From Arthrobacter ipis (GTDB taxonomy: Bacteria > Actinomycetota > Actinomycetes > Actinomycetales > Micrococcaceae): 64,000 nucleotides of DNA. Below the pieces are notes generated by a model. The model searched no databases. It saw only the letters and a program-made list of their open reading frames with translations, and was not told the DNA's origin. The stretch spans positions 82,839 to 146,838 of the forward strand of contig NZ_JAAOXD010000001.1 of NCBI RefSeq assembly GCF_014694315.1, given 5' to 3'. Within the stretch, counting starts at the first letter, position 1, and the number at the start of each line of letters is the position of its first letter. Positions 1 through 64,000 of the stretch are shown here, in pieces. The position numbers and the translations under genes are program-made.

Positions 1-65
1 GGTCCGCGGCCGTCGCCTTTTCCTGTGGAGCTTTTGCCCGGGTGCCTTCGTTGCTGTGGAGCGCG

Positions 66-314
66 TTAGGACGCGCGGCGGGCCCTGGCGGCGCGGCGCT
101 TCAGTGCGCGCCGCTCGTCCTCGCTCATGCCGCCCCACACGCCGGCGTCCTGTCCGGACTCCAGCGCCCACTGCAGGCAGGTGTCAACGACCGGGCACCG
201 GCGGCAGACGCTCTTGGCTTCTTCGATCTGCAAAAGCGCTGGGCCAGTATTGCCCACGGGGAAAAACAGCTCCGGGTCCTTGTCGAGGCAGGCCGCGCGG
301 TTACGCCAATCCAT
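66..314 (-). CDS. whiB1: WhiB-family iron-sulfur transcriptional regulator WhiB1
   Basis: This 82-residue protein is a WhiB-family regulator that binds a 4Fe-4S cluster; in mycobacteria WhiB1 is an essential, nitric-oxide-sensitive protein that binds the housekeeping sigma factor. The four cluster ligands are visible as C9, C37, C40 and C46 (CxxC then CxxxxxC), followed by the family turn GVWGGMSEDERR near residue 58 and a basic Arg/Ala-rich tail that would contact DNA. Spacing and length match WhiB1 rather than the longer WhiB2/WhiB7 types. The ATG start begins MDWRNRAAC as in relatives. It stands alone, and its upstream region faces a divergent membrane protein gene. Confidence 0.95.
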   Translation of the reverse strand: MDWRNRAACLDKDPELFFPVGNTGPALLQIEEAKSVCRRCPVVDTCLQWALESGQDAGVWGGMSEDERRALKRRAARARRAS

Positions 315-383
315 GCTGATCAGTCACTCCATTCCTGGGAAGTCAATACCCTTGTGAAAATATTCACTAGGGCTTACATAGGA

Positions 384-406
384 AAGGGGCCCTGGAGGGC
401 CCCCTT
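384..406 (-). promoter_or_regulatory. GC-rich hairpin in the whiB1 upstream region
   Basis: GGGGCCC (386-392) and GGGCCCC (397-403) form a stem around a TGGA loop, flanked by AAA and TT. It lies 70-90 bases upstream of whiB1, so on the minus strand it would be either in the whiB1 leader or a boundary structure shielding whiB1 from upstream transcription. Its role is inferred only from the palindrome. The rest of the 232-base gap (315-546) must hold divergent promoters, but I could not assign -35/-10 pairs with confidence. Confidence 0.35.
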
Positions 407-546
407 GGTCATCTGGATCAAGCGTTTCATGTTAACGCTGTGTAAACAAGGGGTAGTGGACCACGAAATCCCCAAGAAACGTGAGCGATGCATCACATCA
501 GCGGGCTTTCCCGCCGTGAGTCGACTATCTCGGGTAGTGTGCCAGT

Positions 547-1044
547 GTGTCAAGACCCCCAGAAGAGCCGTCCGGCCCGTTCGCTGACGCCGGAGACGGC
601 GGACTGCCGGAGGACCAAGCCTCCGCGGGAAGGGGCCGTTCGAGCCCCGTCCGTCCCCGAGCCGTCGCCGTGATCTCTGGGATCGTGGCAGCGGAGGCCA
701 CGGCCCTGCTGGGCGCAGCAGCCTGGTACGGTTTCCAGCTGGCCAGCGGTGCGCCTGTCATGTCGTTTTGGGGTGCCATTTTCACGCTCGGCCTGCTCCT
801 GGCTTTTGCGTCATGGCTGTATGCCGTTGCCGTGTTCCTGTTCCGGGGCTTCCGCTGGCCGAGGGCCGGTGCGCTGGTGGCCCAACTGTTCGTGCTGACC
901 ATTGGCTTCCCCACGCTCACCGGCGGATTCCCGGTGGCCGGCGCCGCGATGCTGATCCCGGCCGCCACTGCCATCGTCCTGCTGTTCGACAAGCGCGTGA
1001 TCCGCTTCGCCTCCCGCGCCGCTTCCGCTCCGCCGGCACTCTAA
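547..1044 (+). CDS. Small multi-pass membrane protein, function unknown
   Basis: This 165-residue protein has a hydrophilic, acidic, Pro/Gly-rich N-terminus (about 40 residues) followed by four hydrophobic segments at roughly residues 42-62, 73-97, 106-124 and 127-145, and a short basic-then-Ala/Pro tail. That is a compact integral membrane protein with no recognisable catalytic motif. The chosen GTG start (GTG TCA AGA) is supported by GC-rich third codon positions from there on; no strong ribosome binding site is visible. Its stop overlaps the stop of the convergent FtsK-type gene by 4 bases, so there is no room for a terminator. I do not recognise a characterised family. Confidence 0.75.
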   Translation: MSRPPEEPSGPFADAGDGGLPEDQASAGRGRSSPVRPRAVAVISGIVAAEATALLGAAAWYGFQLASGAPVMSFWGAIFTLGLLLAFASWLYAVAVFLFRGFRWPRAGALVAQLFVLTIGFPTLTGGFPVAGAAMLIPAATAIVLLFDKRVIRFASRAASAPPAL

Positions 1045-4000
1045 CGCCTCCTGACTTGGTCGGCCACCGCCAGTTGGACGGGCACCGCCGTGCCGTCCGC
1101 CACGAGCAGGGCGCGTCCTGGCGGGGGATGGGGCTCCGGGTCAATCCGTAAGCCGAAGATGTCGCCATCCAGCGGACTGCGGGGCGCAATGAGGACGCCC
1201 CTGCCGCCACTGCGGGCTGCCATGGCGAGCGGGACACGCTGCATCAGTGACTGGCCGAACGCGGCTGAGAAAACTATCGCCCAGCCGCGACTGTTCAGCT
1301 CCACCAGTTGCTGCTGGGAAATGGCAGGCAGCATGTCGGCATCATCGACGAGGAGTATGGCGTCCCTTGGCAGGCTTCCTTCTACGGCGTCACGGTGGAC
1401 CGCAGCCCAAAAGTCGCCGGAACCGGACCCCCTGCCGGGGTGCGGCCAGCCGGCCGCCAAGGGATTGAGCACCGGCAGGGAAGCCAGGAACGAGGACTTG
1501 CCCGAACCCGCGCTGCCCAGCACGGCAAGGACGGCGCCTCCCGGCAGGCGCACCCAGGCAGGGGCGGGTTCGTCCCCGCCCACGCCAATCACCAGGCACC
1601 GGGCGGCTCTACGCACCGGGTGGGCCGCTGCGGGATCTGGTCCGTGCAGAGGGACGTCTGAAGCAGGCCCATCGAAAGCAGCGTCGCCTGAAGCTCGATC
1701 CCCTCTGGGCATCCGGGAGAGTACGTCCGCCACAGAGAGCTGCACGGGAAGGGCATCCACGCGGAAGGGCCTGACCCGCACCGGCCCCTGCATCGCTTCG
1801 CCGAGGGCAATGACAGTTCCGGAACCGGCACGTCGACCTGCTGGGACATAGAGCTGGCAGACCGCCTGGCGCCCCGCCGACAAAGCCCAGGATGCCACGG
1901 CCCGGCCCGGAACTGGAGGAAGGTCGGGCATCTTGGGCCACGCCAGCCTGCTCTCGGCGCTGGCGCGCCGCGGGCAGTAGATGCGGTTGGGGATTGCCGG
2001 TAAGAACCGCGACGTCACGAGTTCCCGGTCGCCGGAGATCACCACGGTGATTCCGGCACGGTGGCCGTCCCGGACGATGTCCTGGACATGGTCCTCGGCG
2101 CGGGTCGGAGGACCGGAGCGGAGGGCCGACAGCCAGGAGCCCCAGCCTGAAATGGCCAGTACCAGCGGCGGCCCGAAGGTTGCCGGGAGCCGGCTGAGCC
2201 GCCCGGACGCCTCGCCCGCCAGGCGCTCCAGGAGGCGCACACCGCGGCGGAGGTCGTCGAGGTTCACAAAGGACCCAGCGCGGTGCGCGCCCGCTATTCC
2301 CGCCAAGGACCCGTCCGCATCGAGGGCATAGAGGTGGCATTCCGTCGGATGGGCCAGCAGCTGTTGCATCGCCATTGACATGGCGTGGGCGGCGTCCGGG
2401 GATCCTGCGCCGATCAGTGCCAGATGCCCATCGGTTCCGGGCCGCCAGGTGAGACCGGCCAGCCGCTGCTCCTCGGGCAGGTCCAGCAACCCCAGCCCGA
2501 CGGCCAAATCGCCGGCAGTACCCCGGACGGTGGCTGAAGCGACGGTGCCTGAAGGGACGGTGCCTGAAGGGACGGCGCCCGCAGGGACGGCGTCTGCCGG
2601 GACCGCGCCTGCAGGGACGCCGTCTGCAGGGACGGCTTCCGCAAGGACGAGGCCATCTGCGGTGAGTGCGGCCAGATGGGCGGGATCGGTCAGTACGTCC
2701 GGAAGCGGCGGAGCCAGCGGACGGCGCACCGGAGAACCCCCCATTCCGGCCCATAGGGAGGCAGTCAGCTCCACCACAGGCCTGGCGGCGTCCGACGGGG
2801 TTGTGGGCGGAAGGCTGCTGCCGGTGACTGAAGGCAGCATCGCCAGCGCTGCGGTTGCCTCAAGCACCCTGACCGGGCAAGCTGCAGGTTCCTCGCCGGT
2901 GCTGGCAATTGATGCTGACTGGAACTCCTCAGCAGTTTCGGTACCCCTGGCCAGGTAGGCGCGGCCGGGCCGGTTGACGGGAATGGCCGATGCCGCATTG
3001 GTGCCGATCACATCGGCTGACTCGTGCGCGGACTGCATCCGAAGGGCGATGCTGGTAGTAACGTTCGCCCGGATGTCCGCAGTGAGAGCCCCCTGCGGGC
3101 GCTGGGTCGCCATGATCAGGTGGATGCCCAGGGAGCGGCCAATGGCAGCAATCCTCATCAGCTCGGTCAGGGTCTCCGGAGCGTCCTCGACGAGCATCCG
3201 GAACTCATCGATGATGAGGATGAGCTGGGGGAGGGGCGGTCCGCCCGCAGGCGCCATGCGATAGGCGGCCAGGTCCGGGGCGCTGGCTGCGGCTAGCAGC
3301 TGCTCGCGCCGACGGACTTCTGCCCGCAGGGACACAATCGTGCGCTCCAGCTGGTTGCTGGCCAAATCCGTCAGCATGCCGACGCAGTGGGGGATGCCAG
3401 TCAGCGGACTGAGTCCGGACCCGCCCTTGAAGTCGAAGAAGAGAACATTGACGCGGTCCGGCGGGTAGCACAGGGCGAGCCCGGCGGTAATCGTGCGAAG
3501 CAGTTCCGATTTTCCGGCACCGGTGGTGCCCGCAACGAGGACGTGCGGGCCATCCGCCTCAAGATCCAGGACACGCACTCCCCGGTCGGTGCTGCCCAGG
3601 GGGATGGTGAGTCCCGGCTCCAGCTTGCCTGCCGCCCAGCGTTTGGCGGTTGCAGGAGCCGACAGGTCAAGAACATCGCCCAGCCCGCAGCTCGCCGGGA
3701 GGGGGTGTCCCTCAGCCGGCATCTCAGGGAGGGACCGGCGGTATGTCCGGCAGTAGCGGTCGAAAACGCCGGAGGGCACCAGGTCTGCAACGAAGCGGTG
3801 TTCCCTGGTCTGCGTCCGAAGCATGCCTCCGCGCTCGCCAAGTTCAATGTCGGTTTCCGCCGGCTGCTGTCCCGGGCCCGGCAGATGGACCACCCGCCAG
3901 CCGAGACCGCGGGCAGTTTCGATGATGCCGGCCTCCGGGGTGCCGTCCGCTGCTTCGCCGAAGAGCAGGAGAATGCGGGACGCATCCTGTCCGCCGGACG

Positions 4001-5318
4001 TGTCCGTCACGGCCGCCAGGGTGTCAGGGATCCTTGAATGGAGTGAGACGTCGGGAAGGAACCGCGCCGCGAGCGGTAGGGAAGAAGCCGGTCCATGAAT
4101 CGCGATCCGGGTGCCGCTGGCCAGCGGATATCCCGTGAGCTGCATCAGGAACGAATGGACCAGACCATGTACCTCGGGCTCTGGTCCCCGGACGGAAAGG
4201 ACCACAAAGCCAGGATCAAGGACCAGCGGCACCGCCCCGAGCCCAGGGGGTTTGAAGCCCGGCTGGTTCGGCTCGAGGCGTATGTTGGCCAGTTGGTCAG
4301 CCAAGCCGAGCCTGAGCCAGGCGCCCGGCGCAGGCCCTGGCGCTTCCTTGTACTTTGATTTCTCCCGTTCGGCACTCCGGCCGGTGCGGACAGGGCACCG
4401 CGCGCGAACCGCAGCGCTCAGTGCAAGATCAGCAGCGGACGGTGCGGACCGTCGTCGTCGGTCCAGATCCTTCGCAACCGCCGCCGCGACTGCCGATCTG
4501 AGCTCGCGGCGCTGCCGGACGCCCGAGAGCACCGGGACTAGTAGAGACACTGCCGACACCGCGGTGAAGGCCAGAAACATCCACGACCCCGTCGCCAGCA
4601 CCAGCCCCACACCTATGATCACAGGGAGAACCGCCCCGAGGAGCAGCATGGACCGGCCCGCCGGCACGGCCGGGTGTGGCACGGTCAGCGGCTCGGCCAC
4701 AGAGCTCCCAGCGAACCCAAGCTCGGCGTCCCGTGCCCCTGACGGCGCAGCCAACACGACCGACATGGACGAATTGCCGCAGCGAATACGGGAACCGATC
4801 GCGACGGCTGCTTTTGACACCTGTTTGCCGTCAACATCGGTTCCGTTAATGCTGCCAAGGTCCACAAGGGTCAGTGACTTATCCGTAACCTCGAGTCGGG
4901 CGTGCTCGCGGGAGAGATCGGCATCCGGAATCGTCAGTTCGGCGTTGGTCCGGCCGATTCTGTAGTTTCCCCGCCGCAACGGAAGTACAGAGCCTGCAGC
5001 GGGGCCGCTGTCCACCACGAGGAGCATGGCAGCGGGAGGTTCGCCGGCCGGTCCGGCCCCGGACACGGCGGTGTCGGACCCGCCACTGGTGGAAGGACCA
5101 TCCACCAGAACAGCCCCGTTAATGAGGGGGCTTCTGCCGACGGTCAACACGCCCAGCAGCGTGCCCTCCACCGATAGCCTGCCGGTCTGGAAGCGACGCG
5201 AGAGCTCGGCTTCCAGATCGGACCCTGGGCACCCGTCCGGAGCCGACACCGTCAGCTCGACCGGCCCGCCTTGGGATAGGGACCCGGGAGCACGCACGAG
5301 CGTGCACTGCAGTTCCAT
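1041..5318 (-). CDS. FHA domain-containing FtsK/SpoIIIE ATPase (EssC/EccC-like)
   Basis: This 1425-residue membrane ATPase has the architecture of type VII secretion motor proteins. After a beta-rich N-terminus comes a canonical FHA phosphothreonine-binding domain (about residues 105-190: YRIGRT, SREHARL, GSINGT), then two transmembrane helices (about 225-272). Three tandem ATPase modules follow. The first has a full Walker A (GTTGAGKSELL, about 594) and Walker B (LILIIDEF, about 700); the second has a decayed P-loop (GAGSPDAAHA, about 965); the third has GSAGSGKSSFL (about 1259) and ILLVDDAD. An active first module and weaker later ones match EssC/EccC. AAAGGCGG precedes the ATG. No WXG100 substrate, EccB/D/E or mycosin gene lies in the window, so substrate and pathway are unproven. 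Confidence 0.85.
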   Translation of the reverse strand: MELQCTLVRAPGSLSQGGPVELTVSAPDGCPGSDLEAELSRRFQTGRLSVEGTLLGVLTVGRSPLINGAVLVDGPSTSGGSDTAVSGAGPAGEPPAAMLLVVDSGPAAGSVLPLRRGNYRIGRTNAELTIPDADLSREHARLEVTDKSLTLVDLGSINGTDVDGKQVSKAAVAIGSRIRCGNSSMSVVLAAPSGARDAELGFAGSSVAEPLTVPHPAVPAGRSMLLLGAVLPVIIGVGLVLATGSWMFLAFTAVSAVSLLVPVLSGVRQRRELRSAVAAAVAKDLDRRRRSAPSAADLALSAAVRARCPVRTGRSAEREKSKYKEAPGPAPGAWLRLGLADQLANIRLEPNQPGFKPPGLGAVPLVLDPGFVVLSVRGPEPEVHGLVHSFLMQLTGYPLASGTRIAIHGPASSLPLAARFLPDVSLHSRIPDTLAAVTDTSGGQDASRILLLFGEAADGTPEAGIIETARGLGWRVVHLPGPGQQPAETDIELGERGGMLRTQTREHRFVADLVPSGVFDRYCRTYRRSLPEMPAEGHPLPASCGLGDVLDLSAPATAKRWAAGKLEPGLTIPLGSTDRGVRVLDLEADGPHVLVAGTTGAGKSELLRTITAGLALCYPPDRVNVLFFDFKGGSGLSPLTGIPHCVGMLTDLASNQLERTIVSLRAEVRRREQLLAAASAPDLAAYRMAPAGGPPLPQLILIIDEFRMLVEDAPETLTELMRIAAIGRSLGIHLIMATQRPQGALTADIRANVTTSIALRMQSAHESADVIGTNAASAIPVNRPGRAYLARGTETAEEFQSASIASTGEEPAACPVRVLEATAALAMLPSVTGSSLPPTTPSDAARPVVELTASLWAGMGGSPVRRPLAPPLPDVLTDPAHLAALTADGLVLAEAVPADGVPAGAVPADAVPAGAVPSGTVPSGTVASATVRGTAGDLAVGLGLLDLPEEQRLAGLTWRPGTDGHLALIGAGSPDAAHAMSMAMQQLLAHPTECHLYALDADGSLAGIAGAHRAGSFVNLDDLRRGVRLLERLAGEASGRLSRLPATFGPPLVLAISGWGSWLSALRSGPPTRAEDHVQDIVRDGHRAGITVVISGDRELVTSRFLPAIPNRIYCPRRASAESRLAWPKMPDLPPVPGRAVASWALSAGRQAVCQLYVPAGRRAGSGTVIALGEAMQGPVRVRPFRVDALPVQLSVADVLSRMPRGDRASGDAAFDGPASDVPLHGPDPAAAHPVRRAARCLVIGVGGDEPAPAWVRLPGGAVLAVLGSAGSGKSSFLASLPVLNPLAAGWPHPGRGSGSGDFWAAVHRDAVEGSLPRDAILLVDDADMLPAISQQQLVELNSRGWAIVFSAAFGQSLMQRVPLAMAARSGGRGVLIAPRSPLDGDIFGLRIDPEPHPPPGRALLVADGTAVPVQLAVADQVRRR
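2526..2645 (-). repeat. Eight tandem 15-bp units inside the FtsK-type gene
   Basis: Eight consecutive 15-base units of the type GACGGTGCCTGAAGG run without interruption, two of them identical (2541-2555 and 2556-2570). On the coding strand they encode five-residue units of the form V/A-P-A/S-G/D-A/T-V, making a flexible Pro/Ala/Val linker between the first and second ATPase modules (about residues 892-931). Because the unit is a multiple of three, copy-number change would alter linker length without shifting frame. Confidence 0.85.
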
Positions 5319-5404
5319 TCGTGTCCGCCTTTCCGGAGCCTTTTGGAGGAAACGCTAGCCCTCATCACAGCGAGCCGATCCTGCATATTGGTGTATGTGG
5401 ATAA

Positions 5405-8696
<3,292 letters not shown>

Positions 8697-8700
<4 letters not shown>

Positions 8701-9575
8701 GCAGTAGCGTCGACGAGCTTACCCGCCCCGGCGTCGGCGGCGGCTTGACGGAAGTATTTCGTACGCGCTTCCTGCTGCACCTCCTGGTCCGCAAGGAACT
8801 GAAGGTCAGATACAGGGGCTCGGTCCTTGGCTTGATGTGGTCCTACGTCAAGCCGGGGATGCAGTTCCTGGTGTTCTACATTGCCCTCGGAGTCTTTCTC
8901 GGATTGGAAAACAGCCCCCGGAATCCGGACGGCCTGCCCAACTACGCGATCTATTTGTTCTCGGGCATCGTGCTGATCAACTTTTTTTCCGAGGCGCTCG
9001 GTAACGCGTCGCGGTCTATTGTCAACAACGGAGGATTGATCAAGAAGATCTATCTTCCGCGGGAGCTTTTCCCTGTTGCCTCAGTGTGGGTCTCGGCAGT
9101 GCACTTTTTTCCGCAGCTGGTCATCCTGTTGGCAGCCTGCCTCTTCGCAGGATGGCAACCATCGGCCTTGCAGTTGGCCGCGGCTGCTGGCGGGTTTGTG
9201 GTGGTGGCACTGCTTGCCACTGGGCTGGGATTGCTTTTCGGAGCCATCAATGTCTACTTCCGGGACTCCGAAAACTTCGTGGACATGCTCCTCATGGTTG
9301 CCACGTGGGCCTCGCCGGTGATGTACGCCTGGACCATGGTGGTCGATAAGCTCGGTCAGTTCTGGTTCGGCGTCTACCAGTTGAACCCGATCACTGTGGG
9401 AGTGGAACTGTTCCACTTTGCCTTCTGGGTGCCGACGACTGATGGCAGTTTCGAATTGCCAGAGAATCTGATGTCAGTGTGGCTGCCCTACGCGTTGCTG
9501 GTTTCGGCTGCGGTGCTGCTTTTGGGCCAGATCACATTTCGCCGGCTTGAGGGCCGCTTCGCTCAGGAGCTTTGA
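8697..9575 (+). CDS. wzm: Polysaccharide ABC transporter permease (Wzm/TagG/RfbA type)
   Basis: The 292-residue protein is the membrane subunit of an ABC-2 type polysaccharide exporter. The amphipathic N-terminal stretch FLLHLLVRKELKVRYRGSVL followed by LGLMWSYVKPGMQFL is the signature of this family, and about six membrane spans follow. In mycobacteria the orthologous Wzm (Rv3783) with Wzt carries lipid-linked galactan across the membrane. Its ATG overlaps the glfT2 stop, and the ATPase gene follows one base after its stop, so the exporter is co-translated with the galactan polymerase; the likely cargo is therefore a lipid-linked galactofuran-containing glycan. Confidence 0.92.
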
Positions 9576-9576
9576 G

Positions 9577-10308
9577 TTGACCACAGCCATCGAAGTCAAG
9601 AACATCAACAAGCAGTTTGTGCTCCGCCACACACGCTCCATCAAAGAGGCCATTGTGTGGCTTTTGAAGGGACGGAAGGGCGACCTGTCCGAGAAGTTCC
9701 ATGCCCTCCATAACGTGTCCCTGGAGGTTGGCGCGGGTGAGGCAGTCGCGCTCCTGGGGCTCAACGGCTCGGGCAAGTCAACGTTGCTCAAACATATATC
9801 GGGCGTTCTCGTGCCGGACGACGGCAGCGTCCGCACCCGTGGCAGGGTGGCGGGACTGATTGAGGTCGGGGCTGGATTCCATCCCGACCTTTCCGGCCGG
9901 GACAACGTTTACCTCAATGGTGCAATCCTCGGAATGTCGGAGGCGGACATCGACGAGCGGTTCGCCTCCATCATCGAGTTCGCAGAGATCGAGAAGTTCA
10001 TCGACACGGAGGTGAAGTTCTATTCTTCCGGCATGTACCTCCGGCTGGCGTTCTCCGTGGCGGTGCACACCGATCCCGAGGTTTTCCTTGTTGACGAGAT
10101 TCTCGCGGTTGGCGATGAGCCTTTTCAAAGGAAGTGCATCGAGAAGATTCAGCAGCTGGCAGCGGAAGGAAAGACACTCGTGGTCGTGAGCCACGACTTG
10201 GATTTGGTTTCCACGATTTGCGACCGGGGTGTGCTGCTGGAGCATGGGAACATCACTTTCGACGGTCCGATTTCGGAAGGCATCGCCAAGCTGCGTGGCC
10301 ATGTCTAG
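9577..10308 (+). CDS. wzt: Polysaccharide ABC transporter ATP-binding protein (Wzt/TagH type)
   Basis: This 243-residue nucleotide-binding subunit powers export by the adjacent permease. It carries Walker A GLNGSGKSTLL, the short signature YSSGMYLRLAFSVA typical of Wzt/TagH proteins, Walker B VFLVDEILAVGD, and H-loop VVSHDLD. It lacks the C-terminal carbohydrate-binding extension of some O-antigen Wzt proteins, like mycobacterial Rv3781. The reading frame extends upstream to 9547, but the TTG at 9577 has AGGAG seven bases before it and gives the family N-terminus TTAIEVKNINKQF. No GlfT1-type initiating transferase sits between permease and ATPase, unlike the mycobacterial order. Confidence 0.92.
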   Translation: MTTAIEVKNINKQFVLRHTRSIKEAIVWLLKGRKGDLSEKFHALHNVSLEVGAGEAVALLGLNGSGKSTLLKHISGVLVPDDGSVRTRGRVAGLIEVGAGFHPDLSGRDNVYLNGAILGMSEADIDERFASIIEFAEIEKFIDTEVKFYSSGMYLRLAFSVAVHTDPEVFLVDEILAVGDEPFQRKCIEKIQQLAAEGKTLVVVSHDLDLVSTICDRGVLLEHGNITFDGPISEGIAKLRGHV

Positions 10309-12394
10309 AGGACCAACTACGGGCACGGCTGGCCAGAGGGCGGACATTCAAGGCCTTCGGACCCTGTCGGTTGGAATCGTTATTGCCTACCATCTGCGGC
10401 CTGACTTGTTGCCGGGCGGGTTCGTCGGCGTCGACGTCTTTTTCGTTATCTCAGGGTTTCTGATTGTCGGTTCGCTTGTCCGTGAAATCAGCGAACACGG
10501 CCGCATCGGTATGCTGGCCTTCTATGCCCGCCGCATCCGGCGCCTGCTCCCTGCCTCGACAGCCGTTCTTCTAGCCACCATGGTCGGGGCCGTCCTGCTG
10601 ATGCCCCAGCACCGCTGGCAGTCGATCGCTCTTGACGTCGTGATGTCGGCGATCCAGATTCAAAACTGGAACCAAGCGTTCAGTTCCGTGAGTTACGAGT
10701 CGGCCAATGCACTCGTCTCGCCCGTGCAGCATTTTTGGTCTCTCGCCGTTGAAGAGCAGTTCTACATCATCATTCCCTTGCTCTTGGTTGGAGCCGGACT
10801 GGTGGCCCGCCGCAGTAGGATCCCGGTCAGACGTTGCTGCGCTTACCTACTGGGCTTGATGGTCTGTGCCTCCCTCATCCATTCCGTTCTTTTCACGGCG
10901 TCGAATCATGACGTGGCCTACTTCGCCACCACGACGCGAATGTGGGAAATCGGCTTGGGTGGGCTGGGTGCACTGCTGCTTCCGGTCTTTCGTCCCGGAG
11001 TCCGCACAGGAGCTGTTCTGGCGTGGCTGGGACTGGCGATGATCCTGTCGGCGGCAATCCTCTACTCCACGCAGATGGAATTTCCCGGCTTGGTGGCGCT
11101 GCTGCCTGTCACGGGTGCCGCGCTCGTTCTCATGAGCGCCCCGGCGCCGGCTGGTTCTCCCCGGCAAGGCGAGGTATCGGTTTTGCACCCAGCCACATAT
11201 TTGAGCGTGGCCCCGATGAAGTACCTCGGTGACATCTCGTATTCGCTTTACCTGTGGCACTGGCCACTGATCGTCTTCTATGTCTACCTGGCGGGCAGGA
11301 CTCCGAATCTTGCCACGGCCGCCCTGCTGGCTGGCGCGAGCGTGCTGCTGGCCGTGCTGTCCTATCGCTTCGTGGAACAGCCCTTCAGGCAGGCCAAGCG
11401 AGTGAGGCCTGCAGAGGGCCGCCGGTTCCGGGCAAGGCCCCGCACACTAAGGGACTACGCTCTGGGTGTGTCTCTGATAGCCACGACCTGCCTCACGGCG
11501 GCGGCTCCATGGGGGGTCGTGGAGGCAAAGTCCGCGTCGCTCAACTACGAGATCTCCGATGCGGATTATCCCGGTGCGCTTGCCTTCGACCCGGGTCGGC
11601 CTGCCCATGTTCCGCAGCAGAAGGCGGTGGTTCCTGACCCGGCGGTTGCCACTAAGGATGTACCGCTGACCAACAAAGACGGTTGCAACGTCTACGATCC
11701 GGTCAAGTCGCCGGACACCGGCTGCACATACGGGGATTTAGAAGCCCAGCGTACGCTCGCGATTATCGGTGATTCCCATGCCAGCCAGTACGTCGACCCC
11801 TTGGCGTCCATAGGAGAGAAGAACGGTTGGAAGGTCCGGGCCATGGTGCGGAACGGCTGTCCTTTTACGGCGGCTCCGCCAGCGTCCAAGGATACGGTCT
11901 TCAGCAACTGCCCGGAGCAGAACCGTCAGTCTCTCCGGAAGCTGCTGCGCATGAAACCAGACATGGTTGTGGTGGCCGGCATGACCCCGGCGGGTTATAA
12001 ATCTGCCCTCGGATGGGAGTGGAAGAATGATCGTGAGCTAGTTTCCGGTTATCAAGAGATGCTGCGGCCCCTGATCGAGGCAGGCATCAAAGTTTCAGTG
12101 ATTTCGGATTCGCCATTTCCGGCTTTCTCTGTCCCGGACTGTGTTGAGAGGAACGGGCCTGCCGCGCCGAACTGCTCGGTTCCTGACGAGCCGGACCGGG
12201 CTCAAACGGACCCCCTTCGGGTTGCCGCCCAAGAGGTTGGCGGACTGGGCGTTGTGGATCTGGGTAATTATTTTTGCAGGAACGGGAGTTGTCCCCCAGT
12301 GATCGGCAACGTCCTAGTTTACCGCGACAACCATCTAACTGCCACCTTTGCCCGCACACTGAGCGGCCCATTGAAGCGTGCGCTGAAGTTGTAG
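10301..12394 (+). CDS. Membrane O-acyltransferase with SGNH domain (OafA/YrhL type)
   Basis: This 697-residue protein joins an acyltransferase-3 membrane domain (about residues 1-390, ten or more helices) to a periplasmic SGNH hydrolase-like domain. In the first, GFVGVDVFFVISGFLI, LAVEEQFYIIIPLLL and YSLYLWHWPLIVFY are the family blocks. In the second, IIGDSHASQY (about 489) supplies the nucleophile serine and YRDNHLTATFA near the end the Asp/His pair. Such proteins acetylate O-antigens, peptidoglycan or other cell-wall glycans. I start at the ATG inside the last codons of the ATPase gene (8-base overlap). Its location suggests it decorates the exported polysaccharide; the acceptor is inferred. 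Confidence 0.9.
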   Translation: MSRGPTTGTAGQRADIQGLRTLSVGIVIAYHLRPDLLPGGFVGVDVFFVISGFLIVGSLVREISEHGRIGMLAFYARRIRRLLPASTAVLLATMVGAVLLMPQHRWQSIALDVVMSAIQIQNWNQAFSSVSYESANALVSPVQHFWSLAVEEQFYIIIPLLLVGAGLVARRSRIPVRRCCAYLLGLMVCASLIHSVLFTASNHDVAYFATTTRMWEIGLGGLGALLLPVFRPGVRTGAVLAWLGLAMILSAAILYSTQMEFPGLVALLPVTGAALVLMSAPAPAGSPRQGEVSVLHPATYLSVAPMKYLGDISYSLYLWHWPLIVFYVYLAGRTPNLATAALLAGASVLLAVLSYRFVEQPFRQAKRVRPAEGRRFRARPRTLRDYALGVSLIATTCLTAAAPWGVVEAKSASLNYEISDADYPGALAFDPGRPAHVPQQKAVVPDPAVATKDVPLTNKDGCNVYDPVKSPDTGCTYGDLEAQRTLAIIGDSHASQYVDPLASIGEKNGWKVRAMVRNGCPFTAAPPASKDTVFSNCPEQNRQSLRKLLRMKPDMVVVAGMTPAGYKSALGWEWKNDRELVSGYQEMLRPLIEAGIKVSVISDSPFPAFSVPDCVERNGPAAPNCSVPDEPDRAQTDPLRVAAQEVGGLGVVDLGNYFCRNGSCPPVIGNVLVYRDNHLTATFARTLSGPLKRALKL

Positions 12395-12504
12395 CGGTGG
12401 ACGACTGAATACGGGCGTGCGCCAGAAACTCGCTAGGCTAGACCAAGAACTCCTGCGCCCGTTGGGGCGCACAAACACCAAATTATAGAGAAGGCGACGT
12501 ATTC

Positions 12505-13794
12505 GTGAAGATTGCTGTAATTGCTTTGGGGAAAATCGGGCTGCCGCTGGCCGTCCAGTTTGCGTCCAAGGGCCATGAGGTTGTCGGCGTCGACGTCAAC
12601 CAGCAGGTGGTGGAGCTTATCAACGCGGGGACCGAGCCGTTTCCGGGCGAGGCGCACCTGCAGGAGAAGCTCTCCGAACTGGTGCCGGCCGGCAAGCTCC
12701 GTGCCACTACCGACTATGCCGAGGCTGTTCCCGGCGCTGATGCCGTGGTGCTGGTGGTCCCGCTGTTCGTCGACGCGGACGCCAAGCCTGATTTCGGTTG
12801 GATGGACGGCGCCACTGCCGAACTTGCCAAGCACCTGACCCCGGGCACCCTGGTGTCCTATGAGACAACCCTTCCCGTGGGAACCACGCGAACGCGTTGG
12901 AAGCCGGCGCTTGAGGCCGGGTCCGGGCTGGTTGAGGGCAAGGATTTCCACCTCGTCTTCTCCCCGGAACGCGTGCTGACCGGACGGGTGTTCGAGGATC
13001 TGCGCAAGTACCCCAAGCTGGTGGGCGGCCTGTCCGAGGCAGGCGCGGCTGAGGCCGTTGCGTTCTATGAGGCCGTGCTGGACTTCGACGAGCGTACCGA
13101 CCTTCGCCGGCCCAACGGTGTGTGGGACCTAGGGTCCGCGGAGGCATCCGAGCTGGCCAAGCTGGCCGAGACCACCTACCGGGACGTGAACATCGGGCTG
13201 GCCAACCAGTTCGCCCGGTTCGCGGCAACCGCGGGCATTGACATCTACCAGGTCATCGAGGCTTCCAACTCGCAGCCGTACAGTCACATTCACCAGCCGG
13301 GCATCGCTGTCGGCGGTCACTGCATCCCGGTCTATCCGCGCCTGTACCTCTGGAACGACCCCGAGGCGACGGTGGTCCGGGCCGCCCGTGCAGCCAACGC
13401 GGACATGCCCGACTACACGGTGGGCCTCCTCGAGGGCGCTTACGGCGACCTCACCGGTGCGCGCGTGGTGGTGCTGGGAGCCGCCTACCGCGGCGGCGTC
13501 AAGGAGACGGCCTTCTCCGGCGTTTTCGACGCCGTGGCCAGCCTTGAGAAGCGCGGCGCCGTGGTGACGGTCCACGACCCGCTCTACTCGGATGCCGAAC
13601 TGGAAAAGCTCGGCTTCACCGCCTACCACGTCGGCGAACCCGTCGACGCGGCCGTCGTCCAGGCCGACCACGCCGAGTACCGCACGCTGACCCCGTCTGA
13701 CCTGCCTGGCATCAAGGCCTTCATCGACGGCCGCCGGGTGAGCTCCGCCGACAAGTGGGACGGCGTCGTTTACCGCGTTATCGGCAAGGCCTGA
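12505..13794 (+). CDS. wbpA: UDP-N-acetylglucosamine 6-dehydrogenase (WbpA type)
   Basis: A 429-residue NAD-dependent nucleotide-sugar dehydrogenase that oxidises C6 of a UDP-HexNAc to the uronic acid in two steps. The Rossmann start IAVIALGKIGLPLAVQFASK, the thioester cysteine in GGHCIPVYP and the second nucleotide domain starting VVVLGAAYRGGVKETAFSG are all present. It opens the set wbpA-wbpD-wbpE-wbpB, which in Pseudomonas aeruginosa makes UDP-2,3-diacetamido-2,3-dideoxyglucuronate, so the substrate is probably UDP-GlcNAc. A 110-base gap separates it from the upstream acyltransferase and contains TAGGCT (from 12434), a possible -10, so this may begin a second transcript. The start is GTG with GAGAAGG upstream. 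Confidence 0.88.
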   Translation: MKIAVIALGKIGLPLAVQFASKGHEVVGVDVNQQVVELINAGTEPFPGEAHLQEKLSELVPAGKLRATTDYAEAVPGADAVVLVVPLFVDADAKPDFGWMDGATAELAKHLTPGTLVSYETTLPVGTTRTRWKPALEAGSGLVEGKDFHLVFSPERVLTGRVFEDLRKYPKLVGGLSEAGAAEAVAFYEAVLDFDERTDLRRPNGVWDLGSAEASELAKLAETTYRDVNIGLANQFARFAATAGIDIYQVIEASNSQPYSHIHQPGIAVGGHCIPVYPRLYLWNDPEATVVRAARAANADMPDYTVGLLEGAYGDLTGARVVVLGAAYRGGVKETAFSGVFDAVASLEKRGAVVTVHDPLYSDAELEKLGFTAYHVGEPVDAAVVQADHAEYRTLTPSDLPGIKAFIDGRRVSSADKWDGVVYRVIGKA

Positions 13795-13861
13795 CAGCGC
13801 TTCGCGGCTGCCTTGCCGCTGCGGGCCGCCCGCACCGGCATTTTTCGAGAGGAACCAAAGT

Positions 13862-14461
13862 ATGACGACGACCATTGCTCCGAGCGCCGACGTTTCGGAC
13901 CAGGCAATCCTCGGCGACGGCACGAAGGTCTGGCACCTGGCCCAGGTGCGTGAACAGGCGAACCTCGGCGCGAACTGCATCGTGGGACGCGGCGCTTACG
14001 TCGGCACCGGCGTACAGATCGGCGAGAACACCAAGATCCAGAACTACGCCCTGGTGTACGAGCCGGCCAAGCTCGGCAAGGGTGTCTTCATCGGTCCGGC
14101 CGTGGTCCTGACCAATGACACGTACCCGCGGTCGGTCAGCCCCGACGGCTCGCTGAAGAGCGCCCACGACTGGACGCCGGTCGGCGTGACCATCGAGGAC
14201 GGCGCATCGATCGGTGCCCGGGCCGTGTGTGTCGCCCCGCTGACCGTGGGGCGCTGGGCCACCGTCGCGGCCGGCGCCGTCGTCACCAAGGATGTGCCGG
14301 CCTTTGCCCTCATGGCTGGTGTTCCTGCCCGGCGTCTTGGCTGGGTGGGCAAGGCGGGTGAGCCGCTGCGCCAGGAGGGCGGCTTCTGGGTTTGCCCCGC
14401 TACCGGCGCCAAATACATTGAAGACGGAAATTCCCTGAAAGAGTCTGAGGAGAACGCATGA
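13862..14461 (+). CDS. wbpD: UDP-3-amino-sugar N-acetyltransferase (WbpD type, left-handed beta-helix)
   Basis: The 199-residue protein is a hexapeptide-repeat acetyltransferase: imperfect repeats of the form [LIV]-G-x-x-x-x run through residues 15-150 (LGDGTKVWHLAQVREQANLG, CIVGRGAYVGTGVQIGENTK), ending in the acetyl-CoA site VAAGAVVTKDVPAFALMAGVPARRLGW. It matches WbpD/WlbB, which N-acetylates the 3-amino group of UDP-2-acetamido-3-amino-2,3-dideoxyglucuronate. The C-terminus (FWVCPATGAKY) resembles a small Cys-containing cap seen in relatives. GAGAGGAACC precedes the ATG. Its stop overlaps the aminotransferase ATG by 4 bases, coupling it to the enzyme that makes its substrate. Confidence 0.88.
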   Translation: MTTTIAPSADVSDQAILGDGTKVWHLAQVREQANLGANCIVGRGAYVGTGVQIGENTKIQNYALVYEPAKLGKGVFIGPAVVLTNDTYPRSVSPDGSLKSAHDWTPVGVTIEDGASIGARAVCVAPLTVGRWATVAAGAVVTKDVPAFALMAGVPARRLGWVGKAGEPLRQEGGFWVCPATGAKYIEDGNSLKESEENA

Positions 14462-15549
14462 GCTACGACTTTATCCCCGCGGCGAAGCCGATCATCGGCG
14501 ACGACGAGCGGGCCGCCGTCGACGCCGTTCTGGCCACCGGAATGCTGGCCCAGGGCCAGCAGGTCGCCGATTTCGAGAAGGAGTTTTCCGAGGTTCTCCT
14601 GGACGGCCGCTCATCCGTTGCCGTCAACTCCGGCACGTCGGGACTGCACCTCGGGCTCCTGGCTGCCGGTGTCGGGGCCGGCGACGAGGTTATTGTTCCG
14701 TCGTTCACCTTTGCCGCCACCGGCAACTCCGTCGCGCTGACCGGGGCCACCCCGGTGTTTGCCGACATCGAACTGGACCACTACACCCTGGACGTGGACC
14801 ACGTTGCCTCGCTGATCACGGACAAGACCAAGGGCATCATGCCCGTGCACCTGTACGGCCACCCGTTCAATGTCGAAGGCCTCGGGAAGCTCGCTGAAGA
14901 GCGTGGCATCGACCTGTACGAGGACGCCGCCCAGGCCCACGGTGCCAGCTTCAAGGGCCAGAAGGTGGGAACGTTCGGCAAGTTCGCCATGTTCAGCCTC
15001 TACCCGACGAAGAACATGACCTCAGGCGAGGGCGGCATGGTCTCCACACCGGACAGCACGGTGGAGCGGAACCTGCGCCTGCTGCGGAACCAGGGCATGG
15101 AAAAGCAGTACGAAAACGAGCTTGTGGGCTTCAACGCCCGGATGACCGACCTGCACGCCTCCATCGGCAGGGTCCAGCTCAAGAAGGTCCTCGGCTGGAC
15201 GGAGAAGCGCCAGCAGAACGCGGCCTTCCTGACCGCGAACCTCCAGGGCGTCGGCACGCCCAAGGTCGCCGAGGGCGCGTCCCACGTCTACCACCAGTAC
15301 ACGATCCGTGTGCCGGAGGACCGTGACGGGCTGGCCAAGGCACTGCGCGAGGAATACAACATTGGCACCGGCGTGTACTACCCGGTTCCCAACCACCGCC
15401 TGCCCTCCTTCAACCGCACCGAAGACCTGCCGAACACGGAAACCGCTGCCCGGGAAGTCCTCTCCCTGCCGGTGCACCCGTCCCTGAGCCAGAACGACCT
15501 GGACCGCATCGTCACCGCGGTCAACAAACTCGTCCAGGCAGGTGCCTGA
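14458..15549 (+). CDS. wbpE: DegT/DnrJ/EryC1 PLP aminotransferase (WbpE type)
   Basis: This 363-residue PLP enzyme transfers an amino group from glutamate to the 3-keto nucleotide sugar made by the WbpB-type dehydrogenase. Family blocks are visible: NSGTSGLHLGLLAAGVGAGD near the cofactor phosphate, DAAQAHGA (Asp contacting the pyridine nitrogen) and FSLYPTKNMTSGEGGM with the Schiff-base lysine (about residue 185). PVHPSLSQNDLDRIV near the C-terminus is typical of sugar aminotransferases. GAGGAG lies ahead of the ATG, which overlaps the acetyltransferase stop; the oxidoreductase start overlaps its own stop, so the three are tightly coupled. Confidence 0.9.
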   Translation: MSYDFIPAAKPIIGDDERAAVDAVLATGMLAQGQQVADFEKEFSEVLLDGRSSVAVNSGTSGLHLGLLAAGVGAGDEVIVPSFTFAATGNSVALTGATPVFADIELDHYTLDVDHVASLITDKTKGIMPVHLYGHPFNVEGLGKLAEERGIDLYEDAAQAHGASFKGQKVGTFGKFAMFSLYPTKNMTSGEGGMVSTPDSTVERNLRLLRNQGMEKQYENELVGFNARMTDLHASIGRVQLKKVLGWTEKRQQNAAFLTANLQGVGTPKVAEGASHVYHQYTIRVPEDRDGLAKALREEYNIGTGVYYPVPNHRLPSFNRTEDLPNTETAAREVLSLPVHPSLSQNDLDRIVTAVNKLVQAGA

Positions 15550-16544
15550 TGGCTAACCTGCGCGTCGGCCTCATCGGCCTGGGCATGATGGGCCGCCACC
15601 ACGCGCGCGTGGTGCGGGAGCTCGACGGCGTCGACCTCGTCGCCGTCGCCGACTCCTTCGGCGACCCGCACGGCGTTGCCGGCCAGCTGGATGTCCTGTC
15701 CTCCGTCCAGGAGCTTATCGCCGCCGGCATCGACATGGCTGTGGTGGCTGTCCCCACCGGCCTGCACGAGGAAGTCGGCCTCGCCCTGGCCGACGCCGGC
15801 GTCCACACCCTGGTGGAGAAGCCGATCGCCTCCAGCGCCGAGGCCGGTCAGCGCCTCGTCGACGCCTTCGATGCCAAGGGCCTCGTCGGCGCCGTGGGAC
15901 ACATCGAACGCTTCAACCCCGCGCTGCAGTCACTGCGCAAGCGGATCGAAGCCGGTGAGCTGGGTGACGTCTACCAGATCGCCACCCGGCGCCAGGGCCC
16001 GTTCCCCGCCCGGATCGCCGACGTCGGCGTGGTCAAGGACCTCGGCACCCACGACATCGACCTGACGGCATGGCTGGCGCAGAGCCGCTTTGAGTCGATC
16101 TTCGCACGCACCACCACCCGCAGCGGCCGCCCGCACGAGGACATGGTCGCCGCGACAGGTCAGCTGGACAACGGCGTGATCACCAACCACCTGGTCAACT
16201 GGCTCTCGCCGATGAAGGAACGCCTCACCATCGTCACCGGTGAAAAGGGCGCCTTCGTGGCTGACACCATCACGGCAGACCTGACGTTCTTCGAGAACGG
16301 CACGGTGGCGACGGAGTGGGAGTCCATGGCCGCGTTCCGGGGCGTTTCCGAAGGCAACGTCACCCGGCTCGCCATCGCCAAGCCGGAACCCCTTCGCACC
16401 GAACACGAAGCCTTCCGTGACGCAGTCCTCGGACTGCGCAGCGACGTCGTCACCATGCGCGAAGGCCTGGACACGCTCCGCGTGGCTGAGGCCGTGCTGG
16501 AGTCCGCCACCAACCGGCAGCTGGTCAGGGTTCCGAGTTCGTGA
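15549..16544 (+). CDS. wbpB: Gfo/Idh/MocA nucleotide-sugar 3-dehydrogenase (WbpB type)
   Basis: A 331-residue NAD(P)-dependent oxidoreductase with N-terminal Rossmann motif VGLIGLGMMGRHHARV, the EKPIASSAEAGQ block with its lysine, and the catalytic-domain segment DLGTHDIDLTAWLA. WbpB oxidises C3 of UDP-N-acetylglucosaminuronate, giving the keto sugar that the WbpE-type partner aminates. No WbpI-type 2-epimerase is in the window, so the predicted final product keeps the gluco configuration, UDP-GlcNAc(3NAc)A. The start overlaps the aminotransferase stop by one base, and the downstream glycosyltransferase overlaps by 4, which suggests that the sugar is used by that transferase. Confidence 0.87.
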   Translation: MANLRVGLIGLGMMGRHHARVVRELDGVDLVAVADSFGDPHGVAGQLDVLSSVQELIAAGIDMAVVAVPTGLHEEVGLALADAGVHTLVEKPIASSAEAGQRLVDAFDAKGLVGAVGHIERFNPALQSLRKRIEAGELGDVYQIATRRQGPFPARIADVGVVKDLGTHDIDLTAWLAQSRFESIFARTTTRSGRPHEDMVAATGQLDNGVITNHLVNWLSPMKERLTIVTGEKGAFVADTITADLTFFENGTVATEWESMAAFRGVSEGNVTRLAIAKPEPLRTEHEAFRDAVLGLRSDVVTMREGLDTLRVAEAVLESATNRQLVRVPSS

Positions 16545-17710
16545 CCGGGCGACGGGTTCCACGCGTCACCATTACAAGCCGCTTGTTTGCACCCGAAGTG
16601 GGCGCGGCGGCCTACCGTCTCAAGGCGCTTGCCGACGGGCTGGCCGCGAAAGGGGCAGAGGTGCGAGTCCTCACGACGAAGCCGCCCAAGGCACTGAAGG
16701 GCACGGACGCAGACTACGAAGTACGGCGTTGGCCGGTGCTGCGGGACGCAGGGGGAAATGTCCGGGGATACATCCAGTACCTCAGTTTCGACGTTCCACT
16801 GTTCCTCAGGCTCCTTCTGTCGCCCAAACCGGATGTCGTGGTGGTTGAACCGCCTCCCACGACCGGACTCGTGGTCAAGACGGTTTGCCTCCTTCGCAGA
16901 ATTCCCTACGTCTACTTCTCTGCCGACGTCTCATCCTCGGCTGCGAAGGGCATCGGTCTTCGCGGGCCCGCCCTGAAGCTGCTCACGTGGATGGAGCGCA
17001 CGGTCCTCAAATCGGCGGCAGGCATCCTCGCGGTATCGGACGGAGTGAGTCAGGAGGTGGAAGCCCTGACCGGCAGGAAACAAGGTATCTTCATGGTGGG
17101 CACCGGGGTGGACACGGATACCTTCACCCTCGACGGCGATGCCAGGTCCGGCGAGGGCAGGTACTTCGTCTACGCGGGAACCATGTCCGAGATTCAGGGT
17201 GCCCAAGTATTCATCGACGGTTTCGCCCTCATCGCAAAGGACAACCCTGACGTGCGGCTTCTGATGTTCGGGCAGGGTGTGGAACTTGAGGCGCTCAAGG
17301 CCCGAAGTGCTTCCCTGGGTGCGCAGGTGGAGTTCAGGCCGCCCACGTCGGGCTCGGAGGTCGCGTCCTGGTTCAGGGGCTCTCTTGCCAGCTTGGCCTC
17401 AGTGCGGCCGGGCAAAGGTTATGACTTCGCCTTCGCCACCAAGTCTTTGGCCGGGTTGGCCGCAGGCGCGCCGGCTATCTACGCCGGGGTGGGACCAATG
17501 GTCCAGCTCATTGAGGACAACAGGCTCGGCGTTGCAACGGGCTGGGACGCTGCCAGTGTCGCCGTGGCGATGAAGGCCGTGATTGCCAGCCCAGTCTCCG
17601 ACGACGATCGCTCACGACTCTCGGCGTGGACCGAGAAGAACTTTTCGCTGCGGGCGGTGGGCAGGACGGCCGCAGCGCGTGTCCTCGAGTCTGCCGGAGC
17701 AGGCAGCTAG
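16541..17710 (+). CDS. GT-B glycosyltransferase, family 4 type
   Basis: The 389-residue protein looks like a cytoplasmic retaining glycosyltransferase of the GT4 group. The N-terminal domain has SRLFAPEVGAAAYRLKALA, the usual donor-loop region of WbuB-like enzymes, and VVVVEPPPTTG; the C-terminal nucleotide-sugar domain starts at about residue 205 (FVYAGTMSEIQGAQVFIDGF) and includes YDFAFATKSLAGLAAGAPAI. The usual E-x7-E acidic pair is weakly conserved. A GTG start overlaps the wbpB-type stop by 4 bases. By position it is the best candidate to attach the diacetamido uronic acid to the growing glycan; donor and acceptor are inferred. Confidence 0.85.
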   Translation: MTGRRVPRVTITSRLFAPEVGAAAYRLKALADGLAAKGAEVRVLTTKPPKALKGTDADYEVRRWPVLRDAGGNVRGYIQYLSFDVPLFLRLLLSPKPDVVVVEPPPTTGLVVKTVCLLRRIPYVYFSADVSSSAAKGIGLRGPALKLLTWMERTVLKSAAGILAVSDGVSQEVEALTGRKQGIFMVGTGVDTDTFTLDGDARSGEGRYFVYAGTMSEIQGAQVFIDGFALIAKDNPDVRLLMFGQGVELEALKARSASLGAQVEFRPPTSGSEVASWFRGSLASLASVRPGKGYDFAFATKSLAGLAAGAPAIYAGVGPMVQLIEDNRLGVATGWDAASVAVAMKAVIASPVSDDDRSRLSAWTEKNFSLRAVGRTAAARVLESAGAGS

Positions 17711-17773
17711 CGTGGCTGCGGCCGCCGCCTCCGGTTCATTGGCGCCAGCTGCCAGTCCGGGGAGACCTGTTCG

Positions 17774-17805
17774 TTGATAATCACCGTAACTAGCTATGGG
17801 ATACT
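17774..17805 (+). promoter_or_regulatory. Probable promoter giving a leaderless GT2 transcript
   Basis: TTGATA (17774-17779) and GATACT (17800-17805) are separated by 20 bases. The last T of the -10 is seven bases before the GTG start of the next gene, so transcription would begin at or within a base of the start codon. No ribosome binding site is visible in the intervening GAATCA. Leaderless mRNAs are common in actinobacteria. The spacer is longer than ideal, so the -35 is less certain than the -10. Confidence 0.4.
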
Positions 17806-17811
17806 GAATCA

Positions 17812-18477
17812 GTGAGTCGTACTTGGATCGTCATGCCCGTCTACAACGAGGCCTCCGTCGTCGGAAACGTCATTCGTGGCCTGTTGCCTGAGTTTCCCAA
17901 CGTCGTTTGCGTTGACGATGGCAGCAGTGACGGATCCCAACGAGCCGCCCGCCAGGCCGGCGCCGTCGTCGTGCAGCACCCGGTCAACCTGGGACAGGGT
18001 GCCGCCCTCCAGACCGGAATAGAGTTCGCGCTGAGCGACCCGGAGCTGGACTGCATAGTGACTTTCGACGCCGACGGGCAGCACCGGGTCGAAGACGCCA
18101 AGGCAATGGTTGCGAGGATCAAGTCCGGCGAAGCCGACGTTGTCCTGGGCTCCCGGTTCCTCGATGACCGCACGCAGCTGTCACTGGCCAAGCGCGTAGT
18201 CCTGCGGACCGCCGCTTTCCAGTCGAGGCTGTCAACTGGACTGGAACTTTCCGACGCCCACAACGGACTGCGGGCGTTCAACGCCGAGACGGCCGGAATG
18301 ATCCACCTGACCCAGAACCGCATGGCCCATGCATCGGAGCTGATACATCAAATAGCGGCGATCAACCCGCGGTGGGTTGAGCATCCGGTCGAAATCATCT
18401 ACACCGATTATTCGCGGTCCAAGGGGCAGTCCCTGCTCAACTCCGTGAACATCGTTGCGGACCTATTCTTTAGGTGA
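17812..18477 (+). CDS. Family 2 glycosyltransferase (DPM1-like)
   Basis: This 221-residue GT-A enzyme has the family 2 pattern: IVMPVYNEASVVGNVI at the N-terminus, CVDDGSSDGS with the first acidic pair, VTFDADGQH as the metal-binding DxD, and NGLRAFNAETAGMI downstream. It resembles polyprenyl-phosphate glycosyltransferases but has no C-terminal membrane helices of its own. The small DUF2304 membrane protein gene begins 4 bases after its stop, and this GT2-DUF2304 pairing recurs in bacterial polysaccharide loci, so the partner probably provides the membrane anchor. The GTG start follows a promoter-like element directly. Confidence 0.88.
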   Translation: MSRTWIVMPVYNEASVVGNVIRGLLPEFPNVVCVDDGSSDGSQRAARQAGAVVVQHPVNLGQGAALQTGIEFALSDPELDCIVTFDADGQHRVEDAKAMVARIKSGEADVVLGSRFLDDRTQLSLAKRVVLRTAAFQSRLSTGLELSDAHNGLRAFNAETAGMIHLTQNRMAHASELIHQIAAINPRWVEHPVEIIYTDYSRSKGQSLLNSVNIVADLFFR

Positions 18478-18481
18478 GATT

Positions 18482-18853
18482 GTGCAGATAGTTGTCCAAG
18501 TAGTTCTTGTCCTGTCAGTGGTTCTTGTCTCACTGGCTCTCATGCGGGGCGGATCCAACGCCCGCCACCTCGCCATCCGGCGGATAATGCTTGTGCTATT
18601 CGCTTGTGTTGCAGCTTTTTCCGTGTTTTTCCCGGAGGTGCTGACCCAGGTTGCCCGTTTCTTCGGCATCGGCCGTGGAACGGACCTTGTTCTGTACGCG
18701 CTGATTGTGAGCTTCCTCGTCTTCATGGCCACCACCTATCAGCGGTTCCGCCATCTGGAAACGACTTTCACCAAGCTGGCTCGGCGCATTGCCTTGGACG
18801 AGGCCGAGAAGCCCTGGGTCAACTCGGAGCTTGAGCGCCCGAAGGGCCTGTAG
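18482..18853 (+). CDS. DUF2304 small membrane protein
   Basis: About 123 residues with three hydrophobic spans (roughly 1-22, 34-54, 64-85) and a charged C-terminal helix (YQRFRHLETTFTKLARRIAL). The short hydrophobic N-terminus, conserved FFP segment and amphipathic tail fit the DUF2304 family, found beside GT2 glycosyltransferases. The frame is open from a TTG at 18455, which would overlap the upstream gene by 23 bases; I prefer the GTG at 18482, which has AGGTGAG just before it spanning the upstream stop codon. A role as membrane partner of the GT2 enzyme is inferred from pairing only. Confidence 0.8.
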   Translation: MQIVVQVVLVLSVVLVSLALMRGGSNARHLAIRRIMLVLFACVAAFSVFFPEVLTQVARFFGIGRGTDLVLYALIVSFLVFMATTYQRFRHLETTFTKLARRIALDEAEKPWVNSELERPKGL

Positions 18854-18897
18854 CGCGATACCTGATCCTCCGTCTGCCCGATGGCGGGGACCTGCAG

Positions 18898-20442
18898 TTG
18901 AGAGGTTGTCGGCCACACGTGCCAATTTTTCGTAGAACAGATGTAACTGCCGCGGACAGCAGGAGCTTCTCCAGCAGATGGACCTTCGCCCTGGCTGGCA
19001 GTGTCGCGCAGGGTCTGGTCCGGTTCCTCTATAGCGTACTCATCGGCCGTTTCGTCGGGGTAGCGGCCTTGGGAACCGTCAACTCGGCCATCTCCGTAGC
19101 CTTGCTCCTCAGCCTCCTCTGGCCCACCTCGGCGGGGCAGGGCGCCACGAGATTCGTAGCGCAGATGAGAGGCGCCGGCCGCGACGACCAGGCCCAGGCA
19201 GTGGCCAACTATCTCGGCCGCCGGATGCTCCTGAGTTCGTTTGCCTTGGCAGCAGTAGCCTTCGGGACTTGTCTTTTCATACTGAGGACCGACCTGGCGA
19301 CAGCGGCCTGCTGTGCCGTCCTGTTGCTCGGCTACGCATCGTGGTCCTTCGCCCGTGGTGTCCAGTACGGAGGCGGCCAGATCGCCCGGGCGGCCATGTG
19401 GGATGTCGGCGGGTCGGTCCTGGCGATCGGACTGCTGGTCCTCGTGCTCCTGCTGAAGTGGAATCCGGTTCTGCTGCTCCCGATGGCCGTCGCCTACGGA
19501 CTGTATGGCTTAGTCTGCTGGCCGCAGAAGTCGACCGGGGAAGTGGACCCGTCCCTTGTCCGGCAGATGAACACCTATGTCCGTTACGGCGTTCTTGGCA
19601 CCCTGTCCAGTACAGGTTTGCTGCAGCTGTCGATGATTGCGGCGCACTTCTTGGGGTCAGACCTCGAGGCCGGGTTCTACGCAGCCGCCCTCAGTCTGGC
19701 CACACCGGCGACGATGCTCGCGAGGACGGTCAGCCAGGTGCTTTTCCCGTCGATGGCAGAGGCAGGGGGCCGGGAGGACCCCAGCTCCCTTCGACGCCAG
19801 ACAGACCTGATGACCCGAGGCCTGGTGGTGACCATGGTCGCCGTTTTCGGCGCCCTGTCGTTGGCCAGTCCGCTAGTCGTTGACCTCTTCTTCGGGGAAC
19901 AATACGTTGAGGCTAAGGGATTGCTCTCGATCCTGCTGATGGCGGTGATGTTCACCACCTTGCCGGTGGCCTGCATCAACAGACTCAACTCGACGGGCAC
20001 ACACGGAGCCCGGTTTGTCTCTTTGACCGCCATGAGCGGGCTTATCTTGGCCGTCATTTTGTGGTTCCCGCTGTCCCATCTTCTCGGCCTCAAGGGAGTG
20101 GCGTTCGGCTACCTGATCGCGACCTTGGTCACTGCGACGGTATCGATCGTCCGTTGCTGGCGGCTTGATGGCCAGGAATGGTCGTTGCTGTTCGCCAAGG
20201 CCTTTGTTGCGATTGCCCTCGTTGTGGCTGGTCTGACTCTCACGAACATTGCATCTTTGCCCGACATCGCTGGCGTTGGTCTCGCCCTCGGCTTTACCGC
20301 CATCTGGGGCTTTATCTGCCGGAGGGACGTGCAGCGAATCAGATCTGCCCGGACTAGCCCGCAACCAGCTGCCGCGGCGGCGGGTCCGGTGCAACCGGAT
20401 GGCCGCCCGGATGAGCAGGACGGAACTACAGCCAACAGCTGA
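18898..20442 (+). CDS. Polysaccharide flippase (Wzx/MOP superfamily)
   Basis: The 514-residue protein has about fourteen membrane helices and the N-terminal layout of oligosaccharide flippases: WTFALAGSVAQGLVRFLYSV, then LIGRFVGVAALGTVNSAIS, where one helix is followed by a conserved Gly-rich loop. It would flip lipid-linked repeat units to the outer face. The locus therefore holds two export routes, this one and the Wzm/Wzt pair, suggesting two glycans or a two-step pathway. The start is uncertain: TTG at 18898 or GTG at 18919. The hydrophilic C-terminus (RTSPQPAAAAAGPVQ) ends 4 bases before an IS481-type remnant. Confidence 0.85.
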   Translation: MRGCRPHVPIFRRTDVTAADSRSFSSRWTFALAGSVAQGLVRFLYSVLIGRFVGVAALGTVNSAISVALLLSLLWPTSAGQGATRFVAQMRGAGRDDQAQAVANYLGRRMLLSSFALAAVAFGTCLFILRTDLATAACCAVLLLGYASWSFARGVQYGGGQIARAAMWDVGGSVLAIGLLVLVLLLKWNPVLLLPMAVAYGLYGLVCWPQKSTGEVDPSLVRQMNTYVRYGVLGTLSSTGLLQLSMIAAHFLGSDLEAGFYAAALSLATPATMLARTVSQVLFPSMAEAGGREDPSSLRRQTDLMTRGLVVTMVAVFGALSLASPLVVDLFFGEQYVEAKGLLSILLMAVMFTTLPVACINRLNSTGTHGARFVSLTAMSGLILAVILWFPLSHLLGLKGVAFGYLIATLVTATVSIVRCWRLDGQEWSLLFAKAFVAIALVVAGLTLTNIASLPDIAGVGLALGFTAIWGFICRRDVQRIRSARTSPQPAAAAAGPVQPDGRPDEQDGTTANS

Positions 20443-20446
20443 GAGG

Positions 20447-20956
20447 CCTAGGTGTACTACCCCGGCTGGTTAGTGACACGCCTGATTGGTGAGCCCGTAA
20501 GGCCTCGTACGTTTGTGGCTGATCCCAGCCTCGGCAAGGACTCCCTGCAAAGGCGAGGGAGCGGTGGCAACCGCCGTTGTCGGTCATCACACGCGGGATT
20601 TTCACTGCATGGACAGCGAAAGCGGCGACGGCCGCACGCATGAACGCCCCAGCGGTCTCCTTAGATTCGTCAGGCAGGATCTCGGAGTACACGTGCCTGG
20701 GATGGTCATCGACGGCTTGGTGGATGGGGGAGTAGCCCCTGACCAGGCTCGATCAGCGCGGCGGCCCAACCCTCAGCCAGGATGCATCGAGCAAGACGCA
20801 GACGTCCGGCATGAGCGAGAAAAGCATTAGGGTGAGACACGAGGACCTCCTGGACTGTGTGTTTGCTCTCGACAAGCTCCACACAACACCCGGAGGTCCT
20901 CTTATTGCGTCAATTCAGTCCCCGTGTCACCAACCTGCCGGGGCAGTACACCTAGG
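20447..20956. mobile_element. Internally deleted IS481-family element with both ends intact
   Basis: Terminal inverted repeats of 27 bases lie at 20453-20479 and 20924-20950, both starting TGTACT and ending GTGACAC from the outside in, with 24 of 27 positions identical. Each end is flanked by CCTAGG (20447-20452 and 20951-20956), which matches the NCTAGN six-base target duplication known for IS481. Inside is a decayed transposase gene on the minus strand. A full IS481 member is about 1 kb; this is 498 bases, so roughly half is missing. An extra inverted pair GAGGACCTCC/GGAGGTCCTC (20841-20850/20892-20901) lies just ahead of the transposase start. The element separates the plus-strand glycan genes from the minus-strand ones. 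Confidence 0.85.
20457..20840 (-). pseudogene. IS481-family transposase remnant
   Basis: Reading the minus strand from a GTG at 20840 gives the IS481 N-terminus VSHPNAFLAHAGRLRLARC. The sequence then jumps, after a deletion of the helix-turn-helix and the first catalytic part, to the DDE core (GYSPIHQAVDDHPRHVYSEI, then RVMTDNGGCHRS). A frameshift follows, with KRTRPYGLTNQA in another frame, and the remnant ends at RVTNQPG and a stop within the left inverted repeat. The second catalytic D is visible in TDNG, but the broken frame and missing middle rule out an active enzyme. Confidence 0.85.
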
Positions 20957-20995
20957 CGCCGGACAACCGGCGCCACGGCATCCCGGCGCGGCGCC

Positions 20996-22171
20996 TTAGA
21001 CGGGCGTCTTAAGCAGCAACTGCCGAACGATATCGCGCACAACGTCCTCGTCTTCCTGCGAGCTCAGAGCACTGGCAGCGGCGTCAGCATTGTTCTTGAA
21101 GCGCTCCACATCACTGGCAGAGAGTGACCGGATCGCTTCGGCGAGGCTCTCGGGGGAGTAGTCGCCCGTGACGACGCCAAGGTCATACCGTTCGATGAGC
21201 GCAGACGTCTCCGGCGATGGGCTGAACACCAGGCCAAGCCGTGCCTGGACGAAGTCAAAAAACTTATTGGGCAGCATCAGCCGGTGGTTGGTTGTGCGCG
21301 GCGGCAGGCTGAAGATCCCCAGATCGTACTGGTTGAGTGTCCGCGGAAGTTCGTCGGGAGCGACTGCGTCGTGGAACCGGATTCGACTGGAACCGGCGGA
21401 CAGTTTCTTCAGCTCCCCCCAATACTTTCCGCCATCCCTGGCTTTAACCAGGTAGAGGTCGAGGGTATATTTCTCGTCGAGCTGCAGAACAGCGGTGATC
21501 ATGCCTTCGAGGTTGCGGCCGGGAATCGCCGCCCCGCTGTGGACCAGCCGGATCCGGCCGGCGACCGGTTCGCTGGGCCGGAGGTCACGGAAGCCACCCG
21601 CATTCCTGACAACACGGACGCTCAACCCGAAACGGTCTTCATAGAGCCTGGCAATGGAGCCGTTCACTGCGCTGACAGCGTGCGTGCGCGGCAAATATTC
21701 ACGGCACACGTCGGTCATGAACGGCTTGACGAGGAGGCGCCACGAAAGGACGTGGGCACGTTCCTCCGGGGCCCATTCATGCATATCGCCCCATACAGGG
21801 ACCGGACCATTCATTTGCCCGGCAAGGTGGTGCGCCAGCGGCAACGCCCGGGCCTCATTGGCGACAATCAGGTCATAATCCTCGCCCGCTGCAAGCTTTT
21901 CGGCCGCTTTGACTGCCGGTGCGGACAGGGCCACGGCTTTGAACCTGCGCAGCGCCAGGGCTAGCACACCCGTGATGGTCTGGGGCAGCGACGGCAACGC
22001 GCTATCGACCGGAAGATGGCGGGTAGCATGCGCGGGCTTTTCACCGTAGCTCAGTGTCGTGACCTCGCCGAACTCAGCCAGGACTGCCAGTTGGCGGAGA
22101 ACTCGGGAATCGGCGTTGATGTCGGAAAAAGAGATGCACAGTATCTTGGGTTTCAAGTGGGTCGCCTTCAT
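20996..22171 (-). CDS. GT-B glycosyltransferase
   Basis: This 391-residue protein has a two-domain GT-B layout. Its N-terminal domain carries CISFSDINADSRVLRQLAVL, a start common to a group of bacterial glycosyltransferases, and YDLIVANEARALPLA; the C-terminal domain starts near residue 215 (IRLVHSGAAIPGRNLEGMI) and ends with LPNKFFDFVQARLGLVF and DLGVVTGDYSPESLAEAI. GNLEGMI and the late acidic region would bind the nucleotide sugar. The sugar is not predictable. It lies just beyond the IS481 remnant, transcribed against the main glycan locus, with an 87-base gap from the next minus-strand gene. A palindrome at 20955-20974 (GGCGCCGG/CCGGCGCC) downstream could stop transcription. Confidence 0.85.
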   Translation of the reverse strand: MKATHLKPKILCISFSDINADSRVLRQLAVLAEFGEVTTLSYGEKPAHATRHLPVDSALPSLPQTITGVLALALRRFKAVALSAPAVKAAEKLAAGEDYDLIVANEARALPLAHHLAGQMNGPVPVWGDMHEWAPEERAHVLSWRLLVKPFMTDVCREYLPRTHAVSAVNGSIARLYEDRFGLSVRVVRNAGGFRDLRPSEPVAGRIRLVHSGAAIPGRNLEGMITAVLQLDEKYTLDLYLVKARDGGKYWGELKKLSAGSSRIRFHDAVAPDELPRTLNQYDLGIFSLPPRTTNHRLMLPNKFFDFVQARLGLVFSPSPETSALIERYDLGVVTGDYSPESLAEAIRSLSASDVERFKNNADAAASALSSQEDEDVVRDIVRQLLLKTPV

Positions 22172-22258
22172 GTCTGATTTCCTCGTTTGGCTATGGCCCT
22201 ATTCATTCGCGGGCATAAGAGAGCACGGCCGGTGCCGCCGTCGGGGTAGCGGACAGCA

Positions 22259-23401
22259 CTACGACCCGGCGAGATCTATGTAGTGGCTCTCCAGTTCATC
22301 GCAGCTGACGGCCAGGCTTCGGGACGTGACGACAAAATCCCGGGCCCGGGCCCGGCATTTCCGGTATTCCTCCCCGGACATCGTCAGGATTTGGCCTATT
22401 GCGGAGGATAGTTGGCCAATGTTTCCTTCGCTTACCAGGAGACCCGTTTCTCCGTTCCGAAGCATTTCGCCGATGCCGCCGCTGTCAGTTGCGACCACAG
22501 GGGTGCCGCAGGCTTGAGCTTCCAGAGATACCAGGCCGGCTGCTTCACGCCAGCCTTTGTGTTCCTTGCTGGGCACCACGACAACACTTGCAGCTTGCAT
22601 CCTCGCTCGAACCGCGCTTCTCCCCGCGGCGCCGACAATTTCTGCATCAGCGTGGTCCACAATTATTTTCTCCAGGTCACCTCTGAGCGGTCCATCACCG
22701 ATGAATACCAAACGGTGAGGCACGGTCTTCAGCAGTTCCTTAGAAGCAAGGGCGAGGTCCAGAACCCCTTTCCGCTCAGCCAAGCTGCCAACGAAAAGGA
22801 CAGTGGGAAGCTGGTCGGGGTGTCCCTCATCTTCAAGCGGCACAAAGTAATCGGTATCTATGCCCTGATAATGAACTTCCAGCTTATTGGCTGGGTAGCC
22901 GGAGGAGATGGCCGTGTCAGCGAGGAACCTGCTGACCGCCAGTAGACGTGTGCTGGTCCGGTTGCATGCAGAGATGTTGCTGTGGTGCCACCGCTCCATC
23001 AACGAGCTTGTACTCCTGCCGTAGACGAATACGTCCGCGCCGTGCAGCGTTGTAAGCATGGGAATTCGTGCAAAGCGAGAAGCCGTTACGGCAGGGAGGG
23101 ACCAAACCGCAGTGTGCTGATGAATGACGTCGGGACGGAACCTGAGAATTCCCGCCGTCATCCACGGCATGAAAGCTGGCATGACCAATTCACGGCGACG
23201 GAAACCAATCGAGGGGAACGGCGCATATTGACGCACGGGAGTAGAAATTGTCGGATCCTGTATGTCGGCCGCCAGTACGAAACACTCGAAATGGTGTTTA
23301 GCTCCTAGAGCTTCAGCATGCGAGACGGCAAAATATGTCGGTGGGATCCGGAGAGTGCCTTTGGTGACAGCCACCCTGAGGGCCGATTGAGTACGATTCA
23401 T
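22259..23401 (-). CDS. Family 4 glycosyltransferase
   Basis: The 380-residue protein is a retaining GT4 enzyme: PDVIHQHTAVWSLPAVTASR in the acceptor domain, then VLFVGSLAERKGVLDLALAS at the start of the donor domain, and the family acidic pair in EAAGLVSLEAQACGTPVVA (E-x7-E). LTTLHGADVFVYGR is the usual loop before the interdomain linker. A hydrophobic patch near residue 75 (LVMPAFMPWMTAGIL) suggests peripheral membrane contact. The coding strand is visibly less GC-biased than the neighbouring genes, which could mean later acquisition. Sugar and acceptor are unknown; the setting is envelope glycan synthesis. Confidence 0.88.
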   Translation of the reverse strand: MNRTQSALRVAVTKGTLRIPPTYFAVSHAEALGAKHHFECFVLAADIQDPTISTPVRQYAPFPSIGFRRRELVMPAFMPWMTAGILRFRPDVIHQHTAVWSLPAVTASRFARIPMLTTLHGADVFVYGRSTSSLMERWHHSNISACNRTSTRLLAVSRFLADTAISSGYPANKLEVHYQGIDTDYFVPLEDEGHPDQLPTVLFVGSLAERKGVLDLALASKELLKTVPHRLVFIGDGPLRGDLEKIIVDHADAEIVGAAGRSAVRARMQAASVVVVPSKEHKGWREAAGLVSLEAQACGTPVVATDSGGIGEMLRNGETGLLVSEGNIGQLSSAIGQILTMSGEEYRKCRARARDFVVTSRSLAVSCDELESHYIDLAGS

Positions 23402-23650
23402 GGGTAAATTGAGCGCCCTTTTTTAGTTCATCGGCCTAGCCCTGACACCGAATTGAAATTCGCTCCGACGATCAAAATTCGGGTGCAGGGTCAGCGTCAT
23501 GCGGGGAAAGCGTGGGCTGAGACAGCAGCTCTCGCCTTAGGTACCGAGTATTGATCTTAGCAAAGGCTCCTCACGCCGAAGGACGTCGGAGGAACACTTC
23601 TCGGTGCGCCGTGAGTCGCGTCGCTGGACGGCGGTACTGTCGGGCCTCGT

Positions 23651-25624
23651 TCAGCGGCACGCGGTCACTTCGTACAGACGTGCATCGCCTTCCGAGTCGA
23701 GCAGACGCAAGCCCTCTGTTCCAGCCAGCGAAGATAAAGCGGCGTAATGCCTGCCCTGGTGGACTTCCTTAGGGCCGAAATCCAGGACGTAGTAGCTGTT
23801 CTCCGTGGCGATCATCTGGCAGACCTCGCGGTCCTTCGCGACGGCCTTAAGCCGGCTCAGGATAATCCGTTCTGCTGGGCTCGGGGAGGAACTGATGGCA
23901 GGAAGCATCGCCGTCCTGCCGCTGAATGCATAAACGAGCGAAGCTCCTGTCCACGGATTGCCGACCACAACTGAGCCGGCGGGAACATGGCGATCAAGGC
24001 GCCTGAGCAGTGCCTCTTCGTCAGAGGAGAGCAGGGGTGAAGCGTCCGTGGAACTGTACGACTGGGCGGCCTTTGCCTGTTCGGTGGTGATTGACCGCCC
24101 TTGCGTCAGCGCTGCGGCCGCAAGGACCAGCACCGCTGATACGGCGAAGCTGATGGCACGTAGGGCCGGCCTCCTGGCGGGGGTCAGTTGCCGCTGGGCC
24201 CCTCGCAGGGAGGTCTCGATCAGCCAGCTTCCGCCAATGGCCGAGATGACCAGGGCGGTTATGGGCAGGAGGGCCGCCAAGCGGTAGGCATCGTTGTACC
24301 AGACGCCAGTCCAGAAACTGCGCGTCGGACCTGCAGGGTAACCGGCCACGACGGCGTAAAAGCCCAGGGAGATCAGGAAACATCCAAGAATCCAGAGCTT
24401 CCGCTCGGCGCACAGGATGACAATGCCCACGATGGTCAGTGCGAAGATGAGCCAAGGCACATCGGGGCTTTGCGGCGCGCTGGTGAGGGCTTCGCCGATT
24501 GCCCGGGGGAGAGTGGTCACCGGCGGCCAGAACGAGGCAGCCTCGCTTGGGCGCACGTTGGTCCAGAGGATCCAGGCAACGGCGCCGTAGGCGAGAACGG
24601 CCGCGAAGGCGATCAATGTTTTGCGGATCCCGTGCTCTTGGCCCCGAAAATTAATGCTGCGTTTGGCGAACCAGACCAGCAAAGGCGCCACAGCGAAGGC
24701 AATTAGAGTCATCGTCGTGCTGGGATGGGCCAGGGTCAAGCCAACTGATCCAACGCCGAGCAGGCCGACATACAAGATGGGGGAGGCCCGTCTGTCGCGT
24801 CCAATTCCCAGGAGTTCGACAACAGCGCCGAGACAAAAGGGGAGCAACGCTATGGCGAGCAGGGTCGGGTAGAGCACCCCGAAATCGACCATCAGATACG
24901 GGAATGAGCTAAAGCCTGCGGCCAAGGCTCCCGTCACCATCATGGGGACAGGTCGGCGGCCTGTCAGCGTCGAGACCAGGAATATCGCGGACAGGGGCCA
25001 GACCACAGCCGCGATGATCATGTTGGCCACGTTTACGGCCAAGGGAATGGAGGATCCGCTGGCATCCACCACCAGCGCCACAACGTCGTGCCACGCCGCG
25101 GGATAAAAGCTGAGCCGGTTGGAACTTGGGTCCAGTGACGCCAAGGTCAGCGACGAGGCCCGGCCGCTGTCCGCAATCACGCGCAGTGCGTTTAGGTGAA
25201 AAACGTTGTCATACGTCTGTGAGATATTTTCCGGCCCGCCGAAGATCCTGGTGAATCTGACGGAGATGATTGCCGCGGGGATACCGACGGCCAGCAGGTA
25301 CGCCGCGGAGCGGAGGACTGCCGGCAGCCGCCCAATCTCCGGCCGTGGCCAGCTCCCGGAGGTGCGCCGCAACCACAGGACCCTCACCGCGGCAGCTGCG
25401 GCAGTGAATACGAGAGTTATCAGGACCATGGAGGCAACAGACCAGCGGATGTTCAGCATCTGGAGCAGGATGGCGCCCACCGAGGCAACAGATACCGTCA
25501 TAGGCGCCGATGCACTCCACAGTGTCAGACCGCGTGCACCCATCGTCCTGGCCAACAGCGCTCCGGGAAGGAAGAGCACCAGCAGGCCGACAATAATCGT
25601 GGGGATGGTCTGCATCCAGCTCAT
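23651..25624 (-). CDS. Large polytopic membrane protein of DUF6541 type
   Basis: A 657-residue integral membrane protein with about thirteen hydrophobic helices spread over residues 1-490, a large extracytoplasmic loop after the fourth (RFTRIFGGPENISQTYDNVF, with LDPSSNRLSFYPAAWHDVVA), and a soluble C-terminal domain of about 150 residues (LDRHVPAGSVVVGNPWTGAS). The acidic or aromatic first loop and soluble tail resemble GT-C glycosyltransferases and the DUF6541 group, so a lipid-linked sugar transferase is possible, but I see no decisive catalytic motif. It sits between a glycosyltransferase and a secreted lysozyme. ATG start; the ribosome binding site (GAGACTCGCCC region) is weak. Confidence 0.75.
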   Translation of the reverse strand: MSWMQTIPTIIVGLLVLFLPGALLARTMGARGLTLWSASAPMTVSVASVGAILLQMLNIRWSVASMVLITLVFTAAAAAVRVLWLRRTSGSWPRPEIGRLPAVLRSAAYLLAVGIPAAIISVRFTRIFGGPENISQTYDNVFHLNALRVIADSGRASSLTLASLDPSSNRLSFYPAAWHDVVALVVDASGSSIPLAVNVANMIIAAVVWPLSAIFLVSTLTGRRPVPMMVTGALAAGFSSFPYLMVDFGVLYPTLLAIALLPFCLGAVVELLGIGRDRRASPILYVGLLGVGSVGLTLAHPSTTMTLIAFAVAPLLVWFAKRSINFRGQEHGIRKTLIAFAAVLAYGAVAWILWTNVRPSEAASFWPPVTTLPRAIGEALTSAPQSPDVPWLIFALTIVGIVILCAERKLWILGCFLISLGFYAVVAGYPAGPTRSFWTGVWYNDAYRLAALLPITALVISAIGGSWLIETSLRGAQRQLTPARRPALRAISFAVSAVLVLAAAALTQGRSITTEQAKAAQSYSSTDASPLLSSDEEALLRRLDRHVPAGSVVVGNPWTGASLVYAFSGRTAMLPAISSSPSPAERIILSRLKAVAKDREVCQMIATENSYYVLDFGPKEVHQGRHYAALSSLAGTEGLRLLDSEGDARLYEVTACR

Positions 25625-25750
25625 CGGGCGAGTCTCCTAGTTTCCGTCAAAGAGTTCAGGATACAAGCCAGTGACCGGGAAACTGTCATCGGGGTGGGCA
25701 TAGTGAAGGCAGCCGAAAGTCTGTTTCGGCGTGCGCATCCTGACTGTGTT

Positions 25751-28700
25751 CTAGTTCGCTCCTGAGGAGGCAGCAACCAGTGGCGCCGTGCCGACAGTGC
25801 CCGCCGTCGAAGCCACACCCCATTTGCTGCCTGCAAGGATGGGGTAGTAGCGCAGCTGCCCCGAGGTCTGGAGGGCCAGGACGCCCTTGCTTCCCGTGCC
25901 TGCGAAGCCGGCCGTGGCCGAGAACTGCCGGAAGGATTGCCAGCCGGTGCCAACCGTCTTTCTAATTTCTGACACAAACCTGCTTGTGCCGGTGGACCGG
26001 TAGAGCCGCATCGTGCCCGGCCCGTCCACCACCAACAGATCCTGTTTACCGTCGGAGTCGAAGTCAACCATGGCGAGCTTGAGTCCTGCCCACCCGCTGC
26101 CGATTCGCGCCGGCGTGCTGAGTCCCCTGCCGGAGGCGTTTGCCCAGTAATTCAACACCCCGTCGGCGCCATAGCCCACGAGCCCGGGATATTTGGCGCC
26201 CGCGACCCATTTGCCGGTCAGTAGCCTGGTCTGGGCGAAACCCGAGGCGACTACGGTAATGGGGGCAGCGAAGCCACCTGCGGCGGAGCCCGCATACAAT
26301 GTGAGCGCGCCGCTGGACCTCTGGGCGAGAACGTCGGCGACGCCGTCGCTGTTCCAGTCAACGACGTTCAGGGACTTCATACCGGACCAGCCCACGCCGA
26401 TCTGGTACGGGGATCCAATTGCGGAGGTGTTGGTTTCCGGGTGGTTCCACAACCCTCCCGCGGCATCGACAGTGAGAACATCTGCTGTGCTGGGGATGGC
26501 GCGTCCGCGCGTAATCAGAGAACTGCCGGAGATCAGGACACCTGACCAGCCGGTCCCTTCCACGGATTTGGCGCCCACCACGCCGCCGGTCAGTGGGTAG
26601 TAGTACACGGTGCCCGCGCTGTTACGTGCCAGCAAGCCGTGGGATGTTGCGGACGTGAAACCGGAGGCAGTGCCTATGCTGTTCATCGTGCCCCAGCCGG
26701 TTCCGATGACCTTGCGGGTCTCGGCGACAAAGGTTCCTGTCCCGCCGGAGCGGTAGAGCCGCATCCGTCCCAGGTAGTCGACAGCAAGGATGTCTTGGTT
26801 GCCGTCGCCGTCAGCGTCGTTCATGGAGACGTCCATTCGGACGAAACCTGAACCAAGGGCGGCTGCGGGCCCGAGAGCACCCCCGGAGGGATTCCCATAA
26901 GCCTGCAGAGATCCGTTGGGCCAGCGGACAATGACACTGGGGTACTTGGAAGACTTGACCCATCGGCCGATGGTGACATCGGCCCCTGACAAGCCGGAAA
27001 TGAGCGTAGTCCGGGCCGCAAAACCTCCTGCGGCAAGTCCGGTTTGAATGCCGAGCACTCCGGCCGTGCTCACTGTCGCCACATCCTGGATCCCATCGGC
27101 GTTCCAGTCGGTTACGTGGACGGAAGCAAGACCGGTGAACCCCGAACCGATCTTGGTGGCGGCGCCCAAAGATCCCGAACTGGCTGCCCGGCGGAAGAGG
27201 CCACCGGCGGCATCAACGGTGACCACGTCCGAAGCCGAGGGGATGGACGGAGATGCCGGGGGCGGCGGCGCCGGTGTCACCGGAACCAGGTTGACATTCT
27301 CGCCGCCGGCAATGAGGTACGGGTTCCAGCCCGCGCCGAGCGCAGTGGAAACACCCCAGGTTCCGTTGCCGGGCACGGGGTAGTAGTAGAGCTGGCCACT
27401 GGTGTTGCGGGCAAGAAGGCCGTTTGTGCCGGCACCCTTGAAATTCGTGGTTACGGTGACGCTGGTCATTTTGTGCCAGCCGCTGCCGATGGTTTTGCGT
27501 ACTTCCGTCAGGAAGGAGCCGGCGCCGTTGGACCTGTACAGCCGAAGCGCCCCGGTGGGGTCCTGGGCCAGAATGTCCTGGCTGCCGTCGCCGTCGAAGT
27601 CAATCATTGTCAGGTTCAACCCGCTCCAGCCCTGGCCGAGAGTTGTCCCGGCGCTCACTGAGGAGCCTGAAGTGTTGCGCCACAGGCGCAGCATGCCAGC
27701 ATCATCGCGAGTGATGACATGGGGATAATAGCTGCTGTTGAGCCAGTAGCCGATGGTCAGCTGATAGTTGCTCCAGCCGGATTCCGCCAAGACGGGGCCC
27801 GCGGAAAAGCCGCCCGACGCCACTCCGACGTAGACGTTGACGCGGCCCGATTTCCACTGGGCCACGATGTCGAGCACACCGTCGGCATTCCAGTCGATGA
27901 CGTTGATCGACCGGAGGTTGGTCCATCCCTGCCCGATCTGTTTGCGGGCGCGGAAGGTCGCGCTGCCGGTCGCCGGGTAGTCCCAAAGAATGCCTGAGGC
28001 GTCCGCCGCGACCACGTCGCCCAAGGATGTTATGGAGGGCGTGGGTACGGCGCCGTCAGCCTGGGACGCAAACCGCCGCAGGCTGTCCAGCGTTCCATTC
28101 CAGGCATTGGAGTCTCCAGCGAAGGGGCCCGTTGCACTGTACTGCCACACGCTGTAGGTTCCCCAGCCGTTGGGCATGGCCCCCACGTAGCGCGAATATG
28201 TGGCCAGATGCAGGGGCTGCCGGCTGAACGCACCAGAGTTTCCCGTGCACGTTGTCCACCAGTCGGTGGTTGTGTAGATCATCGGCAGCCGGCCGGTCCG
28301 GGCCAGCACGCGGTTGGAAAATGCCGCAATCCAGTTGACCATTGAGGCCTGGCTCATGTTGTAGCAGGTGTTGCCCAAGGATGCGTACGGGTTGTACTCG
28401 ATGTCCAGCAGCGGCGGCATCGTATTGCCGTCTCCGCTCCAGCCGCCCCCGTTGTTGACGAAGAAATCGGCCTGTGCCGCTGCGGTGGAAACACCCGGCA
28501 GCGCGAAATGGTAAGCGCCACGGATCATTCCGGCGCTACCTGCGCCGCCATACTGGGAGCTGAAAAGCGGGTTTGTGTAGGTTGTTCCCTCGGTGGCCTT
28601 CACGTAGGCGAACCTGGCACCGAGACTATACTGCGCCGCCCAGTTGACGCTTGACTGGTGGCTGCTGACGTCCAGGCCCTGGACACCTGGAGCCATCCAT

Positions 28701-29038
28701 GTGTTGGCCGCTTCTGTAGTTGCCGTTGCCGACAACGGCGACGACTTCCTGACGAGGGTGGATTCACGGCGCTTGAGGCCCTGGCCCATATAGGAGCCGT
28801 CTTCTCCGATTTCGGCCCGAAGGGCTTCCATGTCCACCGGCGCCGATGTAGACGTCGCTGCGGGGTCCGGCGTTTCGGAAGAGGACTGGACTGACGGCTG
28901 TACCGGGGCGCCCTGCGCAGGTAGCCCGCCGCCGAGGGAAAGCGTGGCCGACAAAAGAGCGGTTGTGCCCAACAGGCCGAGGCGTCTCGCGCCCACCACA
29001 ATGGGCTTTGCGATTCTGCTATTCGAGGAAGGATTCAT
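25751..29038 (-). CDS. Secreted GH25 lysozyme with three FG-GAP/VCBS-like repeat modules
   Basis: A 1095-residue exported muramidase. A signal peptide ends near residue 37 (LLSATLSLGGGLPAQGA). The GH25 domain runs from about 118 (GVQGLDVSSHQSSVNW) to 325, with the acid pair in PLLDIEYNPYA (about 210) and IYTTTDWW. Three modules of roughly 245 residues follow (about 335-575, 598-835, 845-1095), each with two calcium-loop motifs such as DWNADGVLDIV and DFDGDGSQDIL plus LRLYRS strands: a beta-propeller-like wall or glycan binding part. The frame is open to 29593, but the ATG at 29038 has GGAG seven bases before it and starts the signal peptide. It likely hydrolyses muramyl linkages at the surface. 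Confidence 0.9.
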   Translation of the reverse strand: MNPSSNSRIAKPIVVGARRLGLLGTTALLSATLSLGGGLPAQGAPVQPSVQSSSETPDPAATSTSAPVDMEALRAEIGEDGSYMGQGLKRRESTLVRKSSPLSATATTEAANTWMAPGVQGLDVSSHQSSVNWAAQYSLGARFAYVKATEGTTYTNPLFSSQYGGAGSAGMIRGAYHFALPGVSTAAAQADFFVNNGGGWSGDGNTMPPLLDIEYNPYASLGNTCYNMSQASMVNWIAAFSNRVLARTGRLPMIYTTTDWWTTCTGNSGAFSRQPLHLATYSRYVGAMPNGWGTYSVWQYSATGPFAGDSNAWNGTLDSLRRFASQADGAVPTPSITSLGDVVAADASGILWDYPATGSATFRARKQIGQGWTNLRSINVIDWNADGVLDIVAQWKSGRVNVYVGVASGGFSAGPVLAESGWSNYQLTIGYWLNSSYYPHVITRDDAGMLRLWRNTSGSSVSAGTTLGQGWSGLNLTMIDFDGDGSQDILAQDPTGALRLYRSNGAGSFLTEVRKTIGSGWHKMTSVTVTTNFKGAGTNGLLARNTSGQLYYYPVPGNGTWGVSTALGAGWNPYLIAGGENVNLVPVTPAPPPPASPSIPSASDVVTVDAAGGLFRRAASSGSLGAATKIGSGFTGLASVHVTDWNADGIQDVATVSTAGVLGIQTGLAAGGFAARTTLISGLSGADVTIGRWVKSSKYPSVIVRWPNGSLQAYGNPSGGALGPAAALGSGFVRMDVSMNDADGDGNQDILAVDYLGRMRLYRSGGTGTFVAETRKVIGTGWGTMNSIGTASGFTSATSHGLLARNSAGTVYYYPLTGGVVGAKSVEGTGWSGVLISGSSLITRGRAIPSTADVLTVDAAGGLWNHPETNTSAIGSPYQIGVGWSGMKSLNVVDWNSDGVADVLAQRSSGALTLYAGSAAGGFAAPITVVASGFAQTRLLTGKWVAGAKYPGLVGYGADGVLNYWANASGRGLSTPARIGSGWAGLKLAMVDFDSDGKQDLLVVDGPGTMRLYRSTGTSRFVSEIRKTVGTGWQSFRQFSATAGFAGTGSKGVLALQTSGQLRYYPILAGSKWGVASTAGTVGTAPLVAASSGAN
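25760..28040 (-). repeat. Three-fold internal module repeat of the GH25 protein
   Basis: Three long modules begin near 28040, 27245 and 26495, each opening with a DVV/DVL-x-V/A-DA-x-G motif (DVVAADASG, DVVTVDAAGG, DVLTVDAAGG) and carrying two D-x-D/N-x-DG-x-x-D loops at equal spacing. The spacing between module starts (about 795 and 750 bases) shows whole-module duplication. Protein similarity is clear but the DNA has diverged, so the duplications are not recent. Confidence 0.8.
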
Positions 29039-29304
29039 CTCATACTCCGTAGCCTTGAACTGCTGGCAGACAGTGGCTTGATGGCAGAGTCGTTCACCGT
29101 TTTGGCCCCCTAGTACGCCCGCGCGGGTGAGCGGTTCAGTGTAGCACTGGAGGTGCTGGTGTGACCAACGTGACACCTGAGCAGTACCGGGACCTGCGTG
29201 GCACCACATTTCTGCCCCACCGCCGCAGGGAACTAGACTGAGTGGCTGGTCCCGTGCCCCCTGATCGGGAACCCTCAACCGACCATGCGAAGGAACGATG
29301 AGCA

Positions 29305-30327
29305 TTGCTTGCACAACCGTCCCTTGAACACCCCCGTCAGATGCGCTCAGGCGCCATTGATTTTCTGCGCGTACTGGGAATCGCGGCCGTGGTTGCCGGC
29401 CATATCGGAGCCTGGTCCGGCCCTGTCGTCCGTGAGACTGTCTACACATGGCACGTGCCGCTGTTTTTCTTCCTCTCCGGCTACCTGTGGTCCGAAGGCC
29501 GCACCGTGATTCAAGAAATGAATAAGCGGGCCAGGACACTTCTTCTTCCCTATCTCGTTTGGCTGGTTCTGGTTGGTGCGTGGTGGCTGTCACAGCTGGG
29601 TGTCATCCATGGCCAAGACATCCGCAAGCTCATCCTGGGCGGCTCGCATGTGCGGGGGCCGCTCGCCGCGTTCTGGTTTGTTACGGCGCTCTTCGTTGCT
29701 GTAGTGGCCGTCCGAGCGCTGCAGCGCTTCCCCGCGTGGGCGCAGTGGACGCTCTCCATGGGTGCGTTGGTTGTGACAATGCGCTTCCCCGACCTTGTCG
29801 CGCGGATCCCTCTAGCCGCGGGAGCGGGCCTCGCTTGTGTTGTGTTCGTCCTGGCGGGGCGGGAATTCAAGCGGCACCGGGCGAGGATTCGCCGGCCACT
29901 CGCCACCGGGCTGTCAATCCTGGGCGGATGCGCCGCCGTCATACTGTTGGGCTGGTCCACCTACCTGGATCTGAAATATGCCCAATTGGGCACGCCCGTT
30001 ATGACGGTCCTCGTTGCCATCGGGGTATGCGCCGCCCTGGTACTCATCGCCGAGCATCTCGTGCCTTTGCTGGGTCCGCGTGCAAACGCAGCACTAAGCA
30101 CACTCGCCAGTTGCGGGTTCATGGTTGTACTGACGCACGCGGTGGTTCTCGCTGAACTGACGAGGCTCGGCGTTGCCCCCTGGCTGGTCTTCGCTGCTTC
30201 ACTGGCCGGTCCCTGGCTTGCCGCCCTGCTTATCCTCAGGACCGGGCTTGCTCCCGTTCTTCTGGGCGTACCCGTTCTCGCGGCAGCCGCGCCCCTGCGC
30301 GTGGGTGTGGGCTCCAGCCGTTCCTGA
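29305..30327 (+). CDS. Acyltransferase-3 family membrane protein
   Basis: This 340-residue protein has about ten membrane helices and the acyltransferase-3 pattern: SGAIDFLRVLGIAAVVAGH with the catalytic-site histidine, then YTWHVPLFFFLSGYLWSEGR and a basic cytoplasmic segment RARTLLLPYLVW. Members move acyl groups (usually acetyl) onto sugars at the membrane; no periplasmic SGNH domain is attached here, unlike the protein at 10.3 kb. TTG at 29305 has GAAGGA nine bases upstream; ATG at 29341 is an alternative. It diverges from the GH25 gene and precedes galE by 60 bases. The target is not predictable. Confidence 0.82.
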   Translation: MLAQPSLEHPRQMRSGAIDFLRVLGIAAVVAGHIGAWSGPVVRETVYTWHVPLFFFLSGYLWSEGRTVIQEMNKRARTLLLPYLVWLVLVGAWWLSQLGVIHGQDIRKLILGGSHVRGPLAAFWFVTALFVAVVAVRALQRFPAWAQWTLSMGALVVTMRFPDLVARIPLAAGAGLACVVFVLAGREFKRHRARIRRPLATGLSILGGCAAVILLGWSTYLDLKYAQLGTPVMTVLVAIGVCAALVLIAEHLVPLLGPRANAALSTLASCGFMVVLTHAVVLAELTRLGVAPWLVFAASLAGPWLAALLILRTGLAPVLLGVPVLAAAAPLRVGVGSSRS

Positions 30328-30387
30328 TGTGTCTGCCTTCAACGCGTCAATTACCCACTCGCGGTTGGTCGCCATAAACTGGTGGCC

Positions 30388-31437
30388 ATGAAGGTTTTGG
30401 TCACCGGCGGCGCCGGCTACATCGGATCACACACGGCTCTGTGCCTGCTCGAGGACGGACATGAGGTTGTCGTGCTCGACAACCTCATGAACTCGAACAT
30501 TGAGGCAGTTCGCCGCGTCGAGGAGCTCACCGGCAAGAAGGTGGAGTTCCGCGAGGCCGACCTCCTTGACGCTGAGGCTGTTGACCAGGTCTTTGCGGAG
30601 GGCGGGTTCGACGCCGTCATCCACTTCGCCGGCCTGAAGGCCGTTGGCGAGTCCGTGGCGAAGCCGCTCTGGTACTACAAGAACAACGTCGGGGGTACGC
30701 TCAACCTGCTCGAGAGCATGGATAAGGCGGGCGTCCGGCGGCTGGTCTTCAGCTCGTCGGCCACCGTTTACGGCGCCTCGGAGCACGTTCCCCTGATTGA
30801 GAAGTCGCCGCTGGACGCGACGAATCCTTACGGCAGGACTAAAGAGCAGATCGAGGACATTCTGTCCGACCTGAGCGACGCCGACCCGCGGTGGAGCATC
30901 GCACTTCTGCGCTACTTCAACCCCGTGGGTGCGCACGAGTCGGGGCGCATCGGTGAAGACCCCCACGGCATCCCCAATAACCTTTTGCCCTTCGTTGCCC
31001 AGGTTGCGGTGGGACGGCGCGAGAAAGTCATGGTGTTCGGCAATGATTACCCCACGCCAGACGGGACAGGGGTCCGGGACTACATCCACGTCATGGACCT
31101 CGCAGCCGGCCACTTGGCAGCGCTGAACTACCTGCAGACCAAGACCGGCTCGTTCCGCTGGAACCTCGGGACCGGCCGGGGTTCGTCCGTTCTGGAGGTC
31201 ATCGACGCGTTCGGTGCTGCTGCAGGACATCCGGTCCCTTATGAATTCGCGCCCCGGCGGCCGGGGGACGCGGCCGTCAGCTACGCAGATGCCTCCGCCG
31301 CATTGGCGGATCTGGGCTGGTCCGCGCACCGTGACTTGGCGCAGATGTGCGCCGACCACTGGCGCTGGCAGAGCGCCAACCCGTACGGCTACGCCGGCGC
31401 AGAAGCGACTGAACCGGCAGCAGCCGCTACGTCCTAA
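30388..31437 (+). CDS. galE: UDP-glucose 4-epimerase
   Basis: A 349-residue short-chain dehydrogenase-type epimerase that interconverts UDP-glucose and UDP-galactose with bound NAD. The NAD motif GGAGYIGSH is at residue 8, followed by SSSATVYGASEHVP (catalytic Ser/Thr) and NPYGRTKEQIE giving the YxxxK pair (Y150 region). LGTGRGSSVLEVIDAF and RRPGDAAVSYADAS are C-terminal GalE landmarks. I start at the ATG that gives MKVLVTGGAGYIGSH; a GTG six bases earlier is also possible, and no clear ribosome binding site is seen for either. It would supply UDP-galactose for Glf, and so for the galactan locus at 5.5 kb. Confidence 0.94.
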   Translation: MKVLVTGGAGYIGSHTALCLLEDGHEVVVLDNLMNSNIEAVRRVEELTGKKVEFREADLLDAEAVDQVFAEGGFDAVIHFAGLKAVGESVAKPLWYYKNNVGGTLNLLESMDKAGVRRLVFSSSATVYGASEHVPLIEKSPLDATNPYGRTKEQIEDILSDLSDADPRWSIALLRYFNPVGAHESGRIGEDPHGIPNNLLPFVAQVAVGRREKVMVFGNDYPTPDGTGVRDYIHVMDLAAGHLAALNYLQTKTGSFRWNLGTGRGSSVLEVIDAFGAAAGHPVPYEFAPRRPGDAAVSYADASAALADLGWSAHRDLAQMCADHWRWQSANPYGYAGAEATEPAAAATS

Positions 31438-31564
31438 GCTCCACGCCATCGCTGGTCAGTTATCCACATGCCTGATTTTGTGGCTTGGCTCACGGGATAG
31501 CATCCTTTAGCTTTAACCCAGATGTACTGCCTCCGCTGGGGGCGGCAGTCGTTCGGGGGAATTC

Positions 31565-32788
31565 ATGGATGCAGTACGCATTGTCGAGGATGAAGTCCGG
31601 GAGCTGATTCGTCGGCGGGGCCTCGATCCGTTGCACCAAACGGCCGAGGTCAGGCGGCTCGTGGAAGCGGCCGTGACCGACTATGACGAGCGCGCACTCA
31701 TGGGTCCGCTTCCACCGCTTGGGCCGCTGGAGTCAGCACGCCGGTTTGTCTTTGATGCGGTGGCCGGGTTTGGTGCCCTCCAACCGTTCCTGGATGATCC
31801 GGGCATCGAGGAAATTTGGATCAACGCGCCCACTGAAATCTACGTTGCACGGAACGGCGAATCCGAACTCACATCACTGAGCCTGACGGACCAGCAGGTC
31901 CGGGACCTCGTTGAGCGGATGCTGAAGAGCTCAGGCCGGCGGCTGGACATCTCATCGCCCTTCGTGGACGCAGCATTGCCCGACGGATCCCGCCTGCACG
32001 TGGTCATCCCGGACGTCACCAGACGCCACTGGGCCGTCAACATCCGTAAGTTCGTTGTGAAGGCGACCAGGCTGGATCATCTCGTGGAACTGGGCACACT
32101 GACCCCTCAGTCCGGGCGCTTCCTTGGCGCCGCTGTCGCGAGCGGACTCAACATCCTGGTCTCAGGCGCGACGCAGGCGGGGAAGACCACGCTGCTGAAC
32201 TGCCTCGCAGCCAGCATCGGCAGCCGCGAGCGCGTCATTACGGTCGAGGAGATCTTCGAACTGCAGTTTCCGCTGCGCGATGTGGTCGGGCTGCAATGCC
32301 GGCAGCCGAACCTCGAAGGCGAAGGGGAGATACCGCTCCGCAGGCTGGTCAAGGAAGCCCTCCGCATGCGGCCTGACCGCCTGGTGGTGGGCGAAGTCCG
32401 GGAAGCGGAGAGCCTCGACATGCTGATCGCCCTCAACAGCGGCCTTCCGGGGATGTGCACCGTCCATGCCAATTCAGCACACGACGCCGTGACCAAGATG
32501 TGCACCTTGCCGCTGCTCGCCGGGGACAACATTTCCAGCGCGTTTGTGGTTCCCACTGTGGCCTCGTGCATCGATCTGGTGGTTCACTGCAGCCGCCTTG
32601 CAAACGGGCGGAGGCAGGTGACAGAAATCCTCTCCCTGGGCAGGCGGGTCGAGAACGGAATTATCGAGTCCTCGATGATTTTCTCGACGATCGGCGGCCT
32701 GCTGGAACCGACGGCCAACACCATGCCGGCGGAGGAGAAATTCGCCAGAGCCGGTTATGAGGTCGCGGCACTCTTGGACCCGCGCTGA
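31565..32788 (+). CDS. tadA: Tad/type IV secretion hexameric ATPase TadA (CpaF)
   Basis: A 407-residue VirB11-like secretion ATPase that drives Flp/Tad pilus assembly at the inner face of the membrane. The N-terminal domain contains FLDDPGIEEIWINAPTEIYV, the usual CpaF opening. The nucleotide site is SGATQAGKTTLLNCL (Walker A about residue 200), with RPDRLVVGEVREAESLDML as Walker B and HANSAHDAVTKM as the His box. The operon starts here: no tadZ/cpaE gene lies in the 127 bases after galE. The following gene starts on the last base of this stop codon. Confidence 0.93.
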   Translation: MDAVRIVEDEVRELIRRRGLDPLHQTAEVRRLVEAAVTDYDERALMGPLPPLGPLESARRFVFDAVAGFGALQPFLDDPGIEEIWINAPTEIYVARNGESELTSLSLTDQQVRDLVERMLKSSGRRLDISSPFVDAALPDGSRLHVVIPDVTRRHWAVNIRKFVVKATRLDHLVELGTLTPQSGRFLGAAVASGLNILVSGATQAGKTTLLNCLAASIGSRERVITVEEIFELQFPLRDVVGLQCRQPNLEGEGEIPLRRLVKEALRMRPDRLVVGEVREAESLDMLIALNSGLPGMCTVHANSAHDAVTKMCTLPLLAGDNISSAFVVPTVASCIDLVVHCSRLANGRRQVTEILSLGRRVENGIIESSMIFSTIGGLLEPTANTMPAEEKFARAGYEVAALLDPR

Positions 32789-33642
32789 TGGCTGCGCTGC
32801 TGGGGCTTCTGGTAGGAGCCGGGCTGTTCCTCATCTGGTGGTCGGCTTGGGACGAGCCCGCGCGTCCCAAGCGAGAGCCGCGGACAAGCCCTCTCCATGA
32901 GCTGCTGTTGTCTGCCGGCATTGAAAGGGTCACCGGCGCCGGTCTGATGGGCAGCTGCCTGGGACTTGGCGCCTTCGCGACGCTGGCCCTCTTCGCCGTG
33001 AGCAGGTCCCTGCCCGTCTCCGTTTGCTTCGGCCTGTTCGGCGCCTGGTTTCCGGTGGCGGTGGTGAAATGGCGGGTCAAGAGACGAAGCTCCGTCTTGC
33101 GGAGGGTGTGGCCCGACGTCGTGGACCATCTGCGGTCGGCCATCCGGGCCGGGTTATCCCTGCCCGAAGCACTGATACAGCTTGGCGAAAAGGGGCCGGA
33201 AGAGCTCCGGCACGTGTTTCGCGACTTCGGCTCGGACTACCGCTCGGGCGGCCAGTTCGACGCATCGCTGAACAGGCTCAAGGAACGGCTGGCGGACCCA
33301 GTAGCTGACCGCATCATCGAGGCACTTCGGCTAACCCGGGAGGTGGGCGGCTCGGATCTCGGCAAGCTGCTCGGGACCCTCGCCGAGTTCCTGCGCGAAA
33401 GTGCACGGACCCGGAGCGAGCTTGAAGCGCGGCAGTCGTGGACAGTCAACGCTGCCCGGCTGGCCGTCGCGGCCCCGTGGATCGTCATGCTGCTGCTGGT
33501 CAGCCGTCCTGAGGCTGTGGCTGCATACAACACCCCCATCGGGGCGGCCGTGCTGTTGGGAGGCCTGGTTGTCTCGCTGGTGTGCTATTCGGTCATGCTG
33601 AAGATAGGGGCCCTCCCAGAGGAAGAGAGGGTGCTGCGATGA
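32788..33642 (+). CDS. tadB: Tad pilus inner-membrane platform protein TadB
   Basis: The 284-residue protein is a type II secretion F-domain protein. It has membrane segments at about residues 3-21, 45-90 (two) and 225-275 (two), and a cytoplasmic F domain with WPDVVDHLRSAIRAGLSLPEA and RIIEALRLTREVGGSDLGKLL. Such proteins form, with TadC, the platform that the TadA ATPase turns to push pilin out of the membrane. The ATG overlaps the tadA stop by one base and tadC overlaps its stop by 4, so the three are translated together. Confidence 0.9.
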   Translation: MAALLGLLVGAGLFLIWWSAWDEPARPKREPRTSPLHELLLSAGIERVTGAGLMGSCLGLGAFATLALFAVSRSLPVSVCFGLFGAWFPVAVVKWRVKRRSSVLRRVWPDVVDHLRSAIRAGLSLPEALIQLGEKGPEELRHVFRDFGSDYRSGGQFDASLNRLKERLADPVADRIIEALRLTREVGGSDLGKLLGTLAEFLRESARTRSELEARQSWTVNAARLAVAAPWIVMLLLVSRPEAVAAYNTPIGAAVLLGGLVVSLVCYSVMLKIGALPEEERVLR

Positions 33643-34580
33643 CCACCGTTCCAGCGGCCGCGATCGTCTGCGGTGCATTCCTGGGTGCCGGTCTGTGGCT
33701 CCTCCTTGTCAGGCTCCCGTTCATGCGGTCCGTCAGTTTCGTGGAACGGATCGAACCGCAGCTCAGATGCCAAAACCTCGAATCAAGGCTCCTGCGGGCG
33801 GAGGAACGCGTTCTCACTCCTTTTGGTCCCCTCGAACGCATAGTCCGCCCGCTGATCAGGGAAGCCACGGCCAAACTGGCCAGATTCAACCTTGGCTCCG
33901 CCGCCCTCAGTCGCAGGCTTGCGCAAGCACGCATCGACAAGTCGCCCTTGGACTTCCGGGCCCAGCAGCTCTTCTGGGGGCTTTGCACATTTATTGCAGC
34001 TGTCAGCGTGATAGTGCTGGCAGCACTCTCCGGGAGATTCAGCCCCGTCCTGGCCGTGGCCGTCTCCGTCGGTAGCGCAATCGGCGGCTTCCTCTTTAGG
34101 GACTACTGGCTCGGGGTGCAGATCAAACGGCGGGAGGAGCGGATGCTGGCAGAATTCCCCAGCCTGGCGGAAATGATTGCGCTCGCGGTGGGTGCCGGGG
34201 AGAGCGCCACCGGCGCTCTCGACCGCGTGTGCAGGACCGCCCGGGGTGAGCTCTCCAAGGAATTCAGCAGGGTCTTGGCCGAAACCCGCGCGGGCAAGCC
34301 CCTGGTGGATGCTCTCCAGGAGTTTTCTGCGCGCACCGATCTGGGGCCGCTCATCCGCTTTGTTGACGGCATCATCGTGGCAGTGGAACGCGGGACGCCA
34401 CTGGCCGAAGTCCTCAGGGCCCAGGCCCAGGACGTCCGCGACACAGCCAAGCGTGAGCTGATGGAGTCCGCCGGCAAGAAGGAGATCGCGATGATGGTGC
34501 CGCTTGTCTTTGGCGTGCTGCCCCTGACAGTGGTGTTTGCCGTGTTCCCCGGAATAGCGGCACTCAGCCTCAATTTTTGA
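33639..34580 (+). CDS. tadC: Tad pilus inner-membrane platform protein TadC
   Basis: A second type II secretion F-domain protein, 313 residues, with an N-terminal membrane anchor, two central helices (about residues 110-150), the F domain FPSLAEMIALAVGAGESATG and FVDGIIVAVERGTPLAEVLR, and a C-terminal helix MMVPLVFGVLPLTVVFAVFP. The frame is open from 33582, but the ATG at 33639 overlaps the tadB stop (ATGA) and begins just before the anchor. It pairs with TadB in the pilus platform. Confidence 0.9.
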   Translation: MTTVPAAAIVCGAFLGAGLWLLLVRLPFMRSVSFVERIEPQLRCQNLESRLLRAEERVLTPFGPLERIVRPLIREATAKLARFNLGSAALSRRLAQARIDKSPLDFRAQQLFWGLCTFIAAVSVIVLAALSGRFSPVLAVAVSVGSAIGGFLFRDYWLGVQIKRREERMLAEFPSLAEMIALAVGAGESATGALDRVCRTARGELSKEFSRVLAETRAGKPLVDALQEFSARTDLGPLIRFVDGIIVAVERGTPLAEVLRAQAQDVRDTAKRELMESAGKKEIAMMVPLVFGVLPLTVVFAVFPGIAALSLNF

Positions 34581-34651
34581 CGCGGCTGCTCCGGCAGCCG
34601 CCGGAAGTGGCCACATTCAACAAACAAACAACTCCGAGAAAAGGGAAGCAC

Positions 34652-34894
34652 ATGACATTCATGGCCAGGCACGGACTTGCACTTGTCGCCGCATTAGCGG
34701 CGCTGATCGGCCACTCCTTGACTGCGGCCCCGCGCCCCCGGAAGACCTTCTCGGACCATCCTGAACGCGGGGATGTGCCCGGCTGGGTCATGATCACCCT
34801 GATGTCCGCGGTCCTTGTTGCCGCGCTGCTGGCCGTGGCCGGCCCGGCCTTGGAAGCCATGTTCAACCAGGCGATGGACACGGTCGGAAAATAG
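34652..34894 (+). CDS. Small pilin-like membrane peptide of the Tad operon
   Basis: An 80-residue protein with an N-terminal hydrophobic stretch, a charged middle (PRKTFSDHPERGDVPG) and one strong hydrophobic helix near the C-terminus (WVMITLMSAVLVAALLAVAG) ending in a short polar tail. A short basic or acidic leader, then a single helix, is the layout of Flp-type pilins, and the position directly after tadC is where the pilin gene is expected in compact actinobacterial Tad operons. AAGGGAAG precedes the ATG. The classical G-x4-E cleavage pattern is not clear, so assignment as the main pilin is inference from position. Confidence 0.7.
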   Translation: MTFMARHGLALVAALAALIGHSLTAAPRPRKTFSDHPERGDVPGWVMITLMSAVLVAALLAVAGPALEAMFNQAMDTVGK

Positions 34895-34897
34895 CCC

Positions 34898-35293
34898 GTG
34901 AACGAAACCGGTGCGGCCACTTCCGGACGTGAGCGCGGTGCTGCCGTTGTCGACTTTGTGCTCGTGGGCGCCCTGCTGACGGTGTTTTTTGTCTCCATTA
35001 TTCAGCTCGCCCTCATCATGCACGTCCGGAACACACTCATCGACGCGGCGGCGTCCGGCGCCCGGCACGGGACCTTGGCCGACCGCAGCGCGGACGACGC
35101 CCGGCACCGTACCGGCGAGCTCATCGGAACGGCGCTCAATGCCGACTTTGCCCGTGACATCGAAACACGTGAAGTCGTCTTCCAAGGGCTCCGGACACTG
35201 GAGGTGACCGTTAGGGCCCCACTGCCGGTCATCGGTCTAATCGGTCCGCGCGGAGGGCTGGAGGTCACCGGCCATGCCGCGATCACCGGCTGA
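34898..35293 (+). CDS. tadE: TadE-like pseudopilin
   Basis: The 131-residue protein opens with RERGAAVVDFVLVGALLTVF, the TadE pattern of a short charged leader before one long N-terminal helix, and continues with IIQLALIMHVRNTLIDAAASGAR, typical of the family. The remaining 85 residues form an exported beta-rich domain. An aspartate takes the place of the usual glutamate at +5. It starts with GTG three bases after the pilin-like gene and would be a minor pseudopilin needed for pilus assembly. Confidence 0.85.
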   Translation: MNETGAATSGRERGAAVVDFVLVGALLTVFFVSIIQLALIMHVRNTLIDAAASGARHGTLADRSADDARHRTGELIGTALNADFARDIETREVVFQGLRTLEVTVRAPLPVIGLIGPRGGLEVTGHAAITG

Positions 35294-35849
35294 CCGTAGG
35301 CGGCGCCACTTCACCAAGCGATTTGCAGACAGATTCCGGGAGGCGCTGTGCCTCGGCCCTGGTGGTACTCCCGGCCCCTGCGGCAGCTTCGGCGCCCACG
35401 GCACACGTGACGCAAGGAACGCAGGGGGCGACGTCGGGCAACGGGGGAGTGCGGTCGTGGAGTTCACGTTCCTCGGACTGCTCCTCATGGTTCCCGTGGT
35501 GTACTTCATCATCACTGTTGGCCAGCTTCAGGGCGGCTCGTTCGCCGTGGTGGGCGCAGCGGACCAGGCAGCCAAGGTCTTCGTGGCGCAGCCCGATGCA
35601 CCGTCGGGCCGGGCAGCCGCTGAGCAGGCCACCATGGTGGCCCTTGCTGACTACGGCCATCCCGTCGGGAACGCCAGCGTCGAGATCCACTGCGACTCCG
35701 GCGGCGACTGCACCGCCGCGGGCTCGGCGGTCACCGTCACTGTTCGGCTCACCGTGCCGCTGCCTTTCGCCCCCTTTGGGGAGGCAATGCCCCTCAACGC
35801 CGGCCAGCTCAGCGCTTCGGCCACGCAGGTTGTGGGCAGGTTCCGTTGA
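35274..35849 (+). CDS. TadE/TadF-like pseudopilin
   Basis: A 191-residue protein whose core matches a TadE-type pseudopilin: VGQRGSAVVEFTFLGLLLMV with the glutamate at +5 and a single N-terminal helix, followed by AADQAAKVFVAQPD and an exported domain with one Cys pair (HCDSGGDCTAAG). The first 55 residues are basic and unusual for the family, so the true start may be later; the ATG used overlaps the previous gene by 20 bases. It is part of the same operon. Confidence 0.8.
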   Translation: MPRSPADRRRRHFTKRFADRFREALCLGPGGTPGPCGSFGAHGTRDARNAGGDVGQRGSAVVEFTFLGLLLMVPVVYFIITVGQLQGGSFAVVGAADQAAKVFVAQPDAPSGRAAAEQATMVALADYGHPVGNASVEIHCDSGGDCTAAGSAVTVTVRLTVPLPFAPFGEAMPLNAGQLSASATQVVGRFR

Positions 35850-36328
35850 CGCCTCTTGCCGCCAGCCGCATCTCCGCCGGACCAGCACGAACCAGCCGCG
35901 ATGAGGACGGGCAAATGACAGTCCTCATCATCGGGTTCGTCATGCTGGCCCTGCTGGTCAGCACCGTGGTCATGGCGGCGTCCAGCCTTTACATCGAGCA
36001 CAAGAAGCTCCTGTCGCTGGCCGACGGCGCCTCTGTGGCCGCCGCCGACTCCTACACACTTGGCCAGGTGGAAACGGCCGGCGGCACTCCGTCGGCACTG
36101 CTGAACGGTGACAGAGTCCGGAACGTCGCCGCCGATTATCTCAGCCGCAGCGGCGCCTTCGCGCGCGTCGATGGACTGGCCGTCGCAGCCGGAACAGGGA
36201 CGCCGGACGGTTCCACCTCCGTGGTGGTTCTCAGCGCCACCGTGCACCCGCCGGTGGTCAATTTCCTCATCCCGGACGGCATCACCATTGCCGCCACGTC
36301 TACCGCACGCTCGCGGCTGACGCGGTAG
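35846..36328 (+). CDS. TadG-like pilus-associated membrane protein
   Basis: A 160-residue protein with DEDGQMTVLIIGFVMLALLV near residue 20: the Asp-Gly-Gln leader plus long helix is typical of actinobacterial TadG/Rv3654c-like proteins that close Tad operons. The rest, LSLADGASVAAADSYTLG onward, is a small exported domain. A TTG start overlaps the preceding stop. The operon ends here, 51 bases before prfB, with no prepilin peptidase (TadV) gene, which must lie elsewhere. Confidence 0.78.
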   Translation: MTPLAASRISAGPARTSRDEDGQMTVLIIGFVMLALLVSTVVMAASSLYIEHKKLLSLADGASVAAADSYTLGQVETAGGTPSALLNGDRVRNVAADYLSRSGAFARVDGLAVAAGTGTPDGSTSVVVLSATVHPPVVNFLIPDGITIAATSTARSRLTR

Positions 36329-36379
36329 CCGGGCCGCCGGTCCTACCGCTCAGGGCGGATAGCGTACGCTTAAACAACC

Positions 36380-37495
36380 ATGGCTCAAATTGATTTTGCT
36401 GCAGAAATCCGCGCGCTGCGCGGCACCTATACCTCCATCGAAAACGTCACCGATGTCGAGGCGCTCAAGGAAGAGATCGCAGAACTGAGCGAGCGGGCCG
36501 GCGAGCCGAACCTGTGGGATGACCCCGCGGCCGCCCAGGTTATTACCTCGCGGCTGTCGCACCGCCAATCCGAGCTGGAGCGGCTGAACACGCTGGTTTC
36601 CCGCATCGACGACCTTGAGGTGCTGGTGGAACTCGGCCAGGACGAGGACGACGCCGACTCCATGGGGGAGGCTGAGGCGGAGCTTGAGTCCATCCGCAAG
36701 TCGCTGAAGGACCTCGAGGTCGTCACCCTGCTCTCCGGCGAGTACGACGAGCGGGAGGCCGTGGTGACTATCCGCTCCGGGGCCGGCGGCGTCGATGCCG
36801 CGGACTTCGCCGAGATGCTGCTGCGCATGTACCTCCGGTGGGCAGAGCGCCATGGCTACCCCACCACCGTTATGGACACCTCCTACGCGGAGGAGGCGGG
36901 CCTCAAGTCCGCCACCTTCGAGGTCAACGCGCCGTACGCGTTCGGCACGCTGAGCGTCGAGGCGGGAACACACCGGCTGGTCAGGATCAGCCCGTTCGAC
37001 AACCAGGGGCGCCGGCAGACCTCCTTCGCTGCCGTGGAAGTCATTCCCCTCATTGAACAGACAGACTCCATTGACATCCCGGACAACGAAATCCGCGTGG
37101 ACGTCTTCCGCTCGTCCGGCCCCGGCGGTCAGTCGGTTAACACCACCGACTCCGCCGTCCGCCTGACCCACATCCCCACCGGGACCGTGGTATCCATGCA
37201 GAACGAGAAGTCGCAGCTGCAGAACCGCGCCGCCGCGATGCGGGTACTCCAGTCGAGGCTCCTGCTGCTCAAAAAGGAGCAGGAGGACGCGGAGAAGAAG
37301 GCGTTCGCCGGCGACGTCAAGGCATCCTGGGGCGACCAGATGCGTTCATACGTCCTGAACCCGTACCAGATGGTCAAGGACCTCCGGACCGAGCACGAAG
37401 TGGGAAACACCAGCGCCGTGCTGGACGGCGCCATTGACGACTTCATCGAAGCCGGGATCCGCTGGCGCACTGACAACCGCAACGCCGAACGATAG
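36380..37495 (+). CDS. prfB: Peptide chain release factor 2
   Basis: RF2 recognises UGA and UAA stop codons and triggers peptidyl-tRNA hydrolysis. The 371-residue protein has the stop-codon reading SPF motif in [19 protein letters not shown] and the catalytic GGQ loop in [19 protein letters not shown]. The reading frame is continuous from the ATG, with no in-frame UGA near codon 25, so the autoregulatory +1 frameshift of many bacterial prfB genes is absent, as is usual in high-GC actinobacteria. The ftsE-ftsX operon follows after 175 bases, the same order as in mycobacteria. Confidence 0.97.
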
Positions 37496-37670
37496 ACGCA
37501 CCCGCCCGGCCGAGGAACCCAATCCCGCGACACGCCCCTCTGACTCCCGCCTGAGCACGGTGGCCCGTGCGTATAGTCGAGAGGCCGGAGCTCTTCTTCC
37601 CCCTAGAGAAAGCCCCCGCACCGGTTGCAGACCATGCCCATAAAGCCGTGTCCTGCAGGGTTTTAGGGTC

Positions 37671-38480
37671 ATGATCCGTTTCGAAAATGTCACCAAGGTC
37701 TACGACCAGAAAGCCAGGCCCGCCCTGGATTCTGTCAGCCTTGAAATTGACCGTGGTGAATTCGCCTTCCTCGTCGGCGCGTCGGGATCCGGCAAGTCCA
37801 CGTTCCTGCGCCTGGTCCTCAAGGAAGACCGCGCCACCTCCGGCACCGTCCACGTCGCCGGCCAGAACGTCGCCAACATCTCCAGCTGGCGCGTGCCCCG
37901 CCTGCGCCGCGGAATCGGCGTGGTGTTCCAGGACTTCCGCCTGCTGCCGCAGAAGAACGTCTTCGCCAATGTCGCCTTCGCCATGCAGGTCATCGGCAAG
38001 AGCCGCAGCGTCATCCGCGACACTGTCCCCGAGGTGCTCAAGACCGTAGGCCTGGAGGGCAAAGAGAAACGCATGCCGCACGAGCTCTCCGGCGGTGAGC
38101 AGCAACGCGTGGCCATTGCCCGCGCCGTAGTCAACCGCCCCGGCATCCTGCTGGCCGACGAGCCCACCGGCAACCTCGATCCCACCACGTCCATGGGCAT
38201 CATGGGCGTCCTGGACAAGATCAACCAGAACGGCACCACCGTGGTCATGGCCACCCACGACGACGACATCGTGAACGAGATGCGCAAACGCGTCGTGGAG
38301 CTCAAGAACGGCAAAGTCATCCGCGACGAAGCCCGGGCCCTCTACACGTCGATGATGCCTGTGGTCGGCCAGTCCCGAAGGCTCAAGGATGCCAGCGGAC
38401 GCGACGAGACCGCGGACTCCGGCGGCCAGGCAGCGCGCGAACAGGCAGCGCGCGAGCAGGCAGGGGAGGGCCGGCTGTGA
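37671..38480 (+). CDS. ftsE: Cell division ATP-binding protein FtsE
   Basis: FtsE is the ATPase that, with FtsX, controls peptidoglycan hydrolases at the division site. The ABC motifs are [14 protein letters not shown] (Walker A), [14 protein letters not shown] (signature), [13 protein letters not shown] (Walker B) and MATHDDDIV (H-loop). At 269 residues it is longer than the usual 229: the extra C-terminal 40 residues are hydrophilic, with a short duplication [15 protein letters not shown] -10-like TATAGT sits at 37572-37577, about 95 bases upstream. The GTG of ftsX overlaps its stop by 4 bases. Confidence 0.95.
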
Positions 38481-39391
38481 GGCTCCAGTTCATCCTCGGC
38501 GAGATCGGCGGCGGCCTGCGCCGCAACCTGTCGATGGTCGTCTCCGTCATCCTGGTGACCTTCGTGTCCCTGACTTTCGTGGGCGCCGCCGGTATGCTCC
38601 AGCTCCAGATCAACCAGATGAAGGGCTACTGGTACGACAAGGTCCAGGTGGCCATCTTCCTGTGCGGGGAAGGGTCGACGGCGGCTGGTTGCGCCTCGGG
38701 ACCGGTGACGGCCGAACAGCAGGACAACTTGCGGACCCTGCTGGAATCGCCAGCAGTGGCCCAGTACGTGAACGATTTCCAGTTCGAATCCAAGGACGAC
38801 GCCTACAAGCACTTCAAAGAGCAGTTCTCGAACTCTCCGATCGTGGATTCGGTCACGCCGGACCAGCTTCCCGCCTCGTTCCGGATCAACATGAAGGACC
38901 CGGAGAAGTACCAGATCATCAGCGAGACGTTCTCCTCGCAGCCGGGCGTCGAAACGGTCATCGACCAGCGGCAGGTCCTGGAGCGGCTCTTCTCCGTTAT
39001 GAACGGGGCGTCCCTGGTGGCAGTCATTATCGCCGGTGTAATGACGGTGTGCGCCATCCTGCTCATCGCCACCACAATCCGGCTTTCGGCGTTCAGCCGG
39101 CGGCGGGAGACCGGCATCATGCGGCTCGTGGGAGCGTCAAAGACAGTGATCCAGCTGCCCTTCATCCTGGAGGGCGTGATTGCCGCGGTGATCGGAGCAG
39201 CCCTGGCCTCCGGAACGCTGTGGGCCGTGGCGCACTTCTTCCTGGGCGAATACCTGTCCAAGCAGTATCCGGATACTGCGTTCATCTCCCCGGCACAGAC
39301 CCTGCTCCTGGCCCCTGCGCTTGTCGGGCTGGGTGTTGTTCTGGCGGGTACTTCATCTCTGCTCACGCTGCGCCGATACTTGAGGGTGTAG
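38477..39391 (+). CDS. ftsX: Cell division membrane protein FtsX
   Basis: The 304-residue FtsX has four membrane helices (about residues 20-42, 175-200, 228-250, 272-295) and a large extracytoplasmic loop between the first two that holds [11 protein letters not shown] and a second Cys (AGCASG), like the actinobacterial FtsX loop that binds the hydrolase partner. [19 protein letters not shown] is the family coupling region. It is translationally coupled to ftsE and followed three bases later by an M23 peptidase gene, so the transporter and its likely target are in one operon. Confidence 0.94.
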
Positions 39392-39415
39392 GCCATGCTC
39401 ATCGAAGGAATGCCC

Positions 39416-40852
39416 ATGACCAGTTCCGGCAGGCCCGTGCGAAGAAGCCCGGGCGGGCGCCACCGCAGGGTTCTAAGTGCCGCCGTGGCACTGGTGCTGG
39501 CCGCGAGCCTGGGGGCGTCGGCTCCTGCCGCCTTCGCAGACGACCTTGAAGACCAGCAGGCCGCCCTGAAAGCCGAAGCTGCCCGGGTCCAGCAGTCGCT
39601 CGAATTCGTCGACGCAAAAATTTCCAAAGCTGTGGGCGACCTGGTGATCTACCGGGGCCAGCTTCCTGCCGCGCAGCAGGCGCTTCTCGAGGCCCAGGGC
39701 CGGGTGGCGAGTGCCGTCAAGGAAGTGGAGGCCCTCGCTGCCAGAGTGGATCTGGCCCAGCAGAATAAGGCCAAAATCACCCAGCAGCTGGATGCAGACA
39801 AGCAGAAGATCGCCAGCACGAAGAAGCTGATCGGCCAGATCGCGACGCAGGCGTACAAGTCCGGCGGCGTGCCGTCAGATCTCACCCTGTTCTTCGGTGC
39901 CAACAACACGGGCAGTCTCACTGACACGATGGACATGGCCGACCAGGCATTGCGTAGCCAGAACTCCGCGATGGACAAGCTCACGCAGCAGAACGCCACC
40001 AACGTAAACTCGCAGGCACGCCTGCAGGCAGTCGAAGCCGAGATCAAGGACCTCAAGGCCAAGGCCGATGCGGCGCTGGCCAAAGAGAAGGCCGCCCGCG
40101 ACGAGGCCGCCGCCAAGAAGGCCAAGGTGGACAAGCTCATCGCCGACACCACCCGCCTGAACAAGGAGCTGGAGGCGGCAAAGCCCGGCATCCAGAAGAA
40201 GCTGGACACCGTCAAGACACGTCAGCAGGCCGTCGCGGCCGAAATTGTTGAACGCGACCGTAAGCTGCGCGAGGCTTGGCTGGCCGAACAGCGCCGCATA
40301 GCTGAGGCCGCTGCCGCAGCAGCCCGGGCACGGGCCGAAGCGGATGCGCGGGCTCGGGGTGATGCCGAAGCTGCGGCCCGCGCGCGGATCGTGCAGCCGT
40401 ACGTGCCTCCCGTGACCGGGCCGCCGTCGGCCTTTGGCCTCCGCCACCCGTTCCCTGGCAGCGTACCCATCACCTCCGGTTTTGGATGGCGGGCGACGCC
40501 GCCAGGAACCATCGATTTCTACGGTGCCGGCGGCTACATGCACACGGGCATTGACTTCGGTGCCGCTTGCGGGACGCCCGTGTACGCGGCGGCGGCCGGC
40601 GAAGTTTTCTCGGCTGGCTGGGCGGACGACGGCGGCGGGAACAACGTCAAAATCTCGCACGGTGTGGTCCAGGGCAACTCGCTGACCACGATCTATTACC
40701 ACAACACCAGTGTGGTGGTCTCGCCCGGACAACAGGTCAGCCAAGGCCAGCTCATCGCATACTCCGGCACGACGGGAAACTCCACCGGCTGCCACTCGCA
40801 CTTCGAGACTTGGCTGAACGGCGAGGCTGTTGACCCGATGCGCCTGCTCTGA
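39416..40852 (+). CDS. Exported coiled-coil M23 (LytM) peptidase, FtsEX partner
   Basis: This 478-residue exported protein has a signal peptide ending near PAAFA, a long coiled-coil region (about residues 40-320, rich in Q/A/K/E heptads such as LKAKADAALAKEKAARDEAA) and a C-terminal LytM domain with an intact zinc site: HTGIDFG (H-x3-D) and CHSHFETW (H-x-H). The layout is that of EnvC, but EnvC itself is inactive whereas this one retains its metal ligands, so it should cleave peptidoglycan peptides when activated by FtsEX. I choose the ATG at 39416, with GAAGGA six bases before; ATG at 39395 is possible. Confidence 0.9.
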   Translation: MTSSGRPVRRSPGGRHRRVLSAAVALVLAASLGASAPAAFADDLEDQQAALKAEAARVQQSLEFVDAKISKAVGDLVIYRGQLPAAQQALLEAQGRVASAVKEVEALAARVDLAQQNKAKITQQLDADKQKIASTKKLIGQIATQAYKSGGVPSDLTLFFGANNTGSLTDTMDMADQALRSQNSAMDKLTQQNATNVNSQARLQAVEAEIKDLKAKADAALAKEKAARDEAAAKKAKVDKLIADTTRLNKELEAAKPGIQKKLDTVKTRQQAVAAEIVERDRKLREAWLAEQRRIAEAAAAAARARAEADARARGDAEAAARARIVQPYVPPVTGPPSAFGLRHPFPGSVPITSGFGWRATPPGTIDFYGAGGYMHTGIDFGAACGTPVYAAAAGEVFSAGWADDGGGNNVKISHGVVQGNSLTTIYYHNTSVVVSPGQQVSQGQLIAYSGTTGNSTGCHSHFETWLNGEAVDPMRLL

Positions 40853-40967
40853 TCAGGGGCAGGGGCAGCCTTACGGCGCGGGCCCGCCGGTGCACCTGCC
40901 GTAGAATAGTAAGACTTTGTTCCGGTGCCGCCGGGACAGCCAGTACCGAGAACTGAGGAGTTGAACC

Positions 40968-41438
40968 GTGCCCAAAGAAAGTGGCCGAAAAGTCGTGGCC
41001 ACCAACCGGAAGGCCCGGCACGACTACCACGTTATGGACACCTATGAGGCCGGCATCGCTCTCATGGGGACGGAGGTGAAGTCCCTCCGCGAAGGCCACG
41101 CTTCCATGGTTGACGGGTTCTGCACGTTCTATAATGACGAGCTCTGGATGGAGGGCATCCACATCCCTGAGTACAACCAGGGAAGCTGGACCAACCATGC
41201 AGCGCGCCGGCGGCGGAAACTCCTGCTGCACCGCGAGGAACTTATCAAAATCTCGCACAAGATCCGCGAATCCGGCTTCACCATTGTGCCGCTGCAGCTG
41301 TACTTCGTGGACGGCCGCGCCAAGGTGGAAATCGGCATCGCCCGGGGTAAGAAGGATTACGACAAGCGCCAGACTTTGCGCGAGCAGCAGGACAAGCGCG
41401 AGGCCCTTCGCGTCATGCGGGAACGCAATCGGCGCTAG
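40968..41438 (+). CDS. smpB: SsrA-binding protein SmpB
   Basis: SmpB binds tmRNA and delivers it to stalled ribosomes for trans-translation. The 156-residue protein has the oligonucleotide-binding fold segments ATNRKARHDYHVMDTYEAGI and GTEVKSLREGHASMVDGF and ends in the basic tail that mimics a codon-anticodon duplex (GKKDYDKRQTLREQQDKREA). TGAGGAG precedes the GTG start, and TAGAAT at 40902-40907 could be its -10. The tmRNA gene follows 122 bases later in the same direction. Confidence 0.97.
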   Translation: MPKESGRKVVATNRKARHDYHVMDTYEAGIALMGTEVKSLREGHASMVDGFCTFYNDELWMEGIHIPEYNQGSWTNHAARRRRKLLLHREELIKISHKIRESGFTIVPLQLYFVDGRAKVEIGIARGKKDYDKRQTLREQQDKREALRVMRERNRR

Positions 41439-41469
41439 GACGGAAAAATCGACGCGCGGTACATCGGCT

Positions 41470-41500
41470 GGAATCAATACTCGTTCCGATGCGTTATGCT
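41470..41500 (+). promoter_or_regulatory. ssrA promoter region with a SigR/SigH-type element
   Basis: GGAAT (41470-41474) and GTT (41493-41495) are separated by exactly 18 bases, the consensus of SigR/SigH promoters, which respond to thiol-oxidative stress. A housekeeping-type -10, TATGCT (41495-41500), overlaps the SigR -10. Both would start transcripts near 41503-41507, leaving a leader of about 55 bases to be processed from the tmRNA. SigR control of ssrA is known in Streptomyces coelicolor; here it is predicted from the motif. Confidence 0.65.
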
Positions 41501-41560
41501 AGGTAGTCCGGCAGGGATCTGGTCCAGAACCTGAGCTCCGCCGGTTTGGTAACAAAATAC

Positions 41561-41929
41561 GGGGATGATCGGTTTCGACGATGTTAGTCGCGACAGGTGA
41601 AGCGGGCCGAGGATGCAGAATTATCTCGTAAACGCTGTCTGCAAACCAATAAGTGCCGAATCTAAGCGCACTGACTTCGCTCTTGCTGCCTAAGCAGTAA
41701 GACAGTCCGTCAGCCCGAGGTTGCTATCGCCCCGGATCCTGGCGTCATTTAGATAGCCACTGCTGTTTGCTCCCGTCATCGGAGTAAACGGGACTTTTAG
41801 ATGACTGGGCCCGGATCAGCCGCCTGTTTGCAGGACGGCTGGGGCCGAGAATATCCGACGCAAACTGCGCCCGGAGAAGCCCTGACAACACGACATCGGA
41901 CGGGGGTTCAATTCCCCCCATCTCCACCT
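41561..41929 (+). ncRNA. ssrA: Transfer-messenger RNA (tmRNA)
   Basis: The 5' end GGGGATGATCGGTTTCGAC and the 3' T-arm and acceptor (GGGGGTTCAATTCCCCCCAT, then CTCCACC) pair as a tRNA-like acceptor stem, GGGGATG with CATCTCC, about 369 bases apart. The tag reading frame is at 41655-41693 and encodes AESKRTDFALAA then a TAA stop, ending in the ALAA degradation signal expected of actinobacteria. The terminal A of CCA is not encoded (CCT) and must be added. It is followed by two hairpins, the second a strong terminator. Confidence 0.97.
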
Positions 41930-41931
41930 TA

Positions 41932-41970
41932 GATGACCCCAGACATCCTTTACGGATGTGTCGGGTCATC
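41932..41970 (+). other. Imperfect hairpin after ssrA
   Basis: GATGACCC...AGACATCC (41932-41948) pairs with GGATGTGT...GGGTCATC (41954-41970), giving a stem of about 16 pairs with one mismatch, immediately before the main terminator. It may protect or guide 3'-end processing of tmRNA, or be an additional terminator arm. Confidence 0.6.
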
Positions 41971-42006
41971 AAAAACACCCCGGTCTACGGACCGGGGTGT
42001 TTTTGT
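41971..42006 (+). terminator. Strong intrinsic terminator of ssrA, possibly bidirectional
   Basis: AAAAACACCCCGGTC (41971-41985), loop TACG, then GACCGGGGTGTTTTT (41990-42004): a perfect 15-base-pair stem flanked by A-tract and T-tract. The symmetric tracts would also stop the convergent minus-strand gene that ends at 42073. Confidence 0.92.
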
Positions 42007-42072
42007 TTGCCCGTTTCTCTGGGCTGGTAGTTCCGGGTGGTGTCTACGGTCTTGCCTCCGGTGTAGGCAAAG

Positions 42073-43989
42073 TCACCACGTCTCGCCTTGGAAGCAGGCA
42101 CCCAAGGCACGGAATCCGTACAGAGTCCCCTGGAGCGCCAGGAACTTGGTCATCTGGTCCGCTGTGGTTTCCTTGATTGCCGAGAACGCCTCAAGCACGC
42201 TGGGAGACAGCGCGGCACCTTGGCAATCCGCGAAAGCCACCTGCGAAAGCCCGTTCCCAAAGTCCCGGAGGGTGCCGCCGGTTGGCTGATCCCACCACGG
42301 GTTGCTGAGGAACTGGAGAGTTGCGGATTTTCCGAATTCTGGCTCCAGGACCAAAACCGATTGAAGCGTGTATCCCTGATGCGGTGCGTCTTGTGGCTTG
42401 CCAAGCTGGGAGGGAAGATCACTGTAGCCCCAGTAGCCGGTGGTTGGGTTGAAGAGATAGCGGTCCGCGGCGGTTATCTGCGCCACGACGTCATCGAGCA
42501 GGGGGATGCTCCAGCCGGTTACTTCACGTACCTGCTTGAGCCAGGCTCCCGCGCCGAGATTGACGTTGGGCACGCAGGGCAGGTCCTTTCCCGAGTTCGA
42601 GTAGGCAACACAGATTCCGCCCGGCACATTTACCCGCGGGGTATTGAGCAGGCTGTCGACGGCCAAACGCAAATCCTCGTCGGTCACCAGCTTGTTCTGC
42701 CAGGCACCGAGCAATGCTGGCCCGGCGTGCCCGGCTGTGGACACTGTATATGTGGTGGACTCCGGGTTGGTAGTTCCGTCGCCGAACGCGTCCCAGGCAT
42801 TTTCGATGCCCCACCCTCCGTCTGGCTTGCGGACATCGAGGAGGTGCTGCACAAGCTCTGCAACAGTAGGACTATCCCACCCCTCATGTCGCGCGTGGAT
42901 GATGATGTCGAAGCCAGTCGATGCGGCATCGTGCGATCCGGCAGTCATACCCTTGGCTAGTTCCCAGAGCGTTTCCGACTCCTGACCCCACAGCGTTGAG
43001 GCTGTCGCTGCCTCAAGCAGGGGTGCATCCGTAATTTTGACCGTCACAGACATGCCAGGGATGCGGTTTTTACCCGCCCAGAGGTCAGGAGCCACTGTGA
43101 GCCGTCGCGCTGGTTGTGGAGTTACCCTGCAAGAAGCTGACGCCGTGCGGTCCGGGCTGAGCCGCACCAGCAGTTCGGCGGGGCATCCAACTGCCCCGGC
43201 TACGCCGGGGGCGATGCGCAGTACCGCGCCTGGTGACCACAACGGGCCTCCCACCGTAAATCGCAGAGTGGTCGCTTCACCGCGACGGACCACAGTTGGG
43301 ACAACCGCTGTCACGCCAAGGGCTGCGACACGGGACGAGGTGGTGTGGGTTCCTACAGCGCGGCCGCCGTAGTAACGTGTCGCCACCGCGGTGACGGGGT
43401 ACCCGCCGGCGCCCCTTGGCAGAAAGGTGCAGGTGGTCCTCGCGACGCCGGTGGCAACCCACTTTGTGGTGCCGCAGCTCATGGGGGAGGGGCCGCTGGG
43501 CACGATACGCACAGACTGGCCGGCCGGAACGTTTTTCAGTGTGGCTGTGATGGTCCCTGTGGTGTTGACCTTCAGGGAGGATGCGATGGTGAGTACAGGC
43601 GGCGCGGGCTTGGCCGTAACCCGAAGCGAGGTCGTCTGGGTACCAACGACCCGCCCGCTGTAGAAGCGGGTGGCTTTGGCGCTGACGGTGTACCCGCCGG
43701 CGAGGCGTGGCACAACGGTGCAGGAGGTGACCGCGACTCCGGGTGAGGCCCACCTGGTATTGGCGCAGGTCGTCCCCGCCGGGCCGGTGACGGCGATTGT
43801 CGCAGAATGGCCGCTAGGAATATGTCTCAGCGTGGCAGTGATGGTCCCCCGGCTGCCCACCTGCAGTGCCGAAACGCTAATCGACAGAGTAGGAGACGCA
43901 GCTTGCGCCTGGTAGGGGACGCCAATGATTACGAGCGCGCTGGCGATCAGGATGCCCATAAATGTCCTTGGGCGTAGTCCGACTAACAT
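42073..43989 (-). CDS. Secreted protein with tandem beta repeats and a cyclase-like helical domain, function unknown
   Basis: A 638-residue exported protein I do not recognise. A signal peptide (MLVGLRPRTF... ending VPYQAQA, about residue 30) precedes two tandem repeats of about 92 residues that share TITATL, A-x-TTC/TSC and GGYxVxAxATRxYxGRxVGTxTTS, each with a Cys pair, then a third diverged copy (to about 325). The C-terminal 310 residues are helical with DVRKPDGGWGIENAWDAFGD and NPTTGYWGYSD, resembling the GGWG/QW turns of alpha-toroid proteins (terpene cyclases, prenyltransferases), plus scattered cysteines (GGICVAYSNSGKDLPCVP). The frame extends upstream to 44163; the ATG at 43989 starts the signal peptide. 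It lies alone beside tmRNA, a common island site. Confidence 0.72.
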   Translation of the reverse strand: MLVGLRPRTFMGILIASALVIIGVPYQAQAASPTLSISVSALQVGSRGTITATLRHIPSGHSATIAVTGPAGTTCANTRWASPGVAVTSCTVVPRLAGGYTVSAKATRFYSGRVVGTQTTSLRVTAKPAPPVLTIASSLKVNTTGTITATLKNVPAGQSVRIVPSGPSPMSCGTTKWVATGVARTTCTFLPRGAGGYPVTAVATRYYGGRAVGTHTTSSRVAALGVTAVVPTVVRRGEATTLRFTVGGPLWSPGAVLRIAPGVAGAVGCPAELLVRLSPDRTASASCRVTPQPARRLTVAPDLWAGKNRIPGMSVTVKITDAPLLEAATASTLWGQESETLWELAKGMTAGSHDAASTGFDIIIHARHEGWDSPTVAELVQHLLDVRKPDGGWGIENAWDAFGDGTTNPESTTYTVSTAGHAGPALLGAWQNKLVTDEDLRLAVDSLLNTPRVNVPGGICVAYSNSGKDLPCVPNVNLGAGAWLKQVREVTGWSIPLLDDVVAQITAADRYLFNPTTGYWGYSDLPSQLGKPQDAPHQGYTLQSVLVLEPEFGKSATLQFLSNPWWDQPTGGTLRDFGNGLSQVAFADCQGAALSPSVLEAFSAIKETTADQMTKFLALQGTLYGFRALGACFQGETW

Positions 43990-44250
43990 CTCTTGCTTCC
44001 CCCCGTACTGCGTCCTGTTGACGGCGCCGGCGCCTGGCAACGTGTGACGCGTTACAGCTCTTCCATTTGCTCCGCGTAGCCACGGATGTGACCTGGAGCA
44101 CAGAAGGTAACAGGTCGAGGTTGGGGTGCCTCCCCCCAAAATGGGGGGGGCGGCCGCTTTCACCTCCGCTTGCCCAAGGCTTGCCCTCCCCGTTCACCCA
44201 AGGCGTAGCCGCTGCTGGACTAGGCAGCGGGGGCTGATTGTTGTGTTGGA

Positions 44251-44275
44251 TAGCACCGGGTATTCACGGGTGCTA
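44251..44275 (+). promoter_or_regulatory. Hairpin just upstream of the protease ribosome binding site
   Basis: TAGCACC (44251-44257) and GGTGCTA (44269-44275) form a stem five bases before AAAGGAGG. It could affect access to the ribosome binding site or be an operator. The remainder of the 305-base gap 43990-44294 holds a C6/G8 palindrome (about 44130-44150, CCCCCC and GGGGGGGG around AAAAT) and no gene I can support; it must carry both divergent promoters. Confidence 0.4.
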
Positions 44276-44294
44276 ATTGCAAAGGAGGCCCTCA

Positions 44295-45278
44295 ATGTCC
44301 ACGGCGGCTGCAAATGAACCGGGTCCCGTCGAAGACGGCCCGGCCCTCGACTCTTACTCGGAGACGGTCATCAGGGTGGCCAGGACCGTCACGCCCCATG
44401 TGGCCGCCATTGAGATGACGGGGAACCGCCGCAACGGACGGTTCCGGGTCGGCGCCGGATCCGCGGTCCTGTTCACCGAGGACGGCTACCTGCTGACCAA
44501 CGCCCACGTGGTGGCAGGCACCCAGAAGGGCCGTGCCGTGTTCGCCGACGGCTCCAGTACAGACCTTGAAGTCGTTGGCGCGGATCCGTTGTCTGATCTG
44601 GCAGTGATCCGGGGCCGGGCCCCGCATGTCGCTCCTGCCGAGTTCGGGGACGCAGAGTCACTGCAGGTGGGGCAGTTGGTGATTGCCGTCGGAAACCCGC
44701 TGGGGCTCTCGGGCTCGGTGACGGCAGGTGTGGTCAGCGGACTGGGACGCGCCATACCGGTCTGGGCCGGACGCAACCGCAGGGTCATTGAAGATGTCAT
44801 CCAGACCGATGCCGCTTTGAACGCCGGCAGTTCCGGCGGGGCACTGGCCGACTCACGAAGCCGGATCGTGGGAATCAACACTGCCGTGGCGGGTGCCGGG
44901 CTGGGACTGGCCGTACCCATCAACCGCACGTCGCGCCGGATCATCTCCGCGCTCCTGTCGGACGGAAGGGTGCGGCGCGCCTATCTAGGCGTGGTCAGCA
45001 CCCCGATCCGGCTGGGGGCCAGCGAAGTGGTCCGCACCGGCCAGCGGGAGGGGCTGCGCGTCGTGGAGGTGCTCTCGGGTTCCCCGGCCGAGCAGGCAGG
45101 GCTAAAGACGGGCGATGTGCTGCTGCGCGTGGGCGCCCGCGCCGTCAGCAATGCCGAGAGCCTGCAGAAACTCCTCTTTGCCGAGGCCATCGGCGTCCCG
45201 ATGAACGTATCGGTCCTCCGCGACGGACACCTAACTGACGTCATAGCCGTCCCCGGCGAGATGGCGGACTGGGGATAG
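44295..45278 (+). CDS. Trypsin-like S1C serine protease with PDZ domain (HtrA/DegP family)
   Basis: The 327-residue protein has a chymotrypsin-fold protease domain (about residues 25-215) with the triad in LLTNAHVVAG (His), DPLSDLAVIRG (Asp) and NAGSSGGALADS (Ser), and one C-terminal PDZ domain (about 225-320; GLRVVEVLSGSPAEQAGLKT, GDVLLRVGAR). Such proteases degrade or refold damaged proteins. Unlike most HtrA homologues it has no signal peptide or membrane anchor, so it may be cytoplasmic or exported by another route. AAAGGAGG seven bases before the ATG fixes the start; the frame is open to 44277. A tandem 15-base repeat spans its stop codon. Confidence 0.9.
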   Translation: MSTAAANEPGPVEDGPALDSYSETVIRVARTVTPHVAAIEMTGNRRNGRFRVGAGSAVLFTEDGYLLTNAHVVAGTQKGRAVFADGSSTDLEVVGADPLSDLAVIRGRAPHVAPAEFGDAESLQVGQLVIAVGNPLGLSGSVTAGVVSGLGRAIPVWAGRNRRVIEDVIQTDAALNAGSSGGALADSRSRIVGINTAVAGAGLGLAVPINRTSRRIISALLSDGRVRRAYLGVVSTPIRLGASEVVRTGQREGLRVVEVLSGSPAEQAGLKTGDVLLRVGARAVSNAESLQKLLFAEAIGVPMNVSVLRDGHLTDVIAVPGEMADWG

Positions 45279-45328
45279 GCGGACTGGGGATAGGCGGATT
45301 GGGCACGGACCAGGGGCCGGGCACGAAA

Positions 45329-45362
45329 AACGGGGTGGCCAGGGAATCCTGGCCACCCCGTT
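45329..45362 (+). terminator. Intrinsic terminator between the protease and a convergent small gene
   Basis: AACGGGGTGGCCAGG (45329-45343), loop GAAT, CCTGGCCACCCCGTT (45348-45362): a perfect 15-base-pair stem with five A before it. Poly-U support is stronger on the minus strand, so it probably serves the convergent small gene ending at 45381 as well as the protease. Confidence 0.85.
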
Positions 45363-45380
45363 CTCGGTGGTATTGGGCAA

Positions 45381-45515
45381 TCAGCGTTTCTTCAGGTGCG
45401 CTACGGGGTCCGCTGCTCCCTCATGCGGGGCCTTGGCCTTCTTATCCGCGCGTTTCTGTTTGATGGTCTTGCCCGCTTTTTTCTGCTGTTGCTGGTGCGG
45501 CGATTTGTCCGGCAT
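45381..45515 (-). CDS. Small, very basic protein (44 residues)
   Basis: This short gene encodes 44 residues beginning MPDKSPHQQQQKKAGKTI and ending VAHLKKR, with ten or more lysines and arginines and no hydrophobic core. GAGGGAG lies upstream of the ATG and a strong terminator follows, so it has its own expression signals. The composition suggests binding to nucleic acid or another polyanion, or a disordered protein. I recall similar short Lys-rich hypotheticals in related genera, but no function is known to me. Confidence 0.7.
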   Translation of the reverse strand: MPDKSPHQQQQKKAGKTIKQKRADKKAKAPHEGAADPVAHLKKR

Positions 45516-45606
45516 GGCGTGCTCCCTCGTCCGAGGGGCAGGAGGGTGCCCCTCCCTACGTAAATTACGCCTGTTTCAGCCCAGATGTAACTGCCCGGCT
45601 TACCCG

Positions 45607-45993
45607 TCAGCCCGTGACGTCGGCGATTCCCACAAACCTGGTGCCAACGCCGTCGAACTCGCTCCGTACATATCCGGGCGCGGGCGGGGGAACCTCGGAG
45701 GGGCGGTGATGATCGCACACGACGTACGTGAACTCCGGCCACCACTTCTTTGGCCGGGCCGCCTCCTCGTAACCGCAGACCGCGCAAACGAGGTGCACCC
45801 ACACCGGCCGCTTCCCTGTCCGGTTGGCGCGGGACTGGACGAGCCACGCAGGCGGATTGTCCAGCAGTTCGCCAAGCTGGGCTTCGGTCAGAAGCTTGGG
45901 AATGCCGTGGCGCTGCGCCATTTCCAGTGGTACATCCAAGGCAATTGCCGCGTCACGTCTGCTGATCATCCAGTCCACGATACGGTAAGTCAT
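45607..45993 (-). CDS. Conserved hypothetical protein with a putative zinc knuckle
   Basis: About 128 residues. The N-terminal half (MTYRIVDWMISRRDAAIALD, then LPLEMAQRHGIPKLLTEAQL-like helices) could be a small helical DNA- or protein-binding part. The second half has VCAVCGYEEAARPKKW and TYVVCDHHRP: two Cys in CxxC spacing and a later Cys-x-His-His cluster that could bind zinc. The frame is open to 46116; I prefer the ATG at 45993, whose start codon overlaps the divergent MFS start (CATG). ATG at 45969 is an alternative; neither has a strong ribosome binding site. Function unknown. Confidence 0.65.
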   Translation of the reverse strand: MTYRIVDWMISRRDAAIALDVPLEMAQRHGIPKLLTEAQLGELLDNPPAWLVQSRANRTGKRPVWVHLVCAVCGYEEAARPKKWWPEFTYVVCDHHRPSEVPPPAPGYVRSEFDGVGTRFVGIADVTG

Positions 45994-47380
45994 GAGCGAT
46001 GCCAGCCAGACCACTGCTCCCACGCGTCTCCAGCGACAGGTGCTGGCTGTCGCGATCGTGGCGTCCTTCATGGCGATCCTTGACAGCTTCGTCGTCAGCC
46101 TGGCGCTGCCCGCCATCGGCAGGGAACTCGGCGGCGGCCTCCGCGTTCAGCAGTGGGTGGTGGATGCCTACCTCCTGACGCTCGGGGCGCTCATTCTGGC
46201 GGCCGGCTCGCTCTCGGACCATTTTGGACGGGTCCGGGTGCTGCAGTGGGGGCTGGGCGGGTTTGCCCTCACTTCGGTCCTCTGCGGGGCAGCGTGGACC
46301 GGTGAAATGCTGGTGATAAGCCGGGGGCTGCAGGGAGTGGCCGGAGCACTCCTGGTGCCCAGTTCGCTCGCGCTGATTGTCAGCCACTTCGACAGCGGCG
46401 CCCAGGGGGCGGCCATCGGCAAGTGGTCGGCGTGGACCAGTGCTGCAGCCATCGTGGCCCCCTTGATCGGCGGCGTATCAGTGGACCTGCTCTCGTGGCG
46501 GGTCATCTTCTTCGTCAACGTGCTGCCGGCGGTGGCCATCTGGCCCGTGCTGGCCAGGTTGCGCAAGGCCGACGCCGTCCCCGGCCCGGCCGGCACCATT
46601 GACATTGCCGGGGCGCTCCTGGCCGTCATCGCACTTGGCGGACCGGTGTACGCGCTGATCGAGCAGGGGACTGCAGGCTGGGGCAGCCCGCATGTCTGGC
46701 TGCCGCTGGCGGCAGGTCTCGTGGCCGCGGCGCTTTTCCTCGTTCATGAATCGCGCACTGCCGTGGCGCTCCTGCCCCTGGGCATGTTCAGGGTCCGGAA
46801 CTTCGGCTGGGGCAACATCGCCACCGCCGCGATCTACGGCGGCTTTTCCCTCGGGTTCTTTGCGCTGGGTATCTACATCCAGCAGGTGGGCGGCATGAAG
46901 GCGACCACCGCCGGCCTGGCACTGCTGCCTTCGACGGTGATCCTGATGCTGCTGGCATCGTTCTTCGGTGGCCTGGCCGGCAAGTACGGACCGCGGTGGT
47001 TCATGACGGCCGGTCCGGTGCTGTGTGCGGCCGGATTCCTGCTGACGCTGTCCGTTGGCGGCTCCCTGAACTACTGGACCCAGGTCCTGCCGGGGCAGGT
47101 GGTCTTCGGCCTCGGTCTTTCCATGACGGTGGCACCCCTGACGGCGGCCATCCTGGGATCAGTCCCTGAGAAGCAGGCCGGCGTGGGCTCGGCCGTGAAC
47201 AATGCGGTTTCGAGGATCGCCGGCCTGGTCTGCATCGCCTTTGCGGGCTTCATCATCGGTCCCGAGCTGACGACGGCGGGCCTGCACCGCGCGCTGCTGG
47301 CCACCGCCGCGCTGCTGTTGCTGGGTGCGGCCTGTTCCGCCGGCGGAATCCGCAACCCGGTGCCGGCTAGCCGCCGCTGA
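45992..47380 (+). CDS. MFS drug exporter, DHA2 (EmrB/QacA) type
   Basis: A 462-residue major facilitator protein with 13-14 membrane helices. LDSFVVSLALPAIGRELGGG in helix 1 is the DHA2 motif D1, GALILAAGSLSDHFGRVRVL is the MFS motif A loop, and GLQGVAGALLVPSSLALI the motif B/C region. Proton-driven efflux of hydrophobic compounds is expected, but the substrate is unknown. Its start is shared back-to-back with the divergent hypothetical gene, and its 3' end overlaps the convergent crcB gene by 14 bases. Confidence 0.9.
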   Translation: MSDASQTTAPTRLQRQVLAVAIVASFMAILDSFVVSLALPAIGRELGGGLRVQQWVVDAYLLTLGALILAAGSLSDHFGRVRVLQWGLGGFALTSVLCGAAWTGEMLVISRGLQGVAGALLVPSSLALIVSHFDSGAQGAAIGKWSAWTSAAAIVAPLIGGVSVDLLSWRVIFFVNVLPAVAIWPVLARLRKADAVPGPAGTIDIAGALLAVIALGGPVYALIEQGTAGWGSPHVWLPLAAGLVAAALFLVHESRTAVALLPLGMFRVRNFGWGNIATAAIYGGFSLGFFALGIYIQQVGGMKATTAGLALLPSTVILMLLASFFGGLAGKYGPRWFMTAGPVLCAAGFLLTLSVGGSLNYWTQVLPGQVVFGLGLSMTVAPLTAAILGSVPEKQAGVGSAVNNAVSRIAGLVCIAFAGFIIGPELTTAGLHRALLATAALLLLGAACSAGGIRNPVPASRR

Positions 47381-47732
47381 CCGCGATTCCCGCCCCGGCA
47401 GCAGCCAGCCCCAGCAGCAGATTTGCGAGGATGTTGGCGGCGGCGGCGAGGTAGCGCCGTTCACTGGCCAGCCGCACCGTCGCAGTGGTCCAGGAACTGA
47501 AAGTGGTCAGGCCGCCGGCGAACCCGGTGGCCAGGGCTGAGTGCCATTCGGGGCCGAATACCGCGGTGACGCCAACGGACAGCCCGATCACGAACGAGCC
47601 AGCCACGTTGACCAGCAGGGTAGCCCAGGGCCAGTGCCGCCGCGGCGACGGGAAGCCGGCCAGCCAGCCATCCACGGCGAACCGGAGGAGGGCTCCGGCG
47701 ATGCCGAAGAGACCAACGAGGAGCGCCGTCAC
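47367..47732 (-). CDS. crcB: Fluoride channel subunit CrcB/Fluc (second copy)
   Basis: A 121-residue four-helix membrane protein of the CrcB/Fluc family, which forms a dual-topology channel that releases fluoride from the cell. Family signatures are GIAGALLRFAVDGWL (first helix, GxxxR), WATLLVNVAGSFVIG (conserved Asn in the pore) and TGFAGGLTTFSSWTTAT (the central break with TTFS). The GTG start overlaps the stop of the first crcB copy by 4 bases. Actinobacteria often carry two different copies that work as a heterodimer, which the coupling here suggests. Confidence 0.93.
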   Translation of the reverse strand: MTALLVGLFGIAGALLRFAVDGWLAGFPSPRRHWPWATLLVNVAGSFVIGLSVGVTAVFGPEWHSALATGFAGGLTTFSSWTTATVRLASERRYLAAAANILANLLLGLAAAGAGIAVSGG

Positions 47733-48205
47733 TGTCCAGCACCACGAGGAGCGCCGCGGAAAGCGCGGGGCGCGCCGAGCACCCTGCCGGTCCGCCAGCC
47801 GGCGGCAGCCGCCGCCAGCCCCAGGAGGACGGACAGTCCCAGATAGAGAAGACCCAGGACGGGGAGCCCGGTGCGGGTCAGCTGGTCCGTGGAAAATACG
47901 ACGGCGGAGAAGGTGGTGAAGGAGCCCAGCACACCCGGCCCGATGGCCGCACGGAGCCAGAACGCGGTCTGCGGCCGCGCGATCCAGATGGTGGTGAGGG
48001 CCGCCAGCGTGAAGCTGCCGACGATGTTGATGCCCAGCGTGGCCCACGGCAGCTCTCCCGACTGGTCGGGGAACAGCAAGCCCAGCGCGTACCGGACTTC
48101 AGTGCCGAGCAGGCCGCCGGCGGCCACGGCCGTCCAGACCCGCCAGCCGTAGCCGGAGTCCGTCGTGGAGGCGGCGCCGGCGCGGCCGGCCAGGGGAGCC
48201 CGCAC
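47729..48205 (-). CDS. crcB: Fluoride channel subunit CrcB/Fluc (first copy)
   Basis: The 158-residue partner has an extra N-terminal 25 residues, then GGLLGTEVRYALGLLF, WATLGINIVGSFTLAAL and GVLGSFTTFSAVVFST, the same three Fluc signatures as the second copy but with about 30 extra C-terminal residues rich in Arg/Gly/Ala (GAPRAFRGAPRGAGQ). The GTG start is 7 bases from the stop of the DtxR-type gene, so both channels may be read from the regulator's transcript. No fluoride riboswitch is seen upstream. Confidence 0.92.
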   Translation of the reverse strand: MRAPLAGRAGAASTTDSGYGWRVWTAVAAGGLLGTEVRYALGLLFPDQSGELPWATLGINIVGSFTLAALTTIWIARPQTAFWLRAAIGPGVLGSFTTFSAVVFSTDQLTRTGLPVLGLLYLGLSVLLGLAAAAAGWRTGRVLGAPRAFRGAPRGAGQ

Positions 48206-48211
48206 CAGTGC

Positions 48212-48925
48212 CTACAGGCCGGCCATGCGGCAGCCGGGATGCGCGGAGTCGCTGTGGATCCAAAGCGCGGAGGCCACTTCGTCGGCCAGGTCGACGTCGC
48301 GGCTGGTCCCGGGGGAGCCAATGCGGACAACCAGCGCGCCGCCGAAGGGCTTGCGTCCGCGCACCTCGACATCGGCGTCGAGGCTGATCTTTTCCGCGGC
48401 GAGGTAGCGCAGCAGCTCCGGGTTCTCGTCGCTGATCCGGGTGATCCTGCCCGTGTGGCCGTCGTCGAGCTCAATCATGCGGTGGGCGGACGGCATCCGA
48501 ACGGAACCGTCGGCCGAGGGGATGGGATCGCCGTGAGGGTCCCTGGACGGGTTGCCCAGCCGGGCTGCCAGCCTCTCAATAAACGTGTCCGAGACCGCAT
48601 GCTCCAGCTGTTCGGCCTCATCATGGACTTCGTCCCAGCTGTATCCGAGATCCGTGACCAGATACGTCTCGATGAGCCGGTGCCGCCGGACCATGGAGAG
48701 GGCAAGCCGGACTCCCTGGGGCGTGAGCGTGATGGCGCTGTAAGGCTTGTGGAGGACAAGGCCCTGGTCCTTGAGCTTGCGAACCATCTCAGAGACTGAA
48801 GAATTGGCCACGCCGAGGCGCTGTGCAAGCTGGGTGGAGGTGATGGGCTTGTCCTGCCATTCCGTGAAGGAATAGATGACCTTAACGTAGTCCTCGATTG
48901 AGGAGGAGGGCGTACTGGTCTTCAC
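48212..48925 (-). CDS. DtxR/IdeR/MntR-family metal-dependent regulator
   Basis: A 237-residue repressor with the DtxR layout: N-terminal winged helix (TSTQLAQRLGVANSSVSEMV as the recognition helices), a metal-binding dimerisation domain (HRLIETYLVTDLGYSWDEVH and EQLEHAVSDTFIERLAARLG, with the H/E/D ligands) and a C-terminal SH3-like domain (about 160-235). With iron or manganese it would bind DNA at metal-uptake promoters. The frame is open to 49036, but the GTG at 48925, giving VKTSTPSSSIEDYVKVIY, fits family N-termini. It lies between a methyltransferase gene and the crcB pair. Confidence 0.9.
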   Translation of the reverse strand: MKTSTPSSSIEDYVKVIYSFTEWQDKPITSTQLAQRLGVANSSVSEMVRKLKDQGLVLHKPYSAITLTPQGVRLALSMVRRHRLIETYLVTDLGYSWDEVHDEAEQLEHAVSDTFIERLAARLGNPSRDPHGDPIPSADGSVRMPSAHRMIELDDGHTGRITRISDENPELLRYLAAEKISLDADVEVRGRKPFGGALVVRIGSPGTSRDVDLADEVASALWIHSDSAHPGCRMAGL

Positions 48926-48935
48926 AGCTTCAAGC

Positions 48936-49715
48936 CTACCTGTTGCCACCAGGCCGTTCGGACCTGACAGCCCGCCAGGTCTGGGTGAGGTAGGGGAGCT
49001 GCAGCAGTTCGCCCTCGGCATGCCCGAGGTGTTCATGCAGGTACCAGGCCAGGTTGCCGGTCACCTTGGCCCGGGTGGCGTCATTGGCCGCGAGGTAATA
49101 GCTGCGGGACTTGGTCAGTTCGAGGATGTCGTCGGGGGTGACGGGATCCTCCCACCGGGTCAGGTGACTTTCGAGGGACGAGAATTCCGGGCCGATTTTG
49201 GGGCGGAAGTCCGGTTTGTGGACGTCCCCGGCGTGCATGATGCGGGACAGCCGGTGCACCCAGGGCACTGATGTGTCCAGCTGGTTCCAGATCAGGCCAA
49301 GCACCCCGTGCGGCTTGAGGATCCGGGAAATCTCGGTGCTGGCCCGCAGCGGGTTGCACCAGTGCCATGCCTGGGCAACGCTGACGACGTCGAACGCCGC
49401 CTCGGGCAGTCCGGTCGCCTCCGCGGTCCCTTCCAGGGCTTGAACCCCGGGGTAGTCGCGGCTGAGCTGCTCCAGCATGCCCAGGGAAGGATCCACCGCG
49501 CTGACGCTCAGCCCGCGTTCCACCAGCAATGCCGTGAATTTGCCGGTTCCGGCGCCAACGTCGGCAGCAGTGCGGGCCCCGGCTGGAATGAGCCAGTCCG
49601 CGGAATCACCCGGGTAGCCGGGACGGACCCGGTGGTAGTGCTCGCCGCCGTCCTGGAAGCTCTGCCCAAGCTCCTGCCGCCGCCCGTGATGAAGTTTGGG
49701 ACCACCCCGTGCCAC
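48936..49715 (-). CDS. Class I SAM-dependent methyltransferase (UbiE/Methyltransf_11 type)
   Basis: A 259-residue enzyme with the SAM-binding motif ADVGAGTGKFTALLVERGL (about residue 50), the acidic SAVDPSLGM strand, and FDVVSVAQAWHWCNP as the post-motif region. The QAWHW and WNQLDTSVPWVHRL segments are typical of a fungal/bacterial small-molecule methyltransferase group. The substrate is not predictable. It is transcribed towards the DtxR-type regulator, 10 bases before that gene's start, and could share its transcript. Confidence 0.86.
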   Translation of the reverse strand: MARGGPKLHHGRRQELGQSFQDGGEHYHRVRPGYPGDSADWLIPAGARTAADVGAGTGKFTALLVERGLSVSAVDPSLGMLEQLSRDYPGVQALEGTAEATGLPEAAFDVVSVAQAWHWCNPLRASTEISRILKPHGVLGLIWNQLDTSVPWVHRLSRIMHAGDVHKPDFRPKIGPEFSSLESHLTRWEDPVTPDDILELTKSRSYYLAANDATRAKVTGNLAWYLHEHLGHAEGELLQLPYLTQTWRAVRSERPGGNR

Positions 49716-49831
49716 GCACAGTCTCCTTAGCCCGACGTCGAAAATTACCTTTTGAATCTACCGCACCGGGACCGCTGGTAGGGGACCGCTGCGGTGGCAG
49801 GCCGGGGTGACGGCTTAGTCCGGGGCGGCGG

Positions 49832-51238
49832 CTAGTCCTGCGCGCAGGGTGCGGCGCCCGCGGTGCAGGGGGTGTTGGGGGCCCACTCCGGGTAGGTGCG
49901 GGTGTCGTTCGCCGGGACCCAGCGTCCGGCGTCCACCACGTAGTCCCAGCCGAGGCCGGAGCGGCGGAGTTCCTCGATGCCGGCGAGCAGCCGCTGGGCG
50001 TCCTCGAGCCGTGATCCCACGCCGAAGCTGGCGCGCAAGGATCCGGACGGCAGGCCGAGGCGCTTCAGCAGCGGGTGCGCGCAGAAGCGGCCATCGCGCA
50101 GGCCCACGCCGTGTTCGGCCGACAGGTAGGCGGCCACGAGGCCGGCGTCGTATCCCTCCACGGAGAAGTTGACCACGCCGATGGCATCGTCCGGGTCGCT
50201 GTCGGCGAAGATCTGGTGGACGGTGACGCCGTCGATCTTGCCCAGCCCCTCGACGAGGAAGGACCGGATGGCGGCCTCATGGGCGTGCCAGCCCTGCGGA
50301 TCCAGGGCAGCGATGACCTGGGTTGCCCGGGCCAGGGTGGCTGCTCCGAGCACGTTGGGTGAGCCGCCCTCGTGGCGTGCGGGGCCGGTGGCCCAGCTGA
50401 CGCCGTCGAGCCTGGCCTCGCTCACGGCGCCGCCGCCGGCAAGGTGGGGGGTGCCGGCGTCGAGCCAGTCGGGGCGGCCGATCAGGACGCCGGCCCCGAA
50501 GGGGGCGTAGAGCTTGTGGCCGGAGAAGGCGAGGTAGTCGACGTCGTCCGCGGCGATGTTGACGCGGCGGTGAGGCGCGAGCTGGGCGGCGTCCACCACG
50601 ATCCGGGCGCCGAATTCATGGGCAAGCGCAGCGAGGCGCCGGATCGGAAGGATTTCGCCGGTGACGTTGGAGGCGCCGGTCACGGCGAGGAGGCTGACAT
50701 CGCCGTGCTCCAGTTCGGCGCGCAGGCTGCCGATGGTGGCTTCCAGGGTCTCCGATGCCACCACGCTGCGGTGCGGCACTCCCTGCCACGGCAGCAGGTT
50801 GGCGTGGTGCTCGATGTCCAGGTACAGCACTTCGCCGGTGTGGTGGTGGTCCTCCACGGGCAGGCAGCCGGCCAGGAGGTTGAGGGAGTCGGTGGTGTTC
50901 CGGGTGAAGATGACGGCGTCATCGGCCCGGCCGCCCACGAACTCCCGCACGATGCTTCGCGAGTTCTCGTATACGGAGGTGCTGATCTGCGAGGCATAGC
51001 CGGCGCCGCGGTGCACGCTCGCGTAGTACGGCAGGATCTCGTTGAGGTACGCAGAAACCACCGACAGCGCTGGCGCTGAGGCGCCGTAATCGAGGTTGGC
51101 GTAGCGGACGTGGCCGCCCTGGATCAGAGGAGCCTGGATTTCCGCGCCGGTGACGGCTGCCAGGGGACGGCCGGCGGCGGCAAATCGGCCGTCCAGCACG
51201 CCCGAGCCGGTGGTGGAAGAAATGGTTGCAGTCGTCAT
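49832..51238 (-). CDS. Aminotransferase class V enzyme, cysteine desulfurase-like
   Basis: A 468-residue PLP enzyme of the SufS/CsdA type. YANLDYGASAPALSVVSAYL opens the fold; IEHHANLLPWQ, VDAAQLAPHRRVNI and AFSGHKLYAPFGAGVLIG (Schiff-base lysine) are the cofactor blocks; LRDGRFCAHPLLKRLGL holds the cysteine in the position of the SufS nucleophile. It has about 45 extra C-terminal residues with GRWVPANDTRTYPEWAP and two late Cys. It is not in a suf operon; instead a SAM-IV riboswitch precedes it, linking it to methionine/sulfur supply. It could release sulfur from cysteine or a related thiol, but the exact substrate is inferred. Confidence 0.85.
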   Translation of the reverse strand: MTTATISSTTGSGVLDGRFAAAGRPLAAVTGAEIQAPLIQGGHVRYANLDYGASAPALSVVSAYLNEILPYYASVHRGAGYASQISTSVYENSRSIVREFVGGRADDAVIFTRNTTDSLNLLAGCLPVEDHHHTGEVLYLDIEHHANLLPWQGVPHRSVVASETLEATIGSLRAELEHGDVSLLAVTGASNVTGEILPIRRLAALAHEFGARIVVDAAQLAPHRRVNIAADDVDYLAFSGHKLYAPFGAGVLIGRPDWLDAGTPHLAGGGAVSEARLDGVSWATGPARHEGGSPNVLGAATLARATQVIAALDPQGWHAHEAAIRSFLVEGLGKIDGVTVHQIFADSDPDDAIGVVNFSVEGYDAGLVAAYLSAEHGVGLRDGRFCAHPLLKRLGLPSGSLRASFGVGSRLEDAQRLLAGIEELRRSGLGWDYVVDAGRWVPANDTRTYPEWAPNTPCTAGAAPCAQD

Positions 51239-51255
51239 GGGACCTCACTGAGAAA

Positions 51256-51277
51256 GGACCCCGTGTGACGGGGATCC
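51256..51277 (-). promoter_or_regulatory. Expression-platform hairpin below the SAM-IV aptamer
   Basis: On the minus strand GGATCCCCGT, loop CAC, ACGGGGTCC forms a stem, followed by TTTCTC and then the GTGAGG ribosome binding site about 20 bases before the ATG of the PLP enzyme. It lies between the aptamer and the start codon, so it may be the switch that the riboswitch controls, either as a weak terminator or by affecting the ribosome binding site. Confidence 0.5.
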
Positions 51278-51303
51278 GCGCTTGCCGGGTCCGTTCCGGA
51301 TCG

Positions 51304-51387
51304 GCCTGGTCGTCACCCGGGGCACCCCACCGCGAATGGAGGGTTGCCGGCCAGCTAACCGGGGTTTAGCGCTGGCACTCGTGACCT
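51304..51387 (-). promoter_or_regulatory. SAM-IV riboswitch
   Basis: On the minus strand the region reads with all landmarks of the actinobacterial SAM-IV aptamer. GGTCACGAG at the 5' end pairs with GACGACC at the 3' end (P1). GCCAGC pairs with GCTGGC around an ACCCCGGTT loop (P2 and pseudoknot), and GGCAACCC...GGGGTGCC forms P3, followed by CCGGGTGA. SAM binding normally lowers expression of sulfur or methionine genes. It controls the adjacent desulfurase-like gene. The family was recognised by eye from conserved segments, not by covariance search. Confidence 0.8.
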
Positions 51388-51486
51388 GTTACGAGACTAG
51401 GACATCCGGACGGGCGATGAAAAAGCCTGTTCGGAATGTTAAGCGGATTATTACGGAGCGCGGATATCGGGCTCTTGGCCGAACAA

Positions 51487-51526
51487 ACGACGGCGAACGC
51501 ACCCGCAAGGGGGCATCCGCCGTCGT
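51487..51526 (-). terminator. Terminator downstream of hisN
   Basis: On the minus strand ACGACGGCG (51526-51518) pairs with CGCCGTCGT (51495-51487), with an inner CCCC/GGGT arm, followed by TTGTT. It lies 40 bases after the hisN stop and separates hisN from the riboswitch-controlled gene. Confidence 0.75.
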
Positions 51527-51567
51527 AATATTCAGCACAAAAGCCGCAAGGCGCGGCGGGACGAAAA

Positions 51568-52380
51568 CTAGAGCAAATCGTCCAGCTGCGGGTTCAGGCG
51601 CTTGAGGACTTCCGAGTGCAGGATTGAGTTTGTCGCCAGCGCATTGCCGCCGAACGGGCCGTCGGTGCCTTCAAGGGAGGTGAAACGGCCGCCTGCCTCG
51701 GTCACGATCGGCACCAGCGCCGCCATGTCGTACAAGTTCAGCTCGGGTTCGCAGGCGATGTCGACGGCCCCTTCGGCCACCATGCAGTAGGACCAGAAAT
51801 CGCCAAAGGCCCGGGTGCGCCAAACTTCCTCGGTCAGCTGGAGGAACTCATCAAGGTTTCCGCGGTCTTTCCAGCCGCCGAGGCTGGAGTAGGACAGTGA
51901 GGCGTCGGCGAGGCTGGACACATTGGATACCTTGAGCCTCGTAGCGGCCGCGAGGGAACGGCCCGAGTAGGCTCCGGCGCCCTTCGCCGCCCACCAGCGC
52001 TTGCCCAGCGCAGGGGCGCTGACCACGCCAACCACGGGTTCGCCCTCGTCGACGAGGGCGATCAGCGTGGCCCACACCGGCACTCCGCGGACAAAGTTCT
52101 TGGTGCCGTCGATGGGGTCGATGATCCAGCGGCGGGAACCATGGCCGGAACTTCCGAACTCCTCACCGAGCACGGCGTCGCGGGGGCGGGAACGGGACAG
52201 CTGGCCGCGGATGGATTCCTCGGCGGCCTTGTCCGCATCGGTGACCGGCGTCAGATCTGGCTTCGTCTCGATCTTGAGGTCCAGCGCCTTGAACCGGCTC
52301 ATGGTCTGGTCGTCCACGGAATCGGCCAGCACATGGGCCAGACGCAGGTCATCGTTGTAGGTTGAAGCGGGTTGGGTCAT
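51568..52380 (-). CDS. hisN: Inositol monophosphatase-family histidinol-phosphatase HisN
   Basis: A 270-residue metal-dependent phosphatase of the IMPase fold. The metal site is visible in [10 protein letters not shown] (Glu), [17 protein letters not shown] (D-x-x-DGT) and [20 protein letters not shown] (the late Asp). In actinobacteria this family member performs the histidinol-phosphate phosphatase step of histidine synthesis; myo-inositol-phosphatase activity is the alternative. It follows rsgA after 66 bases in the same direction, as in related genomes, and ends before a terminator. Confidence 0.85.
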
Positions 52381-52446
52381 GGTTCCAAACTACCCGCAAA
52401 GGCCCGTCGGGGCGGGGAGGCAGCCGCCGGGCTGCGCCGCGGGAGG

Positions 52447-53562
52447 CTAGCCGACGCTGCCGAGTTCCTTGGTTTCCTGGGCCTCCATGCGCGGGTCGGT
52501 GCCCAGCAGGCGGCGCAGTGACGCGAGCCTGGCTGCTCCGGTTGGGCCTGCATAGCCGGCCGCTACCCATGCATCCACGCCGCAGTTGACGGCAGTGGCG
52601 TCGTGCTTGCAGCCTCGTTCGCAGGCCTCGGTGCCCGGCTCAAGGTCGGGGAAGGAGTGCAGGATGCGGTCCGGGTCGACGTGGGCCAGCCCGAAGGAGC
52701 GGATGCCCGGCGTGTCGATGATCCAGCTCCCCGCCGGGGCGTCAGCGAGCTTGAGGGCAAGGGCCGACGACGACGTGTGCCGTCCGCGGCCCGTCACGGC
52801 GTTGACGCCGCCGGTGGCACGTTCGGCGCCCGTCAGGGCGTTGACCATGGTGGATTTTCCGACGCCGGAATGGCCCAGCATCACGGTCACCTTGCCGTCC
52901 AGGTGGGCGCGGAGCTCGGACACAGCGGCCACGTCGAGCCGGGCGGAGAGGCCGTCGTCGGACCGGGCGTCGATGCCGCCGGCCTCGGAATCGGCGGTGC
53001 GGCTGATGATGACCGGAAAGTCGAGGTGGCGGTAGTTGTCCAGCAGCCCGGTGGGGTCCTTGACGTCCGCCTTGGTGACCAGCAGCAGTGGTTCGATCCC
53101 GGCGTCGTAGGCTGCCACCAGCGCCCGGTCAATAAACCCCGTGCGGGGCTCCGGGTTGGCCGCAGCGACAACCACCACCAGCTGGTCCGCGTTGGCCACA
53201 ACCGCCCGTTCCACGGGATCGGTGTCATCCGCGCTCCGGCGCAGCAGGGTTTTGCGGTCCTGGATTTTCACGAGCCGGGCAAGCGTGTCCGGCTCGCCGG
53301 ACACGTCACCCACGAGGGACACGAAGTCTCCGGCCACCACGGGGGAGCGTCGGAGTTCCCGGGCGCGGGCAGCGATGACCGTCCGCTCGTTGCCCGAATC
53401 CTCGCCTACGACAGCTGTGTAACGGCCGCGGTCAACGGTGATGATCCGTCCGGTCACGGCGTCCTCATGGCTGGGCCGGTCCTTCGTCCGGGGCCGGGAA
53501 CCTTTTTTGTTCGGCCGGATCCGGACGTCGGATTCGTCCCAGGAATCAGTGCTGCGTGCCAC
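52447..53562 (-). CDS. rsgA: Ribosome small subunit-dependent GTPase RsgA
   Basis: RsgA is a circularly permuted GTPase that helps late 30S maturation. The 371-residue protein has an OB-fold N-terminus ([20 protein letters not shown]), then the GTPase motifs in permuted order: LLVTKADV (G4), [14 protein letters not shown] (G1), GRHTSS (G2), [12 protein letters not shown] (G3). A C-terminal zinc knuckle [14 protein letters not shown] with C-x4... His and Cys ligands follows. The frame is open far upstream within aroA, but the GTG at 53562, with AGGGACC six bases before it, is the likely start; it overlaps the aroA 3' end by 17 bases. Confidence 0.95.
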
Positions 53563-54967
53563 CGGTGGTCCCTGCGGTGTTGGCGCCTGCCGTGTCTGCG
53601 CCTGCGCTGTTGGCGCCTGCGCCAATAGGCTGTTCGAGCATGTCCGCCCACAGCTTGGGGAAGTCCGGCATGGTCTTGGACGTTGTGGCGATGTCCTGCA
53701 CTTCCACACCCCTGACCGCCAGCCCGAGGATGGCCCCGGCGGTGGCCATCCGGTGGTCGGCGTAGCTGTACACGACGCCGGCGCGGAGCTTCGCGGGCCG
53801 GATGATGAGTCCGTCCTCTGTTTCCTCGGCATCGCCGCCGAGGCGGTTGATCTCGGTGACGAGCGCGGCGAGCCGGTCCGTCTCGTGTCCGCGGAGATGG
53901 GCGATGCCGCTCAGCCGGGAGGGGCCTGTGGCCAACGCACACAGAGCGGCGACGGTGGGCGCGAGCTCACTGGTTTCGGCGAAGTCGGCCCCCTTGATTT
54001 CACTGCCGCCGGTCACCGTCAGGGTGCCGTCCTGCAGGGTCACCGTTGCCCCCATGTCGGTGAGGATGCTGCGCCACATGTCGCCCACCTGTGTGGTGTG
54101 CTCCGGCCAATCCGGAATCCGTACGGTGCCGCCCGTCGCCAGGGCAGCGGCCAGGAACGGGCCGGCGTTGGACAGGTCCTGCTCGATGCGCTGGTCGAAC
54201 GCACGGATCGGGCCGGGGCTGACGATCCAGTGGTTCGGCGTGGAGTCATCCACCACCACGCCCGCGCCGCGCAGCACGGCAATCGTCATGTTGATATGGT
54301 CCAGGCTTGGCACCGTGCTGCCGGAGTGTTCAAGGTGTAGGCCGCCCGCGAACCGTGCCCCCACCAGCAGCAGGGCTGAGACGAACTGCGAGGACGCGCT
54401 GGCGTCAATGACGAGGTGACCGCCGCGGACCTGCCCCGTGCCGTCGACGCGGAACGGCAGCGAAGCGGGCATACCGCCGTCGTCGCCGCTGACGGCGACG
54501 CCCAGGCCCGCAAGTGCCTCGATGATGGTTCCCATCGGACGCGCCCGGGCGTGGGGGTCGCCGTCGAAAACGGTGGCGCCGCTGCGGAGTGCCGCCAGCG
54601 GCGGAACAAACCTCATGACGGTTCCGGCCAGGCCGCAGTCGATGGCGACGTCGGCACCGCCGGAGTTGGCCGGAATCGGCGTCACCTCCAGGTCCGGGCC
54701 GAAGGCGCCGTCGCCCGGCACTTCCCGGATGTCCGCACCCAGCTGGCGCAGGGCTTCGATCATCAGCGCTGAGTCGCGGGAGTGCAGCGGCGCCCGGAGC
54801 CGGGACGGCCCGTCGGCGAGCGCGGCGAGCACCAGGTACCGGTTGGTCAGCGACTTTGAGCCCGGCACGCGGACCGTGGCGTCAACCGGCTGCTCCGCAA
54901 ACGGCGCGGGCCAGTGCGGAGCTGCGCCGGAGGTCTCAGCGGACGCGCCCATGGGTGAAGCCGTCAT
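53546..54967 (-). CDS. aroA: 3-phosphoshikimate 1-carboxyvinyltransferase (EPSP synthase)
   Basis: AroA joins shikimate-3-phosphate and phosphoenolpyruvate in chorismate synthesis. The 473-residue protein has [20 protein letters not shown] (phosphate-binding Lys/Ser), [20 protein letters not shown] and the second-half motif [19 protein letters not shown]. Length is near normal except for a C-terminal Ala/Gly/Thr-rich tail ([19 protein letters not shown]), encoded by imperfect 15-base repeats that run into the rsgA start region. Its ATG is 7 bases from the stop of the DoxX gene. Confidence 0.95.
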
Positions 54968-54973
54968 TCCTGC

Positions 54974-55543
54974 TTATGCCCCCACCGCGTGGTCAACAGC
55001 CCGGCGGACTGCCCTGTCGGCGTTGCGGACAGCCTTGTCGGCGCTGTGCAGCTTCTTGCCGGTGGTCTTGCGGGCGTCCGCGGCGAGGTGGCTCGCGGTC
55101 TTGCGTGCATCGGCGGCGAGGTGCTCTGCGCGCCAGGCCAGGCCGGGCCTGCCGGCTGTGTCCACGGAGGCCAGCAGCACACCGCCGGTGAGGGTGATGT
55201 TCTTGAGCAGTTGGTTGCGGCGGGCATCGCGGCCCTCCTTGCTGCTGATGTCCGCGCTGCGCCATTCAACGAAGGCGTTCAGTGCCGAGATGACGGCCAG
55301 CACCGAGGCTGCCAGGCGCGCGGATTTTCCGAGCGCGAAGAGGACGCCTGCACCCACCTGCGCTCCGCCGATGACCCGTGCCAAGACCTTCTCGTCCGTC
55401 TGGAACGGCAGGGCTTCGGAGGCGCGGCGCAGGAGGGGCGACAGTTGCTGTGCGGTGTCGTCCGCATTCCTGAGCTTGTCCGTTCCGGCGAGGATGAAAC
55501 TTGAGGCCAGCATCGGCCGGGCAAAAAAGCGGACAACGGACAT
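54974..55543 (-). CDS. DoxX-family membrane protein
   Basis: A 189-residue protein with a DoxX domain of four helices: SVVRFFARPMLASSFILAGT, VIGGAQVGAGVLFALGKSAR, AASVLAVISALNAFVEWRS and LLKNITLTGGVLLASVDTAG. It has a long charged C-terminal tail with two copies of AADARKT and two of ADRAVRRAV-like sequence. DoxX proteins are tied to quinone- or thiosulfate-linked redox chemistry and, in mycobacteria, to superoxide and thiol defence. The ATG at 55543 has AGGAGGA six bases before it. It diverges from sigR across a 270-450-base region that holds a SigR-type promoter. Confidence 0.87.
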   Translation of the reverse strand: MSVVRFFARPMLASSFILAGTDKLRNADDTAQQLSPLLRRASEALPFQTDEKVLARVIGGAQVGAGVLFALGKSARLAASVLAVISALNAFVEWRSADISSKEGRDARRNQLLKNITLTGGVLLASVDTAGRPGLAWRAEHLAADARKTASHLAADARKTTGKKLHSADKAVRNADRAVRRAVDHAVGA

Positions 55544-55610
55544 GAATTTCCTCCTGGATGGCCGAGCCGCGGGGGCCGCGGCGGAGTCGGTTCTAGTCTT
55601 GCACTTTTGC

Positions 55611-55636
55611 GGAATATTTGCCCACCGCGCGTCGTT
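55611..55636 (+). promoter_or_regulatory. SigR/SigH-type promoter upstream of sigR
   Basis: GGAAT (55611-55615), 18 bases, GTT (55634-55636) is an exact match to the thiol-stress sigma factor consensus, oriented towards sigR-rshA. Transcription would start near 55644, about 350 bases before the conserved ATG and before the in-frame GTG at 55816. This predicts positive autoregulation, as known for sigR in Streptomyces and sigH in mycobacteria. Confidence 0.75.
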
Positions 55637-55995
55637 GTGCACTTCAGGCCGGAAGCAGTCAGCAGGCGGTGTCCTGTGCGGTTTCCGGTGTTCAGCGGCG
55701 GCTGGGGAATGGCCGGAACCGGCAAGAGCGCGGACCGTCGCACGAACGCGGCCCTGATCAAGCGGGTCTTAATAGGCGGAGTGGAGATGGAGCATTGACT
55801 TTGGTGAAGGAAGCTGTGGGGGTGCGAAGTCCCGCCATGATGCGGCCGTTTGTGGTGCCGGAAGCCGACGCGCCCGAGGGTGGAAATGCCTTCTCGGGCC
55901 CGGACGTCTTCGCCGGCCCGGAGTACGGCACGGCGCGCTCCGGCACGGCACGCCTAAAGACGCGGTCGGCGACGATCAAAGTAGACTTGAACGCA

Positions 55996-56724
55996 ATGAG
56001 CACCGTGGATCCGGCCCTGCAGGGCATACAGGAGGACGCCGCCAACGGCATCCCGAAGACTGGCACGTCACCCGCCGCTGAAGCGGCAGAGGATATCGAC
56101 GTCGGTTCGGAGAGCGCCGAAGCGCGCCGCGCCCGGTTTGAGCGTGACGCCATGCAGTACGTGGACCAGCTCTATTCGGCGGCTATGCGCATGGCGCGGA
56201 ACCCGGCCGATGCCGAGGACCTTGTGCAGGAGGCGTATACCAAGGCGTTCTCCGCGTTCCATCAGTACAAGCCGGGCACCAACCTGAAGGCCTGGCTGTA
56301 CCGCATCCTGACGAACACCTACATCAACCTGTACCGGAAGCGGCAGCGGGAACCCCTGCAGTCGAATTCGGACACCATCGAGGACTGGCAGCTTGCCCGC
56401 GCCGAGTCCCACACCTCCAGCGGTCTGCGGTCCGCGGAGGCCGAGGCCCTGGACCACCTGCCTGATTCGGACGTCAAGCGGGCCCTGCAGGCCATCCCGG
56501 AGGAGTTCCGGCTGGCCGTGTACTTCGCCGACGTGGAGGGCTTCGCGTACAAGGAAATTTCGGACATCATGAACACCCCCATCGGTACTGTGATGTCCCG
56601 GCTCCACCGGGGCCGGAAGATGCTGCGGGACGAGCTGGCGGACTACGCCGCCGACCGGGGATTCAAAGCTGCTGCAGACGCCACGGCGGCAACGGAAAGC
56701 AACAAACAGGAGAACGGGAAATGA
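55996..56724 (+). CDS. sigR: Thiol-oxidative stress ECF sigma factor SigR/SigH
   Basis: A group 4 sigma factor of 242 residues that directs RNA polymerase to GGAAT/GTT promoters when thiols are oxidised. Region 2 is [36 protein letters not shown] and [20 protein letters not shown]; region 4 is [20 protein letters not shown] and [20 protein letters not shown]. The ATG used gives the core protein and lies 8 bases after a -10-like TAGACT, so it could be translated leaderless. The frame stays open and GC3-rich upstream, with a GTG at 55816 (AAGGA before it) that would add 60 residues, like the long SigR isoform of Streptomyces. rshA overlaps its stop. Confidence 0.92.
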
Positions 56725-56981
56725 GCGACTGCCAGGGATTGGGCGATTGCGATGACACCAGGATGCAACGCATCTACGAGTATCTGGACGGGGCCTTGAC
56801 CCGCAGCGACCTTGCGGAGATCAAGCAGCACCTGGACGAGTGCCCTGAGTGCACGCAGCAGTACGATCTGGAGTGCGTCATTCGAAAAGTGGTGAAGCGC
56901 TCCTGTACCGAGGCTGCTCCGGAAAACCTGAAGAACGCCATCCTGCAGCGGATTCACACGATCCGGCCGGTGGACGCCTGA
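56721..56981 (+). CDS. rshA: Zinc-binding anti-sigma factor RshA/RsrA
   Basis: The 86-residue ZAS-domain anti-sigma factor holds SigR inactive until disulphide formation releases its zinc. The HxxxCxxC motif is HLDECPEC (H37, C41, C44), exactly the RsrA positions, with C4 or C10 (CQGLGDC) as the additional ligand. Two more cysteines (C52, C61) follow. The ATG overlaps the sigR stop by 4 bases, giving the coupled stoichiometry expected of the pair, and a perfect terminator hairpin follows. Confidence 0.94.
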
Positions 56982-56994
56982 CGGGTTGCCTGAC

Positions 56995-57045
56995 TTAAAC
57001 GCGATGCCCCCGCTACCTTGCTGGTAGCGGGGGCATCGCGTTTAA
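56995..57045. terminator. Perfect bidirectional terminator between rshA and bL37
   Basis: TTAAACGCGATGCCCCC...GCTACC (56995-57017), loop TTGCT, then the exact complement ending GCGTTTAA (57023-57045): a 23-base-pair uninterrupted stem with A/T ends on both sides. It would stop rshA transcription and the convergent bL37 gene. Confidence 0.92.
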
Positions 57046-57065
57046 GCTTCGGTTCAAGCCGTGGC

Positions 57066-57140
57066 TTAGGTGTTGGGGCGCTTCCCGTGGTTCGCGCCGC
57101 CACGCTTACGGTCACGACGCTTACGTGCACGCTTGCTCAT
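57066..57140 (-). CDS. Ribosomal protein bL37 (24 residues)
   Basis: A 24-residue, extremely basic protein starting MSKRARKRRDRKRGG and ending ANHGKRPNT. It matches the actinobacterial large-subunit protein bL37 first seen in the Mycobacterium smegmatis ribosome structure, whose sequence ends with the same NHGKRPN block. A strong GGAGG lies upstream of the ATG (minus strand of 57145-57150), and a perfect terminator follows. Because it is so short it is easily missed in annotation. Confidence 0.88.
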   Translation of the reverse strand: MSKRARKRRDRKRGGANHGKRPNT

Positions 57141-57259
57141 AGCTGGCCTCCTTAATTTCGTTACCCAAAAGAGTTGCCCTCTAGTCTCCCATATCAGCGG
57201 ACCGGCTGCGAACCGGCTGCTGTGCGGGGCAGGGCACCGGGACGGTGCCCGGACGGCGC

Positions 57260-57865
57260 CTACAGTGAGTTACGGATCGAGACCCGGGCCTGGTCCAGCA
57301 CGGTCCGAACGGTTTCCAGGGCCACCGGTGTCATGGGCCGGGAGCTGGTGTGCAGGCGCAGCTCGGCGCGCATGTCGTCGCGGAACGCCTGCAGCAGCAT
57401 CTCCGCTTCCTTGAGCATGTGCTGCCCCTCCGGGGTGTAACGGCCCGGGACGGCCGGATCCACGGACCTGGCAGCCGTGCGTGCCGCTTCCGCTGTGGCC
57501 GCCAGGTCCGCACGCAGCCCGCGCATGTTGCTGCGGATGTCGGCGCGAAGGTCATCGGCGAGCCGGCGGACGGATGCTGCAATGTCGTTTTCCACGGTCT
57601 CCAGCTCCTCGCGCCGGCTGTTCAGCTCAGCCAGGCCCGCAGCGGTGATGCGGTAGTTGGTGCGGCGCCCCTGGGATTCCGTGGCCACCAGGCCTTCCTC
57701 CTCCAGCTTGCCCAGGCGCGGATAGATGGTACCGGCGCTGGGGGAGTAGGTTCCGCCGAACCGTTCGCTGAGCGCCTTGATGAGTTCATATCCGTGCTTG
57801 GGGCCCGACTCAAGGAGTGCCAGCAGATAGAGCCGGAGTGCGCCGTGGGCAAAGACGGGGGGCAT
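57260..57865 (-). CDS. PadR-family transcriptional regulator
   Basis: A 201-residue PadR repressor: winged-helix domain LRLYLLALLESGPKHGYELI, YSPSAGTIYPRLGKLEEEGL (recognition helix and the SxGTIYP signature) and ESQGRRTNYRITAAGLAEL, followed by a longer helical C-terminal domain (about 90 residues) for dimerisation. It starts on the last base of the stop codon of the DUF4097 gene, so it is the second gene of that operon. The GATATATC repeats ahead of the operon are the likely autoregulatory operators; the ligand is unknown. Confidence 0.9.
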   Translation of the reverse strand: MPPVFAHGALRLYLLALLESGPKHGYELIKALSERFGGTYSPSAGTIYPRLGKLEEEGLVATESQGRRTNYRITAAGLAELNSRREELETVENDIAASVRRLADDLRADIRSNMRGLRADLAATAEAARTAARSVDPAVPGRYTPEGQHMLKEAEMLLQAFRDDMRAELRLHTSSRPMTPVALETVRTVLDQARVSIRNSL

Positions 57866-58692
57866 CAGAGTGCCGGTTCCGGGGTGGCCGGTGCCTGGCC
57901 ATGGAAAATGGACGTCTTCCCGGACACGGAGTTGGTCCGGACCAGCATGAGTTTGGCGTCCGGGCCCGAGATGGTCTGCACCTTGCCGCCGGGGTGGCCA
58001 TACTTCCGGTCGTCGATGACCACCGGACCGGTGGCCGACTGGGCCACGATGTCCACGCCGACGTCGTGCGGGACGCGGACAGTCAGGTCCCCGGACACGG
58101 AGTTCGCGCCGAAGTCGTGGGTGAAGCCGTGCAAGTCAAAGCTCATGTCGCCGCTGACGGTGTTGGCCCGGATATTGCTGAACTGGCCGGACGCCGTGAC
58201 CTCCCCTGAGACGCTCTTGGCCGTGAGGACGCCGCTGTGGTTGCGGGCGATCACTTCCCCGCTGACGGTGTTGACGTGCAGGTCACCAGTGGTTCCGTCG
58301 GCCAGCAGGGATCCTGTCACGGTGCTCAGCCGGGTCCGGCCGTGGACGCCCGAGACCAGCCCGTCCCCGCTGACGGTGCCCGCCTCGACCTCGACGCCGG
58401 CTGGGACAGCGATGCTGATGACCACGGAGTTGTCGCTGCTGTTGTTGACCGAATCCATGAGATTCTTGAACCAGCCCTGCGGCCCATGCAGCTGGTGGCG
58501 GATTTCGAGACGCCCGCCGGTCACGGACACGGCCAGCGGATCGCCGTGCACGTCCGACACCTCTATCCGGACGGATGGCTCATCATGCGTGACGATGTCC
58601 AGCCTGCCGCGGACAATACCAACCTTGAGGTGCGAGACGCCGTCGACGTCCATGGTCTGCGGGCCGGTGACGGTCCAGGAATTCTCTTCCAT
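57865..58692 (-). CDS. DUF4097-type beta-repeat protein
   Basis: A 275-residue protein made of short repeated strands of the form V-S-G-(D/E)-h-x-h, for example NTVSGEVIARN, KSVSGEVTASG, NTVSGDMSFDL and NSVSGDLTVRV: a right-handed beta-helix typical of DUF4097 (adhesin-like) proteins. There is no signal peptide, so it may stay in the cytoplasm or be surface-linked in another way. GGAGG six bases before the ATG at 58692 fixes the start (a GTG at 58704 is less likely). It heads the operon with PadR; such pairings are common in actinobacteria, but the function is unknown. Confidence 0.85.
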   Translation of the reverse strand: MEENSWTVTGPQTMDVDGVSHLKVGIVRGRLDIVTHDEPSVRIEVSDVHGDPLAVSVTGGRLEIRHQLHGPQGWFKNLMDSVNNSSDNSVVISIAVPAGVEVEAGTVSGDGLVSGVHGRTRLSTVTGSLLADGTTGDLHVNTVSGEVIARNHSGVLTAKSVSGEVTASGQFSNIRANTVSGDMSFDLHGFTHDFGANSVSGDLTVRVPHDVGVDIVAQSATGPVVIDDRKYGHPGGKVQTISGPDAKLMLVRTNSVSGKTSIFHGQAPATPEPAL

Positions 58693-58706
58693 GATTGCCT
58701 CCACTT

Positions 58707-58770
58707 GCGATATATCGTGACTGTAGAGGCCACGCTAGTCTGCAAGCTTCGGAAGATCAAGATATATCGC
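58707..58770 (-). promoter_or_regulatory. Inverted GATATATC operators before the DUF4097-padR operon
   Basis: GCGATATATC (58707-58716) and GATATATCGC (58761-58770) are exact 10-base inverted repeats; each is itself largely palindromic. They lie 15 and 69 bases upstream of the DUF4097 start codon, where a repressor would block initiation. Binding by the PadR protein of the same operon is the natural hypothesis. The second box is also close to the 3' end of the upstream SGNH gene. Confidence 0.6.
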
Positions 58771-58782
58771 GAGTAGCTTTTC

Positions 58783-59382
58783 CTACTCCGGGGTGTCCAT
58801 CCCCAACCACTGGAACCAACCCCGGTGAAGCACCAGCCATGCCATCAGCCCGTAGCCTGCCTGCCCGGGGGTGCCGCCGTTGGCAGCGAGATCCTGGCGC
58901 CACTGCTCATGGTTGAGCAGCGGTGAAAATGTGTCGACGTAGAGGTGCTTGCGTCGCGTGGTGACGTCGGCGAAGGCGGTGTTCAGCTCACCGAGGCGGC
59001 GGTTCTGCACCGGATCCAGGGTGGGCGGAGGCCCCACGACGAAGACCTCGAGCCGCTTTTGGGTAGCTGAATCCAGGATGTTGGCGAGGTTCAGCCGGCT
59101 CCGGGCAGTGGACAGCCCGAACTCGATGTCCCGGCCGGAAAGACCGATGACCAGGCGGTTATCGTGGTTGTCGGCGAACCGGCGGCCGGCCTCCTCGAGC
59201 CAGCGCGCGGCCAGGCCTTCCGTACCTTCCTGGGGGCACGGAAGCGAAAAGCTCTCCACCGTCATGCCGTCCTGCGGAGTGCGGGCGAGCACCCGGCCCA
59301 GCCATCCCAGCGCCCGGGGATCGCCGAGCCCGGCCAGCAGTTCATCTCCAACAGCCGCAATCCGCAGCTTCCTGTCTTCCAC
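58783..59382 (-). CDS. SGNH/GDSL-fold protein lacking the catalytic residues
   Basis: A 199-residue protein that aligns by eye along the whole SGNH hydrolase fold: N-terminal strand LRIAAVGDELLAGLGDPRAL, middle block RLVIGLSGRDIEFG, strand LEVFVVGPPPTLDP and late block NGGTPGQAGYGLMAW. Every catalytic position differs: GDS is GDE (nucleophile Ser to Glu), the block III Asn is Arg in SGRD, and the C-terminal D-x-x-H reads NGGT. The fold should survive without esterase activity, so it may bind rather than cleave, or act by other residues. No signal peptide. It lies between the DUF4097 operon and kgd, oriented like both. Confidence 0.8.
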   Translation of the reverse strand: MEDRKLRIAAVGDELLAGLGDPRALGWLGRVLARTPQDGMTVESFSLPCPQEGTEGLAARWLEEAGRRFADNHDNRLVIGLSGRDIEFGLSTARSRLNLANILDSATQKRLEVFVVGPPPTLDPVQNRRLGELNTAFADVTTRRKHLYVDTFSPLLNHEQWRQDLAANGGTPGQAGYGLMAWLVLHRGWFQWLGMDTPE

Positions 59383-59470
59383 TACTACCTCTTCACTTGT
59401 TGGGAGGGCGTGTCCCGGATACGGACCGTTTGCCTGCCAGCCTAAAGGTCCATTAACTCACGCCAATTAA

Positions 59471-59522
59471 ACAGAACTGCCCGGCTGGAACGGTATGTCA
59501 CCGTCCGGCCGGGCAGCTGTTC
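59471..59522 (-). terminator. Terminator of kgd
   Basis: On the minus strand ACAGCTGCCCGGC pairs with GCCGGGCAGTTCTGT, with an inner ACGGT/ACCGT arm and GACAT loop, followed by TTAATT. It begins 3 bases after the kgd stop codon. Confidence 0.8.
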
Positions 59523-59524
59523 TG

Positions 59525-62500
59525 CTACTTTCGGGCGAATGCCTGCTTCAGGAGCGTGTCCTGCTCCGCAGCGTGGCGTTTCATGGAGCCGGCCGCGGTG
59601 GAAGCCGAAGCCGGGCGTGAGACCAGGCGCACCTTCCGGTCCAGGGCGGTGGGCAGGTGCAGGCCCATGAACGGCCACGGACCCTGGTTGGCGGGTTCGT
59701 CCTGCGCCCAGACCACTTCAGCATTCGGGTACTTGGCCAGTTCGGCTTCGATCTCCGCCTGCGGCAGCGGGTACAGCTGCTCGACGCGGATGATAGCCGT
59801 CGACTTGTCACCCGTCTTCTGCCGCGTGGACAGCAGGTCGTAGTACAGGCGTCCGGAGACCAGGAGAACGCGCTCGACGGCGTCCCCCTGCAGCTGCTCG
59901 TGCTCAGCGATCACCGGGCGGAAGCCGCCGGTGGTGAAGTCCTCCACGGACGAGGCAGCGGCCTTGAGGCGCAGCAGCTGCTTCGGTGTGAAGATGATGA
60001 GCGGCTTGCGGGGCCGGCTGTAGGCCTGGCGGCGCAGCAGGTGGAAGTGCGAGGCGGCCGTCGTCGGGTTGGCGACGATGATGTTTTCCTCGGCACACAG
60101 CTGCAGGAAGCGTTCGATGCGGGCCGAGGAGTGGTCCGGACCCTGTCCTTCGTAGCCGTGCGGAAGCATCAGCACGAGCGACGAGCGCTGGCCCCACTTC
60201 TGCTCGGCGGACGAAATGAACTCATCGATGATGGTCTGCGCGCCGTTGACAAAGTCGCCGAACTGCGCTTCCCACAGGACCAGGGCGTCGGGGCGCTCCA
60301 CGGAGTAGCCGTATTCGAAGCCCATGGCTGCGTATTCGGACAGCAGGGAGTCGTAGATCCAGAGCTTGGCCTGGTTGTCCGACAGGTTCCCCAGCGGCAG
60401 CCATTCGTTGCCGTTGGCGCGGTCGTGGAACACGGCGTGGCGCTGGACGAACGTGCCGCGGCGTGAATCCTGGCCGGCAAGGCGTACGGGCACGCCTTCC
60501 ATGATCAGGGAGCCGAAGGCAGCGATTTCGCCGAAGCCCCAGTCGATGCCGCCTTCACGGGACATCTGTTCACGCTTCTCCAGCAGCTGCTTGAGCTTGG
60601 CGTGGACGGTGAAGCCTTCGGGGATCTCGACGTGCGCCTTGCCGATGCGGGCCAGGGTGTCTGCCGAGATGGCCGTCGACGCCGGGGCGTTCGTTCCGAT
60701 GTCGGACTGCTGTGCCTGGGGACGCTCGATGTCCGATACCGCAGCCGAGTCGGCAGTGATGATCGGAATGGGCGAGGTCTGGGCCGCGTGGGTCTCGGCG
60801 AAGACACGCTCGAGGCGTTCTTGGTAGTCGCGGAGCAGCTGCTCGGCTTCTTCCTCGGTGATGTCACCGCGGCCGATCAGCGACTCGGTGTAGAGCTTGC
60901 GGACAGAGCGCTTGGCCTCGATGAGGTTATACATCAGCGGCTGCGTCATCGAGGGGTCATCGCCCTCGTTGTGTCCACGGCGGCGGTAGCAGACCATGTC
61001 GATGACGACGTCCTTGTGGAACCGCTGGCGGAACTCGTAGGCGAGCTGGCCGATGCGGACAACTGCCTCGGGGTCATCGCCGTTCACGTGGAAGACCGGA
61101 GCCTGGATCATCTTGGCGACATCCGTGGAGTACGTGGACGAGCGCGAGGAGGACGGTGCGGTGGTAAAGCCGACCTGGTTGTTGACCACGATGTGGATGG
61201 TTCCGCCGGTGCGGTAGCCCCGCAGCTGGGACAGGTTGAGCGTTTCCGCCACAACACCCTGGCCGGCGAAGGCGGCGTCGCCGTGGACCATGATGGGCAG
61301 CACAGGGAACGACTGCCCCTGGTCCAGCCGGTCCTGCTTGGCGCGGACAATGCCCTCAAGGACCGAGTCCACTGCCTCGAGGTGCGAGGGGTTGGCGGCG
61401 AGGTAGACCTTGGTCTCCTTGCCGTTGTCCGACGTGAACGTGCCCTCGGTGCCGAGGTGGTACTTGACGTCGCCGGAACCCTGTACGGAGCGGGGGTCCT
61501 GGGTGCCTTCGAACTCGCGGAACACCTGGGCGTAGGTCTTGCCGGCGATGTTGGTCAGCACGTTGAGGCGGCCGCGGTGGGCCATGCCGATGGCAACCTC
61601 GTCCAGTCCGTCGTCGGCTGCATCGGAGATGACCGCATCCAGCAGCGGAATCAGCGACTCGCCGCCTTCCAGCGAGAACCTCTTCTGGCCCACGAACTTG
61701 GTCTGCAGGAATGTCTCGAAAGCCTCTGCCGCGTTCAGCTTGGAGACGATGCGCAGCTGCTCGTCGCGGCTCGGCTTGGAGTACGGGTGCTCGAGCTGGT
61801 CCTGGAACCACTTGCGTTCGGCCGGGTCCTGGATGTGCATGTACTCGATGCCGGTGGTGCGGCAGTAGGCGTCCCGGAGCACGCCGAGGATGTCGCGGAA
61901 CTTGAGCATCGGCTTGCCGCCGAAGCCGCCGGTGGGCCATTCGCGGTCGAGGTCCCACAGGGTCAGGCCGTAGGTAAGCACGTCGAGGTCGGGGTGCTTG
62001 CGCTGGACGTACTCGAGGGGATCGGTGTCCGCCATGAGGTGGCCGCGCACGCGGTAGGAGTGGATCAGCTGCTGGATCCGGGCGACCTTGTTGATCTGGT
62101 CGGCCGGGTCCACCTGCAGGTCCGGGCTCCAGCGCACAGGCTCGTACGGGATGCGCAGCGCTTCGAAGATTTCGTCGTAGAAGTCCTGCGCGCCGAGGAG
62201 CAGGGAGTGGACGAGCTTGAGGAATTCGCCGCTGCCTGCGCCCTGGATGACGCGGTGGTCATAGGTGGAGGTCAGGGTGAGGATCTTGCTGATGGCGTTC
62301 TGGGCGATGATCTTCTCGCTGGCGCCCTGCCATTCGGCCGGGTAGTCGAGGGCGCCGACGCCGATGATGGCGGCCTGGCCCTTCGACAGGCGGGGCACGG
62401 AGTGGACGGTGCCAATGCCGCCCGGGTTGGTCAGCGACACAGTGGTGCCGGCGTGGTCGTCAGCCGTCAGCTTGCCGTTGCGGGCACGCTTGATGAGGTC

Positions 62501-63352
62501 TTCATAGGTGTGCCAGAACTCCGCAAAGTTCATGGTTTCGGCCTTCTTGATGTTGGGAACCATCAGAAGGCGGGTGCCGTCGGGCTTCGGCATGTCAATG
62601 GCGATGCCGAAGTTCACGTGAGCCGGCTGGACCGCGACGGGCTTGCCGTCGACCTCGTCGTAGTACACGTTCATGGACGGGAACTGGGAGAGGGCCCGGA
62701 CAACGGCGTAGCCGATGAGGTGGGTGAAGGAGACCTTGCCGCCGCGGGCACGGGCCAGGTTGGAGTTGATGACAACCCGGTTGTCGATCAGGAGCTTGGC
62801 CGGAACCGCCCTGACGCTGGTGGCCGTGGGCACCTCGAGGCTGGTAACCATGTTCGTCGCAATGGCCTTGGCCGGTCCGCGGAGGACGGACACGACGTCT
62901 TCCTCGGGGGCGGTGGGAGCCTTGACGTTCTTCGGCAGCTGGGCCGGGATAGGCTGGGCGCCGGTGCCCGCCTCGGACTTCTTCGCGCCGTCGCGGGCTA
63001 CCGTTGCCGGAGCCTTCTTGGCAGGTGCAGGCTGGGCGGGGGCTGCCGCCGGCGCCGGTGCCGGGGCTGCCGCAGGCGCCTGGGCCGCGGGAGTAGCGGA
63101 TGCCGGTGCCTTCGCGGGCGCCGGGGGAGGGACAACAGGCAACTCGCGGGTAGCCGGGTTGGCCGCCGGTGACATCACTGCCGGCACGCCGTTGGAAGAT
63201 GGACCGCTGCCGCTGTCGAATGATTCGAACAGGGGCCACCACTTGGCATCGACCGTGTTCTTGTCCTGTTGATAACGCTCGTACAGTTCGTCAACGAGCC
63301 ACTCGTTTCCACCAAATTCCTCTGGCAGACGGTGGCTAGGCTGCTCTGGCAC
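59525..63352 (-). CDS. kgd: Multifunctional 2-oxoglutarate decarboxylase/dehydrogenase (E2-E1 fusion, Kgd)
   Basis: A 1275-residue TCA-cycle enzyme of actinobacterial type. The first 40 residues (EEFGGNEWLVDELYERYQQD) are the E1o N-terminal helix; an Ala/Pro linker (about 60-130) follows; residues 150-430 are an E2 acyltransferase domain with TYDHRVIQGAGSG (catalytic His, about 363) but no lipoyl domain; the rest is a thiamine-diphosphate E1 (GDAAFAGQGVVAETLNLS, about 687; RRRGHNEGDDPS). It uses lipoyl groups of separate E2 proteins and is regulated by GarA in relatives. I start at the GTG giving VPEQPSHRLPEEF; an ATG 20 codons earlier is possible. Confidence 0.95.
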   Translation of the reverse strand: MPEQPSHRLPEEFGGNEWLVDELYERYQQDKNTVDAKWWPLFESFDSGSGPSSNGVPAVMSPAANPATRELPVVPPPAPAKAPASATPAAQAPAAAPAPAPAAAPAQPAPAKKAPATVARDGAKKSEAGTGAQPIPAQLPKNVKAPTAPEEDVVSVLRGPAKAIATNMVTSLEVPTATSVRAVPAKLLIDNRVVINSNLARARGGKVSFTHLIGYAVVRALSQFPSMNVYYDEVDGKPVAVQPAHVNFGIAIDMPKPDGTRLLMVPNIKKAETMNFAEFWHTYEDLIKRARNGKLTADDHAGTTVSLTNPGGIGTVHSVPRLSKGQAAIIGVGALDYPAEWQGASEKIIAQNAISKILTLTSTYDHRVIQGAGSGEFLKLVHSLLLGAQDFYDEIFEALRIPYEPVRWSPDLQVDPADQINKVARIQQLIHSYRVRGHLMADTDPLEYVQRKHPDLDVLTYGLTLWDLDREWPTGGFGGKPMLKFRDILGVLRDAYCRTTGIEYMHIQDPAERKWFQDQLEHPYSKPSRDEQLRIVSKLNAAEAFETFLQTKFVGQKRFSLEGGESLIPLLDAVISDAADDGLDEVAIGMAHRGRLNVLTNIAGKTYAQVFREFEGTQDPRSVQGSGDVKYHLGTEGTFTSDNGKETKVYLAANPSHLEAVDSVLEGIVRAKQDRLDQGQSFPVLPIMVHGDAAFAGQGVVAETLNLSQLRGYRTGGTIHIVVNNQVGFTTAPSSSRSSTYSTDVAKMIQAPVFHVNGDDPEAVVRIGQLAYEFRQRFHKDVVIDMVCYRRRGHNEGDDPSMTQPLMYNLIEAKRSVRKLYTESLIGRGDITEEEAEQLLRDYQERLERVFAETHAAQTSPIPIITADSAAVSDIERPQAQQSDIGTNAPASTAISADTLARIGKAHVEIPEGFTVHAKLKQLLEKREQMSREGGIDWGFGEIAAFGSLIMEGVPVRLAGQDSRRGTFVQRHAVFHDRANGNEWLPLGNLSDNQAKLWIYDSLLSEYAAMGFEYGYSVERPDALVLWEAQFGDFVNGAQTIIDEFISSAEQKWGQRSSLVLMLPHGYEGQGPDHSSARIERFLQLCAEENIIVANPTTAASHFHLLRRQAYSRPRKPLIIFTPKQLLRLKAAASSVEDFTTGGFRPVIAEHEQLQGDAVERVLLVSGRLYYDLLSTRQKTGDKSTAIIRVEQLYPLPQAEIEAELAKYPNAEVVWAQDEPANQGPWPFMGLHLPTALDRKVRLVSRPASASTAAGSMKRHAAEQDTLLKQAFARK

Positions 63353-63803
63353 TTGAAATACGCCTCTTCCATGAGTTTGATTTCCCTCTGGTCGCCTAAG
63401 GTGCCACGGCACAACGATCGAACCAGTTTCTGTGTCCTATGAATCCAGACCTTTGCCAGTCTAATGACCGTTCCGGGTTAACTGCCAATAAGGGTGACCC
63501 AAATCATGTACCGCCCGAATTATGGCGAAATGGCGTCCAAACGAGCCCGGAAGAGTGTCCTTTCCGCCGTGCCCGGACCGCGGTTCCGGACGGGCCGGAT
63601 GAGCCCCTTCAGTCCTCCATGGCGGCACGCTGCTCCTGTAGACTGCAATCCTTATGGACAGTAGATATAGGTGCCATGGACGGTAATTCCAGGTGCCGGC
63701 CTGGGGGCTTTCAGCGGAGCGTGGTCAGCGCCGCGCGGCCCGACCACAGCGCCGGCAAACCCACTGGCCCGGGCCGCTGCCGCCGACGACTTCCGGCTGG
63801 CCC
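63353..63803. other. Intergenic region between kgd and a CorC/HlyC-type gene
   Basis: About 450 bases with no gene I can support. It must hold the kgd promoter (minus) and the promoter and leader of the membrane protein gene (plus). TAGACT at 63639-63644 could be a plus-strand -10, implying a structured, GC-rich leader of about 150 bases (for example GGTGCCGGCC and GGCCCGGGCC). An M-box or Mn riboswitch was considered, since CorC-like genes can carry one, but their core motifs are absent. Confidence 0.5.
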
Positions 63804-64000
63804 ATGATGGAGTGGCTCCTTGTCGCCGCCGGACTGCTGCTGATCCTCGGAACAGGCTTCTTCGTCGCCGTCGAGTTTTCCCTTATTGCGCTGGATCAGC
63901 CCACCGTGCAGCGTGCCGTTGACGACGGCGACGCCGCCGCAGTGCCGCTGCTCAAGTGCCTGAAGTCCCTGTCCACGCAGCTGTCCAGCTGCCAGCTCGG
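63804..64000 (+). CDS. Hemolysin/CorC-family (CNNM domain) membrane protein, N-terminal part
   Basis: The window ends inside this gene; 65 residues are visible. WLLVAAGLLLILGTGFFVAV followed by EFSLIALDQPTVQRAVDDGD and LKSLSTQLSSCQLG matches the start of the CNNM transmembrane domain of HlyC/CorC proteins, which export magnesium or cobalt with cytoplasmic CBS domains. The rest, including any CBS pair, lies outside. Two ATGs are adjacent (63804 and 63807); no strong ribosome binding site is seen. Confidence 0.85.
   Translation, partial: MMEWLLVAAGLLLILGTGFFVAVEFSLIALDQPTVQRAVDDGDAAAVPLLKCLKSLSTQLSSCQL

Follow-up and report, generated by a model that had tools for sequence, protein, structure and literature searches.

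Cysteine desulfurases have been studied as suppliers of sulfur for Fe-S clusters, thio-cofactors, and tRNA. In the DNA analyzed here, a stretch of 64,000 nucleotides from Arthrobacter ipis (the window), a gene for a SufS-like desulfurase follows a SAM-IV riboswitch and lies outside a suf operon. What would the sulfur mobilized by such an enzyme be used for, and which molecule would accept it? The reading favored here, at a probability of about 0.5, is that the protein is a second, SAM-repressed cysteine desulfurase that would supply the sulfur of homocysteine, its own C-terminal cysteine replacing SufU. If this is true, homocysteine joins the destinations of desulfurase sulfur. The gene and its leader comprise the following features.

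51273..51386, minus strand: complete SAM-IV riboswitch aptamer (RF00634), from the Rfam covariance search.
51256..51277, minus strand: post-aptamer hairpin GGATCCC-CGTCACAC-GGGGTCC, the likely expression platform, from leader comparison and terminator scoring.
51243..51248, minus strand: Shine-Dalgarno-like GTGAGG, read from the sequence.
49832..51238, minus strand: gene for a 468-aa SufS-like type-II cysteine desulfurase (Aminotran_5) of the SAM-IV clade, from Pfam, TIGR01979, the tree, and the AF2 model.

The sequence-only reading had called the leader a SAM-IV riboswitch and proposed a covariance search for it. That search (cmscan) matches the whole model (1–116 of 116) at 113 bits against a cut-off of 38 (E 9.8e-21), which bears out the class; it is the sole match in the Rfam covariance search of positions 44000–58000 of the window. 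The spacing has to be corrected. Said to lie 66–150 bases before the gene, the aptamer is 35–148 nt upstream of the ATG at 51238, with 34 nt separating its end from the ATG. Judged from the sequence, the desulfurase-like gene is almost certainly under SAM-IV control.

The 5' arm of the hairpin overlaps the final GGATC of the aptamer, and TTTCT comes after the hairpin. Of 75 leaders, 66 have a stem of 6 bp or more that begins at the same GG and shows many compensatory changes, its forms being GGAUCCC/GGGGUCC, GGAUUCC/GGAGUCC, GGCCCC/GGGGCC, GGACUC/GAGUCC, and GGACCCGG/CCGGGUCC. By score, the hairpin of the window is a weak terminator-like site, and the T run after the hairpin is short in most species. 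Attenuation at this hairpin is a plausible mechanism of switching, and the direction of switching (SAM represses) is presumed by analogy with known SAM-IV biology. In Streptomyces clavuligerus, RNA-seq revealed a prominent premature transcript at the riboswitch of the desulfurase homologue (PMC8269248). The Shine-Dalgarno-like GTGAGG is kept in most Arthrobacter-group leaders. A pairing of the aptamer 5' strand with the Shine-Dalgarno region, seen in the minimum-energy fold, is not conserved and is treated as an artefact. The longest ORF of several orthologues (L038, L048, L058) begins within the aptamer, so automatic annotation may put gene starts inside the riboswitch.

The desulfurase gene occurs well beyond the window. 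All 24 same-genus genomes have an orthologue (82–89% identity), and orthologues at 55–62% identity occur in three further families of the order. When the phylum was sampled evenly, 16 of 247 genomes carried one, the own genome among them, and eight of these 16 belong to one Streptomyces-like genus. SAM-IV lies upstream of 42 of the 47 orthologues tested (the sum of three locus sets, 20/20, 14/17, and 8/10), in at least ten actinobacterial families. With the aptamer kept upstream in so many relatives, chance does not account for the combination. Among the carriers are Arthrobacter, Pseudarthrobacter, Paenarthrobacter, Sinomonas, Specibacter, Leifsonia, and Cryobacterium, as well as Nocardioides, Actinopolymorpha, Jiangella, Rhodococcus, Nocardia, and Cellulomonas. 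Orthologues about 74% identical are also present in records named Sporosarcina beigongshangi and Acidobacteria bacterium G2_11 (L114, L127); the L127 orthologue clusters with Micrococcaceae in the tree, and both assemblies are probably mislabelled or contaminated.

The pairing is real, conserved, and, for Streptomyces, partly published. It has been annotated in S. lividans (SLIV_26975; PMC8079986) and S. clavuligerus (CRV15_21540; PMC8269248), and the same SAM-IV and desulfurase pairing is found in the eight Streptomyces-like genomes. Neither paper gives a function beyond the family name (cysteine desulfurase or class-V aminotransferase) and a pathway label. The present analysis contributes the regulon context and the covarying hairpin and, for the enzyme, the terminal cysteine and the loss of the SufU site. 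A literature search turned up no earlier description of these two enzyme features, and none of a desulfurase feeding homocysteine.

That the gene stands outside a suf operon, as had been noted from the sequence alone, is confirmed by its neighbors. A HisN-type phosphatase gene lies upstream on the same strand, and genes for a methyltransferase, an MntR/DtxR-type regulator, and CrcB lie downstream; suf gene context and a sufU partner are absent at the locus. The canonical sufS-sufU pair of the genome, in which SufU follows SufS, sits on another contig. Over 29 representative loci, the desulfurase gene mostly stands alone without a universal neighbor, and no conserved operon partner was found, rhodanese links aside. 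A large gene adjacent to it in Nocardiaceae, at first a candidate for MetH, appears to encode an NRPS-like synthetase. In Nocardia carnea and N. vermiculata (L153 2919-4453 and L150 3057-4579, both minus strand), the desulfurase gene is divergent from a small cluster in which a WelO5-like 2OG-Fe oxygenase is encoded along with a CDPS-like protein. The gap between gene and cluster holds an S-box in N. carnea, so that both SAM riboswitch types face each other there.

Two codons identify the protein as a member of the desulfurase family.

50513..50515, minus strand: K242, the PLP lysine in SGHKLYAP, invariant in the SAM-IV clade and canonical SufS.
50081..50083, minus strand: C386, the active-site cysteine in RDGRFCAHP, invariant in 25/25 SAM-IV-clade members and 20/20 SufS.

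The ORF at 49832–51238 matches Aminotran_5 (PF00266, 260 bits), and the desulfurase-like character first ascribed to it on the strength of the SufS cysteine and PLP lysine holds. Its best score against SufS-type desulfurases (TIGR01979, 269 bits) is under the curated cut-off of 475.1. The catalytic residues H76, R77, H144, H145, Q219, K242, R381, C386, and R402 are retained; the PLP lysine, the catalytic histidines (H144/H145), the substrate arginines (R381/R402), and the active-site cysteine are invariant. The AlphaFold2 model (mean pLDDT 85.9) finds SufS structures as its best PDB matches, M. tuberculosis SufS-SufU first. With SufS of M. tuberculosis (Rv1464) and B. subtilis, the enzyme thus shares the fold and these four kinds of residue. 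It differs in its SAM-IV control, in the absence of suf context, in a tail with an invariant cysteine, and in its motif, which is RDGxFCAHP in the clade where SufS has RxGHHCAxP. In a tree of 56 proteins, the SAM-IV clade and SufS are separate at 100/100 support. All 23 genomes searched contain a canonical SufS, to which the SAM-IV-type protein, an additional copy, is 35–44% identical over the matched stretches. The clade is a distinct one of type-II cysteine desulfurases, and the conversion of L-cysteine to alanine and a persulfide is very probably its chemistry.

One of two departures from SufS lies in the residues to which SufU binds.

50141..50149, minus strand: codons 364–366 (D-A-G), D364 at the place of H352 and G366 at the place of H354 of M. 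tuberculosis SufS.

In M. tuberculosis SufS, His352, His354, Asp355, and His371 are strictly conserved SufU contacts, of which His354 takes over the zinc of SufU in a zinc swap; E. coli SufS, which has Tyr at the place of His354, gives no transfer to M. tuberculosis SufU (PMC10216065). The M. tuberculosis numbering was matched by counting from the active-site cysteine and by alignment, and Asp355 corresponds to L367, the codon after the tract above. The four columns read H, H, D, and H in all 20 canonical SufS sequences. Among the 25 SAM-IV-clade members, in contrast, the zinc-swap column is always G, R, or S, the Asp355 column is never D, and the His371 column is always R, K, L, or C. In the His352 column, two members have His, and most of the others have D, E, N, S, or A. 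Three of the contacts, and mostly the fourth, are thus replaced. A SufE homologue is present in the own genome and in seven other enzyme-bearing genomes, and none was found in the Streptomyces-like genomes, the Nocardia-like genomes, G045, or G135. SufE could, from this distribution, serve as acceptor in some species and not in all; SufE or SufU as a universal acceptor is not supported, the SufU site being lost and SufE being patchy.

The acceptor may instead reside in the enzyme itself, in the second departure from SufS, a C-terminal tail that carries two cysteines.

49844..49846, minus strand: C465, the conserved terminal cysteine (GAAPC), invariant in 35/35 sequences of alignment A3.
49865..49867, minus strand: C458, the second tail cysteine, strain-specific, Gly in relatives.

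An extension with two extra cysteines had been pointed out before. The extension is real and C465 is invariant in the alignment, whose 35 members are 54–90% identical to the window protein; C458 is private to the strain and is Gly in close relatives, a 98% identical orthologue included. Past the last helix, the tail varies freely yet ends in cysteine, and the AF2 model has low confidence there (about 61). Among 16 representatives at 70% clustering, a cysteine falls within the last 12 residues in ten and within the last 17 in 12, and a terminal cysteine is absent in four. The expectation by chance is about 2.5 of 16 at the roughly 1% cysteine of the protein body. The short Jiangella tail (RADRPCD) retains the terminal cysteine, and Streptomyces-like members have a shorter tail with a cysteine 5–17 residues from the end (GRCVP). 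No such cysteine is present at the C-terminus of canonical SufS (23 loci, two of them not counted because of a wrong ORF).

Type-II desulfurases require a transpersulfurase because their persulfide is shielded. With the SufU site lost and a mobile terminal thiol gained, the most economical interpretation has C465 attacking or accepting the persulfide on C386, and the terminal cysteine has about an even chance of being an acceptor or resolver of this kind. The same anatomy, a flexible tail with one invariant cysteine, would serve a redox latch, in which the terminal cysteine would form a disulfide with C386 and turn the enzyme off under oxidation, without accepting sulfur. Such a latch leaves the coincident loss of the SufU site unexplained and is considered rather unlikely.

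The substrate may also be other than cysteine. In the manner of C-DES or EgtE, the enzyme could act as a C-S lyase on an S-substituted cysteine, cystine, or a salvage intermediate and deliver a thiol or sulfide to methionine. The class-V family includes such lyases, both EgtE and C-DES match weakly, the surroundings of the active site are family-specific (G80, Y81, F385, H388), and a cysteine-dioxygenase-like gene is a neighbor in Actinopolymorpha. However, the residues of the desulfurase mechanism (C386, H144/H145, R381, R402) are invariant, and the EgtE score of 59 is far under the cut-off of 400. A lyase of this type is judged unlikely.

The destination of the sulfur is suggested by the regulon. 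The genome has three SAM-IV elements, preceding the desulfurase gene, metX, and a DUF1737-rhodanese-metZ operon, which places the desulfurase gene in the methionine/SAM regulon. Other SAM-IV copies in the phylum sample lie upstream of metY, metX, and rhodanese-metZ, and in M. avium SAM-IV lies upstream of O-acetylhomoserine sulfhydrylase (PMC3774663). The SAM-IV targets across genomes thus group the desulfurase gene with the enzymes that make homocysteine by direct sulfhydrylation. The aptamer family and the presumed repression by SAM are the same as for metY (M. avium), metX, and metZ; the target here, however, is a desulfurase and not an enzyme that forms homocysteine. Homocysteine is the destination most consistent with the regulon, and somewhat probably the true one. 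The sequence-only reading had proposed sulfur supply to methionine or sulfur salvage rather than Fe-S assembly. The SAM-IV control behind that proposal is conserved, and it is the methionine role that gains support, indirectly, from the metX/rhodanese-metZ regulon, the canonical SufS in 23 of 23 genomes, and the lost SufU site.

Gene neighborhoods are suggestive of a tie to rhodanese in several lineages, not universally. A rhodanese gene is directly downstream of the desulfurase gene in the MAG KLAP93 (L180, 8760-9101) and second downstream, after the cysteine-dioxygenase-like gene, in Actinopolymorpha rutila (L133). Rhodanese-metZ is divergent from the desulfurase gene in Cellulomonas marina (L159) and a few kb away in G031 (L176) and G036 (L177). 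Strict co-occurrence with MetZ or its rhodanese was not found in the genome comparison: the enzyme occurs without a close MetZ or that rhodanese in all eight Streptomyces-like genomes and in the same-genus genome G017, and mycobacteria-like genomes (g20) have MetZ and the rhodanese and lack the desulfurase. Rhodanese-MetZ as the partner in the own genome is put forward tentatively.

The mechanism that we infer, in its substrate, tail chemistry, acceptor, and pathway, would run as follows. At high SAM, the SAM-IV leader would fold and lower expression via the hairpin after the aptamer; at low SAM, the enzyme would be made along with MetX and the DUF1737-rhodanese-MetZ operon. Cysteine sulfur would be moved onto C386, with alanine leaving, and C465 of the flexible tail would take over or reductively resolve the persulfide, a task performed for SufS by SufU or SufE. 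Sulfide would be released, or sulfur handed on, for homocysteine synthesis; here it would probably reach MetZ as sulfide or via the rhodanese. The widest form of this proposal, a self-sufficient desulfurase that has dropped the external transpersulfurase, uses C465 as a swinging arm, and together with rhodanese-MetZ or a Streptomyces CysO-type carrier forms a SAM-controlled cysteine-to-homocysteine route bypassing cystathionine, is doubtful. A widespread methionine-controlled clade without the SufU site and with its own thiol would provide a simple test of a partner-free desulfurase.

Streptomyces-like genomes may use a different route. All eight carry the desulfurase with SAM-IV, metX is absent in five, and a close MetZ in all. 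The enzyme is a candidate source of homocysteine sulfur in Streptomyces without MetX. An S-box (SAM-I) riboswitch is present in all three of these genomes searched for one. In both genomes read in detail (L163, L165; G046, G155), it precedes a threonine-synthase-like gene, which at L163, the one locus with enough sequence, is followed by a ThiS-family (CysO-like) carrier. In these genomes, the desulfurase could feed a homocysteine route based on such a carrier. That the desulfurase, at least in Streptomyces, charges a CysO/ThiS-type carrier via a MoeZ-like enzyme and makes it the donor for homocysteine is quite unlikely: the arrangement is not seen in the genome of the window, and homocysteine formation by the carrier with a threonine-synthase-like enzyme is only putative.

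Least probable is a redundant SufS for Fe-S clusters, SAM-controlled since many radical SAM enzymes need clusters: the fold and catalytic residues are those of SufS, but the clade is separate, every genome searched has canonical SufS, the SufU docking residues are lost, the other SAM-IV genes of the genome are metX and metZ and no suf genes, and repression by SAM is ill suited to a cluster supplier for SAM users.

Further riboswitch matches were observed at other loci. A Streptomyces-like SAM-IV (L078, G209:C23:2278-2391) lies about 450 nt before a gene for an ABC-transporter solute-binding lipoprotein, and in G045 (L178) the gene immediately after that of the desulfurase encodes a similar solute-binding protein. 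Weaker SAM-IV matches of 58–85 bits in distant Actinomycetota (L073 and L074; G156 and G274) precede genes of a protein family that has a conserved CxCGF motif close to its N-terminus. In the own genome, an acyl-CoA/acetyl-CoA-synthetase-like gene is preceded by an S-box-like match (L169, G000:C11:83813-83948) that stays below threshold, at 41.1 bits for a cut-off of 44.4.
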